Positions 1-42,991 of a stretch of 42,991 nucleotides of DNA are shown piece by piece; within the stretch, counting starts at the first letter, position 1, and every line of letters begins with the position of its first letter. This DNA is from a virus. Both the position numbers and the translations under genes were made by a program. The notes beneath the pieces were generated by a model. The model was not told where the DNA came from, did not search any database, and saw nothing but the letters and a program-made list of their open reading frames with translations. Location: positions 1 through 42,991 of IMG/VR virus record IMGVR_UViG_3300020034_000037; one strand, given 5' to 3'.

Positions 1-127
1 CCAGGCGAGGATCTCGGCTGCGCAGCAGCCGGCCCCGCGGCGAGCGAAGACACACTCCCTTCTTTCTGATCTGCAGAAGCAGAAGCAGAAGCAGAAGCAG
101 AAGCAGAAGCAGAAGCAGAAGCAGAAG
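1..127. repeat. Terminal direct repeat, left copy (contig circularity overlap)
   Basis: Bases 1-127 are identical to bases 42865-42991. An exact 127-base overlap at both ends is what a k=127 de Bruijn assembler leaves on a circular contig, so this is probably one locus written twice rather than a biological terminal repeat. One reading frame (the replisome organizer) continues perfectly through the join, which supports circularity. Confidence 0.93.
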
Positions 128-518
128 GGGGGTTTTCGGAAACCCCCACGAGGCCCCCTGCAGGGGGTTCCCTTGGACGCCCGCCCTTGGCTCCGTGCGG
201 CGCGCCCAACTTCCCGTACTTCCCGTTCTTTCGGAGACGCGTGAGCCACTCGATGCGCCCACGCGTGCCGCGAATGCGCACGCCGTTTGGCGCTTCGTCA
301 CCGAGTTCTGCATCGATGACATGACGCGCGCCGCCCGCGCCGAACACGTGCTCGACGTATTCGATCGGCAGCACGTAACGCTGCTCGGTCAGGCACTGCC
401 GCCAGAGGTGTTCCATCTTCCCCCGGGCGTGGTCGGCGTCGGCCAGGCCGGCGAGCTTCGCCAGGCGGACATAGCGGAAGTCGCCGAACGCCTCGTCCTC
501 GACGCGGATGGCGGCCAC
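1..518 (-). CDS. Replisome organizer / replication initiator, N-terminal part (gene continues at 42991-42471)
   Basis: The N-terminal half of a 303-aa replication protein whose gene crosses the circle junction: 518 down to 1, equivalent to 42991 at the repeat, then on to 42471. The start is a GTG at 518, overlapping the upstream stop as TAGTG, which suggests translational coupling. Residues 1 to about 85 look like the N-terminal DNA-binding domain of phage replisome organizers (IRVEDEAF...RLAKLAG pattern, then a W-R-x-C motif). A basic GGRPR linker follows, then nine Ser-Ala dipeptides encoded by the hexamer array at 73-126. The C-terminal part carries the conserved phage replication C-terminal domain. 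No stop occurs in this frame between 518 and the junction, and the joined length (912 nt) is a whole number of codons. In relatives this protein binds the origin and loads helicase. No helicase gene was recognised in the window. Confidence 0.85.
   Translation of the reverse strand, partial: MAAIRVEDEAFGDFRYVRLAKLAGLADADHARGKMEHLWRQCLTEQRYVLPIEYVEHVFGAGGARHVIDAELGDEAPNGVRIRGTRGRIEWLTRLRKNGKYGKLGAPHGAKGGRPREPPAGGLVGVSENPPSASASASASASASASASADQKEGSVSSLAAGPAAAQPRSSP
73..126. repeat. Tandem hexanucleotide array (GCAGAA)x9
   Basis: Nine perfect GCAGAA units. On the minus strand they encode (Ser-Ala)9 in frame, in the linker between the two domains of the replisome organizer. The second copy near 42937-42990 is the same array seen through the terminal overlap. 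A six-base unit can gain or lose copies without shifting frame. It could be an origin iteron or unwinding array, a flexible linker, or both. Confidence 0.95.
128..167. other. Pair of perfect palindromes beside the hexamer array; candidate origin structure
   Basis: Bases 128-135 (GGGGGTTT) pair with 140-147 (AAACCCCC) around a TCGG loop. Six bases later, 154-158 (CCCCC) and 163-167 (GGGGG) flank TGCA as a perfect 14-bp palindrome. The block lies inside the replisome organizer gene next to the GCAGAA array. Lambda places its origin in the equivalent interdomain part of gene O, so this is the best origin candidate in the window. That role is inference. Confidence 0.5.
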
Positions 519-730
519 TACCGCGCCTCGCCGATGTACTGCCTCAAGCAGCCACACGAATTGGTCACCGAGCGGGCGAGGTTGTCGGTTCGTACTGTCT
601 TGAATCCGCCGCAATCGCAGCGACAGATCCACATCGATCGCCCGCCATCTACGCGCTTGGCGAATGACACAGCAACCAGACGGCCGAAGCGGCGACCCGT
701 GAGATCGATGCGCTCTCGGGGGCGAGGCAT
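518..730 (-). CDS. Small zinc-binding protein of the phage 'DLTGxRFGRL' type
   Basis: 70 aa from the ATG at 730. The sequence opens MPRPRERIDLTGRRFGRL, a motif common in small phage proteins and at the N-termini of some phage AP2/HNH-type proteins. Cysteines follow as CRCDCGG (near residue 43) and SCGCL (near residue 62), a likely zinc ribbon. The stop TAG overlaps the GTG of the replisome organizer (TAGTG), so the two are probably translated together. The frame is open upstream to 877, but that extension lacks family similarity and crosses the terminator at 795-822. The exact role is unknown; nucleic-acid binding is likely. Confidence 0.7.
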   Translation of the reverse strand: MPRPRERIDLTGRRFGRLVAVSFAKRVDGGRSMWICRCDCGGFKTVRTDNLARSVTNSCGCLRQYIGEAR

Positions 731-794
731 CAGGCCTCGCCGAACGCGTTGACTGAGAAGAACATTCCGACACCCCCCACCCCGCGAAGAAAGA

Positions 795-822
795 GCCCAG
801 CCCGCGGAATTGCGAGCTGGGC
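795..822 (-). terminator. Probable rho-independent terminator after the repressor gene
   Basis: On the minus strand, GCCCAGC pairs with GCTGGGC across a 14-nt loop and is followed by TCTTTCTTC. It lies 60 nt beyond the repressor stop and upstream of the zinc-protein/replisome-organizer genes, so it would separate repressor transcription from the replication operon. Confidence 0.55.
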
Positions 823-882
823 CGCCGGGAGTCACGGCGCGCGACTTGTCCCCGGACAAACCTTGAGAGGCTCGCATGCGAG

Positions 883-1191
883 TTACGGCGAGGAGTTGGA
901 CGTCTGCTTTCCTGGTAAGGATTTGCGCACCTTGCGCCCATGAGACTTTCTCACTACAGTCTCTCTCCTACGCCCAGGAGAACCCCCGATGACCTTCCCC
1001 AGGAACACACCCAGCTCCACGCCGCAGGCCTCCGCGCAGGCCCGGCACATAGAGATGGTGAGGCCCCAGCTGCCGAGCTCGACGTGCCTCACCCACGAGT
1101 CGTCTCTGCCGATCTTGTCGGCCAGCTCTCGCGGGCTCAGCCCAGCTGCGATCCGGAAGTGGCGTACCCGTCTGGCTGAATCTGGAAGCAT
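883..1191 (-). CDS. XRE/Cro-CI family transcriptional repressor (prophage repressor candidate)
   Basis: 102 aa with an HTH_3-type domain at about residues 7-62 (RHFRIAAGLSPRELADKIG, then a recognition-helix region D-D-S-W-V-R-H-V-E) and a short basic C-terminal tail. There is no LexA/CI-like peptidase domain, so induction cannot be by RecA-stimulated self-cleavage of this protein. It is transcribed away from the regulator at 1270. No Shine-Dalgarno precedes the ATG at 1191. Instead a -35 (TTGACA, 1228-1223) and -10 (CATGAT, 1205-1200) place the transcript start at about the ATG, as for lambda cI. An operator palindrome sits in its promoter spacer (1204-1216) and another inside its own 3' end (941-953). 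It is the most likely protein to bind those palindromes. Confidence 0.75.
   Translation of the reverse strand: MLPDSARRVRHFRIAAGLSPRELADKIGRDDSWVRHVELGSWGLTISMCRACAEACGVELGVFLGKVIGGSPGRRRETVVRKSHGRKVRKSLPGKQTSNSSP
941..953. promoter_or_regulatory. Operator palindrome TGAGA-CTT-TCTCA inside the repressor gene
   Basis: A perfect 5+3+5 palindrome matching the other TGAGA-NNN-TCTCA sites. It lies within the repressor coding sequence. On the minus strand it is followed by CATGGG, resembling the -10 position in the switch promoter, but no good -35 precedes it. It could be a looping site, a roadblock or a leftward promoter operator. Confidence 0.6.
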
Positions 1192-1199
1192 AGTGAGAC

Positions 1200-1228
1200 A
1201 TCATGAGAGCTTCTCACGTACTTGTCAA
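1200..1228 (-). promoter_or_regulatory. Repressor promoter with operator in the spacer
   Basis: Leftward -35 TTGACA (1228-1223), 17-bp spacer, -10 CATGAT (1205-1200). The perfect operator TGAGA-GCT-TCTCA (1204-1216) fills the spacer, with a half site TGAGA at 1194-1198 just beyond. The expected transcript start falls at about 1192, next to the ATG at 1191, predicting a leaderless, autoregulated repressor mRNA. Confidence 0.65.
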
Positions 1229-1251
1229 GAATGGTGTGCGCCTCTCATGGG
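1222..1251 (+). promoter_or_regulatory. Rightward early promoter, divergent from the repressor promoter
   Basis: TTGTCA (1222-1227), 18-bp spacer, CATGGG (1246-1251), with an operator half site TCTCA at 1243-1247 at the end of the spacer. Its -35 overlaps the -35 of the repressor promoter on the other strand. A start near 1258 would give a short leader with GAGGG (1257-1261) before the ATG at 1270. The -10 match is weak. Confidence 0.4.
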
Positions 1252-1269
1252 CGGATGAGGGTTCAGAAG

Positions 1270-1815
1270 ATGGCGAAGAAGACTGCACCACCAACCCCTC
1301 GGCCTCGTGGCCCCTCCCACACCGGGCCGCTGTACGAGATCACGGAGGACTTCTCCCGTCGCTTCGAGCGGCTGCTGGAAACCAAGAGCCAGGCCGATGT
1401 AGCCAGAGAGCTGGGCTCCTACCTGTCCGTGAAGCTGGGTGAGCCGATCAAGGTGGACGCATCGAGCATCAGCCACCTGCGCTCGGTGAAGTACCCCAGC
1501 TCACGGTGGGCCGGTCCTGTGGCCGAGATGTACAAGTGGCCGATACCGCCGATCGCTCGCGACCTGCTCGAGGGCGGGCACAGAGAGGCCCGCCTCAGCG
1601 CGACCATCTCCAGGCTGGAGCGTCTGCTCGACGTCAATCCCACCCGCTACGAGCACCTGGAGACGCTGATCGAGGGCGAGGCGCTCACGGTGGAAGGCGA
1701 ACTGTTGAGCAACAAGGCGTCGGCGGCGTTACGTGGAGAAAGGGCGGGTGAGCAAGGCGTGAGGGGCGCGCCCTCCTCGTCCACTCAAGGCGACAAGGAT
1801 GACGACGGAGAGTGA
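1270..1815 (+). CDS. Rightward switch regulator, HTH-like (Cro/CII-position protein)
   Basis: 181 aa from the ATG at 1270, chosen because GAGGG lies about 9 nt upstream; in-frame starts at 1222 and 1255 are possible. Residues about 37-75 read QADVARELG...VDASSISHLRSVKYPSSRWA, which resembles an XRE-type helix-turn-helix with an insertion between helices. A hydrophilic C-terminal tail ends in an acidic DKDDDGE. It is the first gene of the rightward operon, opposite the repressor, where Cro- or CII-like proteins usually sit. DNA binding is likely; the specific role is inference. Confidence 0.6.
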   Translation: MAKKTAPPTPRPRGPSHTGPLYEITEDFSRRFERLLETKSQADVARELGSYLSVKLGEPIKVDASSISHLRSVKYPSSRWAGPVAEMYKWPIPPIARDLLEGGHREARLSATISRLERLLDVNPTRYEHLETLIEGEALTVEGELLSNKASAALRGERAGEQGVRGAPSSSTQGDKDDDGE

Positions 1816-1862
1816 CGGAGGAAGGGGGGCGTGGGAGGGTGGCTTCTCGCTTGGAGGGTGGC

Positions 1863-2018
1863 ATGAGCAAGGACGTGGTGGAGCTGGCCCGGAAGCTGGA
1901 GCGGCTCCGAGAGGTGGACATCGAGGCCTACGAGCGCCTGAGCCGGAAAATAGACGAGTATCTCGTTGAAAGTATTCGTGCGCCCGGAGACGTGAGAGAA
2001 TCTCATCATCGCGCTTGA
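1863..2018 (+). CDS. Small helical protein of unknown function
   Basis: 51 aa from ATG 1863, preceded by GGAGGG at good spacing. A GTG at 1812, overlapping the previous stop, would give 68 aa. The sequence is charged and helical (MSKDVVELARKLERLREVD...). Its last codons (1993-2005) contain an operator palindrome, and its stop overlaps the -35 box of the next gene's promoter. It is not recognised. Confidence 0.5.
   Translation: MSKDVVELARKLERLREVDIEAYERLSRKIDEYLVESIRAPGDVRESHHRA
1993..2005. promoter_or_regulatory. Operator palindrome TGAGA-GAA-TCTCA
   Basis: Perfect 5+3+5 palindrome of the regulon type, lying at the 3' end of the small gene and just upstream of the promoter for the gene at 2051. 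Confidence 0.7.
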
Positions 2019-2050
2019 CTCGGTGAGAACCTCATGAGAGACTCTCATGC
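2015..2050 (+). promoter_or_regulatory. Repressor-type promoter with tandem operators for the gene at 2051
   Basis: -35 TTGACT at 2015-2020 lies 36 nt before the ATG at 2051. A short operator variant TGAGAACCTCA (2024-2034) abuts a perfect palindrome TGAGA-GAC-TCTCA (2035-2047), and the start codon follows three bases later. The -10 (GAGACT, 2038-2043, 17-bp spacing) is poor by the sigma70 consensus. The layout matches base for base in spacing the promoter at 40651-40616. Confidence 0.6.
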
Positions 2051-2515
2051 ATGGACAACAACAGGTCGCCCGGCAACGACCTTCGCACTCAGCTGAACCT
2101 CCTCGACCTGGCCGACAAGGTCCCGTGCCTGTACGGCGTCGAGGAGTGCAACTGCCCCGGCTGCGCAGCTCGCGCGGCCCTCATCCAGGCTGACGCGTAT
2201 CTGGAGCGCGGTCTGCTCCTGGACGCGTACCTGAAGACCGGCCACGCCGACTATCAGTTCGACTGGGCGCCCGTCCGCGAGGCTTACGAGCGCCTGGGTG
2301 TGGCGCTGGCGGAAGCACCGGACGACCTGCTCGAGTGCCCCCGCTGTCGATCGGTGGTCGCGGAGTCCGACGCGGTGAGCGTCCACCACGACCCGGACGA
2401 ACCGGCAGACCAGCTCTGCGCCCCCTGCGCCGCGGAGACGTCGCTGTGCCCGGCCGAGCTGCTGATGGCGTGGTCCACGCGGGCGCGCCGGCGCGGAAGG
2501 TCGGTGTCGGCGTGA
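2051..2515 (+). CDS. Cysteine-rich protein, probable zinc-binding; unknown function
   Basis: 154 aa from the ATG at 2051. Cysteine groups CNCPGC (near residue 33), CPRC (near 97) and CAPC (near 118) suggest two metal-binding knuckles around a helical middle. There is no good Shine-Dalgarno; the operator ends three bases before the start, so a leaderless transcript is expected. It is the first gene of the main rightward operon under the tandem operator. The stop overlaps the next GTG (GTGA). Confidence 0.6.
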   Translation: MDNNRSPGNDLRTQLNLLDLADKVPCLYGVEECNCPGCAARAALIQADAYLERGLLLDAYLKTGHADYQFDWAPVREAYERLGVALAEAPDDLLECPRCRSVVAESDAVSVHHDPDEPADQLCAPCAAETSLCPAELLMAWSTRARRRGRSVSA

Positions 2516-2802
2516 TCGTCATCCAGCGCCTGGCCGACGGGACCGTCCGGCTCACCTCACCCGATCGCCCGACCGAGGACATCCGCCCGAAGAAGCGCCC
2601 CCGTCCGACGGAGCCACCGCACCCGACCGCCCGGGCCAAGACCGACCTCGCCGTCGGCAACATCCTCTTCGAGCAGCGTGGTGGCATCTGGCACGCCTAT
2701 CTCGGTGCGGCAGGAGGCCACGGTCTCACCAGGCAGCTGGCGGCCGACGCCCTGCTCCGCCGGTGCCGCCTGGTCGAGATGCTGTTCGTGAGGCGGCCAT
2801 GA
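2512..2802 (+). CDS. Small hypothetical protein
   Basis: 96 aa from the GTG at 2512, overlapping the previous stop as GTGA. The N-terminal half is basic and proline-rich (RPKKRPRPTEPPHP). The C-terminal half looks folded (GNILFEQRGGIWHAYLGA...). No family recognised. It ends in ATGA overlap with the next gene. Confidence 0.55.
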   Translation: MIVIQRLADGTVRLTSPDRPTEDIRPKKRPRPTEPPHPTARAKTDLAVGNILFEQRGGIWHAYLGAAGGHGLTRQLAADALLRRCRLVEMLFVRRP

Positions 2803-2960
2803 GCCGTCGCAAGGAGACCAAGCCGGAGGCGCTGGACTGGCTGGCGTCGCACGACCGCCTCGACATGTACATGGTGCTCTGGGCCAACGCCCGCCGCACC
2901 GGCAACCGGTGGCAGTGGGTGAGCAGCCACAGCGGCTGGCGGTTCGGAGGCTGGCGATGA
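2799..2960 (+). CDS. Small tryptophan-rich hypothetical protein
   Basis: 53 aa, ATG 2799 overlapping the previous stop as ATGA. It contains five tryptophans, mostly near the C-terminus ([18 protein letters not shown]). No family recognised. Position and overlaps on both sides support it as a real operon member. Confidence 0.5.
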
Positions 2961-3190
2961 CCAGAGAGCGCATGCGCTCGGTGAGGGACCTGCTCGCCGA
3001 GGCAAAGCGCCTGATGGGCGCCAGCGAGCTTCACGTCCAGTTCTTCGACGTACCGCGGGACGCGATGAGCACGCTGCTCGTCGAAGGGGCCGCGGTCACC
3101 AACGACGCGCACGGCATGACGGCGGCGATGGACTGGCGCGACGAATCGATCGTGCTCGATGCGTTCAGGGGCCCGGAGGTGGTGGGATGA
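2957..3190 (+). CDS. Small hypothetical protein upstream of recT
   Basis: 77 aa, ATG 2957 in ATGA overlap with the previous stop; its own stop overlaps the recombinase start in the same way. No motif recognised. Translational coupling to the recombination gene is likely. Confidence 0.55.
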
Positions 3191-4023
3191 CGACGACAGC
3201 GAACTTCACAGCTGACCAGATGGAGCTAATCAAGACGACCATCTGTCGGGGTTCCACCGACGACGAGTTCAGGCTGTTCATGACCGTTTGCGGTCGGCTC
3301 GGGCTTGACCCATTCGCTCGCCAGATCTTCCCGGTGAGGCGCTGGGACAGCCAGGCCAACCGCGAGGTTATGTCCATCCAGACCAGCATCGACGGCTACC
3401 GGCTCGTCGCCGAGCGGTCCGGCAAGTACGAGGGCCAGGTTGGGCCGCTGTGGTGCGGCAAGGACGGACAGTGGCGCGACGTGTGGCTCGATAGCGAGCC
3501 GCCCGCGGCAGCCAAGGTCGGCGTCTACCGCAAGAACGCGCGCGAGCCGCTGTGGGCCGTGGCTCGCTGGTCGAGCTACGCGCAGACGAAGAAGGATGGC
3601 TCGCCGACGAGCATATGGAAGCGCATGCCCGACCTCATGCTAGCGAAGTGCGCCGAGTCGCTGGCTCTGCGGAAAGCGTTCCCGGCTGAGCTGAGTGGCG
3701 TCTACACCGCAGAGGAGATGGACCAGGCGCAGGTTTTGGACGCGCGGCTAGAGGCGCCCATCGTCCCCATTCGGCCCGCGCTCGCTCCGCACGAGCAGGT
3801 CATCGACGTCATTGACGAGCAAGGTCCTCCGCCGATCACGCAGACGCTCGAGGAGAAGATCACCGTCGCGGCCTCGCTCGAGGGCCTGGGCAAGCTCCTG
3901 CCCGAGTTGAGGGCGGTGAAGGACGAAGCCGACAAGTCGCGCCTGCGCGACGTCTACTCGACGGTGCGCAAGCGCCTCATCGCCGGGTACGCCAGCCAGC
4001 TCAAGGGCGAGGTGCAGTCGTGA
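3187..4023 (+). CDS. bet: RecT/Bet family single-strand annealing recombinase
   Basis: 278 aa, close to family length. The sequence shows the Bet/RecT signature: a start with [16 protein letters not shown], then [17 protein letters not shown], then [22 protein letters not shown] followed by a W-C-x-x-DGxWxDVW stretch. In the family this protein binds single-stranded DNA and anneals homologous strands, working with a 5'-3' exonuclease; the PD-(D/E)XK nuclease at 4816 is its likely partner. Residues after about 180 are less conserved. The start ATG overlaps the previous stop (ATGA). Confidence 0.9.
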
Positions 4024-4655
4024 AGATCCTCAGCCGATGGAACTCGAACACGGTCCTGTTCGAGGACGATAGCCCCACCCAGCGAGAGACCGTGATCGCA
4101 GCGGTCCTGCGCGGCGCCAACCTGCGCGGCGCCAACCTGCGCGACGCCAACCTGCGCGACGCCAACCTGCGCGACGCCAACCTGCGCGACGCCAACCTGA
4201 GCGGCGCCGACCTGAGCGACGCCAACCTGCGCGACGCCAACCTGCGCGACGCCAACCTGAGCGACGCCAACCTGCGCGGCGCCAACCTGCGCGGCGCCAA
4301 CCTGAGCGGCGCCGACCTGAGCGGCGCCAACCTGCGCGACGCCGACCTGCCCACCTTGGTGCGCGTCGAGAATCTGGACCGCAAGATCCTCGGTGCCATC
4401 GAGGCTGGCGGCGCGCTGGAGATGAACACGTGGCACACGTGCAAGACGACGCACTGCCGGGCGGGATGGGCGATCAACCTGGCTGGGCCGGCGGGTGCGG
4501 TCCTGGAGGACATCTACGGGCCCGCGGTCGCCGGCGCGCTGATCTACGCGGCGTCCCGACCGGACAGGCCGATCCCCGACTTCTACGCGACGACCGAGGA
4601 CGCTCTCGCGTCGATCCGCGATGACGCGGCCGAGGACACGGAGGTGCAGTCGTGA
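4020..4655 (+). CDS. Pentapeptide-repeat protein
   Basis: 211 aa from the GTG at 4020 (GTGA overlap with the recombinase). Residues 30-109 are sixteen uninterrupted pentapeptides of the form L-(R/S)-(G/D)-A-(N/D), enough for four coils of a right-handed quadrilateral beta-helix. A C-terminal domain of about 100 aa follows ([15 protein letters not shown]...[15 protein letters not shown]), an arrangement I recall from other phage pentapeptide proteins. Some family members (Qnr, MfpA) mimic DNA and bind gyrase, but nothing here proves that role. The repeat DNA is nearly identical unit to unit, suggesting recent expansion. Confidence 0.85.
4107..4346 (+). repeat. Sixteen 15-bp tandem repeats encoding pentapeptides
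   Basis: Sixteen units close to CTGCGCGACGCCAAC or CTGAGCGGCGCCGAC, with few substitutions and no silent drift. They are in frame, so copy number can change without breaking the gene. Confidence 0.95.
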
Positions 4656-4819
4656 AGACCGACGACGATCGCGACTACAGCGAGGACCCGGTGGTCACCG
4701 AGCGCGACGAGCTGTCGAAGGAGTGCGAGCGGCTGGCCAACGAGAACGCTGAGCTGCGGACCAGGCTCAGCCTCGCGATGCAGGTGATCGACGCCTGCAT
4801 CCCCAAGGGCGACCTGTGA
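4652..4819 (+). CDS. Small coiled-coil protein
   Basis: 55 aa from GTG 4652, overlapping the previous stop (GTGA); its own stop overlaps the next GTG. The middle ([20 protein letters not shown]) has leucine-zipper spacing. It is not recognised. It lies between the pentapeptide protein and the nuclease. Confidence 0.55.
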
Positions 4820-5979
4820 CCTGGACCGCCTCCAACTTCGAGCGCGTCCGCCGATGTCCAGCCAGCGCGGCATTGCCCCAGATCAACTGCACCTCCCAGT
4901 GGGCGCAGGACGGCATCGACGGCCACGCCGCTCTGCAGAAGTTCGTGGAGCTGGTGAGGCAGGGCGAGGATCCGGTCTGCGCCATCCGTGCGGTGCCGAC
5001 GGAGTGGCGTCCAATCTGCGACTCGGTCGCGTACTTGGCCAAGCACCTGCGCTCGGAGCTGGCGTTCGCCTACAACGTCGCCAACGGCGAGGGTCGCGTG
5101 CTTGGCGTCAACCTGGACCGCCAGTACAAGCTCAACGACTGCGAGGTGGCCGGAACCGCCGACCTCGCCGGCACGGTGGAAGGCGTGGCGATCGTCATCG
5201 ATCTCAAGACTGGGTGGGGCGAAGTCACCAGGCCCGACATCAACCCCCAGCTCCGCATCCTGGCCCTGATGGCAGCGCGCGCATGGGGCTGCGACAGAGC
5301 GAAGGTCGCCATCCTCACCGGCCACGAGGGCGCCGAGCCGAGTTGGCGCTGGGCCGAGCTCGAGGCGTGGGACCTGGACGAGGTCGCTGCGCAGGCGGCC
5401 GACACGTTCAACGCCGTGTCCAGGGCGAGAGAGAACATGGTGTTCGGCAGCGAAACCCCGAGCGTCACCGAGGGCTCGTGGTGCAAGTACTGCCCCGCAG
5501 CTCCGGTGTGCCCGGCCAAGACGGCCCTAATCCGTCGCCTCGCCAGCGGCGCTGAGGGTGACGAGCTGGAGATGATGCTGCCGCTGGACCGGCGCACCGC
5601 CGGCATCGCATGGGAGCGTCTGGGCCACGCCAAGCAGCTTCTGAAGCGGGTGGAGGCGGCGTGCCACGCCTACCTCGACGAAGAAGGTCAGATCGACCTG
5701 CCGTCGGGCAAGACGCTCCGCAAGGTCATCACCGAGGGCAACGAGCGCCTCGACGGAGAGGTGGTCTACAGCGTCACCAGGGAGCTGTGCGGCGCGGACA
5801 TCGCCGATGGTGCCGTCGAGCGCAGGGCCACCAAGTCACGGCTGGAGGAAGCGCTGCGCGAGAAGCTGGGACGGGGCGCAGCAGCGCAGATGCGCACCGT
5901 GCTGGACGAGGTGAGGAAGCGCGGAGGCGCGTTGAAGCCGATGACCAAGAAGCTGGTCGAAGTGGACGGTGAGCCGTGA
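4816..5979 (+). CDS. PD-(D/E)XK exonuclease with Fe-S cysteines (RecB/Cas4-like, DUF2800 type)
   Basis: 387 aa from GTG 4816 (GTGA overlap). Nuclease core residues can be read: D116 (GTADLAG), D129 and K131 (VIDLKTG), and a downstream Gln at 145 (NPQLRI). C14 plus C223, C226 and C232 (WCKYCPAAPVCP) form the pattern of the iron-sulfur clamp found in AddB/Cas4-type nucleases. It probably supplies the exonuclease activity that makes single strands for the Bet-like protein at 3187. A C-terminal helical region (260-387) is less conserved. Confidence 0.82.
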   Translation: MTWTASNFERVRRCPASAALPQINCTSQWAQDGIDGHAALQKFVELVRQGEDPVCAIRAVPTEWRPICDSVAYLAKHLRSELAFAYNVANGEGRVLGVNLDRQYKLNDCEVAGTADLAGTVEGVAIVIDLKTGWGEVTRPDINPQLRILALMAARAWGCDRAKVAILTGHEGAEPSWRWAELEAWDLDEVAAQAADTFNAVSRARENMVFGSETPSVTEGSWCKYCPAAPVCPAKTALIRRLASGAEGDELEMMLPLDRRTAGIAWERLGHAKQLLKRVEAACHAYLDEEGQIDLPSGKTLRKVITEGNERLDGEVVYSVTRELCGADIADGAVERRATKSRLEEALREKLGRGAAAQMRTVLDEVRKRGGALKPMTKKLVEVDGEP

Positions 5980-6215
5980 CCCGCCCGCTCACCGGCCAAG
6001 AGCTAGCAGCCGCCGTGGACCGCATCCGCAGCTCGCCGCGGGTTGCACCCCTCGAGCTACACACCGACGACTGCCCGTGGATCACGACCTCGGGGCGCCG
6101 GGCCTGCCGATGCGGATGCGCGCCCATCCAGGCGCTCATAGAGGACTACCTGAGGCGCGAGCCTCCTGCGCCGATCGATCTCGGACCCGTGTATTGCGAA
6201 TGGGGGAACCTGTGA
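5976..6215 (+). CDS. Small cysteine-containing hypothetical protein
   Basis: 79 aa from GTG 5976 (GTGA overlap). Cysteines in DDCPW and RRACRCGC, with histidine, could hold a metal ion. No family recognised. Confidence 0.5.
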   Translation: MTRPLTGQELAAAVDRIRSSPRVAPLELHTDDCPWITTSGRRACRCGCAPIQALIEDYLRREPPAPIDLGPVYCEWGNL

Positions 6216-6760
6216 GCGAGCGAGACCCGGAAGTGGAGGCCACCGTGGAGGCCATCGAAGGCGATGACCCAACCTGGGCCAGACTCGAGGGGCGTGACGT
6301 AAGCACGGAGTTCATTCGCCACTGCGTCGAGGCCGGCCGCGCGCTGGGCAGGGCGGAGAAGGTGGAGGCGCAGCGCGACGACGCGTGGGAGGCGGGGCGC
6401 AAGAGGGGGCTGGCGGAGTGGGAGGAGTTCAGCAGTCACGGCCTGGCTCAGGTTGTAGCTCGAGCCAAAGCCGTGGGCGCGAGCGAGGAGCTCGCCGGCC
6501 TGTTCCGCTGGCTGCGTGAGATGAACGGCGCAGTCGACGAACCTGACGAGGCTCTCGAGGGGCTTATGCAGCTGATCGATCGTGAGTTGCCACACCGCGC
6601 CCGCGTCGACGCGCCGGCCCAGCCCGCCCCGTGGCGCAAGGTCCTCCAGCTGTGGGTGGACTGGGCCATGAGCGACCCACCCGGCGGGTACGACCTGGAC
6701 CACCTTGAGCACCTGGTGAAGCTGTCGCGTGAGGCGCTGGGCGAGGGAGGTGCGAAGTGA
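6212..6760 (+). CDS. Hypothetical helical protein
   Basis: 182 aa from GTG 6212, chosen for its GTGA overlap; an ATG at 6200 is in frame. The protein is acidic and helical, with no cysteine cluster or recognisable domain except short charged repeats. Its stop overlaps the next GTG. Confidence 0.5.
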   Translation: MSERDPEVEATVEAIEGDDPTWARLEGRDVSTEFIRHCVEAGRALGRAEKVEAQRDDAWEAGRKRGLAEWEEFSSHGLAQVVARAKAVGASEELAGLFRWLREMNGAVDEPDEALEGLMQLIDRELPHRARVDAPAQPAPWRKVLQLWVDWAMSDPPGGYDLDHLEHLVKLSREALGEGGAK

Positions 6761-7680
6761 GCGAGAGGTGGACCCAGGAGATGGAGGCCGCTGCAGCCAC
6801 GCTGGCGGAGCCGCGTAGCGATCACGTCCGGCCCGGTGGAGTCGCCCAGCTGAGGGAGTACGTCCGTCGGGCCTTGGCCGAGATCGTCCGCCTGCGCGCC
6901 GAGGTGTTCGACGGTCGCGAGAACCTGCACCGAGCCTGTGCGCAACGCGAGGATCGCATTGCAGAGCTGGAGGCCGAGGTCGAGCGGCTGAACACGCTGC
7001 TGAACACCAAGCTGAACGACGAGACGCGGATGGGTGCCCGCGTGGTCGAGCTTGAGGACAACCGGGCAGCCCGCGCTCGCATTGCCGAGTTGGAGGCCGA
7101 GCGCGAGAACCAGTTCGGCGACCTCCTGCCCAAGCTCTACGCCCGCATCGCCGAGCTGGAGTGGGCGCTGCGCGAGCACGGCGAGCACTCAGAGCCGGAT
7201 GAGGAGAACGGCGTGGAAGCCTGCCCCGCGCGCGTCCAGCAGTACCCGGGCATCCTGTTCGGACTTTGCACCTGCGGCCTCGACGCCGCCCTCGCCGGTC
7301 AGCGCGAGACTCCGCCGGCCGCGGGTCTATTCCACAAATACGTCGTGGGTAAGGCGGATGGCTCACGGACCGATCCGGCGGCGGACTACTTCGTGCTGCG
7401 CCTGGACACCGACGCCGCCGCCCGCCACGCGGCGCGGACCTACGCGCGCGACGTCGAGGGTAGCAATCCCGACCTGGCTTCGGATCTCCGCTCTCGCTGC
7501 GACCGGTACGCCCTGCCTCCCCTCGCCGGCCAGCGCGAGACGACCGCAGAGCCTGGGCCGGAGTGCCCGCGCTGCGGGGCCGTCGACGCCGGACGCTCGA
7601 GCGGGCTGTGCGTCACGTGCGACGGTCACGTGAATCGGCGGCAGGCCCTCCGGGGCGCTGATTGGCGGGGTGGCAGGTGA
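6757..7680 (+). CDS. Coiled-coil protein with a C-terminal zinc ribbon; actinophage-like middle domain
   Basis: 307 aa from GTG 6757. Residues about 60-145 are coiled coil (repeated RIAELEAE). Residues about 188-235 (FHKYVVGKADG...DYFVLRLDTDAAARHAARTYA) match a short phage module I recall from actinobacteriophages. The C-terminus has CPRCG...CVTCDG, a zinc ribbon. Function is unknown; nucleic-acid binding is plausible. Confidence 0.6.
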   Translation: MSERWTQEMEAAAATLAEPRSDHVRPGGVAQLREYVRRALAEIVRLRAEVFDGRENLHRACAQREDRIAELEAEVERLNTLLNTKLNDETRMGARVVELEDNRAARARIAELEAERENQFGDLLPKLYARIAELEWALREHGEHSEPDEENGVEACPARVQQYPGILFGLCTCGLDAALAGQRETPPAAGLFHKYVVGKADGSRTDPAADYFVLRLDTDAAARHAARTYARDVEGSNPDLASDLRSRCDRYALPPLAGQRETTAEPGPECPRCGAVDAGRSSGLCVTCDGHVNRRQALRGADWRGGR

Positions 7681-7961
7681 CCGCCGCGAAGGACCCGCGC
7701 TGGCGCCGCGCGGAGGCGATCCGCGCCCGGATCCTCCAGCTGCTCGGCGCCGCGCTGCTGGGAACCCCCGTCGCAGGCTGCACGCTCAGGGCCTGCCTCT
7801 TCGGCCTGTTCCCCGGCAAGCCGCCTTCCCAGGGAGAGGTGACCGCGGCGCTCGGGGTCCTTCGCCGCCAGGGCAAGGTTGTGTTCCGAGGCCGGCGATG
7901 GAGGCTACGCGTCGAGACCGGACCGGACGCATGGGCCATGGACGAGGAGCCTGGACTGTGA
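7677..7961 (+). CDS. Small winged-helix-like protein
   Basis: 94 aa from GTG 7677 (GTGA overlap). A basic N-terminal helix is followed by SQGEVTAALGVLRRQGKVVFRGRRWRL, which resembles the recognition helix and wing of a winged helix-turn-helix. DNA binding is likely; specificity is unknown. Confidence 0.5.
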   Translation: MTAAKDPRWRRAEAIRARILQLLGAALLGTPVAGCTLRACLFGLFPGKPPSQGEVTAALGVLRRQGKVVFRGRRWRLRVETGPDAWAMDEEPGL

Positions 7962-8125
7962 CCGAGGACCAGTGGCTGTCCGAGATCGCCCGCACCTGCC
8001 GGTCCTGCCCCGAGTGCTGGGAAGTGCCGTGCGGTGGATGCCAGCAGGGCGGCGTCTGTGACGCCATCTGCCACTGCTACAGGCACGACAATGGCGACGA
8101 ACATGACGAGCAGGACCAGCCATGA
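7958..8125 (+). CDS. Very cysteine-rich mini-protein
   Basis: 55 aa from GTG 7958 with nine cysteines in its central 30 residues (CRSCPECWEVPCGGCQ...CDAICHC). No signal peptide, so a cytoplasmic zinc- or iron-binding role is likelier than disulfides. The ends overlap both neighbours (GTGA, ATGA). Confidence 0.55.
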   Translation: MTEDQWLSEIARTCRSCPECWEVPCGGCQQGGVCDAICHCYRHDNGDEHDEQDQP

Positions 8126-8334
8126 GGAACCCCGAGGCCCTCGGCTCGCCCGGCTGGCGCCACTGCTCCGGCTGCGCCCCAGGCCAGCAGTGCGACGGCC
8201 ACCGCCATCAGAACAAGCTCCACCAGCGCGCCAGCCGACGGCGCCGCGGTCTCATCAAGGGCCTGGTCCGGTGCGCCATCTGCGGCGTGAGGGGTCACGA
8301 CCGACGCACCTGCCCCGCGGAGCCGACGCGATGA
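8122..8334 (+). CDS. Small CCHC zinc-knuckle protein
   Basis: 70 aa from ATG 8122. An N-terminal HCSGCAPGQQC group precedes an Arg-rich stretch. A textbook C-x2-C-x4-H-x4-C zinc knuckle (CAICGVRGHDRRTC) lies near the end. Such knuckles bind single-stranded nucleic acid in other systems. The protein at 11138 carries a matching knuckle, suggesting paralogy. Confidence 0.6.
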   Translation: MRNPEALGSPGWRHCSGCAPGQQCDGHRHQNKLHQRASRRRRGLIKGLVRCAICGVRGHDRRTCPAEPTR

Positions 8335-8600
8335 GCGCCGCCCTGCACTGGGAGCTTCTCGCTCTCCGCGAGCGCGACCCGGTCAACGAGCCTGGCGTCC
8401 TGGTCGGCGTGGCCGCGCCCGACGGCTCGTGGCTGCGCTGCGGCCACCACCACACCGAAGACGAGGCGTACGCCTGCACCTGGGAGCCAGAGCCGTACCC
8501 GAGCGACGTGACGCTCTACGTGAAACAGGTCCGCACGATGGCACCGCCGGTTCAGCTCGGCTTCGGCTGGGCGGCGCGGGCCGGTCGGAGGGCGGGGTGA
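8331..8600 (+). CDS. Small hypothetical protein
   Basis: 89 aa from ATG 8331 (ATGA overlap); its stop overlaps the next GTG. It contains RCGHHHTEDEAYACTWEPEP, a Cys/His cluster that resembles part of a zinc site. No family recognised. Confidence 0.5.
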   Translation: MSAALHWELLALRERDPVNEPGVLVGVAAPDGSWLRCGHHHTEDEAYACTWEPEPYPSDVTLYVKQVRTMAPPVQLGFGWAARAGRRAG

Positions 8601-9067
8601 CCTCGCCGTTCCTCAGCAGCGCCGAGGCAGCGCAGTACCTCGGCATGAAGACCTCGAGCGGCGTGCGGCAGGCGGTGCTGGCCGGCCGGCTGCGGCCCGA
8701 CGGGTACACGCGCGGCTACAAGTTTCGCCAGGAGACGCTCGACGCGTACCTGCGCCAGGAGCTGGAGAAGCATGAGCATCGAGCAGGTCGGTCCGCGGAA
8801 GTGGCGGGTGAGGGTGCAGTACCGGGATCCGAGGACGGGGCGGAGCCGAAGCCTCGAGAGGATCGTGGACGGCTCGCGCCGAGAGGCCGCCGCCAAGGAA
8901 GTGGAGCTGCGCGGGCGCGCGAAGAGCGCCGGCGAGCGCAGGCCACGGCAGAAGCTCCGGACCTTCGCACGCTCGTGGCTCGCCTCCAGGGTGGGGTCGC
9001 TCAAGCCCAGCGTCGCCCTGAAGTACGCCACCAGTCTCGATCGGCACGTGCTCCCCGCCCTCGGTGA
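8597..9067 (+). CDS. Excisionase-like HTH protein (HTH_17/MerR-like)
   Basis: From GTG 8597 (GTGA overlap). Residues about 3-55 (FLSSAEAAQYLGMK...VRQAVLAGRLRPDGYTRGYKFRQETLDAYLRQ) are a classic excisionase/HTH_17 domain. The gene sits immediately upstream of the integrase, as xis genes often do. The frame stays open to 9067, giving 156 aa and overlapping the integrase gene by about 296 nt. The extra Arg/Ala/Gly-rich tail has no domain character and may be incidental. Confidence 0.7.
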   Translation: MTSPFLSSAEAAQYLGMKTSSGVRQAVLAGRLRPDGYTRGYKFRQETLDAYLRQELEKHEHRAGRSAEVAGEGAVPGSEDGAEPKPREDRGRLAPRGRRQGSGAARAREERRRAQATAEAPDLRTLVARLQGGVAQAQRRPEVRHQSRSARAPRPR

Positions 9068-9860
9068 CCTGTACCTCGACGCAATCACGCACACCGACGT
9101 GCAGGACTACGTCAACGCGCGCGCGGCGGCGTCGGCGGGGAATACGGTGCTCAACGAGCTGCGCCTGATCCGGACGATCTCCCGCGACAGCTTCGCGGAT
9201 GGCGCTGCACCCAGGCACTGGGGCGACCGCGTGAAGCCTCCCACCATCCAGGGCTACTCGGAGGAGCGGCCCAACATGCTCACCGCAGACCAGCTTGGCC
9301 TGATGCTGGCGAAGGTTCCCGAGCAATGGAGCCTGCTGGTCGCGCTGATGGCGTTCACCGGCCTACGCTGGGGCGAGGTGAGCGCGCTGAAGTGGGGCGA
9401 CGTGGACTTCTACAGCGGAGAGCTCCGGATCCGGCGAGGGAACTGGAAGGGCCGCGAGGTGGCCGCACCCAAGACCGAGCGGAGCCGGCGGAAGGTGCCC
9501 ATCCCGGCCGCTCTGACCAGCCAGTTGATGGAGGGGACGCCAGAGGTCGAGCGGACCGGGCGGACGGCCGAGGTGCTCGTATTTCCCGCGCGCGCCGGCG
9601 GGCTCCACAAGGGCACGCCCCTGCGCAAGGTCCTGCAGCAGGCGTGCGCGGCCGCGGATGTCCCGGTCATCACGCCCCATGGCCTGCGCCGGACGTTCAA
9701 CGATCTCTTGAGGCGCGTCGCGGACAAGGAGGTGGCGAAGGCGATCATCGGGCACACCACCGACGCGATGCACTCGCACTACTCGCGGATCGACAGCGGC
9801 GAGAAGGCGGAGGCGACCCGTCGAGTCGAGGAGCTGGTGGGAAGGAAGGGAGAGGAATGA
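8772..9860 (+). CDS. int: Tyrosine-family site-specific integrase
   Basis: 362 aa from ATG 8772. An N-terminal arm-binding-like part (residues 1-60) and a core-binding SAM-like domain (about 63-150) precede the catalytic domain. Catalytic residues can be read: R199 (TGLRWGE), K234 (PKTERSRR), H303 and R306 (HGLRRTF), H328 (IGHTT) and the nucleophile Y337 (HSHYSRI). It would recombine the phage attP at about 10944-10988 with a host tRNA-Cys. The start overlaps the excisionase frame, and the stop overlaps the next ATG (ATGA). Confidence 0.93.
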   Translation: MSIEQVGPRKWRVRVQYRDPRTGRSRSLERIVDGSRREAAAKEVELRGRAKSAGERRPRQKLRTFARSWLASRVGSLKPSVALKYATSLDRHVLPALGDLYLDAITHTDVQDYVNARAAASAGNTVLNELRLIRTISRDSFADGAAPRHWGDRVKPPTIQGYSEERPNMLTADQLGLMLAKVPEQWSLLVALMAFTGLRWGEVSALKWGDVDFYSGELRIRRGNWKGREVAAPKTERSRRKVPIPAALTSQLMEGTPEVERTGRTAEVLVFPARAGGLHKGTPLRKVLQQACAAADVPVITPHGLRRTFNDLLRRVADKEVAKAIIGHTTDAMHSHYSRIDSGEKAEATRRVEELVGRKGEE

Positions 9861-10942
9861 GCGCGAAGTCAACGATAGAGTGGACGGACGCGACCTGGAA
9901 CCCGGTGCGCGGCTGCTCGCGGGTGAGCGAGGGCTGCCGCAACTGCTACGCCGAGCGCGTGGCGGCGCGGTTCGCCGGCCCGGGCCAACCGTACGAGGGG
10001 CTCGTGCGCCGTCCGAGCACGGCCAATGGACAGACGGAGCCTCGCTGGAACGGCGAGGTGCGCTTCGTGCCCGGCCGCCTGGCCGACCCGCTCCGCTGGA
10101 AGAAGCCGCGCCGCGTGTTCGTGAACTCGATGAGCGACCTATTCCACGAGCGCCTCAGCGACCAGGAGATCGCCGCCGTGTTCGCGGTGATGGCTGCGGC
10201 GGACCACCACACGTTCCAGGTGCTCACCAAGCGCCCGGAGAGGATGCGCCAGTGGTTCGGCTGGCTCGAAACCTCTGCCGACATCGGACGGTGGCACGGT
10301 GCCCGGGCGGCGCTGAGCTACGCAGCCCAAGTGATCGGCAGCGCCCACGGCGTGAAGGTCCCCGCTCCGCCCGCCATCTACGGCGTCCTGTGGCCTCTGC
10401 CGAACGTCTGGTTGGGCGTCTCGGTGGAGGACCAGACCACCGCTGACGAGCGCATCCCACTCCTGCTCGATACGCCCGCCGCCGTCCGGTTCGTGAGCTA
10501 CGAGCCTGCGCTCGGGCCGGTCTGCCTTTCCGACCTCCATGACGGCTCCGGTGGCGTCATCATGCCGCTAGTCGGGCTGCACTGGGTCCCGACCGGGCAG
10601 GGCATGAAGCTCAGCGGCGGAAAGGGACCGCGCCTGGACTGGATCATCGCTGGATCGGAGAGCGGCCCCGGTGCGCGCCCCGCCGAGCTCGGGTGGTTCC
10701 GATCGGTGCGCGACCGATGCGCCGCTGCCGGCGTCCCGTTCTTCTTCAAGCAGTGGGTCGGCGAGCGCGGCCTCACGCCGAACCACCTCGGCGTCCACCA
10801 CGACGGGACCCCAGGTCGCAAGGTCTCCCTCCCCATCCTCGACGGCCGCCAGCACGTAGAGTGGCCGGCTGAGCACCTCCATCACGAGACAGAATGCAGC
10901 GGGAGTGCAGCGGACGACGAATACGGAGGTGGAAATGAGTAG
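9857..10942 (+). CDS. DUF5131 (phage Gp37/Gp68) family protein
   Basis: 361 aa from ATG 9857 (ATGA overlap with int). The opening STIEWTDATWNPVRGCSRVS and later FVNSMSDLFHE, VLTKRPERM and WLGVSVEDQ match the Gp37/Gp68 phage family. Cysteines C20, C27 and C30 (C-x6-C-x2-C) recall the radical-SAM-like cluster of spore photoproduct lyase relatives, but the reaction is not known. The gene lies between int and attP, and its last codons contain the left 20-bp attP direct repeat. Confidence 0.85.
   Translation: MSAKSTIEWTDATWNPVRGCSRVSEGCRNCYAERVAARFAGPGQPYEGLVRRPSTANGQTEPRWNGEVRFVPGRLADPLRWKKPRRVFVNSMSDLFHERLSDQEIAAVFAVMAAADHHTFQVLTKRPERMRQWFGWLETSADIGRWHGARAALSYAAQVIGSAHGVKVPAPPAIYGVLWPLPNVWLGVSVEDQTTADERIPLLLDTPAAVRFVSYEPALGPVCLSDLHDGSGGVIMPLVGLHWVPTGQGMKLSGGKGPRLDWIIAGSESGPGARPAELGWFRSVRDRCAAAGVPFFFKQWVGERGLTPNHLGVHHDGTPGRKVSLPILDGRQHVEWPAEHLHHETECSGSAADDEYGGGNE
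10895..10914 (+). repeat. Left attP direct repeat (putative integrase arm-type site)
   Basis: The 20-bp TGCAGCGGGAGTGCAGCGGA is identical to 11081-11100. It is itself two TGCAGCGG boxes 11 bp apart, one helical turn. It lies inside the 3' end of the DUF5131 gene, 30 bp from the tRNA-derived core. Confidence 0.8.
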
Positions 10943-10943
10943 A

Positions 10944-10988
10944 GGTGCCACCCGGATTCGAACCGGGGCTGGAGGTTTTGCAGACCTC
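10944..10988 (-). other. attP: attP core: 3' half of a tRNA-Cys(GCA)
   Basis: Read on the minus strand, 10988-10984 and 10976-10972 form a 5-bp anticodon stem around loop CTGCAAA (anticodon GCA). A 4-nt variable loop, a T-arm with TTCGAAT loop (10967-10951) and the 3' acceptor strand TGGCACC (10950-10944) follow. The 5' side (beyond 10989) has no matching D-arm or GGTGCCA acceptor strand, so this is a tRNA fragment, as in tRNA-targeting attP sites. Integration would restore the host tRNA 3' end. Confidence 0.85.
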
Positions 10989-11036
10989 GCCAGGCTGAGC
11001 GCTTGCGCAGTAGATAGCGAGAGCATACGCGAAGAT

Positions 11037-11056
11037 GGGACATCGTCGCGTGTCCC
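11037..11056. other. Stem-loop within the attP region
   Basis: GGGACA and TGTCCC flank an 8-nt loop. It lies between the core and the right arm repeat and has no T-tract. It could be a host-factor or Xis site, or incidental. Confidence 0.4.
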
Positions 11057-11080
11057 TAACAGCGTAGCCGTTTCGAGGTC

Positions 11081-11100
11081 TGCAGCGGGAGTGCAGCGGA
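11081..11100 (+). repeat. Right attP direct repeat (putative integrase arm-type site)
   Basis: Exact copy of 10895-10914, again two TGCAGCGG boxes 11 bp apart. The two repeats bracket the tRNA-derived core, as P and P' arm sites do. Confidence 0.8.
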
Positions 11101-11137
11101 AGATTCGCAACCGCCCGCGCCAGCTGACGGAGTGCCA

Positions 11138-11551
11138 ATGATCAGCCTCGACGACCGCGCCAGGCGCGCCCTCGGCTACCGCCGCCGGTACCGCGAGCAG
11201 GGCAGGTGCTCGGCCTGCGGCCGCCCAGCGGACCGCCCGGGCCGGCGGACGTGCCAGGCCTGCGCCGACCGGAACGCCACCTACGAGAAGGAGCGGGCAC
11301 GCCGTCTCGCGCCCGAGGTGCGCGGCCCGAACTCGTGCGGGACCTGCGGCGCGCCCGGCCACAACCGCCGCTCCTGCCCGGGCCTGCCGAGGCTGCGGAG
11401 CGACAGCCCGCCGCGCCCCTGCGCCCGCTGCAGCGCGCTGACGGCGCCCGGACAGGCTCTCTGCCCGGGCCACATCCAAACTCTCGCCGAGCTGGCCGCC
11501 GAGCGCGCGGTCGGCCGAGGAATCGACATCGAGGACGGAGGAGACGAATGA
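11138..11551 (+). CDS. Multi-zinc-site protein with a CCHC knuckle
   Basis: 137 aa from ATG 11138; CGGAG lies about 6 nt upstream. Cysteine groups occur as CSACG...CQAC (residues about 24-45), a CCHC knuckle CGTCGAPGHNRRSC (near 70) and CARC...C (near 97). The knuckle matches the one at 8122 in spacing and flanking residues. It is the first gene after attP, so in a prophage it would be separated from int. Nucleic-acid binding is plausible. Confidence 0.6.
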   Translation: MISLDDRARRALGYRRRYREQGRCSACGRPADRPGRRTCQACADRNATYEKERARRLAPEVRGPNSCGTCGAPGHNRRSCPGLPRLRSDSPPRPCARCSALTAPGQALCPGHIQTLAELAAERAVGRGIDIEDGGDE

Positions 11552-12054
11552 AGAAGCACTTCGTGACGTTCTACTCGCCCGGCACGTTCTTCGCGGAGTC
11601 GTCGCGCCGCGAGATCGCCGAATGGGATCCGGCGCTCGCGGTGGCCATGGCCAAGGACGTCGTCGAGCGGCACGGCGCCCGGCCGTACGGGTTCCGATTC
11701 TCGACCGATGTCGTCCGCGATCCGGTGCCGGACGGTGAGGGTGGCACGTTGCGCGTCGAGGGCCGCCAGGTCGCCGACTCGCCGATGCACTTCCTCGGCG
11801 GCGAGGTGGTCACCTACGACCAGGTCGAGGCGCGCAAGGATCGCAAGCTCGACATCCTGCTCTCGAACATGCGCGGCAACGGTTGGCCGCTCGTCATCGA
11901 GGTCCGCAACGGCTACCTGAGCACGCTGCCCTTCGCGGTCACGGACCTGATCGTCGACGCGACCGGCGCCATCGTGACGACCGGGCACGACGATCGGTGG
12001 ACGACCTACCGGGCCGAGAAGCTCGCCGAGTGGGACGCCGAGAGGAAGGGGTGA
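11548..12054 (+). CDS. Hypothetical protein
   Basis: 168 aa from ATG 11548 (ATGA overlap). It begins MKKHFVTFYSPGTFFAESS and ends with TTYRAEKLAEWDAER. Well-formed alternating strands and helices suggest a compact folded domain. I recall similar openings in other phage proteins of unknown function, but no activity can be assigned. Confidence 0.6.
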   Translation: MKKHFVTFYSPGTFFAESSRREIAEWDPALAVAMAKDVVERHGARPYGFRFSTDVVRDPVPDGEGGTLRVEGRQVADSPMHFLGGEVVTYDQVEARKDRKLDILLSNMRGNGWPLVIEVRNGYLSTLPFAVTDLIVDATGAIVTTGHDDRWTTYRAEKLAEWDAERKG

Positions 12055-12058
12055 CCGG

Positions 12059-12205
12059 ATGATCGTGTACATCGCAGGCTGGGCCACCGGGGCGGCCACG
12101 GCCCTCATCCTGGCTGCGGAGTGGCGGCGCTGGGCGCACAGGGCCGGGCGGAGGCTGCGTGGCCGGCGCCAGCTCGAGCTGAGGCTGCCGAGGAGGGCGC
12201 GGTGA
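12059..12205 (+). CDS. Small single-pass membrane protein
   Basis: 48 aa from ATG 12059. Residues 2-20 are hydrophobic (IVYIAGWATGAATALILAA) and the remainder is Arg-rich, giving an N-out/C-in anchor. It is two genes upstream of the endolysin, so a lysis-accessory role is possible. The stop overlaps the next GTG (GTGA). Confidence 0.5.
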   Translation: MIVYIAGWATGAATALILAAEWRRWAHRAGRRLRGRRQLELRLPRRAR

Positions 12206-12783
12206 GCGCGCCGTACAAGCCGGGCGGGATGCGCCGGTTCCGCCTGGCCAGGGCGCGCGGAGGTCCTCGTACATGCGTGGCGCAGGGAGTCGTGTTCTGG
12301 GACGGGACCGTGGTCTTGCGCTGGCTGGGCAACGACGCATCAACGATCACCTTCACGTCGCTGGCTACGATGGAGACGGTCCACGTCCACGACGAAACGT
12401 GGATCCGATGGGAGGATTTCTGCTGCTTCGTGTGCGGCACGGAGTGCGGCCCTGCAGTCGGACCGGGGTGGTGCAGCGCGTGCGGCGCTACGTGGGACGA
12501 GCCAGCGTCCATGCCCGAGCCGGCGCCATCCGCGAGATCGTGGAGAGCGAAGACGACAACTGCGGAACCAGAGCTCGAAGCCGAGAACCTCAGACGGCGT
12601 GGCCGCATCACCGATCTCGAGGGCGAGATCGCGATCTTCCAGACGGTAAACGCCGAGCTCGAGGAAGAGAACGCCCACTTCCGAGCGGCTGCCGCCGAGC
12701 TGGAGGACGACCCGACCGCGGAGATCGACGAGGCGGACCGCCAGGCCGGCAGGCGCCGCGCGGCGAGGAAGAGGACACGATGA
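12202..12783 (+). CDS. Zinc-ribbon plus coiled-coil hypothetical protein
   Basis: 193 aa from GTG 12202. A beta-rich N-terminal part is followed by CCFVCGTEC...CSACGATW (residues about 73-100), a likely zinc ribbon. A leucine-rich coiled coil (LEAENLRRRGRITDLEGEI..., about 125-170) and a basic tail follow. Unknown function. The stop overlaps the endolysin start (ATGA). Confidence 0.55.
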   Translation: MSAPYKPGGMRRFRLARARGGPRTCVAQGVVFWDGTVVLRWLGNDASTITFTSLATMETVHVHDETWIRWEDFCCFVCGTECGPAVGPGWCSACGATWDEPASMPEPAPSARSWRAKTTTAEPELEAENLRRRGRITDLEGEIAIFQTVNAELEEENAHFRAAAAELEDDPTAEIDEADRQAGRRRAARKRTR

Positions 12784-13307
12784 TGATCGCCGACTGGGCC
12801 CGGCGCTACTTCGCTCCGGTCCTCGACAACCGCATGGGCACGACCGGCCCCTCTCCGCTCGGACTGCGCGCGCTCGAACTGGCGCGCTCCCAGATCGGGC
12901 GCGGCGAGTCGGGCCGCAACAACGAAGGTCCCGACCTGGACCGGTACCGCATGGACAAGCACGGCCACGTCGGGCCCGCCGGCGCGTGGTGCGCCGCATT
13001 CGGCTGCTGGTACCTGGAAGGCGCCGGCGCCGTCTTCAAGCGCAGCCACAGCGCGAAGACGCTCTTCGCGAACCTGTTGAAGGCCGGCGCGCGGAAGGTC
13101 GCCGAGCCGGCGCTGGGCGACTTGTCGCTCTGGCACCGCGGCGTGGCCGGCGCGCGGACGGGTCACTGGGGGATCGTGTCCGCGCCACTCGACGGGTCCG
13201 CCTTCAAGACGATCGAAGCGAACCGCGGTGCTTTTCCGAGCAAGGTGCGCGAGTACCCGCACGAGCTGGGCGAGGCGCTGCTGCTCGGGTTCGCGAGGCT
13301 GCCGTGA
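12780..13307 (+). CDS. CHAP-type endolysin
   Basis: 175 aa from ATG 12780; a second ATG follows directly. The CHAP/NlpC-like core reads ALELARSQIGRGE, GAWCAAFGCWY with catalytic C71, GHWGIV with H129, and TIEANRG with E146 and N148. It would cut peptidoglycan peptide bonds or amides. No signal peptide, so it needs a holin. Unusually for this genome it is in the rightward operon, away from the leftward late genes. Confidence 0.78.
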   Translation: MMIADWARRYFAPVLDNRMGTTGPSPLGLRALELARSQIGRGESGRNNEGPDLDRYRMDKHGHVGPAGAWCAAFGCWYLEGAGAVFKRSHSAKTLFANLLKAGARKVAEPALGDLSLWHRGVAGARTGHWGIVSAPLDGSAFKTIEANRGAFPSKVREYPHELGEALLLGFARLP

Positions 13308-13399
13308 GCTTCGCCCGCTACTGCCTCGAACTCCTCCTCTTCGCCGTGGTCGCGGTGTGGTTGTTCGCGGTCCTGATGTCCGACGGAGGCTACTGGTGA
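13304..13399 (+). CDS. Mini membrane protein next to the endolysin (possible holin-like)
   Basis: 31 aa from GTG 13304, overlapping the endolysin stop (GTGA). Residues about 7-26 are one transmembrane helix (CLELLLFAVVAVWLFAVLM). Position suggests a lysis role, but a single short helix is small for a holin. Confidence 0.5.
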   Translation: MSFARYCLELLLFAVVAVWLFAVLMSDGGYW

Positions 13400-13403
13400 C
13401 GAC

Positions 13404-13424
13404 GCGCGCGGCGTGGCCGCGCGC
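13404..13424 (+). terminator. Strong hairpin at the end of the rightward operon
   Basis: Perfect 9-bp stem GCGCGCGGC/GCCGCGCGC with a GTG loop, five bases after the last stop of the operon. No T-run follows, so termination may be factor-dependent or the hairpin may protect the mRNA end. Confidence 0.5.
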
Positions 13425-13467
13425 TGAACAACTCTGCGCCCGGCATACCGCCGGGATGCGGGAGATC

Positions 13468-13484
13468 GGGGCCGCAGTGGCCCC
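13468..13484. other. Second hairpin before the lipoprotein gene
   Basis: GGGGCC and GGCCCC flank a 5-nt loop, 22 nt before the lipoprotein start. It may be a second terminator element or limit read-through into the gene. Confidence 0.35.
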
Positions 13485-13505
13485 ACGACGAGAGAGGTCT
13501 TGCCA

Positions 13506-13973
13506 ATGAAGCGAGCGATTCTGGTCCTGCTGTTCTTGTTCCCCCTGCCCAGCTGCGGCTTCGACGAAGGAGGTGACGACGACGAGATGAGCGAGTGCGC
13601 CGACGGCGCGTGCGAGATGGACTACGGCGGAGAGCTGGCCGGTGCCGAACGCGATCAGGCGCCGGACCCAACAGCGGAACTGAGTCCCGACGAGCTGCCA
13701 ACGTTCGACTGGAAGCCGGACACCGCCGCCGTCTGTGGCACCCAGTGCACCAGTATTGGGGGTAACTGCTGCTTCGCAGGCACGGGCGGCAACGGCATCT
13801 GCTGTGGGGCCGGTGGAATGGCGGGGAGGGACGTCTGTCTACCCACGCAGTGGGGGCCCATGTGCTGTGCGTGCATCATCCCATCAGGGACCGGGTGCGG
13901 GGATCCGCACTACTGCGGCTTGCACTGCTCCTCCATCGACCCCGAAACCGGAGAGTGCATCGGCTACCACTAG
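13506..13973 (+). CDS. Cysteine-rich lipoprotein (candidate lysogenic conversion gene)
   Basis: 155 aa from ATG 13506, with GAGAGG 8 nt upstream; a TTG at 13500 is in frame. The N-terminus MKRAILVLLFLFPLPSCG is a lipoprotein signal with lipobox L-P-S-C, so the mature protein should be lipid-anchored at C17. An acidic linker leads to a C-terminal domain (about 75-155) with over a dozen cysteines (CGTQC, NCCF, ICCG, MCCAC, GLHCSS). Its stop overlaps that of the opposite-strand gene at 13970 (CTAG). It is separated from the operon by two hairpins. Candidate roles are surface modification or superinfection exclusion; neither is shown. Confidence 0.7.
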   Translation: MKRAILVLLFLFPLPSCGFDEGGDDDEMSECADGACEMDYGGELAGAERDQAPDPTAELSPDELPTFDWKPDTAAVCGTQCTSIGGNCCFAGTGGNGICCGAGGMAGRDVCLPTQWGPMCCACIIPSGTGCGDPHYCGLHCSSIDPETGECIGYH

Positions 13974-14287
13974 GGTCTCCACGTGTCCTGGATGGCGCGA
14001 ATCCCGTCGAGGGCCCTTTCGTGGTCCTTGCCAGACACCTCGACGGACCCTGAGCGGCCGGAGATGCATCGAGGCACGTAGTCGGCGTAGCAGGGTCTTC
14101 GGCAGCTCTGATTGACCTTGCTGTGCGGGTCGTCGGCCCGACCCTCTCGGCACAGCTTGTAACCGCACCAAACACGAGCCTGCTGATCGCAGGAGTCGCT
14201 CAACGTGAGCGGCTCCCTTTCTTCCGCCCGCCCCCACAGAAGCCACGCAAGAGCCCCCAGCAGCACCACCAGCACGAGCTTCTTCAT
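13970..14287 (-). CDS. Exported or anchored cysteine-rich protein
   Basis: 105 aa from ATG 14287, preceded by a strong GGGGAGGGG Shine-Dalgarno. Residues 1-18 (MKKLVLVVLLGALAWLLWG) are a signal or anchor segment. The rest has six cysteines (SDSC, VWCG, KLC, QSC, RPC, PRC), likely disulfide-bonded in the periplasm. Last gene of the leftward late operon, tail-to-tail with the lipoprotein gene. A spanin-like role is possible, but no family match is recognised. Confidence 0.6.
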   Translation of the reverse strand: MKKLVLVVLLGALAWLLWGRAEEREPLTLSDSCDQQARVWCGYKLCREGRADDPHSKVNQSCRRPCYADYVPRCISGRSGSVEVSGKDHERALDGIRAIQDTWRP

Positions 14288-14372
14288 CGAGTCCCCTCCC
14301 CCTTCGAGCGATCCATCCTGCGGTGGCGCACACGGGCGGCGCAAGGGCCCTCACGCTCGACGCCTCACGCGT

Positions 14373-14528
14373 CTAACGACGCAGGTTGTTCTTCAGCGCG
14401 ATTAGCTCGTCGATGATCCGGCCCAGCCGGGCGGCGTCGATCGGGCGCCCTTCGCGGATCTCGAGCTGGGCCTGGTGCAGCTCGTGGACCGCGTGGTCGA
14501 TGCGCTCCCGGGCTCGCCGGTCCCTCAT
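14373..14528 (-). CDS. Small helical protein
   Basis: 51 aa from ATG 14528, in ATGA overlap with the preceding gene. The sequence is two charged helices (ERIDHAVHELHQAQLEI...LGRIIDELIALKNNL). Unknown function. Confidence 0.5.
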   Translation of the reverse strand: MRDRRARERIDHAVHELHQAQLEIREGRPIDAARLGRIIDELIALKNNLRR

Positions 14529-14935
14529 CGGCCCCACGCGGCGGCCAGGATGGCCATGGCGACGACCACGGTACATCCGACGATCACCCAGGCGAGCCGG
14601 ATGGCAGCGCGCTCGACGGGGGCGCGGCGAGGGTCCGGTGACGCCCACCGGATCGGCTGCATGGGGAAGGGCGCCGGCTGGGGCGGCGGGACGGTCTCCG
14701 GTACCTCGTGGATCGGAATGGAATCGGCCGGCGCGGGCCGGGGTGGCAGGTAGCCCAGCGCCTCGGTGACCAGCTTTCGGTGAACGTCTGCTGGGATCCT
14801 CGTGGTCTTTCGGCTGTCGTCCCAGGTCTCGCTCCAGTCGAGCGGTGGGAGCTTCTCGGTCGCACGAGCCTGGTCCGGGTCGATCGGCTCGACCACCGGG
14901 GGAGGGGGCGGCAGCGGGGGCGGCCGACGAGCCAT
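14525..14935 (-). CDS. Proline-rich protein with a C-terminal membrane anchor
   Basis: 136 aa from ATG 14935. The first 20 residues are mostly proline. A hydrophilic middle (DWSETWDDSRKTTRIPADVHRKLVTEALGYLP) precedes a C-terminal helix (RLAWVIVGCTVVVAMAILAAAWG). A tail-anchored inner-membrane protein is likely. It belongs to a run of coiled-coil and membrane genes after the spike. Confidence 0.5.
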   Translation of the reverse strand: MARRPPPLPPPPPVVEPIDPDQARATEKLPPLDWSETWDDSRKTTRIPADVHRKLVTEALGYLPPRPAPADSIPIHEVPETVPPPQPAPFPMQPIRWASPDPRRAPVERAAIRLAWVIVGCTVVVAMAILAAAWGR

Positions 14936-14937
14936 CT

Positions 14938-15159
14938 CTACTTCCGCTGGCGATCGCGCAGCTGGCGGGCCTGCTCGGCGAGATCCTGAGCGGCACGGAG
15001 ACGGTTGGCCTCGGCGCTGATGGTGGCCAGCTCTCGGGCCGTGCGTTCCGCCTCCGCCTTCTGCTTGGCCGCCTCGGCCTTGTGCTTCTGCGCGCGCCAG
15101 GTGGACCATGCGCCGTACGCGGTCAGCACGCCCTCGATGATATGGGTCCAGTCCGTCAC
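14938..15159 (-). CDS. Small coiled-coil protein
   Basis: 73 aa from ATG 15159 (ATGA overlap with the upstream gene). Residues about 25-70 are Ala/Lys/Glu-rich coiled coil (HKAEAAKQKAEAERTARELATI). It could pair with the membrane coiled-coil protein at 15156. Unrecognised. Confidence 0.55.
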   Translation of the reverse strand: MTDWTHIIEGVLTAYGAWSTWRAQKHKAEAAKQKAEAERTARELATISAEANRLRAAQDLAEQARQLRDRQRK

Positions 15160-15650
15160 TTCGCTCCAGGGGTGGCTGCTGCGGCTGCAGCGGGTGTGGG
15201 CGGTAGCGGCTCCTGCACCTCGGGCGCGACCGGAGCCGGGCGCGGCGCCACTCGAGCGGAGCGCCGGCCGAGCAGCTTGTCGATCCGCCGGCGCTCGGTC
15301 TCCAGGTCCTTGCGGGCGGTGTCGAGGTCCTGGCGCAGCGCAACCACCTCGTCAGCGGTCGCCTCGAGCTTCTCTCGCGTGGCCTGGTAGCCGGCGCCTG
15401 CCTCGACCTTGGCCGTCTTGGCGAGCTTCGCGCCGTTCTCGCCGAGCTCGGTGGCTTCCTCGGCCGTGGTCTTCGCCTCGCAGCTGTCCACGCGGCTCCA
15501 GACGGCGGTCATCAGAGCCAGCGCGAGGCCCACAACCATGCCGTTGATCTTCTGCTTGGTGCCGGGGTCGATCCCGAGCGTGACGGGGGCGGTCCTCGAC
15601 CGCGCGGGCGGGGCTTCGGGTAGCGCGATGCTGGGATCGGTGTCGCTCAC
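15156..15650 (-). CDS. Membrane-anchored coiled-coil protein
   Basis: 164 aa from GTG 15650. A cytoplasmic N-terminal part is followed by one transmembrane segment (GMVVGLALALMTAVW, about 37-51), a coiled coil (GYQATREKLEATADEVVALRQDLDTARKDLETERRRI) and a proline/alanine tail. The topology resembles i-spanins (Rz-like), but identity is not provable here. It diverges from the HNH gene. Confidence 0.5.
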   Translation of the reverse strand: MSDTDPSIALPEAPPARSRTAPVTLGIDPGTKQKINGMVVGLALALMTAVWSRVDSCEAKTTAEEATELGENGAKLAKTAKVEAGAGYQATREKLEATADEVVALRQDLDTARKDLETERRRIDKLLGRRSARVAPRPAPVAPEVQEPLPPTPAAAAAATPGAK

Positions 15651-15687
15651 TTGTTAGACCTCATTGTGATGCTTAGTTTGCATTGAC
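15651..15687 (+). promoter_or_regulatory. Possible promoter of the HNH gene
   Basis: A locally AT-rich 37-bp gap between divergent genes. TTGTTA (15651) with 17-bp spacing to TAGTTT places the start near the HNH ATG at 15688, which lacks a Shine-Dalgarno. Weak boxes; offered as a possibility. Confidence 0.3.
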
Positions 15688-16140
15688 ATGCAGATCGACG
15701 ATCCACGACTTCCCGAGCGCTTCTGGGCGAAGGTGTCCCCATGTCCCATGACCGGATGCTGGCTGTGGGTCGGGGCGCTCCTTCGCTCGGGCGGATACGG
15801 CGCGGTGAGGTGGAATGGAGGCGCCGCCCGTGCGCACCGCGTTGCATACGAGGAGTTGGTGGGGCGAATCCCGGAAGAGCTTGAACTCGACCACCTGTGC
15901 CGCGTCCGCTGCTGCGTGAACCCGGAGCACCTCGAGCCGGTCACGCACGCGGTCAATCTCTTGCGCGGCGTCGGCACCGCGATCCAGATCAAGCGGAACA
16001 AAACGCACTGTCCGCGCGGCCACGAGTACAACGCCGACAACACGTACAACGCGCCCCACGGCGGCCGAAATTGCAGGACCTGCCTTCGGGAAAAGGAGGC
16101 GCGTCGGCGTGCTCACCGGGTCACCACCCGAAGCTCGTGA
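15688..16140 (+). CDS. HNH homing endonuclease
   Basis: 150 aa from ATG 15688. The HNH_3-type pattern is clear: FWAKVSP...GCWLWVGA, then YGAVRWNG...AHRVAYEELVG, ELDHLCRVRCCVNPEHLEPVT with catalytic DH and the NPxH motif, and a C-terminal HCPRGHEY...NCRTCLREK zinc segment. It is oriented against the surrounding late operon, and its 3' end overlaps the end of the spike gene by 20 nt, as expected for an invading mobile nuclease gene. Confidence 0.9.
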   Translation: MQIDDPRLPERFWAKVSPCPMTGCWLWVGALLRSGGYGAVRWNGGAARAHRVAYEELVGRIPEELELDHLCRVRCCVNPEHLEPVTHAVNLLRGVGTAIQIKRNKTHCPRGHEYNADNTYNAPHGGRNCRTCLREKEARRRAHRVTTRSS

Positions 16141-18694
16141 GTGCGTTGGGCGCCGCGTCAATCGTTTCCGCATTCGCGCCGACCCAGAGCCATGCGCGTA
16201 GGATGTTGCCTACCGGCGAAGTGCCGGCGCCCGCGCCGAGGCCCTTGAACGTGCCGTTGGTGACCACGCCGTTGAAGGTCCCGGTGATCGTCTCGTAGGG
16301 GGTGCGGCACCGGAAGCGCGAGGCGGTCCGGTTGTACGAGACGAGGATCGGCAGGACATGCCGCCGGTGGTCGAAGATGCCGTCGGTCGTCACGCCAGCG
16401 CAGTTGAGCCTGAGCAGGCCGGTCGAGCCGATGCCGATCCAGAGCGCGGTGCCGGTGCCTGATCCGATCGTGATGAACAGCCGGGTCGCGGCGGCAGAGA
16501 CCCACTGCGACCAGATGAGCCAGCTCACCGAGTTGGCATTCGGATCGTAGAGAGCCTGATTGCTGAGGGAGAGCCGCTGGATCGCCGCCTCGGTGAACCC
16601 AACGCCCTGCTCGACCCAACCGGTGATCGAGTTCTGGTAGGTCACAGCCACGCCGTTCGGATCGAGCGTGGCGGCTCCGACCACGGGCGCGAGGTTTCCG
16701 CTGGCGTCCTGCATCAGCCATCCCGCGGTGGGGGCAGGTAGCGCAGGAGACGCAGTGGTGAAGTCCGCTGACGAGTCGGCGATGATGCCGGTTCCCCAGT
16801 TGCCCGCCTCGCGCGTGTAGACGGTGCGGCCCTTGATGGACCCGGTGAGGCGCCGCGCGGTGGAGCCGTCCGGCGCGGAGAACGGCGGATCGGAGTCGGC
16901 GATGTAGATGTAGTCTCCGATCGCCCCAGCCCCCTGCCCGCCTCCGATCTGGATGATCGGCGCGTTGGTTTGGCCCTCGAGGTCGGCGCCGTCGCCGGTG
17001 TTGCCGACGACGTAGGGGACCCTCGGGAAGCTGCCGAAGCCGAAGGCGCCGCCGAACTTCAGCTTGCCACCGGTCGTGCCGCGGACGTGGTTGTACGTCA
17101 CCTTCAGGCCGTCCATTCCGAACGTCGAGCTGCAGAGGAACCCGTTCTGCATCGTCCCGGCGCCGAGGTTCAGCACCATGTTGTGGCTTATGTCCACGTT
17201 GTCGGAGCGGCTGGTGTTCGCGTTGACCATGACGCTCTGCTGGACGTCGCCGGTCGCATGGCGGTGAGTGATCTGGTTCCCGAGGATCGACAGGTGGGGA
17301 ACGTTCTCGAAGGTGAGCGCGGTCGTGACGCCGTTCTGCTCCACCTTGTTGTTGGCAAATATGACCTCGCTCGGGTTCGAGCCGCCGGTTGCTGCGATGA
17401 GGACGCACTCGTTGTCCGTGTCAGACACGGGCCTCGTGATGGTGTTCCCGGTGAACACGAGCTTGTTGAACGTCGAGCGGAAGCTGACGGCCGGCTGGTT
17501 GTGGTTGCTCGGCGGCTCGATGATGTTGTCCACGAAGACGAGGTTGCTGCAGTCGAGCGCATCGACGCAGCCAGCCACCCGGTTGCGGGCGAAGATGAAC
17601 GAGCTGTTCGGGTGGGTGTTGTTGAGCCCGGTGAGCGTGACCGCGATCGTCCCTTCCACCGACTCGATGATGTTGTCCACGATCATCGAGCGACGCGGCG
17701 AGGTGTTCTCCGGGTTCGATCCGCCGGTCGGCTCGTGGTCGATCGCCTGGTCTCCGGTGTTCCTGAACCGACAGTTTGCAACGATGTAGTCGTCCACGTT
17801 GCGCTGCAGGCCGATGCCACTGCGGTTGCAGAAGTTGAAGTCGCAGTGCGCGATGAGCACGTTGGTGACGCCGCCGATGACGTCGGTCCCGGTCGCGTAG
17901 AATCGCCAGGTGACGGTGCCGTCCACGATCGCCGACCCGGTTCCGGTCGGGGCGACTGCGCCTGTCGTACCGCCCACGATGGCCTCGTAGACGTTGCCGG
18001 CGTTGGTCCGGTAGCCACCGGTGCCGACCACGTTCCCGGTGGTCCATGCCACGGGATGTCCCAAGGGCGCACCCACCATCTGGATGGCGTCGCCGGGGCT
18101 GTTGTAGAACCAGCAGTTGGTGAAGGTGACGCCGTCCACGCGGCCGAGGTCGGTGCTGTTGCCGCCGAGCCGGACGTTGTGGGTCTGCTCCTCGATGTTG
18201 GTGAGGTTGTCGACGTTGCCGTCGAAGGCCATGTCTCGGAAGCTGATGCGCGAGCAGTTGCCGTGGATGTAGATGCCGTACCAGGCTCCGTCGCCGCCGT
18301 CGCCGGTCATCTTGATGACGCTGCCCGGCCCCTCGCCGACGATCTCGAAGTCCACCACGTCGTGCAGGACGATCGCTCCGAGGTCCACCGCGCGCGGGGT
18401 GAGGTAGATGCCCTTCGGGATGAAGATGCCCTTCAACCCGTTGGCCAGCGCGAAGGTGATCGCCGCGTTGATGGCGGTGAGGTCGGCCGGCGTGGCGTCG
18501 TCGCCGACTGCCCCGAAGGCTGGGTCGCGGATGTTGGCGTGCGTACCAGCTCCGCCGCCTCCTGAGCCCGGAGGCCCCGGAGGGCCAACAGGGCCAGCCG
18601 GTCCAGCCGACCCGGCAGGGCCGAGCGCGCCCTGAGAGCCTGCCGGACCCTGTGGGCCCGGAGGGCCGGGCGGCCCCTTCCTGATGCGTCTCAT
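16121..18694 (-). CDS. Tail spike with collagen-like neck and beta-helix
   Basis: 857 aa. Residues 7-45 are thirteen Gly-X-Y triplets (GPPGPPGPQGPA...), a collagen-like stalk. Residues about 54-105 (IRDPAFGAVGDDATPADLTAINAAITFALANG) are a pectate-lyase_3-type cap, followed by a long right-handed beta-helix with many N-x-I and V-x-N turns to about 560. The C-terminal part (about 640-857) looks like a beta-sandwich, perhaps glycan binding. It probably binds or cuts surface polysaccharide as a trimer. It overlaps the upstream gene (18691-18694, ATGA). Confidence 0.85.
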   Translation of the reverse strand: MRRIRKGPPGPPGPQGPAGSQGALGPAGSAGPAGPVGPPGPPGSGGGGAGTHANIRDPAFGAVGDDATPADLTAINAAITFALANGLKGIFIPKGIYLTPRAVDLGAIVLHDVVDFEIVGEGPGSVIKMTGDGGDGAWYGIYIHGNCSRISFRDMAFDGNVDNLTNIEEQTHNVRLGGNSTDLGRVDGVTFTNCWFYNSPGDAIQMVGAPLGHPVAWTTGNVVGTGGYRTNAGNVYEAIVGGTTGAVAPTGTGSAIVDGTVTWRFYATGTDVIGGVTNVLIAHCDFNFCNRSGIGLQRNVDDYIVANCRFRNTGDQAIDHEPTGGSNPENTSPRRSMIVDNIIESVEGTIAVTLTGLNNTHPNSSFIFARNRVAGCVDALDCSNLVFVDNIIEPPSNHNQPAVSFRSTFNKLVFTGNTITRPVSDTDNECVLIAATGGSNPSEVIFANNKVEQNGVTTALTFENVPHLSILGNQITHRHATGDVQQSVMVNANTSRSDNVDISHNMVLNLGAGTMQNGFLCSSTFGMDGLKVTYNHVRGTTGGKLKFGGAFGFGSFPRVPYVVGNTGDGADLEGQTNAPIIQIGGGQGAGAIGDYIYIADSDPPFSAPDGSTARRLTGSIKGRTVYTREAGNWGTGIIADSSADFTTASPALPAPTAGWLMQDASGNLAPVVGAATLDPNGVAVTYQNSITGWVEQGVGFTEAAIQRLSLSNQALYDPNANSVSWLIWSQWVSAAATRLFITIGSGTGTALWIGIGSTGLLRLNCAGVTTDGIFDHRRHVLPILVSYNRTASRFRCRTPYETITGTFNGVVTNGTFKGLGAGAGTSPVGNILRAWLWVGANAETIDAAPNALTSFGW

Positions 18695-19407
18695 GCGGCT
18701 TTAACCTCGAGCGCGACCATCGCGGCCGCCTGACTGGGGGACCACGAACAGGTGCAGTTGGTCTGCCCGATCGCGTGCTCGGACTCGAGTCTCTGCGTGT
18801 TGGCGCTGGTGGATCGCTCGGTCAACCGGGTGAAATCCGAGTCCGAGGTCACCACGGTGGACGACGTCGCGACGAAGGCGAGCATACGGCTCGTGCTCGC
18901 GACGAGCGCGCTGTTCAGCGTCACGCCGAGGGTGAGCGCGGCGGCAACCTGCCCCGTCTTGCTCTGCCCAGTCGCTCCGCTGCCGTTCGTGCCGCTGGCG
19001 TCGGCTCCGCTGTACTGGATGACGCTCCAGATGAAACTTGTCTGGGTCACGCCGCCGAAGTCGAAGGTGATGGCGCCGGCGCTCGGAGTCGCGCCCTGCG
19101 CGCGGAAGACGGTGAGTTGTCGGTTGGCGTCGAGCGCAATCGTCGCCACCTGCACCCATGTCAGCCCGTTGCCGGTCGCCGTCGGCGCCACCAGCGAGAC
19201 GGCCGAGTAGGCGGCGATCGCGGCGTAGACCACCTGGTTAGCAACCGGCGTGATGGAGGCGGTCGCCACCGACGCCCCGTCCACGGTGGACTGGTTCTCG
19301 GTGAGCACCGTGGAGATCGGGCTGGGCAGGGACGGCCCATAGCCGACGTTTGCTCCGACGCGCGCGCCCGAGCGCGGGCCAACTCGAGGTCCGACGCGGA
19401 TGCTCAT
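18691..19407 (-). CDS. Structural protein upstream of the spike (tail/appendage)
   Basis: 238 aa from ATG 19407. A glycine/arginine repeat (RVGPRVGPRSGARVG) opens it, and the rest is a beta-sandwich-like sequence (GNGLTWVQVATIALDANRQLTVFRAQ..., SFIWSVIQYSGAD). Such sequences occur in phage virion appendages. It is coupled to both neighbours by ATGA overlaps, suggesting it works with the spike. Confidence 0.6.
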   Translation of the reverse strand: MSIRVGPRVGPRSGARVGANVGYGPSLPSPISTVLTENQSTVDGASVATASITPVANQVVYAAIAAYSAVSLVAPTATGNGLTWVQVATIALDANRQLTVFRAQGATPSAGAITFDFGGVTQTSFIWSVIQYSGADASGTNGSGATGQSKTGQVAAALTLGVTLNSALVASTSRMLAFVATSSTVVTSDSDFTRLTERSTSANTQRLESEHAIGQTNCTCSWSPSQAAAMVALEVKAA

Positions 19408-19784
19408 TCCCCGACGCGCCCCCAGACCTTGCCGTTTCCGGTGCCACCCGAGGTCACGAACTTCAGCCGCACCTCTTCGCTCGCAAGGTCGGCGAGGTGG
19501 AGCATGAACTTCGTCGCCGCGCCGCCGGGCACAGGCGACACGACGATCGCCGTCTCCTGCACCCAGTCGGCGTCCGTGGTCTCCACGATCCGCTCGCGCT
19601 TCGGCCTGTTGGTGGTCCAGACGGTGACCGCGGTGGTGAGCGTGCCGGTGAAGTCGCCGTGGAAGCTGACCTTGGAGCCGGCCCCGCACCGCAGCGGGAC
19701 CGAGTACTGCGTACCGGCCATGGCCAGCGGGGCAGTCGGGTTGGTCGCATCGGAGACGACGAGGACGGGGGTTGAGACGCGCAT
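19404..19784 (-). CDS. Small beta-rich virion-type protein
   Basis: 126 aa from ATG 19784. Beta-strand-rich sequence with alternating polar residues (TQYSVPLRCGAGSKVSFHGDFTGTLTTAVTVW). It lies between the large ejection protein and the appendage protein and is probably a minor structural component. No family recognised. Confidence 0.5.
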   Translation of the reverse strand: MRVSTPVLVVSDATNPTAPLAMAGTQYSVPLRCGAGSKVSFHGDFTGTLTTAVTVWTTNRPKRERIVETTDADWVQETAIVVSPVPGGAATKFMLHLADLASEEVRLKFVTSGGTGNGKVWGRVGE

Positions 19785-19788
19785 CGGA

Positions 19789-22700
19789 TCACCTCATGGC
19801 GCGGCGGATGGCGCCGAACTCGGATTGCTTGCTGGTCTGCATCTTCGGACCGCTAGCGGGCGGCTGAGCGGATTGCATGGCCACGGCGTCCTCGGCGCGG
19901 CGGCGCGCGAGGTACTCGGGGGCCATCGTGTTGTCGAGCGGCACGTCGAAGACGAGGCTGAGCCGGGTCATCATCGGGTACGGCATCGACTTCGGCGCCT
20001 CGGACACCTGCTCGACCAGCTCGTCCTGGATCTGCTGGAAGAAGCGCGGGAACACCTCGCGCAAGGCCAGCGCGGCGACGGGGCTCACCGCACCGATTGC
20101 CAGATCGTGCAGCACGGTCAACGGCTCGGTGGATGCGCGCACCGCGTCGGAGAACCGCTGGAGCTCGGCTGCGTTCGGCCGGTAGGGCACCGGCTTCACG
20201 GTCGGCGGGCGCGGGTCCTTGGGCACCTGCCCAGCCAGCCACCCGAGGCGGTGCACGATGGCGTCGGCGATCGCGCCGGCCAGCGCGGGCGGTGCCGGGA
20301 TGGACTCCAGAATCTGGCGGCGGACCTCCTCGGGGTTGCTGGACACGCGCTCCAGCTCCTCGGCGCGGTCGCGGAACAGCTTCAGCGGGTCCGGCTTGCC
20401 CTTCGGCGCCGGCTCGCCCGAGGGCTTGCGGGCTGGCTTCGCCTCGTCGATCGGGTCCCAGAGCGGGCGAGAGAGGACGCTGGACAGCGCGGCGGACGAC
20501 CGCGTGACCACCGGTGCCGCCTTGTCCGCGCCGCGGACCAGCACCCGCACGGCGGTGGCAGCGCCATCCTGCGCGCTGGCTCCGAGATGAGCGATCCTGG
20601 CCACCGAGCCGGGCAGGCGAATCCCCAGCTTGCCCAGCGCGCCGCTGGCCGCGCGGAACTTCAAATAGGCGCTGAGCAGCGGGCCAACCACAGGGATGTC
20701 CTCGCTGTTGGGCAGGCCAGCCGCGCCGGCCAGGAGGTCCGCGGCGGCCACCGCGTCGCCGGCGCCGCCGCGCTGGCGAACGCCGCCCGGCTCGCCCACC
20801 GCCGACTCGGCGTGGCGGGTCATGACGTCGGTGACGATCTCGTCCTGCTTGCCCACCGCCTCGTCCATGCCCTTCACCGCGTCGTCGAGGGCGGCGCCGG
20901 ACACGTCGTCGAGGTAGGGGCGCACGGCCTGGGCGAGGTCGTAGTGCGCCTGCTCGGCGGCGCGGACCGTCTGGAATCCGTCCTCGAAGTCGGTGGCGGC
21001 CCCGCGCAGGTTCTCCGCGTCCACCGTCTGCTTCGGCAGGATGGAGCGCACCTCGTCGGCCATCGGCGCGCTGTTGAGCGACGATTCGTCCACCGCGCGG
21101 AAGCGCACGAGCACGGGGCGGTCCGTCTCCGCTGCGGCCAAGAGGCGATGATTGCCGTCCGCCACGCCGAGGGCCCCGGACGGGCCCATGTCGATCTCGA
21201 TGGGGGGCATATCCGCGCCCTCGTCCCACCCCTGCTTGATCGATCCGATGCGCTCGGCCCGGGTCTCTGCGGACGGAACGAGGCCGCCCAAGCTGCTGTC
21301 CGCCAGCTCGCTCGGCCGCACGACGTATCCGACCGCTCGATGGTCCTCGGACGAGAGCTGGCGGAACGTGGGAACGCCCTGCTTAATGGATGCGCCCTCG
21401 TCGAAGAGCTTCAGCCCCTGGTTCTCGATCGACGGGTCGAACCCGGGCGCCGCGAGGGCGTCCTCTGCCACCGCGGGCGCGCGCGCCGCCGGCTCGGCCG
21501 GCCCGGTGAACCCGGCCGCCTTCAGGTCATCGAGGTTCTCGGCCTGGAACGCCTTCGCTCCGGCCTGCTTCTCGGCCCAGTCGCTCACCTTCGGGGCCGC
21601 CTTGGCCGCACGGTCGCGCATGAACCGCAGATCCGCAGCCGCGCCGGGGTTGGCCGCCATGATCTCGTCGGCCTGCCGCACGAGGTCGTCGGTGGCGCTG
21701 GCCATCTCGGCCGCGTGGTTGAGGACGCCGCCCTTGGCCGCCTCGACGGCGCGCGCGCTGCGCAGCTTGGCGGGGATCAGCTCCTCGACGAGGTACCCGG
21801 CATCGGGCCGCTTGGAGGCGACCAGCGCATCGGCCAGCCCGGTGCGGATCTTGGCGTCGGCCGTGACCCCGGCCGCCTCCAGCTTGCTCCCCGCCACCGC
21901 CTCGCGGCTCTCCGCCGCCTTGCGCCAGCCGGAGGTGTACGTCTCCGAGAGCTGTATGCGGCCGTCCATGACCAGCCTGGCGCGCTCCAGCTTGGCCTGC
22001 TCGACGGCGAGGGCGTCGCCCACCTTCGACACCTTCGCCTTGGCGACTGCCGCCTTGGCCTCGGCCTTGGCCAACTCGGCCTGGAGCCGCGTGTCGGCGA
22101 TCTTCAGGCGCGCCCCGGCGCCCACCTCGGCCAGGTCCTTCTTTCCGCCCAGGCGGTACTCTTCCAGCTTCAGTTTCTGCTCGGCGGAGAACGCGGTCTG
22201 CTCCTGAGCCGTCGCTCCGCGCGCCTCCACCAGCTCCAGCTTGCCCCTCTGCTTCAGCTCCTCCAGCCCGGCTCGGTTGAGATGCCGCTCCTGCTCGATC
22301 CGCAGACGGTCGGCCAGCCGCTGCTCGCGCTGCGCCTCCTTGATGGCGATCTTGTGCTCGGCCTGGAGGGTCGTCAGCTCCTTCGAGCTCGACGCCATGC
22401 TGTCCAGCTTCCCGCGGGCAGCGGAGGCCCCGCGGCTGAACAGCGTGGCTCCTGCGCCCGTCAGACCGCCCCAGAGCGCGCCCTGGCCGGCCCCGGCCAG
22501 GAACGTCTCCGCGCTCAGCTCCTTGTCCTGTAGGACGCTCTCGCTCAGCACGTGGCCGGCCCCGTAGAGCGCGCCCTCGACGGCGTAACCAGCCCCCGCG
22601 GCGGCGGCGCCCTCGATCAGCCCGCCCGCGCGACCCGCCTTGACGACGAGGTCCCCGGCCCTGCTAGCCAGCCCGGCTGGCGAGAGCCGCGCCGCGGTCC

Positions 22701-23166
22701 CGGCGGCACCAGCGCCACCTGACAGGAGCGCCGGGGCGACCGTGCCGGCGATGTCGCCCGCTGTGGCCGCGATCGGGTGCACCTCGCGCCGGGCGGCCCG
22801 CTCGTCGGTGTAGTCGGGGCCACCCAGGAGCTTGGTGGCGGCCCCGTAGCCGCCAAGGGTGGCCGCGTCCACCGCCCCCTCGACGAAGGCCCCAGCCACG
22901 CCACCGGCGCCACCGTGCTCCTGCTGGAGGAACGCGCGCTCCTCGGCCGTGCCCAGCTCGCCGGTGGTGGCCGGGCGGAGTCCGCCGGACGCACCCGCCG
23001 CAGCGAGGTCCTCCGGCGTCGCCTGCACCACCCGGCCCTGCGGCGTGGTGACCGCGACATTCGCGCCGCCCGGAGCCTCGAACTTGCCAGAGGCGATGGC
23101 GTCGCTGACCGCCTCGTTGGGTACGAACTCCTCACGCCCCGCCTGCTTGTTGAAGAGGACGGGCAC
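19789..23166 (-). CDS. Large DNA ejection/internal virion protein with a ParB-like motif
   Basis: 1125 aa. Small-residue-rich hydrophobic segments (residues about 75-250, GGAGAAGTAARLSPAGLASRA) precede a long coiled coil (about 260-410). At about residues 655-690, PPIEIDMGPSGALGVADGNHRLLAAAE resembles the ParB/sulfiredoxin fold motif DGxHRLxA. A second helical half follows. Size, composition and place directly after two other ejection-type genes fit P22/T7-like proteins that enter the host with the DNA. The ParB-like part may be an enzymatic cargo domain; that is inference. Confidence 0.7.
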   Translation of the reverse strand: MPVLFNKQAGREEFVPNEAVSDAIASGKFEAPGGANVAVTTPQGRVVQATPEDLAAAGASGGLRPATTGELGTAEERAFLQQEHGGAGGVAGAFVEGAVDAATLGGYGAATKLLGGPDYTDERAARREVHPIAATAGDIAGTVAPALLSGGAGAAGTAARLSPAGLASRAGDLVVKAGRAGGLIEGAAAAGAGYAVEGALYGAGHVLSESVLQDKELSAETFLAGAGQGALWGGLTGAGATLFSRGASAARGKLDSMASSSKELTTLQAEHKIAIKEAQREQRLADRLRIEQERHLNRAGLEELKQRGKLELVEARGATAQEQTAFSAEQKLKLEEYRLGGKKDLAEVGAGARLKIADTRLQAELAKAEAKAAVAKAKVSKVGDALAVEQAKLERARLVMDGRIQLSETYTSGWRKAAESREAVAGSKLEAAGVTADAKIRTGLADALVASKRPDAGYLVEELIPAKLRSARAVEAAKGGVLNHAAEMASATDDLVRQADEIMAANPGAAADLRFMRDRAAKAAPKVSDWAEKQAGAKAFQAENLDDLKAAGFTGPAEPAARAPAVAEDALAAPGFDPSIENQGLKLFDEGASIKQGVPTFRQLSSEDHRAVGYVVRPSELADSSLGGLVPSAETRAERIGSIKQGWDEGADMPPIEIDMGPSGALGVADGNHRLLAAAETDRPVLVRFRAVDESSLNSAPMADEVRSILPKQTVDAENLRGAATDFEDGFQTVRAAEQAHYDLAQAVRPYLDDVSGAALDDAVKGMDEAVGKQDEIVTDVMTRHAESAVGEPGGVRQRGGAGDAVAAADLLAGAAGLPNSEDIPVVGPLLSAYLKFRAASGALGKLGIRLPGSVARIAHLGASAQDGAATAVRVLVRGADKAAPVVTRSSAALSSVLSRPLWDPIDEAKPARKPSGEPAPKGKPDPLKLFRDRAEELERVSSNPEEVRRQILESIPAPPALAGAIADAIVHRLGWLAGQVPKDPRPPTVKPVPYRPNAAELQRFSDAVRASTEPLTVLHDLAIGAVSPVAALALREVFPRFFQQIQDELVEQVSEAPKSMPYPMMTRLSLVFDVPLDNTMAPEYLARRRAEDAVAMQSAQPPASGPKMQTSKQSEFGAIRRAMR

Positions 23167-25260
23167 CTACTTGACCCCGTAGTACAGCTCGAGCTCGGCC
23201 TGCGGGGTCCCCGCCGGTGGGACCGTGCCAAGGAGGCTCGGCGCCTCTCGCTGGCGGACCAGCGCGTTGCCGACCAGCGAGCTGGTGAGCTGGACGTACT
23301 CGCGCTCGGACAGGTCGCCCTCCGCGCGCCGCTGATCGAGGGCCGTTTTGATGGCCTCGATCTCTGGCCTGGTGAGCCCCTCGTCCCGATCGCCCAGCGC
23401 GTCCAGCTTGCGGCCGAGCCCGGTGATCGCCGAAGCGCGCACCTCCGGATCGAGGTCCTTGGCGAGCGGGACGGTCAGCTCCTTGACCAGATCTTCGCGC
23501 TTGTCGGTATCGACCGGCTCCTGTGAAGCCCGATCCATCGCCTGGTACCGGCGGGTCGGGCTGGCCTTCGAGTCGAAGTTCTCCAGCTCGATGGCGAGCG
23601 ACTTGTCGAGCCGGTCGTCAGACGTCTTGACGAGGGTCCGGTACTTCACCATCGGGTTGGCGGACGAGGTCCAGCCGTCGAGGTCGGGGATCTCCTTCAG
23701 AGCAGCGGTGATCTCCGCGTCGCGGTTGACCGACTGCGGGTCGCGGATCTTGGCCAGCTGGTTGGCGAGATCCACGCGCATCGTCTCGATCTCCGTGCGC
23801 GCTTCCGAGGACCATCGGCTCGATCCAGGCCCCTTGAAGACTCGCTTGTGCCTCTGTACCGCGTCAGCCATTCGAGCCATCGTGGTGCGGAACACCTCGT
23901 TGTACTTGACCTCCGCGGACAGGTCCTTGGCGCCCTGTTCGCCACGCCGCGCGCGCCCGAGCACCTTGCCAGTCGAGTCCACGACGGTGGCGCCGCGGTC
24001 GGCCTGCTCCGCCTCGCGGTTGTTCTTGTCGATCTGGGTCTGCTTGTACCGGTCGTCGATGCTGAGCGGCTGCTGCGCTGCGGCCGGATCCGGCTCGTAG
24101 CGGCCCGTCTTCGGGTTGAAGATGGTGCCCGTCTTGGCCTGGAACTGCGCGCGCTCCTCGCGCTGCGCCGCCGCCTGGGCCCCGGCCGCCTGCTGTCGAG
24201 TTCGGCGCTGCTCGAGGGCAGCCTGGTCGGCGCGCACGGCACCGCCGAGGAGGTCGGCTCCCTTCTGCCGGATCTGCGCGGTGAACGCCTCGGCGTTGCT
24301 CTTCACCGTCTGCGACTGCGTGCGCGCGGCGATCTTGGCGACGTCGCGCTCCAGCCGGGCGAGGTGGCCGGCCATGCGCGTGTTGTACTCGCCGAGCCTG
24401 CTCTGGCTGACCGAGCGGAAGTCGGCGATCTGGTCCGTCTTGAGGTTGATGAGCGTGCCCAGCCGCTCGCGGTCCGCCATCTGGAGCTGGACGTCCTGAT
24501 CCATGCGCCCGAGGATGAGGTCGAGCGCCGGGTTGCTCGCCTCCTGCCGCCCGGTGAGGGCGCGCCCGAGGTCGGCCAGCGCCATGCCCACGCCAGCCAT
24601 CACGTGGTCACCGGTACTCATCTCGTGGAACAGCCGGCCCCGGTCCACCTTGTGGTTGGCGAACCGATCGATGAGCTTGGTCTTCTCGGCGGTGAGGAAG
24701 GCCTCCTCCTTCGCCCGGTACGCCGCGTACTGCTCGCGCTGGCGCTGCTCGTCGGCGAGCCGTGCCTCGTTCGCGTCGTAGGCCTGAGCGGTCTGCTCCG
24801 CCCCCAGCGACTCGGCCTGCGCCGCCTGCTGGCGAGCGTCGGACTCCTGCTGAAGGCCCCCCAGGCCCATCTGCGCGGCCTGTACGGACGTCTTGGGCAC
24901 GGCGTCGGGGAAGATGGACGGTGGCGGCTCTGGGGCTGGCGCGGGGCCCGGGACGACCTCGGGCGGGGCCGCTGGCGGCGCCAGCTGCGGCACACCGAGG
25001 CCCGGCGCCTGCCTCAGCGCATCGGGTGGCAGCACCTCACCGGCGGGCGGCGCCTCGGGCTGGCCGGGCGGCAGAAGCTCCGGCGCGGGCGCGGGCGGAG
25101 CGGCGGAGAAGTCGGGCGGCAGGATGCCGTTGTCGGGCGCAGGCGGTGCGGGCGGCGGTGCGCCGAACTGCTCGCCGAACGGGCGCGCGACCGTGACCGT
25201 CTGACCCTGGTCTGTCAGATAGGTCTGGGACTGCGCGTCTTCGGCGATCAGCTGCGGCAT
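23167..25260 (-). CDS. DNA ejection/internal virion protein, coiled-coil
   Basis: 697 aa. A proline/alanine-rich segment (residues about 33-120) precedes a long Gln/Ala/Arg-rich coiled coil (about 130-440) and a helical C-terminal half. It lacks enzymatic motifs. One-base spacing to both neighbours and their similar composition suggest the three ejection proteins act together to form the conduit for DNA. Confidence 0.68.
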   Translation of the reverse strand: MPQLIAEDAQSQTYLTDQGQTVTVARPFGEQFGAPPPAPPAPDNGILPPDFSAAPPAPAPELLPPGQPEAPPAGEVLPPDALRQAPGLGVPQLAPPAAPPEVVPGPAPAPEPPPSIFPDAVPKTSVQAAQMGLGGLQQESDARQQAAQAESLGAEQTAQAYDANEARLADEQRQREQYAAYRAKEEAFLTAEKTKLIDRFANHKVDRGRLFHEMSTGDHVMAGVGMALADLGRALTGRQEASNPALDLILGRMDQDVQLQMADRERLGTLINLKTDQIADFRSVSQSRLGEYNTRMAGHLARLERDVAKIAARTQSQTVKSNAEAFTAQIRQKGADLLGGAVRADQAALEQRRTRQQAAGAQAAAQREERAQFQAKTGTIFNPKTGRYEPDPAAAQQPLSIDDRYKQTQIDKNNREAEQADRGATVVDSTGKVLGRARRGEQGAKDLSAEVKYNEVFRTTMARMADAVQRHKRVFKGPGSSRWSSEARTEIETMRVDLANQLAKIRDPQSVNRDAEITAALKEIPDLDGWTSSANPMVKYRTLVKTSDDRLDKSLAIELENFDSKASPTRRYQAMDRASQEPVDTDKREDLVKELTVPLAKDLDPEVRASAITGLGRKLDALGDRDEGLTRPEIEAIKTALDQRRAEGDLSEREYVQLTSSLVGNALVRQREAPSLLGTVPPAGTPQAELELYYGVK

Positions 25261-26394
25261 CTACTTCTTGGCCTTCTCCAGCTTGCGAAGCCGCTCGTTG
25301 AGACGAGCTGCGCTGGCCAGCGCAGCACTGATGGCGGCGCCGTTGTCGAGCATCTTGCCGTTGGGCGTGTCGCGCACGATGCGCCGGCCGGCCTCGGACT
25401 TCTCGAGATCCTGGGCCATGATCATTGCTCGCCGACCCTCGCCGTACGCGCCCTCGTCCTTGTAGCGAGCGGTGTACGACTTCATTCCGTCCAGCATCTT
25501 GTCGATGTGGCGAGAGACAGAGCGAACGTCCTTCTTGAGCGTGCGGTCGCTGGCGGTGGCCGCGTTGGCGGCGTAGGTGCCGCCGGTCTGCAGCGCGGCG
25601 CCCACGAACTCCCTGCCCCAGCCCGGGTCGTAGTTGCCGACCTTGATGCCCTCGGCCGCGATCATCCCCTGCATCTCCGCGGCGGAGACGCCGAACAGCT
25701 GAGCGAGATAGGCCTGCTGGGCCTGGTCGTTCATGCCCATCGTGGCCAGCTTCGACTGCATGTTGGCCAAGCTCGTCGCCTGGTTCAGCCCGGCCTGCTG
25801 GAAGATCTGCTGGTTCTGCGCCGAGAGGTTGGCCAGCTTCATGTTCTGCTGCAGGTTGGCGTTCTGCCCGGCCATGCCGATGTCCTGCTCGCGGCCCTGG
25901 CTGATGACGCCGCCGAGCTGCGCGTTGGCGGCGGACTGGTCCTGGAGCGCCGCCTGCTGCGACAGGCCAGCCGTGTTGAGCCCGATGTTGGCCGCGTTGC
26001 TGGCCGCGCCGCGCGCCGCCAGCGCCGCGTTGCCGCCGCGCCCCATGCGCGCCATGGCCTGCTGTTGCGCGATCGCGTTGTTGCCCTGCCGCTGCGCCGC
26101 CAGCTCGCCCGCGCCCTGCTGCTGGCCGCTCGCGATTCCGGTGAGGCGGTCGGCCAGCTGCATCTGCTGGGCGCGGAACTGCGCCTGCATCCGCGGGTCG
26201 AGTTGCGACGCCTGCCCGGTGCGGACGTTGCCGACCATCGTGTTGCCAGCCTGCGGCGCCTGCCGTCCCCGGACCGCGTCCAGCCCGGCCTGCATCTGCC
26301 CACGCAGATCACCGGCGCCGGGCAGCCTGCCGAGGTTCGGGTTGAGATCAACCTTCTGGCCCTGTCCCCAGCTGAGAGGGTTGTACCAACTCAT
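25261..26394 (-). CDS. Gln/Ala-rich ejection-type protein with a C-terminal S74-like chaperone domain
   Basis: 377 aa from ATG 26394. Residues about 40-250 are extremely Gln/Ala/Asn-rich (MQAQFRAQQMQLADRL..., NANLQQNMKLANLSAQNQQIFQQAG), as in P22 gp7-type ejected proteins. Residues 282-377 start SDRTLKKDV and continue with L-DG-M-K-SY and a terminal coiled coil (ARLNERLRKLEK), matching the intramolecular chaperone Peptidase_S74. The Ser-Lys pair expected for self-cleavage is present as S282 and K287. S74 domains usually end trimeric tail fibres, so this pairing is unusual. Confidence 0.72.
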   Translation of the reverse strand: MSWYNPLSWGQGQKVDLNPNLGRLPGAGDLRGQMQAGLDAVRGRQAPQAGNTMVGNVRTGQASQLDPRMQAQFRAQQMQLADRLTGIASGQQQGAGELAAQRQGNNAIAQQQAMARMGRGGNAALAARGAASNAANIGLNTAGLSQQAALQDQSAANAQLGGVISQGREQDIGMAGQNANLQQNMKLANLSAQNQQIFQQAGLNQATSLANMQSKLATMGMNDQAQQAYLAQLFGVSAAEMQGMIAAEGIKVGNYDPGWGREFVGAALQTGGTYAANAATASDRTLKKDVRSVSRHIDKMLDGMKSYTARYKDEGAYGEGRRAMIMAQDLEKSEAGRRIVRDTPNGKMLDNGAAISAALASAARLNERLRKLEKAKK

Positions 26395-26411
26395 GTCGCG
26401 CTCCTTGCCAT

Positions 26412-29400
26412 TCAGTAGACCCGGCTCTCTGCGACCGAGTAGTGGGTGCGCTGGACGCCGCCGGTGAGGATCAACTCGGTGAGCTCGAAGCTGGCGCCGA
26501 ACTGGCCAGTCGGCTCGACGTCCTCGAAGCGGAAGCGGACCGCCTCGCACTCCTGCCCCACGTGGATCTGGAACTGGTACGCGGTGTCGTTCTCGCCACC
26601 GTAGGGCCCGGCGCCGTACGCACCGTCTCCGTAGGGGGCGGTGACGCGCGCCTCGAGCGGGTCCACCACAATAGGCACGCCCGTCCAGCCGTCCTCGAAG
26701 TCGAAGCCGATGAAGACGCGCAGCTGATGCGTGGACAGGAACTCGCCGACCACGGTCACCCACCACAGGAACTGCCAGCCCTGCATGTGGCCTGCGAGCT
26801 TGAGCCACGCCGTCTCCATGCCCATGCGGATCTGGCTGTTGCTGTCGCGGTAGATGGCGGGCGTCTCGGTCCAGACCTGCCCGTCGTTGCGGAGGTAGAA
26901 GTACTCGCCGTCTACCACCACCGCGTCCGAGCCCTCGTGGTTGGTGAAGACCGACCACTGGTCGAACAGGTAATCGTAGAGCAGCGTCTTGCCCTCGTCG
27001 GTGAGGAACCGGATCTGGGTCCGGTCCTCGATTAGCGAGGTGGCCACGACGGCCTGCGAGTTGAACCGCTCGACGGGCGCGCCCACGTAGTTGACCGAGC
27101 GGTCGCGCCCGAGCATGTAGATGCCCTTCAGCGACTGGAACATCACGCCCACCGGCGTGTAGCCGAGCGAGTCGGGCGAGACGCATCCCACGTCGCTGGT
27201 GATCAGCTCCGGTGACGAGAAGCCACCGCCGACGTCGGGGTTGGCGAACGGGCCTGATCCGTTGAAGGCGAAGATCGCCGTCTCCTTGAAGACGATGACG
27301 ATGTCGTCCATGACGATGAGCCCGTTGATGTCGCCACCGAACGGATCCACGTCCACCGACAGGAGCGGTGTCGCCTCTGCCGCGAAGCCCTCGGACAGCT
27401 CCTGCGAGAAGTAGACGCGCTGCGCCTGCGAGGAATCGACCATGAACAGGCGGTTCTTCCCGCCCGCGATGAGCCGGACAGCGCCGAGCGGGTCGTTCGC
27501 CACGATGCCGCCGTTGGTGTAGAGCGGCTCCTGCTTGAGCAGCGTCGCGTCATCCATCCCATCGAAGAACGTCACGGTGTCCACGAGCGGGTCGTTGGCG
27601 AGGTAGCCGTTCACCTGCCCGGCCGTGGTCGGATCGAGGCTGGCCACGCGCCCGAACAGCGACGCATCGCCGTCGAGGCTGCGGTACACGCCGATGCGCA
27701 TCCCGGGCTTGGTGGTCCACCGGTAGGTGGGGATCGTGACGATGACCCGCCTCGGCCCGCCGGTCACCACGACGAGCACCGCCGGCGACACAGGCCCGCG
27801 CTCCACCTCGCCGTTGGCGAGCGTGTTCTCGTAGCAGACGACGTAGCCGTAAGTCCCATCCGCCAGGCCCGGCCCGGTGGTCACCGGATCGAGCACCGGC
27901 GTCGCGATGTCGTCGGGCCCGTAGTGGAACCCCGCCTCCTGCACGCGCTGTCCGTCGTACGCCTGCAGGAGCCCGCCGGCGATGTACAGCGTCTTGCCGA
28001 GCTGCGCCGAGCGGAACGCGTCGGGGGAGAAGAAGTCCAGCGACACGCGCCGGATGCCCTTCTCGGTGAACACGTCGCCGTCCCGCGACTCGACGTCGGT
28101 CACGTAGATGGCTGCGAAGCGGACCGCGCGCCCGGCCGGCCCCACCTCGTCGCTCATGGTCGGAAGGTGCGACTTGACGATCTGCCCACCCGCCAGACCG
28201 GGTAGGAAGCGGGCCACGACCAGCCCATCGGAGACGCGCTGGGTGTAGTAGGTGCGGTAGAGCGTGGAGTCGTGCATCGTGTGCACGTAGGCCTCGCCCT
28301 CGTCGAGGAACGGCTCGGATCCGAGCACCAGCCCGCGCTGCAGGCGCGACTCGAGGAGGGTGAACAGGGCCGCGTTGCTGTCCACGAGGAACATGCGGAC
28401 CTGGTCCACGGTCCCGAAGTCCTCGCTCACCACGCGGATCTCGCGGTACCCGGCGTCGCTGTCGTCCCGCAGGAATACGCACGCGATCTTCGCGGCCGCA
28501 CCCCCGTCGATGCCGCGCGACACGAACTCGGGCGCCAGGTCGTAGTCGAGCATGACGTACTGCTTGGACGCTGCAGCCCAGACGACCGCGATCCGACGGT
28601 CCGTCGCGACGGCCACCGTCTTGTCAATGGCCACGCCCAGTGAGTTGTTGGGCGCCTCGGAAAGCACCACGGGGATCGGGAGGCCCAGCCCGGCGCCACC
28701 GATCGTTCCCTGCTGGTGGACGTAGGCCACGGAGATCTCGCCATCCGTGTTGCGCCAAGCGATCACCGCCTTGACGTCGTCGGTGTCCACGTCGTAGAGC
28801 GGCAGCGCCCCGTCGATGTTCGTGAGGAGGATCGTCTCGGTCGCCGCCGTCGGGTTGGACGGGTCGATGCGCCAGACGCGGATCTCCTGCGACGCGGTGC
28901 GCACCCAGTAGACGTGGAGGAAGACGCCGACCGCGTGGACGCGAGGGCGCTCTCCGCCTGCATCCACCTGCAGCGGGGGCACGATGGCGCGCCCGGTGTA
29001 GTCGTCGAGCACCGAGTACCAGACGCCGCCTCGGCTGTCCTCCCACGCGTACACGGCGATCCCGTTCAGGACCGCCATGTCTGCCATCGTCTGATCGCTG
29101 CCCGTCTTCGCGACCGCCTCGTGGTCGCAGATGACGCTCTGGACGTCGCCGGCCTTGATCCACGCGCTGGCGTCGTCCACGAACGAGAACGCCTCGTCGT
29201 TGCTGAACGCCACCAGCTCGTACTGGCGCCTACCCAGCGCCAGAGGCTGCGGGAGTGGCTCGTCGGAGCCGAGCACGAGAGACCCCAGGTCCTCGTAGCC
29301 GCCGCGCTTCACCAGCGATATCGCCTTGGTGAACACCGCGTTCTCGAGGGCGAGCAGCTTGCCTGGCATGACCCCCTTGCGGTCCTGCTTGGTCTCCACG

Positions 29401-29447
29401 CCTCCAGCGAACTGGACGATCACGTTTTGCTCGGCCAGCTCAGCCAT
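26412..29447 (-). CDS. Tail nozzle / beta-propeller structural protein (P22 gp10-like position)
   Basis: 1011 aa, beta-rich throughout with repeated strand-turn units (VAVATDRRIAVVW, FLVDSNAALFTLL, NRLFMVDSSQAQRVYFSQ, GLIVMDDIVIVFKETAIFAF), typical of a propeller-like nozzle or tail-needle-base protein in podoviruses. A C-terminal domain (about 900-1011) has a jelly-roll look. It lies between the tail-fibre-like gene and the ejection genes. The assignment rests on size, context and strand pattern. Confidence 0.65.
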   Translation of the reverse strand: MAELAEQNVIVQFAGGVETKQDRKGVMPGKLLALENAVFTKAISLVKRGGYEDLGSLVLGSDEPLPQPLALGRRQYELVAFSNDEAFSFVDDASAWIKAGDVQSVICDHEAVAKTGSDQTMADMAVLNGIAVYAWEDSRGGVWYSVLDDYTGRAIVPPLQVDAGGERPRVHAVGVFLHVYWVRTASQEIRVWRIDPSNPTAATETILLTNIDGALPLYDVDTDDVKAVIAWRNTDGEISVAYVHQQGTIGGAGLGLPIPVVLSEAPNNSLGVAIDKTVAVATDRRIAVVWAAASKQYVMLDYDLAPEFVSRGIDGGAAAKIACVFLRDDSDAGYREIRVVSEDFGTVDQVRMFLVDSNAALFTLLESRLQRGLVLGSEPFLDEGEAYVHTMHDSTLYRTYYTQRVSDGLVVARFLPGLAGGQIVKSHLPTMSDEVGPAGRAVRFAAIYVTDVESRDGDVFTEKGIRRVSLDFFSPDAFRSAQLGKTLYIAGGLLQAYDGQRVQEAGFHYGPDDIATPVLDPVTTGPGLADGTYGYVVCYENTLANGEVERGPVSPAVLVVVTGGPRRVIVTIPTYRWTTKPGMRIGVYRSLDGDASLFGRVASLDPTTAGQVNGYLANDPLVDTVTFFDGMDDATLLKQEPLYTNGGIVANDPLGAVRLIAGGKNRLFMVDSSQAQRVYFSQELSEGFAAEATPLLSVDVDPFGGDINGLIVMDDIVIVFKETAIFAFNGSGPFANPDVGGGFSSPELITSDVGCVSPDSLGYTPVGVMFQSLKGIYMLGRDRSVNYVGAPVERFNSQAVVATSLIEDRTQIRFLTDEGKTLLYDYLFDQWSVFTNHEGSDAVVVDGEYFYLRNDGQVWTETPAIYRDSNSQIRMGMETAWLKLAGHMQGWQFLWWVTVVGEFLSTHQLRVFIGFDFEDGWTGVPIVVDPLEARVTAPYGDGAYGAGPYGGENDTAYQFQIHVGQECEAVRFRFEDVEPTGQFGASFELTELILTGGVQRTHYSVAESRVY

Positions 29448-29475
29448 TGCGCCCCACGTGAGAAGTGCTCATGAT
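29447..29475 (+). promoter_or_regulatory. Repressor-type promoter for the embedded rightward gene
   Basis: -35-like TTGCGC (29447-29452), 17-bp spacer, -10 CATGAT (29470-29475). The spacer holds TGAGA-AGT-GCTCA (29459-29471), one mismatch from the operator. The stretch ACGTGAGAAG..CTCATGAT matches the repressor promoter at 18 of 20 bases. The start would fall at about the ATG at 29482. Confidence 0.6.
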
Positions 29476-29481
29476 TGGCTG

Positions 29482-29718
29482 ATGAAGTTCGCCCCCGTGT
29501 CCGCTGTCTTCCTTCTCGTCCTCGTGGTGGTCCTCGGCATGAAGTGGCGCGGGGCCGCCGCCGACCTGGAGCGACTGGAGGCGGGCATCCAGGACACCAT
29601 CAGCGACTCGCGGGACTGCACGGAGCGCACAAGGGCGGTGGCCGGCAAGCTCTTCGACGCCTGCGAGGCCCTGCGCGACAAGGGCCTCAGCCACCCGTCC
29701 TGCGCCGCGATCGAGTAG
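29482..29718 (+). CDS. Membrane-anchored small protein on the opposite strand (moron candidate)
   Basis: 78 aa from ATG 29482. Residues 6-20 form a strong hydrophobic segment (VSAVFLLVLVVVLGM), followed by a helical, charged periplasmic part with three cysteines (DCTERTRAV..., FDACEAL, HPSCAAIE). It lies in the only gap between late genes, reads against them, and has its own promoter resembling that of the repressor. There is no Shine-Dalgarno, so leaderless expression is expected. Lysogeny expression and superinfection exclusion are plausible inferences. Confidence 0.68.
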   Translation: MKFAPVSAVFLLVLVVVLGMKWRGAAADLERLEAGIQDTISDSRDCTERTRAVAGKLFDACEALRDKGLSHPSCAAIE

Positions 29719-29723
29719 ATCGC

Positions 29724-30758
29724 TCACGGGATGTCGGTCCCCACGGTCACGGTGCACACCTTGCCGCCGACCCCGGGAGTTGAGATCTCGAGGATGTAGT
29801 GGTTGTTGTCGGTTCCGACCAGTTCTGTGAGCCCGGTCGAGGTCAGGTTCTGGCGCGCCGTCCCCGAGCTCGAGGGCAACGTCTGGATCACGGTCGAGGT
29901 CCCGTCCGTGTTCAGCCGCATCAGCGTCGCCACCATGGTGGAGACGGGCACGACGCGAACGGCTACCGCGAGGATCCGCTCCCCCTCGTCCAGGATGATC
30001 GGGACCTGGAGTACGTCCGGTGCGGCCGTGGTCACCCACTCGCCGGCCCCTGTGAAGTTGCCCGTGCCCGACGTGGGCTGTCCGGCACAGGCTGGGATAT
30101 GGCGCACCCGCTGCGATCGCTTCGGGCCGGTCGCGGTCACCACGCCTGTCGCCGAGATCGCCAGCGACTGCGCCTGGGCCGGCAGCGCCGCCGGGAAGAT
30201 GAAATCGTAGCTGGCTGCCAGTGCGTTGGGGCTGCGCAGCTTCACCGCGGTGGTGATTCCGCTCGAGCCCTGGAACAGGCGGATGTCCGAGCTGTCGATG
30301 AAGGCGCGGTGGTTGGCGGCGCGCAGGAAGTTGTAGATCGCGGTGCCGCTGTCGAAGTTGGCCTGAGAGCCGCCGGTACCGTAGTCGCCGGTGAAGCCGC
30401 CCAGGAGCGCCGCGTTCAGGCTGGCGCCGCTGGTGAGCTGGACGAGCACGCCGCCAGACGTCTTCCAGTAGAGCTCGAAGTCGACGCTGGAGACGAACAG
30501 GCACCGCGAGAGCGCCGCGATGGTGGTCGGGTCGATCGCGGCCATGCCCAGCGCGCGGGCCTGGGTGAGCGAGAAGTTGGCCAGCGGCAGGTCCGCGTTG
30601 ATGTTGAGGCCAGCCACCGGGATCAGAACGCCCTGCCCGCTCGAGTGATCGTGCGCATCGAGGGTGTCCAGTGACGCGTTGATCTCGGTCCCCCAGGTGC
30701 CGATGGAAGCACCGTTGTCCGGCTTGGTGAGGACCATGTTGGGAGTCGAAGTGCTCAT
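29724..30758 (-). CDS. Tail fibre / appendage protein
   Basis: 344 aa from ATG 30758. It opens with the common phage fibre N-terminus pattern (NMVLTKPDNGASIGTWGTEINASLDTLDAHDHSSGQG), an attachment and trimerisation region. A middle section (RAANHRAFIDSSDIRLFQGSSG) and a C-terminal beta domain (WVTTAAPDVLQVPIILDEGERILAVAV) follow. It lies after the adaptor genes and before the nozzle protein. A receptor-binding or fibre role is likely. Confidence 0.7.
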   Translation of the reverse strand: MSTSTPNMVLTKPDNGASIGTWGTEINASLDTLDAHDHSSGQGVLIPVAGLNINADLPLANFSLTQARALGMAAIDPTTIAALSRCLFVSSVDFELYWKTSGGVLVQLTSGASLNAALLGGFTGDYGTGGSQANFDSGTAIYNFLRAANHRAFIDSSDIRLFQGSSGITTAVKLRSPNALAASYDFIFPAALPAQAQSLAISATGVVTATGPKRSQRVRHIPACAGQPTSGTGNFTGAGEWVTTAAPDVLQVPIILDEGERILAVAVRVVPVSTMVATLMRLNTDGTSTVIQTLPSSSGTARQNLTSTGLTELVGTDNNHYILEISTPGVGGKVCTVTVGTDIP

Positions 30759-30759
30759 C

Positions 30760-31113
30760 TCAGATCACCACCAGGAACGCCTTCACGGGTGCGACCCCGC
30801 CGTTGAACACCCACAGCTCTCGCGTCGGGTGTGGGTTGTCGGCTTGCCGGTTGGACACGACGACGCTGTCACCGTCGGTGCTCCACAGGAACTGGCGGAC
30901 AGGCCGCCCGGTGCCATGCTGGACCTTGTTGAGCCCGGGCTGGAGCTCGACGTCGAGTCGAACGCCCTCGGCCAGCGGGTGGGCCACCAGCTGGTTGACC
31001 TTGGTGACCATGGCGTCCTGCGCCCGGTCCACCTTCACGTCACCGGTGCGCACGGGGGCCAGCTTGCCGATGCGTTGGACCGCCCTGCTTCGTGGCGTCT
31101 TGCCGCGCGCCAT
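30760..31113 (-). CDS. Small virion-region protein
   Basis: 117 aa from ATG 31113, overlapping the previous stop by one base (TGATG). A basic N-terminus (MARGKTPRSRAVQRIGK) is followed by a beta-rich part (NKVQHGTGRPVRQFLWSTDGDSVVVSN). Other phages have comparable small proteins at this position, but I cannot name a family. Confidence 0.5.
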   Translation of the reverse strand: MARGKTPRSRAVQRIGKLAPVRTGDVKVDRAQDAMVTKVNQLVAHPLAEGVRLDVELQPGLNKVQHGTGRPVRQFLWSTDGDSVVVSNRQADNPHPTRELWVFNGGVAPVKAFLVVI

Positions 31114-31775
31114 CAGCCGAACTCCCAGCGCCCGAGATCTGGCAAGTACTCCGGCTCGGATTGGTCGCGCGCCTCGACGGCGAACATGAGCCGCTTCTCG
31201 AGGCGCTGGATCATGGCCGCGTGGTCGGCGGCCGGGCGCCTGTCGCGCTCTGCGGCGCGCAGTAGCGCGTGCTCGATGACGAGGTCGTCGGCGCCACCGA
31301 TGCCGTCGTAGAGGTCGGCGTCGAGCACCAGCTTGGTGGCGTGCGGGATGTACCAGAGCCGGACCGTGTCCACCGCCGTCGGGGTGGGCACGAACCGCAG
31401 GGTCCCTGCCTGGAGCATGTAGCGGTAGGTCCCGCCGATGCCCCAGAGCGAGTCCTCGGCCAGCATCGTCTCGTCGTCGATCTGGTAGGAGCGCAGCCTG
31501 GTCGCGTCGCCGCTGCGGACCAGGTCCACGCGACGGAGCTTGTAGAAGTCGGAGGGCAGCGCGACGGTCTCCACCCCGATGACCGTGGCCAGGTCGGGGT
31601 TGGTGCGCTTGGTGAGGTAGTCGGGGTTGTGCTTGGCGAGGAGGTCGTGCACCTCCACGATGCCGGCGTTGATGAAGCCGGTCAGGATGGACGGCGTCAG
31701 CGACGTCGAGCGGCGATAGCCTCCTCTCTCGGTCACTGCCGAGCGCAACTGAGCGAGAGAGGAGGTGATGGCCAT
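31113..31775 (-). CDS. Head-tail adaptor protein (P22 gp4-like position)
   Basis: 220 aa. The helical N-terminus (LAQLRSAVTERGGYRRSTSLTPSILTGFINAGIVEVHDLLAKHNPDYL), LPSDFYKLRRVDL, the LWYIPHA strand and the late LVIEHALLRAAERDRRP helix resemble phage adaptor proteins that bind below the portal. It follows coat and a small beta protein in the usual head-to-tail gene order. Confidence 0.65.
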   Translation of the reverse strand: MAITSSLAQLRSAVTERGGYRRSTSLTPSILTGFINAGIVEVHDLLAKHNPDYLTKRTNPDLATVIGVETVALPSDFYKLRRVDLVRSGDATRLRSYQIDDETMLAEDSLWGIGGTYRYMLQAGTLRFVPTPTAVDTVRLWYIPHATKLVLDADLYDGIGGADDLVIEHALLRAAERDRRPAADHAAMIQRLEKRLMFAVEARDQSEPEYLPDLGRWEFG

Positions 31776-31778
31776 CCG

Positions 31779-32150
31779 TCAGCGCCTCGTGATGACGCTG
31801 TTCTTGGCCAGGAAGCCGACGTACACGACCGACCCGGCCGCGTCGGCCACGGCATCTGCCGTGTCGCGCACCTGCACCGTCATGGTGCCGGCCTTCACGT
31901 CCACCGCTTCCACGTACCCGCGCGCGCCGGCGGTGCCGATCACCACGGGCTGGAGCGGGTAGAGCAGCTGCGGGTACTTTCGCTTGAAGGTGATCGTGAA
32001 CTGGCCCGGGCTGTCGCGGACCACGGACAGGACGTTCCCGGCCACGACGGTGACCGTGGTGGCCGACGTGGTGAAGTTTCCCGTCTCCAGGACGGGCGCG
32101 ACCTCCGGCGCCGTGACCTCGTTGCTCTCCTGCGTTCCTCGGATTGTCAT
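31779..32150 (-). CDS. Small beta-rich head protein (possible decoration)
   Basis: 123 aa from ATG 32150, nine bases after the coat stop. Beta-strand sequence (NFTTSATTVTVVAGNVLSVVRDSPGQFTITF, VEAVDVKAGTMTVQVRDTADAV) without cysteines. Position after the coat gene suggests a decoration or head-completion protein; sequence alone does not decide. Confidence 0.5.
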   Translation of the reverse strand: MTIRGTQESNEVTAPEVAPVLETGNFTTSATTVTVVAGNVLSVVRDSPGQFTITFKRKYPQLLYPLQPVVIGTAGARGYVEAVDVKAGTMTVQVRDTADAVADAAGSVVYVGFLAKNSVITRR

Positions 32151-32159
32151 CTTGTGACC

Positions 32160-33389
32160 TCAGGCGAGCAGGACGGCCATGTTCCATCCCGGCGCGCAGC
32201 AGAAGAGGTTGCCGTACCCGCCCACGCGGGCCTGGTACGAGTCCGCGTTCTCCATCTGGTGGAGGATGCCGGTCCGGTTGAGGAACTTCGGCATGTCGCC
32301 CAGCGAGCGCAGCTTCCAGCTCTCCCACTTGCCCACCAGCATCTTGTTGGCCGGAGCGGCCCACGAGGTGCGGATGGTGACCATGGCCGACCCGACGCGG
32401 ATCTTGAACGTGTCGTACCCGATGGTCTGGGTGCGGCTCGACGGGACCTGCGTGTTCTCGATGATCGTCTTGCCCTGAGCCGACAGGATCAGCTCGGTCA
32501 TCGTGTCGGGGTTCATCAGCACGAAGTCGGCGGTGACTCCGTGCTTGCCGAGGGTGCCGACTGCCTTGATGAGCGTGTCGAACAGCGGCTCACCGCGTCC
32601 GTCGCGGAACAGGCCCGCGAGCCGATCCGGATCGTCCGAGCGGGTGACGCTGAAGAACGGCGTGGCCAGCCCGGTGCGGTCGGTCGGCACCCAGTCGTAG
32701 AAGCCGATGAGGCCCTTCCCGAAGTCCCCGTTCTTGAACAGGTACATCGTGGTGGTCTCACCGGTCAGCGTGGTGTCGATCTGCGCGGTGAAGGTCACCG
32801 TGCCCGCCTCGCGCTGCACCGACGCCACGGTCATCGGACCACCGGCGAGGACCGCACCAGACGTCCCGTCCGTGGTGGCGAACTGGATGGTCTGGCCCTT
32901 GTAGAAGTTGAAGGCGTCGGCGGGGTCGTCGAGCACGACCACCGTCGAGGCGAGGACGGTCGCGGTCGAGCTGCGACCGATCCAGCCACCTCGCCCGCGG
33001 AAGAGCTTCGCCTCCATCCGCATGGTGGCGGCCTTCATCTTCCGGTCGATCTCGTCGATCGCCTTGGCGAATGCGTCGCGGTCCTTGGCGCTGGCCTCGA
33101 TCGTCTCGTTGTCGAGGATCGCGACCTCGTAGATCTTCTGCCGAAGGATCGGGATGAACTCCTCCGGGATGCTGGCCTGCGCCTCCGAGATCGACAGAGC
33201 GATGTCGGCCGAGCCGCCACCGCCGATCTGGTAGATCAGGCCCTGCGAGAGATGTCGGCCGCCAGCGTTGGTGTCCTTGGCGATCTGGCCGAGCGTCGGG
33301 TTGTCCAGATCGGCGAGGTTGTAGAGCCGATCGGTCGTGTAGTGGATGTAGAGCGCGTCATTCCACGCGGTCAGGTCAACGGTTGCCAC
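32160..33389 (-). CDS. Major capsid protein
   Basis: 409 aa from a GTG at 33389. Context (portal, scaffold, this gene, adaptor), size and the sequence support an HK97-fold coat: a long helix (FAKAIDEIDRKMKAATMRMEAKLF), a beta insert, VLMNPDTMTELIL and KTIIENTQVPSSRTQTIGYDTFKIRVG in the A- and P-domain region. The Shine-Dalgarno (AGGAG) is in the loop of a perfect hairpin just upstream. Confidence 0.85.
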   Translation of the reverse strand: MATVDLTAWNDALYIHYTTDRLYNLADLDNPTLGQIAKDTNAGGRHLSQGLIYQIGGGGSADIALSISEAQASIPEEFIPILRQKIYEVAILDNETIEASAKDRDAFAKAIDEIDRKMKAATMRMEAKLFRGRGGWIGRSSTATVLASTVVVLDDPADAFNFYKGQTIQFATTDGTSGAVLAGGPMTVASVQREAGTVTFTAQIDTTLTGETTTMYLFKNGDFGKGLIGFYDWVPTDRTGLATPFFSVTRSDDPDRLAGLFRDGRGEPLFDTLIKAVGTLGKHGVTADFVLMNPDTMTELILSAQGKTIIENTQVPSSRTQTIGYDTFKIRVGSAMVTIRTSWAAPANKMLVGKWESWKLRSLGDMPKFLNRTGILHQMENADSYQARVGGYGNLFCCAPGWNMAVLLA

Positions 33390-33409
33390 GGGTCACTCCT
33401 CGGTGACCC
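33390..33409 (-). promoter_or_regulatory. Hairpin presenting the coat-gene ribosome site
   Basis: Read leftward, GGGTCAC and GTGACCC form a perfect 7-bp stem with loop CGAGGA. AGGAG straddles the loop and the first stem base, and the GTG start follows the stem directly, 6 nt after AGGAG. It may control or stabilise coat translation, or end upstream transcripts. Confidence 0.65.
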
Positions 33410-33419
33410 GCTCGCTCTG

Positions 33420-34406
33420 CTACGTCTGCTTGTGCCCCTGCTGAAGGACCCGCCACGCCTCGTCGATCGACTTCTCGCGATCGAGGATAACGCGCGGTGC
33501 GGTCAGGTTCGGTGCTTGGGCAGCGTCTGCGTTGGTGAGCGACTTCCGTTGCGGCGCGGGCAAGCTCTGGGGCGCCTCGAGCGTGGAGGTCGAGCCGCTC
33601 GCGCCTTGCGGTGCGAGCAGGTTCTGGTACTTGGTCTTCTTCCTCTCGAAGACGGGTTGGTAGTAGAGGTTCGCCAGCTTGGCGGCCTCCTCCGGTTCCG
33701 GCGGCTCCTCGCCTCGCTCGATGGCGGCGACCATGATCTCCCACACGACATGGCCGGGGTCGTCTGCCTCGGCCATGAGGTACGGATAGGACGTGGTCTC
33801 AGCTTCGAGCATGGTGGAGAGCGCGCTCACGGCAGCCTCGACCCGGTTCTCCCGGTCCTTGGACTGCCACTCGTCTCGCTCCGCCTCGGCTGTCGCCCTT
33901 GCCTGCTTCAGTTCCTCCAGCTCTCGCTGAAGGCGGGCGACGTCGCGCTCTATCCGCGGTGAACTTGACTTCGAGTCTACTCCGAGGATCTCGGAGGTCA
34001 ACGATTCATAGAGGGCAGGCAGCGCCGCCTTGGCCTTGTCGGCCCCGCCGTAGGTCGCCTCGAGCATGAAGCGGTGCGCGCCAGCGTGATCGCCCTCGGC
34101 CGCCAGCTTCTCGGCCTTGGCGAACAAGGTGAGGCGCGGCTCGTGCCCCTTCAGCTGCTCGCGCTGAGCGTCGAGCTGCTGCTTCTCGCGCATCAGCTTG
34201 GCCAGCGCCTGCCCCTGCCGGCGCTCAATGACCTCCGCCGCGGGATTGGGCGGGGGCGGCGTTTCCGGGGCAGCAGGCTCGACCGGTGGCGTCTCCGGGA
34301 CTGCTGGCGCCTCCGAGACGGGCACGGTCGGCGCTGGAGTGGAAGGGGAAGTCACCCCAGCGCCAGCCGGCGCGCCCAGAACTCCACCTGTGACGGTCAC
34401 GGTCAT
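33420..34406 (-). CDS. Scaffolding protein
   Basis: 328 aa from ATG 34406 (ATGA overlap with portal). A Pro/Ala-rich N-terminus (about 20-65) leads to a highly charged coiled coil (RRQGQALAKLMREKQQLDAQREQLKG, ERDVARLQRELEELKQARATAEAERDEW), and the C-terminus is short and basic. Position between portal and coat and the helical composition are those of P22-type scaffolds. Confidence 0.78.
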   Translation of the reverse strand: MTVTVTGGVLGAPAGAGVTSPSTPAPTVPVSEAPAVPETPPVEPAAPETPPPPNPAAEVIERRQGQALAKLMREKQQLDAQREQLKGHEPRLTLFAKAEKLAAEGDHAGAHRFMLEATYGGADKAKAALPALYESLTSEILGVDSKSSSPRIERDVARLQRELEELKQARATAEAERDEWQSKDRENRVEAAVSALSTMLEAETTSYPYLMAEADDPGHVVWEIMVAAIERGEEPPEPEEAAKLANLYYQPVFERKKTKYQNLLAPQGASGSTSTLEAPQSLPAPQRKSLTNADAAQAPNLTAPRVILDREKSIDEAWRVLQQGHKQT

Positions 34407-36352
34407 GCGGCTCCCATCGGCATCGGCGGCATCCCGCCGGCCATCGGATCCATCGGTGGTCCCGGCGGCGCCATGCCCGGCGGCCCCATCGGCGGCGCGC
34501 CGCCCATCATCGGGTCCATGCCAGGCGCTGGCATCCCGGGCGGCATGGCGGGCTGCGCGGGCGCGGCCTTGGCCACCTCGGCGTCGCACAGTTCGATCCA
34601 GTTGCGGACGCGAGCCAACACGCCCTCGGGAACCTTGGTCTCCCGGCTGCCCTCGGTGGTCTGGTGCAGAAGCACCGCCTTGCCCACGGAGATGCAGAGG
34701 TCGAGATTGGCGTGCGGGTCCGGCGCCGGCATGGGCGCGCTGTCCTCGAGCTCCACCTCGCCCTCCTCGTCGAGCTCGCAGTCGAGGCACTGCTCGATCG
34801 CCCACAGCGCGTACTCGATGGGCGCGTTGCGGATGAGGTTGGCCTGCTCGAGGTCGGGGAAGTCCATCAGGCTGGCGGCCCACTGCGGGTCGAGCATCCC
34901 GGTCGCGGTCAGCTCCTCGATGGCCTTCAGCTTTCCGGCGCGCGTCTTGGGCATGTACCCGGCCGCCTCGAGCCGCAGCTCGTACTTGTCCGCCTCCATG
35001 TCCACGGGCCACTCGATCTTCTGCACCACGCTGCGCTTGATCCAGCGCACCTCGCGGGGCTTCTTCTCGGACTCGGCCAGGTCCTGCTGCGCGTCCACGA
35101 TGAGCTGGCCCTGGTCGCGGTGGAAGCGGGCGTAGCTCAGCTCGAGCTGGCTGAAGCGCTCCGACTCGATGTCGTAGAAGCTATCGAGGGCGGCCCCGCT
35201 GGCGCCCGCGCCGAGCGGGTTCTTGCTCTGCGCCATGAGCTGGGAGACGCCGCTCACCTCGTACATCTGCTGGATGAGCCACTGGAGGAACTGGAACTGC
35301 GCCGGGCTGAAGCCATCGGGCGCCTGCCAGATGGCGTCACTCGGCGTGTCCACCTCGATGGTGTGCGGGGCCTTGCCGGCCAGATGCTTCTTGGCGATGT
35401 TGGCGCCGCGCCGCACCAGCACCTTGGTCGCGCTGGTGAAGTAGATGTTCTGCATCAGGTCGCGAGCGATCTCGTTGACCTTGAACTGGAGGGCGGCCAG
35501 CTCATCAACCAGCGAGCAGCCCCAGAAGCCACGGCGCGGGGGTGACCAGCGGATGAAGGAGAACGGGAAGCGCGGGCGCTTCCACGGCCCCTGGTGCAGC
35601 GTCTGGCCCTTGATTGCGATGACGTGCTTGCCGTCGCTGGCGTCCTTGCCGCTGGGCAGGTGCCACGCCTCTATGACGTCCACCATGGTGGAATCGCCCG
35701 AGTACTCGAGGTCCAGCTCGCCGTCGCGCTTTCCGGCCGGCGGAGCTTGCTCGACGGCGCGCTCGTGCTCGGAGTAGTCGCGGCACAGCACCTCGCGGGC
35801 GACCTGCTTGACGTGCTGCATCTGGCGAGGCTTTCCGTAGCGCGCCTCGCGTTCGTCGAGGACGATCTCCTCGCACGGGATCCGGTCGGCCACGATGTCG
35901 CCGTTGTGCGCCACGATCTTGCGCACCCCAGCGCGCGTGATGAGCGCGTCGCGCAGACAGAGCGGCGCCTCTGCCGCGGTGTCGAGCCCCTCCATCTCGC
36001 CCGCGATGAGCTTGTCGATCAGCTTCGCCTGCCGCCGCTGCGACCACTCGGCACCGTCGGCGGCGACGCGGATGGCGGGCTGGTCGTTGCCGATGCGAGC
36101 CACCAGCGCATCCACGATCTGCCGGCAGAAGTTGAGGTCCGCGCTGGTGAAGCCAATCGATCGCAGCGCCGTCGCCGTGTCCACCGCGCGCCCGATACCG
36201 CCGGCGACGTTGCTCGAGTAGATGCGCTCGTTCACCTGGTCGCGCAGGACGCGCAGGGTCTGGCGCTTCTGCAGCGTCTCGACGTGCGACCACACCGCGT
36301 CGGCCTGCTCCTGGCCCGACTGCGTCCACCAGAACTGGCCTGGTGTGCTCAT
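34403..36352 (-). CDS. Portal protein
   Basis: 649 aa from ATG 36352 (ATGA overlap). Podovirus-type portal features: DLNFCRQIVDALVARIGNDQP near the N-terminus, FPFSFIRWSPPRRGFWGCSLVDELAALQFKVNEIARDLMQNI, and GVSQLMAQSKNPLGAGASGAALDSFYDIESERF. The last 45 residues are a Met/Pro/Gly-rich tail (MPPGMPAPGMDPMMGG...). It forms the dodecameric DNA gate with the terminase at 36584. Confidence 0.88.
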   Translation of the reverse strand: MSTPGQFWWTQSGQEQADAVWSHVETLQKRQTLRVLRDQVNERIYSSNVAGGIGRAVDTATALRSIGFTSADLNFCRQIVDALVARIGNDQPAIRVAADGAEWSQRRQAKLIDKLIAGEMEGLDTAAEAPLCLRDALITRAGVRKIVAHNGDIVADRIPCEEIVLDEREARYGKPRQMQHVKQVAREVLCRDYSEHERAVEQAPPAGKRDGELDLEYSGDSTMVDVIEAWHLPSGKDASDGKHVIAIKGQTLHQGPWKRPRFPFSFIRWSPPRRGFWGCSLVDELAALQFKVNEIARDLMQNIYFTSATKVLVRRGANIAKKHLAGKAPHTIEVDTPSDAIWQAPDGFSPAQFQFLQWLIQQMYEVSGVSQLMAQSKNPLGAGASGAALDSFYDIESERFSQLELSYARFHRDQGQLIVDAQQDLAESEKKPREVRWIKRSVVQKIEWPVDMEADKYELRLEAAGYMPKTRAGKLKAIEELTATGMLDPQWAASLMDFPDLEQANLIRNAPIEYALWAIEQCLDCELDEEGEVELEDSAPMPAPDPHANLDLCISVGKAVLLHQTTEGSRETKVPEGVLARVRNWIELCDAEVAKAAPAQPAMPPGMPAPGMDPMMGGAPPMGPPGMAPPGPPMDPMAGGMPPMPMGAA

Positions 36353-36591
36353 GCGCCGTCGTCCTCGGAGTCGGTGTCCATGTCCGTGTAGGGGATCCCA
36401 TAGGACCGGGCAAACGCCTCGTGCGCGCTGCGCGGTTCCGGCTTGGGAGGCGCAGTGCTTCCGTCGATGACGAGGTCGTCCAGCTCCAGCTTCACCGATC
36501 CGGCGTCCGCCTCGATGCTGCGCACGCGATAACCGTGCGCGCGCAACGAGAGCAGCACCTCCACGATCGTGGCCTGCTGCTCCCTAGTCAT
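36349..36591 (-). CDS. Small protein between terminase and portal
   Basis: 80 aa from ATG 36591, overlapping the terminase end by 8 nt and the portal start by ATGA. It begins MTREQQATIVEVLLSLRAHGYRVRSIEADAG and ends acidic (DMDTDSEDDGA). No family recognised. Confidence 0.55.
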   Translation of the reverse strand: MTREQQATIVEVLLSLRAHGYRVRSIEADAGSVKLELDDLVIDGSTAPPKPEPRSAHEAFARSYGIPYTDMDTDSEDDGA

Positions 36592-38176
36592 AATACGAAG
36601 TTGCCTCCCGCTCGAGCTCGTCGAGGTCGGCCTGTTCCATGGCCTGCTCCAGCGCGACGTAGTACTCGGTCGAGCCTGCCGGTGGCTTGGGCACGGGCCT
36701 CTGCGCCAGATGCGCGAAGGTGTGGCGATGGCCGTAGAGCCCACCGTCGGTGATGTCGTTGGGGATGACCGGATCCTCCTTCATCTTTCCGGCCCCGGCG
36801 TGCGGCAGCCAGCGCACACGCTTCATCTGCTCGTGCAGCGGGCTGCCCTTGCGTAGCTTGATGCGGCCCTGGCGCAGGTCGGTGTTGAACAGCTGGATCG
36901 AGTCGAACTTGTGACTCTTCTCGGCCTCGATCATGTCGTAGCCGAACCGCTCGTTCCACCGCTTGCTCCAGCCCTTGCCCATGGGCGTGGCCACGCCGCC
37001 GATGTCGCCGGTGACGATGCTGATTGGCACCTGCCCAGCGACGTCAGTGAGCACGCTGAGCTGCTCATCCGAGTCGAGCTGCGTCTTGGCCCAGCTCGCC
37101 ACCTCGAGCAGCTCGTCCCATTCCCAGCTCCATGCCCACAGCACGTAGGCGAAGGGGTCGGGTAGGAAGCCGAGGTCACAGCCGAGGGTGAAGCGCCAAT
37201 CCGGCCCCTCCGGCAGGTCCGCCAGCGCGGCGATGAAGTCGGGCACACCGCCCTCAAGGAACAGCGGCCGTCCGTTCTTATCCTTGCGCCAGACCGGCGG
37301 CGCCTTCCAGCGCGGCGGCGCGTAGCACACCTGATGCTCGGGCACCTGGTGGATGGCGTAGGTGAAGCGCGCGTCCTCCTTGACCCAGCGGGCGAACCAC
37401 TCGCGCTGCACCTCGGGTGCATCGAGGGGCAGCCCCTGCTCGCGGCAGTACCGCGCCACGGTGCGCTCGAAGCGCTCCTCTGGTGTGGTGCCGAAGAACG
37501 GGTTGGACAGCACGTTCAGCACGTGGACGGACCAGCCGTGAAGCGGCTCCTCCTCGTTGGTCACGTCGTAGAACAGGCCAGCGAGGTCCACGCCCGGCGT
37601 GCCGGGCATGAAGATCTGGCCACCGTGGTCCATCATGGCCGGCCCCAGCGAGTCACGGATGAGCTCGGTGAGGTGGGGTGCCTTCTGCGCCTCGTCGATG
37701 ACCACGAGATGCGGGGCGATGCCGCGGAGCTTCCCGATCTGGCGCATGTCGTCGGCGCCGACCAGGCGGATGATGCCGCCGCCGGGGAAGCTGAGCGTGT
37801 GCTTGGAATGGTTGGGCAACCCGCCGAGTTGGTATTGCTCGTTGAGCGTGAGCAGCCCATCGCGGCCGTTGCCCACCCATGCGATCGCCTCGCACTCGGG
37901 CAGCGTCTCGTTGACGTAGATGACGCGCGCGTGGGGGACGCGCACGGCGACGTCCAGCATCTTGCGGATGAACGACCGGCTCTTGCCTGAACGCCTCGTA
38001 CCGCGCACCGCAACGAGCGGAGCGGGGTCGTCGATGCATGCCCTGGCCTCGGGGTGGATGTCGTCGAGGCAGGCGCGCAGCCGAAGGAGCACGCCGTCAT
38101 CGAGCTGCGGGCGCGCTGCCTCCCGCCGAGCTTGCTCAGCGAGGAGGGCATCGAGGCTGTGCAGCGGCGCGCCCAC
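36584..38176 (-). CDS. Terminase large subunit
   Basis: 530 aa from GTG 38176. Walker A GTRRSGKS (residues 59-66), Walker B LVVIDE (157-162) and a nuclease aspartate D334 in TLGCDLGF mark ATPase and RNase H-like nuclease domains. It cuts and pumps concatemeric DNA into procapsids through the portal. No Shine-Dalgarno is obvious. It follows a run of small genes, among which a small terminase subunit should be sought. Confidence 0.92.
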   Translation of the reverse strand: MGAPLHSLDALLAEQARREAARPQLDDGVLLRLRACLDDIHPEARACIDDPAPLVAVRGTRRSGKSRSFIRKMLDVAVRVPHARVIYVNETLPECEAIAWVGNGRDGLLTLNEQYQLGGLPNHSKHTLSFPGGGIIRLVGADDMRQIGKLRGIAPHLVVIDEAQKAPHLTELIRDSLGPAMMDHGGQIFMPGTPGVDLAGLFYDVTNEEEPLHGWSVHVLNVLSNPFFGTTPEERFERTVARYCREQGLPLDAPEVQREWFARWVKEDARFTYAIHQVPEHQVCYAPPRWKAPPVWRKDKNGRPLFLEGGVPDFIAALADLPEGPDWRFTLGCDLGFLPDPFAYVLWAWSWEWDELLEVASWAKTQLDSDEQLSVLTDVAGQVPISIVTGDIGGVATPMGKGWSKRWNERFGYDMIEAEKSHKFDSIQLFNTDLRQGRIKLRKGSPLHEQMKRVRWLPHAGAGKMKEDPVIPNDITDGGLYGHRHTFAHLAQRPVPKPPAGSTEYYVALEQAMEQADLDELEREATSYYD

Positions 38177-38182
38177 ACGAGA

Positions 38183-38587
38183 TCACTTGCGACGCTTGGG
38201 CACGCCCGGGGGGGCGCTGGGCGGCCACACCTCGTCGGTGTCGTGAGTCGGGCGCTTGGGCCCGTACGGCGCGTGAGGCGACTCCTTCTTGGGCTCGGGC
38301 TCCGGCGGTGGCGCCTCGACTGGATCCGGTGACAGCGGCGCGCCGGGAACGCGGTAGGGGTTCACCGGGTGCACGATCGGCGGCATCGGCTCGGGCAGGT
38401 CGCTCGGCGAGCGCGTGGCCGGATCCTTCACGCCTGGCGGCTTCGAAGCGAACAGCGACTTGACGCTATCGGGGAGCGGCCCGATCGGCCCCAGGTCGAG
38501 GTCTCCCTCCGCGAAGCCCAGCCGGCGCTCCAACCATCGGAGCTGGTCAACGTTTCGGACGGGGTCGAACGGAACCACGTGGATCAT
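38183..38587 (-). CDS. Proline-rich hypothetical protein upstream of terminase
   Basis: 134 aa from ATG 38587 (TGATG overlap). A folded-looking N-terminus (MIHVVPFDPVRNVDQLRWLERRLGF) precedes about 80 residues rich in Pro, Lys and Glu. A small-terminase role is possible by position only. Confidence 0.5.
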   Translation of the reverse strand: MIHVVPFDPVRNVDQLRWLERRLGFAEGDLDLGPIGPLPDSVKSLFASKPPGVKDPATRSPSDLPEPMPPIVHPVNPYRVPGAPLSPDPVEAPPPEPEPKKESPHAPYGPKRPTHDTDEVWPPSAPPGVPKRRK

Positions 38588-38811
38588 CACTTCGCTCCCT
38601 TCGCTGGGGTCGGCTCCTCGACGCTGTAGATGACCGCGTGAGCACGCGGCACGTCGATGCGCATTCTGTCCGGCCCGCGCAACACGACATCGCGCCCCTC
38701 GAGCGCGCAGGTCCAGCCAGTCCACTCGGCAGGCTTGTAGTCGTGGCGCGACCGCAGCGGCGTACCACCGGTGACCACGAATGCGATGAAGTCCACGCGC
38801 CTGATGGTCAT
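38587..38811 (-). CDS. Small hypothetical protein
   Basis: 74 aa from ATG 38811 (ATGA overlap). Beta-rich sequence (MTIRRVDFIAFVVTGGTP..., WTCALEGRDVVLRGPDRMRID). No family recognised. Confidence 0.5.
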   Translation of the reverse strand: MTIRRVDFIAFVVTGGTPLRSRHDYKPAEWTGWTCALEGRDVVLRGPDRMRIDVPRAHAVIYSVEEPTPAKGAK

Positions 38812-38969
38812 GGGACGTGCACCAGCTTTGCCGCGAACACGAACAGCGTGACCAGCAGGCCCGCCGCGAACATGATGCGACCCGCGTCCTTCACCAGCGC
38901 GTTCGACGCCAGCGCCCACATTAGCAGGCCCACGATGCAGACCACGAACGGGATGACCGCGATGACCAT
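38808..38969 (-). CDS. Two-helix membrane protein, holin-like
   Basis: 53 aa from ATG 38969. Two transmembrane helices (residues 1-19 and about 31-49) are separated by a short loop (SNALVKDAGR). Size and topology fit class II holins, but the gene is far from the endolysin, so this is tentative. Confidence 0.5.
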   Translation of the reverse strand: MVIAVIPFVVCIVGLLMWALASNALVKDAGRIMFAAGLLVTLFVFAAKLVHVP

Positions 38970-39028
38970 CAGTACGACCTCGGCTTTGGCCGCGGGCGGG
39001 GCTTGGGCTTGCTTGGCTTGGTGGTCAT
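38969..39028 (-). CDS. 19-residue basic proline/lysine mini-ORF
   Basis: ATG 39028 overlaps the upstream stop (TGATG) and its own stop overlaps the next ATG (TGATG). The product is almost only Pro, Lys and Arg. It may be a coupling leader for the holin-like gene rather than a functional protein. Confidence 0.35.
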   Translation of the reverse strand: MTTKPSKPKPRPRPKPRSY

Positions 39029-39564
39029 CAGCTCTCCAGCCACTTCTCGAGTGGCACGTAGTTGGCTGCCCTGAACTTTTCGGCCAGCTTCTCGGCGGTG
39101 CTTCCCGGCGCGGTGTAGTCGATCGGGTCGGACTCGGCGAGGTGAGCGCGCCCGAGCAATCGGCGGCACAGCCCGAACCCGCGGAACACGTTCTTGGTGA
39201 ACGCGTAGTGGACCGCGCAGACCCAGGAGTCGCCCTCGTTGGTCGCGCACAGCCAGCTCGCGATGTAGTCGGGGTCCGCGCCGTCAACCGCGAGGTGTAC
39301 TCGAGCTCGTCCCGAGTCGAGCAGGCGCGTCACCAGCGGACGATAGTGGCCGTAGAACAGCTGGGCCGGCGCTCTCACGTCCTGGCGCAGGGAGCGCAGC
39401 CACGAGTCCAGGATGAAGTTGCGATCGCCTGGCCCTGCATCGCGAAGCACGATGTCGGGCTCGTCGTCGAGGGGACCGGGGCCCGGGTGATTCATGCGGG
39501 CCGTTGCGGGTTCCGTGTCCGGGACATCCCCGGACAACACGCCCCGTCCCCGGTCCAAACTCAC
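39028..39564 (-). CDS. GNAT-like acetyltransferase fold protein
   Basis: 178 aa from GTG 39564 (GTGA overlap); an ATG at 39495 would give 155 aa. IVLRDAGPGDRNFILDSWLRSLR, then SWLCATN...VCAVHYAFTKNVFRGFGLCRRLLG follow the GNAT pattern, with FRGFGLCRRLL in the acetyl-CoA loop position. Other phages carry similar genes near terminase. Substrate unknown. Confidence 0.62.
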   Translation of the reverse strand: MSLDRGRGVLSGDVPDTEPATARMNHPGPGPLDDEPDIVLRDAGPGDRNFILDSWLRSLRQDVRAPAQLFYGHYRPLVTRLLDSGRARVHLAVDGADPDYIASWLCATNEGDSWVCAVHYAFTKNVFRGFGLCRRLLGRAHLAESDPIDYTAPGSTAEKLAEKFRAANYVPLEKWLES

Positions 39565-39779
39565 GCCTCGGCCACCCTCTCGTGGATGACCACGCGCGGC
39601 TCCTGTCCGTCGCGCCGCGGATGGCACCAGCACAGCACGGACGGCGTGTGCTCTCGCTCGCCGGGGAATACCGGCATCACGTGCACGTGGTCCGCCCCAT
39701 CCTGGAGCGCCGGGTCCAGGGTCGGGCAGTCGGCCGCGTGTCCGTCGTCCTCGAGGCAGACGTGGCAGCTCTGGTTCAT
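39561..39779 (-). CDS. Small Cys/His protein
   Basis: 72 aa from ATG 39779. NQSCHVCLEDDGHAADC and VLCWCHPRRDG supply paired cysteines and histidines for a zinc site. The stop overlaps the next GTG (GTGA). Unknown function. Confidence 0.5.
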   Translation of the reverse strand: MNQSCHVCLEDDGHAADCPTLDPALQDGADHVHVMPVFPGEREHTPSVLCWCHPRRDGQEPRVVIHERVAEA

Positions 39780-39781
39780 TC

Positions 39782-40129
39782 TCACGACGGCTGCTCCGTG
39801 TCGGAGCGCGGTCCGTTCACAAGCGAGGAGTGCGCCTCGCCGATGAGCTTGCGCCGCCACTGCCTGAGCGCTTCCTCGAGGTCCTCGTCGGACAGCTGCG
39901 AGGTTGCCTTGCGCTCTCGCTCTGCGATCTCGGACTCGAGCGCGAAGGTGCGAGCTGCCTGCGTCGCACCCATGATGCTGGTGTTGGCTACCCGGTAGTC
40001 GAGAGCGCCGTTGAGGACGTTGAGGACCACGACCTCGAGCATCTTGCGAATGTCACGCAGCGAGCCGAACCGGACGATTTCCGTTGACTTCTGCTCTGAC
40101 AGGAACGCGGAGGGGGGGAGGTCGGCCAC
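39782..40129 (-). CDS. Helical protein, first gene of the late operon
   Basis: 115 aa from GTG 40129. Sequence is helical and charged (IRKMLEVVVLNVLNGALDYRVANTSIMGATQAARTFALESEIAERER), with no cysteines. Its place at the head of the packaging genes makes a small terminase subunit or regulator possible. A -35 box 37 nt upstream and lack of a Shine-Dalgarno suggest leaderless translation. Confidence 0.55.
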   Translation of the reverse strand: MADLPPSAFLSEQKSTEIVRFGSLRDIRKMLEVVVLNVLNGALDYRVANTSIMGATQAARTFALESEIAERERKATSQLSDEDLEEALRQWRRKLIGEAHSSLVNGPRSDTEQPS

Positions 40130-40137
40130 TCTCGCGG

Positions 40138-40178
40138 CGTATGCACGCCCTACCTGCTCACGTCAAGAGCGATGAGCA
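40138..40178 (-). promoter_or_regulatory. Late-operon promoter with dyad
   Basis: Leftward -35 TTGACG (40166-40161) with 17-bp spacing to CATACG (40143-40138), placing the start near GTG 40129. The inverted repeat TGCTCA (40155-40160) / TGAGCA (40173-40178) with a 12-bp gap is centred on the -35. It differs from the TGAGA operators and may bind a separate late regulator. Confidence 0.5.
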
Positions 40179-40203
40179 TTAGCGGCCCTCACGCCTGTCT
40201 CTC

Positions 40204-40233
40204 TTGACACGAACCGTGCAGCTGTCGTGTATT
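40204..40233 (+). promoter_or_regulatory. Rightward promoter-like site with dyad, antisense to the small leftward genes
   Basis: TTGACA (40204-40209) and TGTATT (40228-40233) are 18 bp apart. ACACGA (40207-40212) and TCGTGT (40225-40230) form an inverted repeat overlapping both boxes. No rightward gene follows; a transcript would run antisense to 40260-40615. Confidence 0.45.
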
Positions 40234-40239
40234 CCGGCA

Positions 40240-40256
40240 GGGCTTCGCGGAAGCCC
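40240..40256. terminator. Hairpin after the small leftward unit
   Basis: GGGCTT and AAGCCC flank CGCGG, four bases beyond the stop at 40260. No T-run. It could end the leftward unit or sit at the 5' end of the antisense transcript. Confidence 0.45.
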
Positions 40257-40259
40257 GGC

Positions 40260-40439
40260 TCAGCGGGCCATCACCCCGCCCCACGCCTCGGTGAGACTGT
40301 CGATGCCGAGCAGCATCGCGACACGGTCCTGGCAGGCGACGTCCACACCGCCTTGGTCCAGCGCCAGCTGAGCGAGGCGCAGGTACTCGACCTCGGTAAG
40401 GCCGTACGGCAGGAGCGCGAGCAGCGCGTCGTCGGTCAT
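40260..40439 (-). CDS. Small hypothetical protein under the repressor-type promoter
   Basis: 59 aa from ATG 40439, overlapping the previous stop (TGATG). Helical and leucine-rich (MTDDALLALLPYGLTEVEYLRLAQLAL). Not recognised. Confidence 0.5.
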   Translation of the reverse strand: MTDDALLALLPYGLTEVEYLRLAQLALDQGGVDVACQDRVAMLLGIDSLTEAWGGVMAR

Positions 40440-40615
40440 CAGCCCACCTTCAGGCGAGCGCCGAGGGCGATCAGCTCTGCCGCGGTCTGCTCGGTGACGC
40501 GAAGTGCGCGATAGCCGGGGAAGACCGCGTGGATGGAGGTCATGTGGATGGAGATGACAAGATCCCTGGCAGCGCCGAGCTTGTCGAGAACCTGGTCGGT
40601 GTTCGAGGTGTCCAT
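40439..40615 (-). CDS. Small hypothetical protein directly controlled by an operator
   Basis: 58 aa from ATG 40615, three bases after a perfect operator. Sequence MDTSNTDQVLDKLGAARDLV... ends ELIALGARLKVG. No family recognised. Being first under a repressor-type promoter suggests a regulatory or early role. Confidence 0.55.
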   Translation of the reverse strand: MDTSNTDQVLDKLGAARDLVISIHMTSIHAVFPGYRALRVTEQTAAELIALGARLKVG

Positions 40616-40651
40616 GCGTGAGAGCTTCTCACGTCTCTCTCACGACGTCAA
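40616..40651 (-). promoter_or_regulatory. Repressor-type promoter with operator
   Basis: -35 TTGACG (40651-40646) lies 36 nt before ATG 40615. The perfect palindrome TGAGA-GCT-TCTCA (40619-40631) sits just before the start, and a half site (40638-40642) lies 11 bp upstream, the same arrangement as at 2015-2050. The 17-bp-spaced -10 (GAAGCT) is weak. Confidence 0.62.
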
Positions 40652-40859
40652 GGCCGATCGCCTTCAGTCGCTCGACCTCGGCTCGAAGGCGCTTGTTCTC
40701 GGCTTCGAGCTCGGCGATGCGGTCCAGCGCGGCGGGGAGCGCACGAGAGCCGATCTCCGACCAGCCCTCGCCGTAGTGGTCCTTCGGGTTGTCGGCCTCG
40801 GCCATCCGGGCCACCACCCACGCCTCCAGCTCAGGGGACCACGATTTCTCTCGCATCAT
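40629..40859 (-). CDS. Small leucine-zipper protein
   Basis: 76 aa from ATG 40859 (ATGA overlap). Residues about 45-70 (ALDRIAELEAENKRLRAEVERLKAI) form a regular coiled coil. Last gene of the replication operon; its stop lies inside the operator at 40619-40631. Confidence 0.55.
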   Translation of the reverse strand: MMREKSWSPELEAWVVARMAEADNPKDHYGEGWSEIGSRALPAALDRIAELEAENKRLRAEVERLKAIGLDVVRET

Positions 40860-41191
40860 CCACCTCCCTCGACGAGAACCACCCCGACGGCGGCGAGCGC
40901 CTCTTCCGGTGACCTCACGACGTGCACCTCGCAGTCGGCGACGACCTTGGCGGCGACTCGGAACAGCTGCTGGGTGCGCTTGAGCTTCTGCCCGTTGGCC
41001 GACTTGCCGCCCTTGGGGCCCTCGGGCGCCTTCACCTCGAGCAGCCTCCACGCGCCGCGGTATCCCACGAGCAGATCGGGGATGCCCGTCCCGTCCAACT
41101 TGCGTACGACCGCGCCGACCTTCTGCAGCGCCTCCACCACGGCCGGCTCACCCGGGTCGCGCCGCCCTCTGCTGGCGTGGCCGCGTGTCAC
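40856..41191 (-). CDS. Small PD-(D/E)XK nuclease (VRR-NUC / resolvase-like)
   Basis: 111 aa from GTG 41191 (GTGA overlap). GIPDLLVGYRGAWRLLEVKAP gives the motif D...E-x-K of VRR-NUC and phage resolvase-like nucleases. A Gln in the following helix (RTQQLF) fits too. It may resolve branched DNA before packaging. Confidence 0.75.
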   Translation of the reverse strand: MTRGHASRGRRDPGEPAVVEALQKVGAVVRKLDGTGIPDLLVGYRGAWRLLEVKAPEGPKGGKSANGQKLKRTQQLFRVAAKVVADCEVHVVRSPEEALAAVGVVLVEGGG

Positions 41192-41433
41192 CCTGCCCAC
41201 CGTGCCAGTGCCACGATGACGGCCAGCCAGCCGAACGAGAACGCGATGAGACCGGCGCCAGCCAGCACCGCCTTTTCGAACCATGAGCGCCCCGCACGAT
41301 CGGCCGCGACCTCGTCAGCCCCTCCAGAACGCGCTGAGCGGCCCGTGGTGCAACGAACTCGGTCCGCGGGCAGTGCGATGGGGGGCGGAGCCTTCCAGGT
41401 CATCCAGGGGCTCCTGGCGTCAGGGCCGCTCAT
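41188..41433 (-). CDS. Single-pass membrane protein
   Basis: 81 aa from ATG 41433 (ATGA overlap). A hydrophilic N-terminal part is followed by a C-terminal transmembrane helix (AVLAGAGLIAFSFGWLAVIVALA). Unknown function within the replication operon. Confidence 0.5.
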   Translation of the reverse strand: MSGPDARSPWMTWKAPPPIALPADRVRCTTGRSARSGGADEVAADRAGRSWFEKAVLAGAGLIAFSFGWLAVIVALARWAG

Positions 41434-41810
41434 GGTCGGCTCCTTTGCGAGGCGAGGCCTCCGCAGCTTCTCGAGCAAGTGGCCTGACCGCTACCTCGCC
41501 ACTTGACCACGTACCGGGCCTGGCACACGGAGCAGCGGCGCTCGTAGCCCACCCGGGCCTGAGCTCGGCGCTCGTGCATTTCGCGCTGGGTCTGGAGCAG
41601 GCTGGAGCGGTCGGACAGCGCGGTGCCCTTCGCGCTGCGGATGATGCGTCGGGGCGAGACGCCGTAGCGCTCGGCCAACTCGGGGACGGGCACACCGGCG
41701 AGCAGCTCCTGGCGGATGCCGAGTACCTCGGTCGGCGCGAGGTAGACGGGCTGACCGGCGGCTCGTTGCTGGCGGCGCGTGCGCTGGCGGATGAGGTCGA
41801 TGCGGTTCAT
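41430..41810 (-). CDS. HTH plus zinc-finger protein
   Basis: 126 aa from ATG 41810 (ATGA overlap). GVPVPELAERYGVSPRRIIRSAKG (residues about 38-62) is a Hin/resolvase-type helix-turn-helix. RRCSVCQARYVVKW...CSRSCGG near the C-terminus is a zinc finger. A DNA-binding regulator is likely. Confidence 0.6.
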   Translation of the reverse strand: MNRIDLIRQRTRRQQRAAGQPVYLAPTEVLGIRQELLAGVPVPELAERYGVSPRRIIRSAKGTALSDRSSLLQTQREMHERRAQARVGYERRCSVCQARYVVKWRGSGQATCSRSCGGLASQRSRP

Positions 41811-42004
41811 TCGCCGTTCTCCAGCTCGCTCAGGATCACGACCAGGGCCTCGACGTGACCGCGCGCCCTGGCCAGCGCCTCGACTCGCTGCTGCGTGACG
41901 TAGCGGCTCTTCTGCGCCTTGCGTAGCCACGCATCGGCCTTGATGGCGTGGTCACGCGCGGCCACGAACGGGTCGCGGAACAGGTCACCCATGTCGTCGC
42001 TCAT
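41807..42004 (-). CDS. Small helical protein
   Basis: 65 aa from ATG 42004, coupled by ATGA overlaps on both sides. Helical (AARDHAIKADAWLRKAQKSRYVTQQRVEALARA). Not recognised. Confidence 0.5.
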   Translation of the reverse strand: MSDDMGDLFRDPFVAARDHAIKADAWLRKAQKSRYVTQQRVEALARARGHVEALVVILSELENGE

Positions 42005-42474
42005 TGCCCCCCCCTTGCGCGCCCCTTGTCGGCCCCATCCCGACGGCGGCGCATGATGGTCTCCATGCCGTCGGCCGTGTCGCTGTAGCCGTTGCGACGC
42101 AGCCAGTCGAACTGCTCCTGGTTCAGGTCACGCCCGTCTTTCACCTGGCGGATGACGATGCCGACCTGCTCGGCCAGGCGCATCGCCGTGTTGCCCTTGC
42201 GCTGCTCCCACACCACCGCGCATGGTCTGCACATCGTGAGCTCGCCGTCCTCGATGGGGCGCTCGCCACGGCGTCGCAGGACGCCCTCGCTCAGCTGCCT
42301 GGCAATCTCGAGCACCCACGGCGACACCTCTACGCCAGCACCGCATTCGCGGCAGGGGACGACCCGGCCCTCGCCGGCAACGTGCTCGCCGAGGCGAAGA
42401 GCCTTGCCTGATCGCTCTCCGTCGTTTCGCGCGGCCGCGCGGCGCTCCTCGAGCAGCTCGTCGTCATCGCTCAT
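42001..42474 (-). CDS. Zinc-finger-like protein downstream of the replisome organizer
   Basis: 157 aa from ATG 42474 (ATGA overlap). PCRECGAGVEV and MCRPCAVVW supply CxxC pairs about 40 residues apart, a likely zinc site. The C-terminal half is helical and basic. Unknown role, probably nucleic-acid related by context. Confidence 0.55.
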   Translation of the reverse strand: MSDDDELLEERRAAARNDGERSGKALRLGEHVAGEGRVVPCRECGAGVEVSPWVLEIARQLSEGVLRRRGERPIEDGELTMCRPCAVVWEQRKGNTAMRLAEQVGIVIRQVKDGRDLNQEQFDWLRRNGYSDTADGMETIMRRRRDGADKGRARGGQ

Positions 42475-42991
42475 CGGTCCCTTCCCCCGTCGCCCAAGAG
42501 GTGCAGACGAAACTCCGAATCGGGCATCACGTTGGGCTTGTGCCCGTTGACCTTGACCAGCGCGGCATCAGCAGCGAGCGCCTGCGCGAGGTAGTCGGCG
42601 AACTTCTCCGGCCCGAACAACGTAGCGGGCCGGAGGTACTGGTCCATCTTCGGGTCCTCAGCCCACTCGTTCGCTCGGTCCCAAACGACCTTGCGCAGGT
42701 CCATCTCGCTGTGCCCGCCGCGTAGGAGGCGGAGGATGAGACGCGCGTGGGTCGGTGTGGTCGGCCGGTAGACGCGCCCGCTGCGCTCACTCAGCTTGCC
42801 CAGGATGGCGGCAATGGACGCCGCCTCGGAAGCGGTTGGGTCGCTCGGCTTCGCCTTCTTCCGACCAGGCGAGGATCTCGGCTGCGCAGCAGCCGGCCCC
42901 GCGGCGAGCGAAGACACACTCCCTTCTTTCTGATCTGCAGAAGCAGAAGCAGAAGCAGAAGCAGAAGCAGAAGCAGAAGCAGAAGCAGAAG
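42471..42991 (-). CDS. Replisome organizer, C-terminal part (continues from 518 across the junction)
   Basis: C-terminal part of the gene that begins at 518. After (Ser-Ala)9 and a basic spacer, LSERSGRVYRPTTPTHARLILRLLRGG...VWDRANEWAEDPKMDQYLRPATLFG matches the conserved phage replication C-terminal domain (Phg_2220_C type). A GTG at 42917 could start a shorter product, but the frame is open through the junction to the coupled start at 518. The stop overlaps the next start (ATGA). Confidence 0.87.
   Translation of the reverse strand, partial: SASASASASASASASASADQKEGSVSSLAAGPAAAQPRSSPGRKKAKPSDPTASEAASIAAILGKLSERSGRVYRPTTPTHARLILRLLRGGHSEMDLRKVVWDRANEWAEDPKMDQYLRPATLFGPEKFADYLAQALAADAALVKVNGHKPNVMPDSEFRLHLLGDGGRDR
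42865..42991. repeat. Terminal direct repeat, right copy
   Basis: Identical to bases 1-127; see the left copy. It should be removed once to give the circular genome of about 42,864 bp. Confidence 0.93.

Follow-up and report, generated by a model that had tools for sequence, protein, structure and literature searches.

Replication origins have been mapped in few phages. In lambda, an AT-rich tract is crucial for unwinding and the initiator O binds single strands (PMC7466680). The annotated lambda record places four iterons in O, followed by a purine-rich tract. The origin oriL of phage SPP1 lies within gene 38, the gene of the origin-binding protein, and combines direct repeats with an AT-rich unwinding element; the DnaA-trio or basal unwinding system of bacterial oriC places short strand-specific repeats by the initiator boxes, where they hold single-stranded DNA; and the iteron plasmids RK2 and F have iterons beside repeated DUE sequences, one strand of which is bound by Rep (PMC8508860, PMC10797057, PMC7466680, PMC12429752, PMC6316719).

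The window, by which we mean the whole stretch of 42,991 nucleotides analysed here (IMG/VR virus record IMGVR_UViG_3300020034_000037), probably carries an intragenic origin of the lambda type, in which a tandem hexamer array within the initiator gene would act as an unwinding or strand-specific loading element and not as a set of iterons. The DNA belongs to a tailed phage, since it encodes a terminase large subunit (36584-38176) and contains a tail-fibre match. Exact comparison of the contig ends showed that bases 1-127 equal bases 42865-42991, and because these ends are identical the contig represents a circle of 42864 bp that was cut at the array. The initiator locus comprises the following features:

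3 to 941, minus strand: initiator gene, N-terminal part and linker (longest ORF, from ATG 941)
15 to 31: hairpin with 7-bp arms (15-21 and 25-31) on the C-terminal side of the array; also in some relatives
73 to 127, unstranded: array (GCAGAA)9.2, from a tandem-repeat search at 100% match; the minus, coding strand reads (TTCTGC)9 and gives (Ser-Ala)9
128 to 147: 8-bp inverted repeat with a 4-nt centre, abutting the array on the N-side and holding two AACCCCC/GGGGGTT copies (128-134 and 141-147)
154 to 167: perfect 14-bp palindrome, overlapped in its right half by a third GGGGGTT (163-169)
209 to 230: 9-bp direct repeat ACTTCCCGT, 2.4 copies, an alternative iteron candidate that is not significant as an 8-mer
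42471 to 42991, minus strand: remainder of the initiator gene past the contig junction, including the stop codon (ORF)
42588 to 42806, minus strand: C-terminal domain Phg_2220_C / PHROG 428 replication initiation protein (aa 334-406), from profile matches
42937 to 42991: copy of the array at the contig end, an assembly overlap and not a second genomic array, from the exact 127-bp terminal overlap

The initiator is encoded by a minus-strand ORF of at most 444 aa that starts at ATG 941, traverses the array, and ends beyond the contig junction at 42471; GTG 773 and GTG 632 are other possible in-frame starts. Its C-terminus matched PF09524 (Phg_2220_C) with an E value of 2e-17 and 63.4 bits, above the curated cut-off of 27 that places it among the Phg_2220_C replication initiators, and matched PHROG 428, a replication initiation protein, at 1.2e-16. 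The predicted structure of the N-terminal part was too poor to use (pLDDT 39). Forty-eight phage records matched the protein in part, none over more than 80% of its length, and all of the 20 matches listed lay in the C-terminal half. Pattern matching returned 9 stretches in viral contigs and 189 in genome contigs, none of which was confirmed as a relative of the window initiator, and no similarity of this protein to lambda O was seen.

Elsewhere in the window, RecT is encoded at 3187-4023 and a PDDEXK exonuclease at 4816-5979. Directly behind recT, a pentapeptide-repeat protein gene (4020-4655) contains 16 copies of a 15-bp repeat (4106-4350), which is an ordinary protein repeat and no origin candidate. 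A 19-nt repeat containing ATGAGA...TCTCA dyads occurs four times (68-100%), at 858-876, 935-953, 1198-1216, and 2029-2047, around a small minus-strand gene (883-1191) resembling a helix-turn-helix repressor; these copies are probably operators of a lysogeny switch.

The (GCAGAA)9 array encoding (Ser-Ala)9 that the preliminary description had reported was confirmed: it is perfect at 73-127 and reads TCT GCT on the minus strand. It is the only tandem run of the GCAGAA unit in the circle, and it is present here in the antisense form. No 55-bp stretch of the genome is more purine-asymmetric, and only 0.6% of the 55-bp windows of the circle are less stable, so that it lies below 99.4% of them; with a GC content of 50%, against about 69% for the genome, it is not AT-rich in absolute terms. 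The detrended GC skew, which had been proposed as a check on the origin, has its minimum at 1658 and its maximum at 20495, with a range of 408, where 95% of block shuffles stayed below 372. The minimum lies near the array on the circle, which is mildly in favour of an origin there, but a switch in gene direction is also near and confounds this result.

The two sequences beside the array that had been described as perfect palindromes fared differently. The one at 154-167, CCCCCTGCAGGGGG, was verified as such, while 128-147 is actually an inverted repeat, GGGGGTTT/AAACCCCC flanking TCGG, whose hairpin was equalled in about 8% of shuffles of the 75 bp on the N-side of the array. Neither is kept as such in relatives. 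For the hairpin at 15-31, about 1% of shuffles were as good. The three AACCCCC copies reached a p value of about 0.03 as a 7-mer and were not significant as 5-, 6-, or 8-mers. At 7 other loci AACCCCC lies no more than 20 bp from (TTCTGC)2, but by ORF reading none of the 7 was an initiator, so that AACCCCC stays no more than an iteron candidate.

When 2.9 million viral contigs were searched for exact (GCAGAA)5, 97 stretches were obtained, and their ORFs were grouped by blastp with the arrays masked. One initiator superfamily takes 40 of the 97 loci; the synonymous-alanine control (GCBGAA)5 places 1 of its 118 loci there, and the composition-matched control (GACGAA)5 places 1 of its 113. Four more similar loci (L086, L087, L094, and L096) raise the 40 to 44. 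In PHROG, these 44 match mainly replication initiation, O-like, DnaD-like loader or primosomal families; in Pfam, 3 match HTH_36, 1 matches Phg_2220_C, and 1 matches Phage_rep_org_N. The array is sense in 36 and antisense in 8, so that one DNA repeat encodes either (Ala-Glu)n or (Ser-Ala)n. The same layout is found in the isolates Sinorhizobium phage phiLM21 (gp32) and Pseudanabaena phage Pam1 (gp56). Of the other 53 ORFs, 51 were scanned, with L033 (on the same contig as L026, of which it is the second half) and the very long ORF L079 set aside; among the 51 are a few more loaders and replisome organizers. The deduplicated control ORFs contained two replication initiation families with 2 members each (n=93), and replication initiation was absent among the 25 families listed (n=101). 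Among bacterial genomes, (GCAGAA)5 was present in 6 of 369 (class of the Thermomonas locus; 1 of 369 for the backward-read control), none of the 6 having it in an initiator by blastp, and (CCAGAAG)4 in none of 385 (class of the Novosphingobium locus). As the association between array and initiator was unseen in those bacterial-genome samples, it is a phage trait.

Initiators were also collected by their N-terminal domains. Eighteen array-free N-terminal domains (A3 set) led to 437 viral-contig relatives, from which the best 80 were taken, and to 15 relatives in bacterial genomes, two of them on one contig; four N-domain sequences (A4 set) led to 101 relatives, of which 80 were retained. A model of the N-domain of the A3 relatives (pLDDT 82) had the helix/strand order of a winged helix; its best PDB match had an E value of 0.06, and comparison with PDB structures gave zero matches at E 0.001. 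GCAGAA is the commonest tandem hexamer in the A3 set, occurring in 27 of the best 80 of the 437 viral relatives and at 8 of the 15 bacterial-genome loci, with a longest array of 90 bp, and is followed in the same best 80 by GCAGAG (7/80) and GCAAAA (6/80). Antisense examples are rarer, and the antisense form, which is that of the window, was found in no gene of the A3 set (best 80 of 437 viral plus 15 bacterial-genome relatives). Among the 80 A4 relatives retained of 101, 5 contain GCAGAA and 2 TTCTGC, and many more contain other short repeats. The longest GCAGAA array among the bacterial-genome loci, up to 90 bp, is that of L417, a Phycisphaerae MAG contig. In four low-GC initiators of the A4 type (L468, L475, L489, and L493), TGAATA-like 6-nt repeats replace GCAGAA, and the repeat unit seems to track genome composition.

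A test blind to the repeat unit, in which at least 17 of 20 bases had to be equal at lag 6 or 7 (lags 4-12 were scanned), detected a period-6/7 tract in the linkers of 39 of 76 A3 genes (from the best 80 of 437) and 31 of 64 A4 genes (from 80 of 101), after exclusion of 3 of 79 and 2 of 66 nonredundant genes, respectively, for short linkers. The control stretches contained no such tract, neither those from the N-domains of these genes (0 of 140) nor those from the adjacent next gene (0 of 131). Roughly half of the relatives have no clear period-6/7 tract. Because the query families came from array-bearing loci, the N-domain sample is not bias-free, and relatives may have arrays by descent. The preliminary description had put its candidate origin in the interdomain linker of the initiator gene, at the site equivalent to that in lambda O. 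This placement of a putative origin is well supported by the relatives.

Several features of the tracts concern the DNA and not the protein. The A3 tract follows the pattern NCANNN: CA at codon positions 2-3, once per 6 nt, tops 48 dinucleotide-by-phase classes, and runs of five or more in this phase occur in 47 of 79 A3 genes. When tracts were located by amino acids only, as was possible in 71 of 79 A3 genes, A was the third base of 75% of 448 NCN codons within the tract and of 22.6% of 5170 outside. After removal of the genes containing (GCAGAA)2, the values were 76% of 274 and 23% of 3431, with a varying first base, and this pattern means that slippage of one pure unit is insufficient as a cause. 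In the A4 set the preference for A is weaker (35% versus 21%) and T is raised too, as expected if both strands serve. The only 7-nt unit scanned, (CCAGAAG)4, was found at 34 loci, 32 of them in ORFs matching the initiator set and all of these in the sense orientation (four of the 32 contigs already belonged to that set); these arrays preserve no reading frame and traverse all three. The other two loci are L514 and L520. In L520, around 404-430, (CCAGAAG)n with altered neighbours (CTAGAAG, CTACAAG) is spanned by short ORFs of 64-67 aa only, and is perhaps an origin outside a gene.

From these comparisons, we regard it as close to certain that the short tandem repeats of the initiator superfamily are a DNA element. 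The wobble A, the 7-nt arrays running through all frames, and the occurrence on either strand point to selection on the DNA, and the presence of GCAGAA-type repeats at the matching place in many different initiator genes suggests a part of a DNA start site, beyond a protein linker. A selectively neutral microsatellite that encodes a flexible linker, in which slippage yields (AE)n or (SA)n and the DNA is unselected, would account for hexamers that are pure and in frame, for copy numbers that differ between relatives and probably also within the population, and for arrays in non-initiator genes, such as many of the 51 other ORFs and those of the 6 bacterial genomes. We consider it unlikely, because synonymous and composition-matched hexamers do not share the preference for the initiator linker, the wobble A is retained though codon base 1 varies, the 7-nt arrays break codon periodicity, and iterons adjoin the array.

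The copy number of the array varies between related loci, and at L052 at least 21 copies of GCAGAA reach the end of the stretch examined. The 127-bp overlap of the window ends at the last base that one more repeat (continuing with c) and the exit from the array (continuing with g) have in common, and 127 would be the expected leftover of an assembler with a word length of 127. A second contig, IMGVR_UViG_3300011438_000021 (L026/L033), has a 58-base end overlap that likewise stops at the array exit. Two circular contigs cut at this point suggest that the reads probably differ in copy number, in agreement with the freedom of copy number proposed earlier, although PCR or sequencing slippage could also produce such breaks.

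In many loci, short repeats lie on the N-side of the array (GTAACG, GTCAGC, TGTTCG, GTCGAC, AAGCAA, TTCAAC, and others). Repeated 6-mers within 90 bp (p<=0.02 in dinucleotide shuffles) were found on the N-side of 25 of 60 nonredundant sites and on the C-side of 2 of 60. These iterons of the relatives are phage-specific, have a spacing of roughly 10 bp, and stand beside the array, which is itself moderately less stable than the remaining gene (median, 22% of positions less stable). They bear directly on the earlier suggestion that the hexamers are the iterons, bound double-stranded by the N-terminal domain of the initiator. Tandem repeats within the initiator gene, as in lambda, and the lack of other clear iterons in the window agree with that suggestion; we hold it to be very unlikely, since one hexamer is common to different N-domains (A3, A4, and others) and separate iterons adjoin the array on its N-terminal side. 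Moreover, sites spaced by 6 or 7 bp fall successively on alternating faces of the helix, which counts against binding of this kind. With separate iterons and an array common to quite different initiators, the array looks like a second element, similar to the AT-rich tract of lambda. In a small table of array strand against iteron type, CCAACC accompanied antisense arrays in 4 of 4 cases and GTCACG/GTAACG sense arrays in 3 of 3, and GGTTAA/TTAACC was mixed; with so few cases, a link between strand and iteron type is no more than a lead.

On the C-side, a hairpin within 75 bp (p<=0.05) was found at 26 of 110 sites, compared with 4 of 107 further downstream and 18 of 110 on the N-side. As a candidate for a fixed third origin element the hairpin was rejected: it is enriched, yet significant in a minority of sites. 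Some pairs of loci (L370/L375, L009/L054, and L356/L369) have similar DNA on the N-side and dissimilar DNA on the C-side, and initiators may exchange C-terminal domains by crossing over at the array. The hairpin enrichment, and like N-flanks with unlike C-flanks in L370/L375 and L009/L054, would also suit a different DNA element, such as a priming or primosome site with a C-side hairpin, a pause or terminator, or a recombination junction for the C-terminal domain. Such an element seems improbable to us, as an origin accounts better for the iterons that regularly accompany the array and for its concentration in initiator genes, and most sites lack a significant hairpin.

For the origin that we favour, we propose the following sequence of events. 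The N-terminal domain of the initiator would bind phage-specific iterons just upstream of the linker; such iterons are evident in relatives but not clearly so in the window. The tandem, strand-asymmetric tract of 6- or 7-nt units (GCAGAA, CCAGAAG, or their complements) adjoins them on the side encoding the C-terminal domain, in place of the AT-rich tract of lambda, and assembly of the initiator on the iterons would open it. The strand with the CA/CAGAA motif may then be held by the initiator or a helicase loader, and the replicative helicase would be loaded at the tract through the C-terminal domain of the initiator. Because the tract is also translated, a 6-nt unit yields an (Ala-Glu)n or (Ser-Ala)n linker, and a 7-nt unit yields repeats read in all three frames. 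From lambda, the place beside iterons, and the strand asymmetry, we infer that the array could serve as a platform for opening or loading; its location, conservation, constraint at the DNA level, and iteron neighbourhood are observed in the genes compared, and unwinding and loading are its putative functions.

A broader reading, which we offer tentatively and would not count on, is that tandem 6-/7-nt CA(GAA)-type repeats constitute a widespread unnamed origin element, a sequence-specific single-strand platform for helicase loading common to different initiators and iterons, possibly through a conserved partner such as the host helicase, loader or primase, with the strand set by the type of iteron or initiator and with the element as a crossover point for the C-terminal domain. 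One short repeat beside different iterons and initiators raises the question of a common partner that reads it. If the element marks origins, those of very many uncultured phages could be read from sequence, and initiator, iterons, and opening site would stand together in one gene. As the same DNA would be both code and origin, strand-specific helicase loading is testable by synonymous recoding. For annotation, low-complexity (Ala-Glu)n, (Ser-Ala)n, and PEARSQK linkers call for caution, being probably by-products of a DNA function.

No published description of a 6-/7-nt tandem element of this kind was found in the literature searched, in which subscription journals are sparsely covered. A search for the literal GCAGAAGCAGAAGCAGAA returned only plant papers, judging by titles and abstracts, and a search for CCAGAAGCCAGAAG returned nothing. 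The element departs from the tracts of lambda and SPP1 in that it is a tandem 6-7-nt repeat common to different initiators.

Our findings place the proposed origin closest to the lambda ori in gene O, and to those of the Stx phages P27 and 933W: in each case it lies in the middle of the initiator gene, with iterons followed by a strand-asymmetric tract on the C-terminal side. Unlike lambda, which has 18-bp iterons and an AT-rich tract, the phages studied here have 6-7-nt tandem CA/CAGAA repeats of 50-57% GC on either strand, the C-terminal domain in the window is Phg_2220_C, and the tract is common to different initiators. The likeness to oriL of SPP1 consists in repeats and an unwinding element inside the gene of the origin-binding protein, and in the available part of the SPP1 literature that element is AT-rich, with no 6-7-nt tandem repeat described. 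The DnaA-trio differs in having 3-nt units, [G/A]AT, next to DnaA boxes and bound by DnaA, whereas the units here are 6-7 nt long, lie in phage genes, and have a putative role in single-strand binding. The DUE repeats of RK2 and F lie outside the rep gene. As in these plasmids, iterons here stand beside a repeated tract; their DUE repeats are T-rich, in contrast to the tract described here, which lies inside coding sequence.

Follow-up and report, generated by a model that had tools for sequence, protein, structure and literature searches.

A putative envelope moron with a putative repressor operator in its promoter, at a cassette exchange site of an uncultured temperate phage

Phage morons, of which HK97 gp15 is one example, are among the closest described counterparts of the locus analyzed here, as is lambda rex, which is expressed from the repressor promoter. 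Transcriptomics of Salmonella prophages describes a position antisense to lytic genes as characteristic of accessory loci, and reports that accessory genes lying antisense to lytic genes with promoters of their own are expressed in lysogens (PMC7067206). In phage T5, the gene for the receptor-blocking lipoprotein Llp adjoins a receptor-binding gene, and the T5 relative BF23 has an unrelated Llp with the same job (PMC4728585).

The present locus is a 78-aa gene in the window, by which is meant the whole 42,991-bp stretch analyzed (IMG/VR virus record IMGVR_UViG_3300020034_000037). Like STMMW_20121 of ST64B (PMC7067206), it is an accessory gene among virion genes, on the opposite strand, with its own promoter and variable presence. 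Unlike such morons, it has a leaderless promoter carrying a putative immunity operator, no terminator was found for it, and in the window's relatives a single junction is used repeatedly for exported genes. With the T5 and BF23 Llp proteins it shares a small, predicted exported product, a place beside adsorption genes and the occurrence of unrelated sequences at the same place in relatives; however, T5 is not a temperate phage, a lipobox is missing from the window protein, and the genes beside it encode only putative receptor-binding proteins. Exclusion lipoproteins of the TP-J34 Ltp type (PMC3952083) are prophage-encoded surface lipoproteins, as are most of the relatives' cassette products, but they act in a Gram-positive host under different regulation, and no sequence relation to them was seen. 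As in lambda rex and bstA (PMC7067206 for bstA), an accessory gene appears to be linked to repressor-promoter control, although rex/BstA-type genes are reached by read-through from the repressor gene whereas the window has a separate near-copy promoter approximately 28 kb away.

The 78-aa gene and its phage

Approximately 126 bp are common to both ends of the window (positions 1-126 and 42,866-42,991), indicating a near-complete genome. This direct terminal repeat terminates in a GCAGAA microsatellite and suggests either that the genome is complete, in circular or permuted form, or that assembly halted at the microsatellite. The window encodes a tyrosine integrase (8772-9860, plus strand), RecT and an HTH repressor (HTH_31; 883-1191, minus strand), a homologue of which is similarly placed in the nearest relative, and the phage is therefore considered temperate. 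An integrase was found in the window and in seven other phages with a filled junction. In the search for the host, a Deltaproteobacteria MAG contig was the one bacterial match, and no cultured phage relative was found. A DUF5131 gene (9857-10942, plus strand) lies directly 3' of the integrase gene and a pentapeptide-repeat protein (4020-4655, plus strand) is encoded directly after RecT. A second exported gene (13506-13973, plus strand), near an endolysin-like gene (12780-13307), encodes a 155-aa Cys-rich lipoprotein-like protein (LPSC) and is possibly another accessory gene.

Virion genes form a leftward block from approximately 38.7 kb down to 16.1 kb. Within this block the 78-aa open reading frame (29482-29718, plus strand) occupies a 276-bp gap between t26 (26412-29447, minus strand), encoding a 1011-aa virion protein judged nozzle-like from its size and gene order, and t29 (29724-30758, minus strand), encoding a 344-aa fibre-like virion protein. 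The ATG at 29482 is 35 bp from the start codon of t26, and the gene ends at 29718, 5 bp short of the stop codon of t29. No intrinsic terminator was detected in 29300-29900; the convergent gene is only 5 bp away. GC content by codon position (0.67/0.47/0.95 on the plus strand) and a codon model identify this as a genuine coding gene, confirming the claim of an earlier note, made from the sequence alone, that a gene is read here against the late operon.

AlphaFold2 without an alignment modelled the 78-aa protein as a single helix (mean pLDDT 78.5, pTM 0.37), in which an N-terminal hydrophobic helix runs on into a long helix. There are three cysteines, at residues 46, 61 and 74, with none in the first 45 residues, and the protein has no lipobox, and so no signal peptide with a lipobox Cys of the Llp/Ltp/Cor type. 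We infer a membrane topology in which the N-terminal helix would serve as the single anchor of a small protein with its helical domain probably outside the cytoplasm. No homologues were found in IMG/VR or cultured phages, nor among 58 genomes of one phylum in a search run without a positive control, and there was no PHROG, Pfam, PADLOC, cultured-phage or BFVD match. A structure search with the single-helix model returned nothing meaningful; compared with known exclusion proteins, the protein showed neither sequence nor fold relation and matched no exclusion family.

The t29-t26 junction is a cassette exchange site

When the 1011-aa flanking protein was used as query, 78 viral loci were obtained, and a junction tree was built from 60 flanking proteins from 60 phages, the window included. 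The spacing of the two flanking genes is bimodal, being either near zero or 187-2,851 bp. Of the 60 junctions, 29 are empty, exported genes on the opposite strand occupy 20 (window included), and the remaining 11 contain other inserts. The 20 with opposite-strand genes all fall within one supported clade of 31 rows, of which 8 are empty, and at least five changes of junction state are forced on the tree. The opposite-strand cassette genes are largely unrelated to one another; the two nearest relatives (flank 70-73% identical) carry two lipoproteins unrelated mutually and to the window protein. A lipobox lipoprotein is encoded on the opposite strand at 17 of the 20 loci and on the same strand at none. 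Certain cassette families recur in more distant phages (L032/L038/L046/L053; L006/L034/L049; L004/L007). The gene is thus present in one phage and replaced or missing in close relatives. The earlier note had proposed a moron at 29482-29718, a proposal well supported by a junction that is empty or differently filled in relatives and by the integrase and repressor of the phage, and we regard this gene as very probably a moron.

Members of the L032, L038, L046 and L053 cassette family share D[WY]xQTR-like, YFA and LPxxWR motifs, and no Pfam or PHROGs match was found for this family. The cassette lipoprotein at L005:5505-5942 (minus strand) contains a HEVLHWALDESGVHSDASH stretch with a zinc-metallopeptidase-like motif and had no Pfam match. 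Same-strand, often glycine-rich structural-looking proteins are encoded at junctions L036, L060, L065, L069, L087, L088 and L098.

The export signals of the cassettes point to the envelope as their site of action, and the occupancy of the junction suggests a docking site for genes that modify the cell surface during infection or lysogeny. Superinfection exclusion, the example given in the earlier note, is plausible from the location together with the type of protein, and the position of T5 llp and the antisense accessory loci of Salmonella make it the leading guess; as the function of the 78-aa gene it is, by this analogy, a tentative proposal with somewhat under an even chance of being right. 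A somewhat unlikely alternative is lysogenic conversion that benefits the host otherwise than by exclusion, through a surface property, a protease, or resistance to predation or stress. It would accommodate the diversity of the cassettes, which include the HEVLH-motif lipoprotein of L005, Cys-rich lipoproteins and 321-335-aa lipoproteins, and the finding that no cassette matches a defence model, but the virion-gene neighbours and the constant envelope targeting would, by analogy, favour roles in phage entry.

A leaderless promoter with a putative repressor operator

The common cassette promoter layout consists of a -35, 17 nt, a -10, approximately 6 nt and the ATG. Cassette starts were picked by ATG and signal sequence with the promoter ignored, and the best -35/-10 pair had its -10 located 5-7 nt upstream of the ATG at 17 of 22 starts, compared with 14% of 3,017 control ATGs (p 7e-11). 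Spacers are mostly 17 nt and Shine-Dalgarno-like motifs are few. A census of 22 genomes for a lipoprotein with a leaderless promoter, with thresholds chosen after the cassettes had been seen, yielded 11 genes, 10 of them at the t29-t26 junction, and the window's only match of any kind was the 78-aa gene. In a phage with an empty junction, a 203-aa lipoprotein gene elsewhere (G021:28593, minus strand) has the promoter TTGCGC-17-GAGGAT-6-start.

The 78-aa gene thus has, as far as can be read from its sequence, a sigma70-like leaderless promoter of its own with the layout repeated in relatives. This promoter (29447-29475, plus strand) comprises TTGCGC (29447-29452), a 17-nt spacer and CATGAT (29470-29475), followed after 6 nt by the ATG at 29482. 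It overlaps a putative operator of the phage repressor, TGAGAAGTGCTCA (29459-29471, plus strand), with one core mismatch (GCTCA) and an extended match over 29456-29475. Over this extended region ACGTGAGAAGtgCTCATGAT agrees with the repressor promoter core ACGTGAGAAGctCTCATGAT (minus strand, 1219-1200) at 18 of 20 positions, whereas in 100 simulated Markov genomes the best match per genome was 14.2 on average and at most 16. The match, including the CATGAT -10, and the operator in the spacer had both been reported in the earlier note; the coordinates are correct, the simulations bear the match out, and the operator is a one-mismatch TGAGA-N3-TCTCA whose register is that seen at the repressor promoter.

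When the window was scanned for the TGAGA-N3-TCTCA pattern, with gaps of 2-8 tried and at most one mismatch allowed, seven sites were found, every one with a gap of 3 nt, against 0.9 expected. Five were perfect (0.02 expected), four in the repressor/early region and one at the leftward early promoter, and the scan found no operators in the late operon interior besides the site at the 78-aa gene. The repressor promoter, TTGACA-17-CATGAT (1200-1228, minus strand), has its operator at 1204-1216 and 8 nt from -10 to ATG. The rightward early promoter, TTGACT-17-GAGACT (2015-2050, plus strand; leaderless ATG at 2051), has operators at 1993-2005 and 2035-2047, and the leftward early promoter, TTGACG-17-GAAGCT (40616-40651, minus strand; leaderless ATG at 40615), has one at 40619-40631. 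At both the 78-aa gene and the repressor promoter the operator falls within the 17-nt spacer and extends to the -10, whereas at the early promoters it lies over the -10/+1. When near-ATG promoters are ranked across 56 window genes, the top five are those of the repressor, early right, the 78-aa gene, 39782-40129 and early left, and four of the five (repressor, both early promoters and the 78-aa gene) carry the operator.

Since one-mismatch cores alone are expected approximately 0.9 times per genome, the significance of the operator at the 78-aa gene rests on the extended match. The usual cassette -10 is CAnnAT, often after CT, so that the resemblance to the repressor promoter is partly that of cassette -10 regions in general; and because CTCAnnAT is the ordinary -10 context of the relatives' cassette promoters, the evidence specific to this site is ACGTGAGAAG, the upstream arm by which the operator is made complete. 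The -35, TTGCGC, matches at only 3 of 6 positions and is weaker than the repressor's TTGACA, for which reason a strict E. coli-type sigma-70 scan fails this promoter, and the case for it therefore rests on the operator match and the comparison with relatives. No near-copies of the other cassettes' promoters were found elsewhere in their own genomes, and none of these cassettes carries an operator of its own phage, indicating that coupling to the repressor is peculiar to the window and no family trait. A palindrome in the L005 promoter, GCGGGCATGCCCGC, occurs only once and is not the operator of its phage; the operator there looks like ATGAG-N5-CTCAT.

On this sequence evidence the repressor would be predicted to bind at the promoter of the 78-aa gene. 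As the operator is positioned as at the repressor promoter, parallel expression in the lysogen is expected, and we consider it probable that the gene is expressed in lysogeny, as the earlier note supposed. The overlap of operator and promoter also means that bound repressor could silence the gene. Under an unlikely alternative, that of lytic conversion, the gene would be silenced in lysogens and switched on early after infection or induction, before the repressor accumulates or after it falls, protecting the infected cell by blocking a second phage as T5 Llp does. An operator overlapping a promoter usually represses that promoter, and operators of the same repressor sit on the lytic early promoters. 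Llp is likewise made in infected cells (PMC4728585). Set against lytic conversion are the register of the operator, which is unlike that at the early promoters and is that of the repressor promoter, which must work in lysogens, and also the core mismatch and the lack of an operator in other cassettes.

Proposed role in the lysogen

The account that we favour, with somewhat better than even confidence for the whole, is that of a repressor-linked envelope moron expressed in lysogeny, with exclusion as its leading candidate function. An accessory cassette would occupy the exchange site that separates two virion genes, where its own leaderless promoter would read the 78-aa gene against the late operon. 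With the operator placed as at the repressor's own promoter, the gene would be on in the lysogen alongside the repressor, which would keep its level steady, and after induction late transcription would run antisense to it. Its likeliest task would be to shut out competing phages by altering the envelope, either of the lysogen or of a cell just infected. The self-contained opposite-strand promoters make cassette genes independent of late transcription, during which they would be transcribed antisense, a pattern consistent with activity in the lysogen or just as infection begins. Against this account stand the failure to find a homologue or an exclusion-family match for the protein, the overlap of operator and promoter, the failure to find a downstream terminator, the weak -35, the lack of an own-phage operator in every other cassette and the absence from the window protein of the lipobox that most other cassettes have.

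A spanin or other lysis helper is very unlikely. The cassette lipoproteins of L034 and L049 match an Rz-like spanin PHROG (E ~0.001), and the window protein is modelled as a TM helix plus a long helix; however, the 78-aa gene lies opposite to the late operon, has its own promoter with a putative repressor operator and is missing from half of the relatives, and it stands alone among virion genes rather than as one of two spanin components. A better spanin candidate is encoded at 15156-15650 (minus strand), in late orientation near endolysin-like and holin-like genes, with a TM segment, a coiled coil and a Pro-rich tail. Least probable of all is that the promoter likeness is incidental and that the operator, which precedes the start codon of the large 26412-29447 virion gene by 12 bp, is a roadblock silencing the late operon in the prophage, like the stoperators known in cluster A mycobacteriophages, given a single site with exact spacer/-10 placement and a coding ATG 6 nt downstream, relatives that keep the promoter layout without the operator, and a late operon that holds no other operators.

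An extension of the favoured account, which we offer as a speculative possibility, is that the clade keeps a dedicated port for lysogenic conversion, where cassettes of a leaderless promoter and an exported protein, always against the late operon, would be swapped in and out at one junction. The window cassette would then have come under the immunity circuit through acquisition of a repressor operator, with the dose of the exclusion gene tracking that of the repressor. If true, one junction in an uncultured phage clade could be consulted, from sequence alone, as a directory of lysogenic-conversion genes that act on the envelope, and its comparison would provide a stream of unrelated small lipoproteins as exclusion candidates. 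The leaderless layout would be a simple rule to spot genes independent of the late operon, and the window operator would offer a direct way to learn whether the immunity circuit can govern a moron at a distance from its own region. Within the repressor region itself, the perfect operator at 941-953 occupies the 17-nt spacer of a promoter-like site, TTGCGC...TACAGT (933-960, plus strand), which reads rightward and is antisense to the repressor gene in its 3' part.
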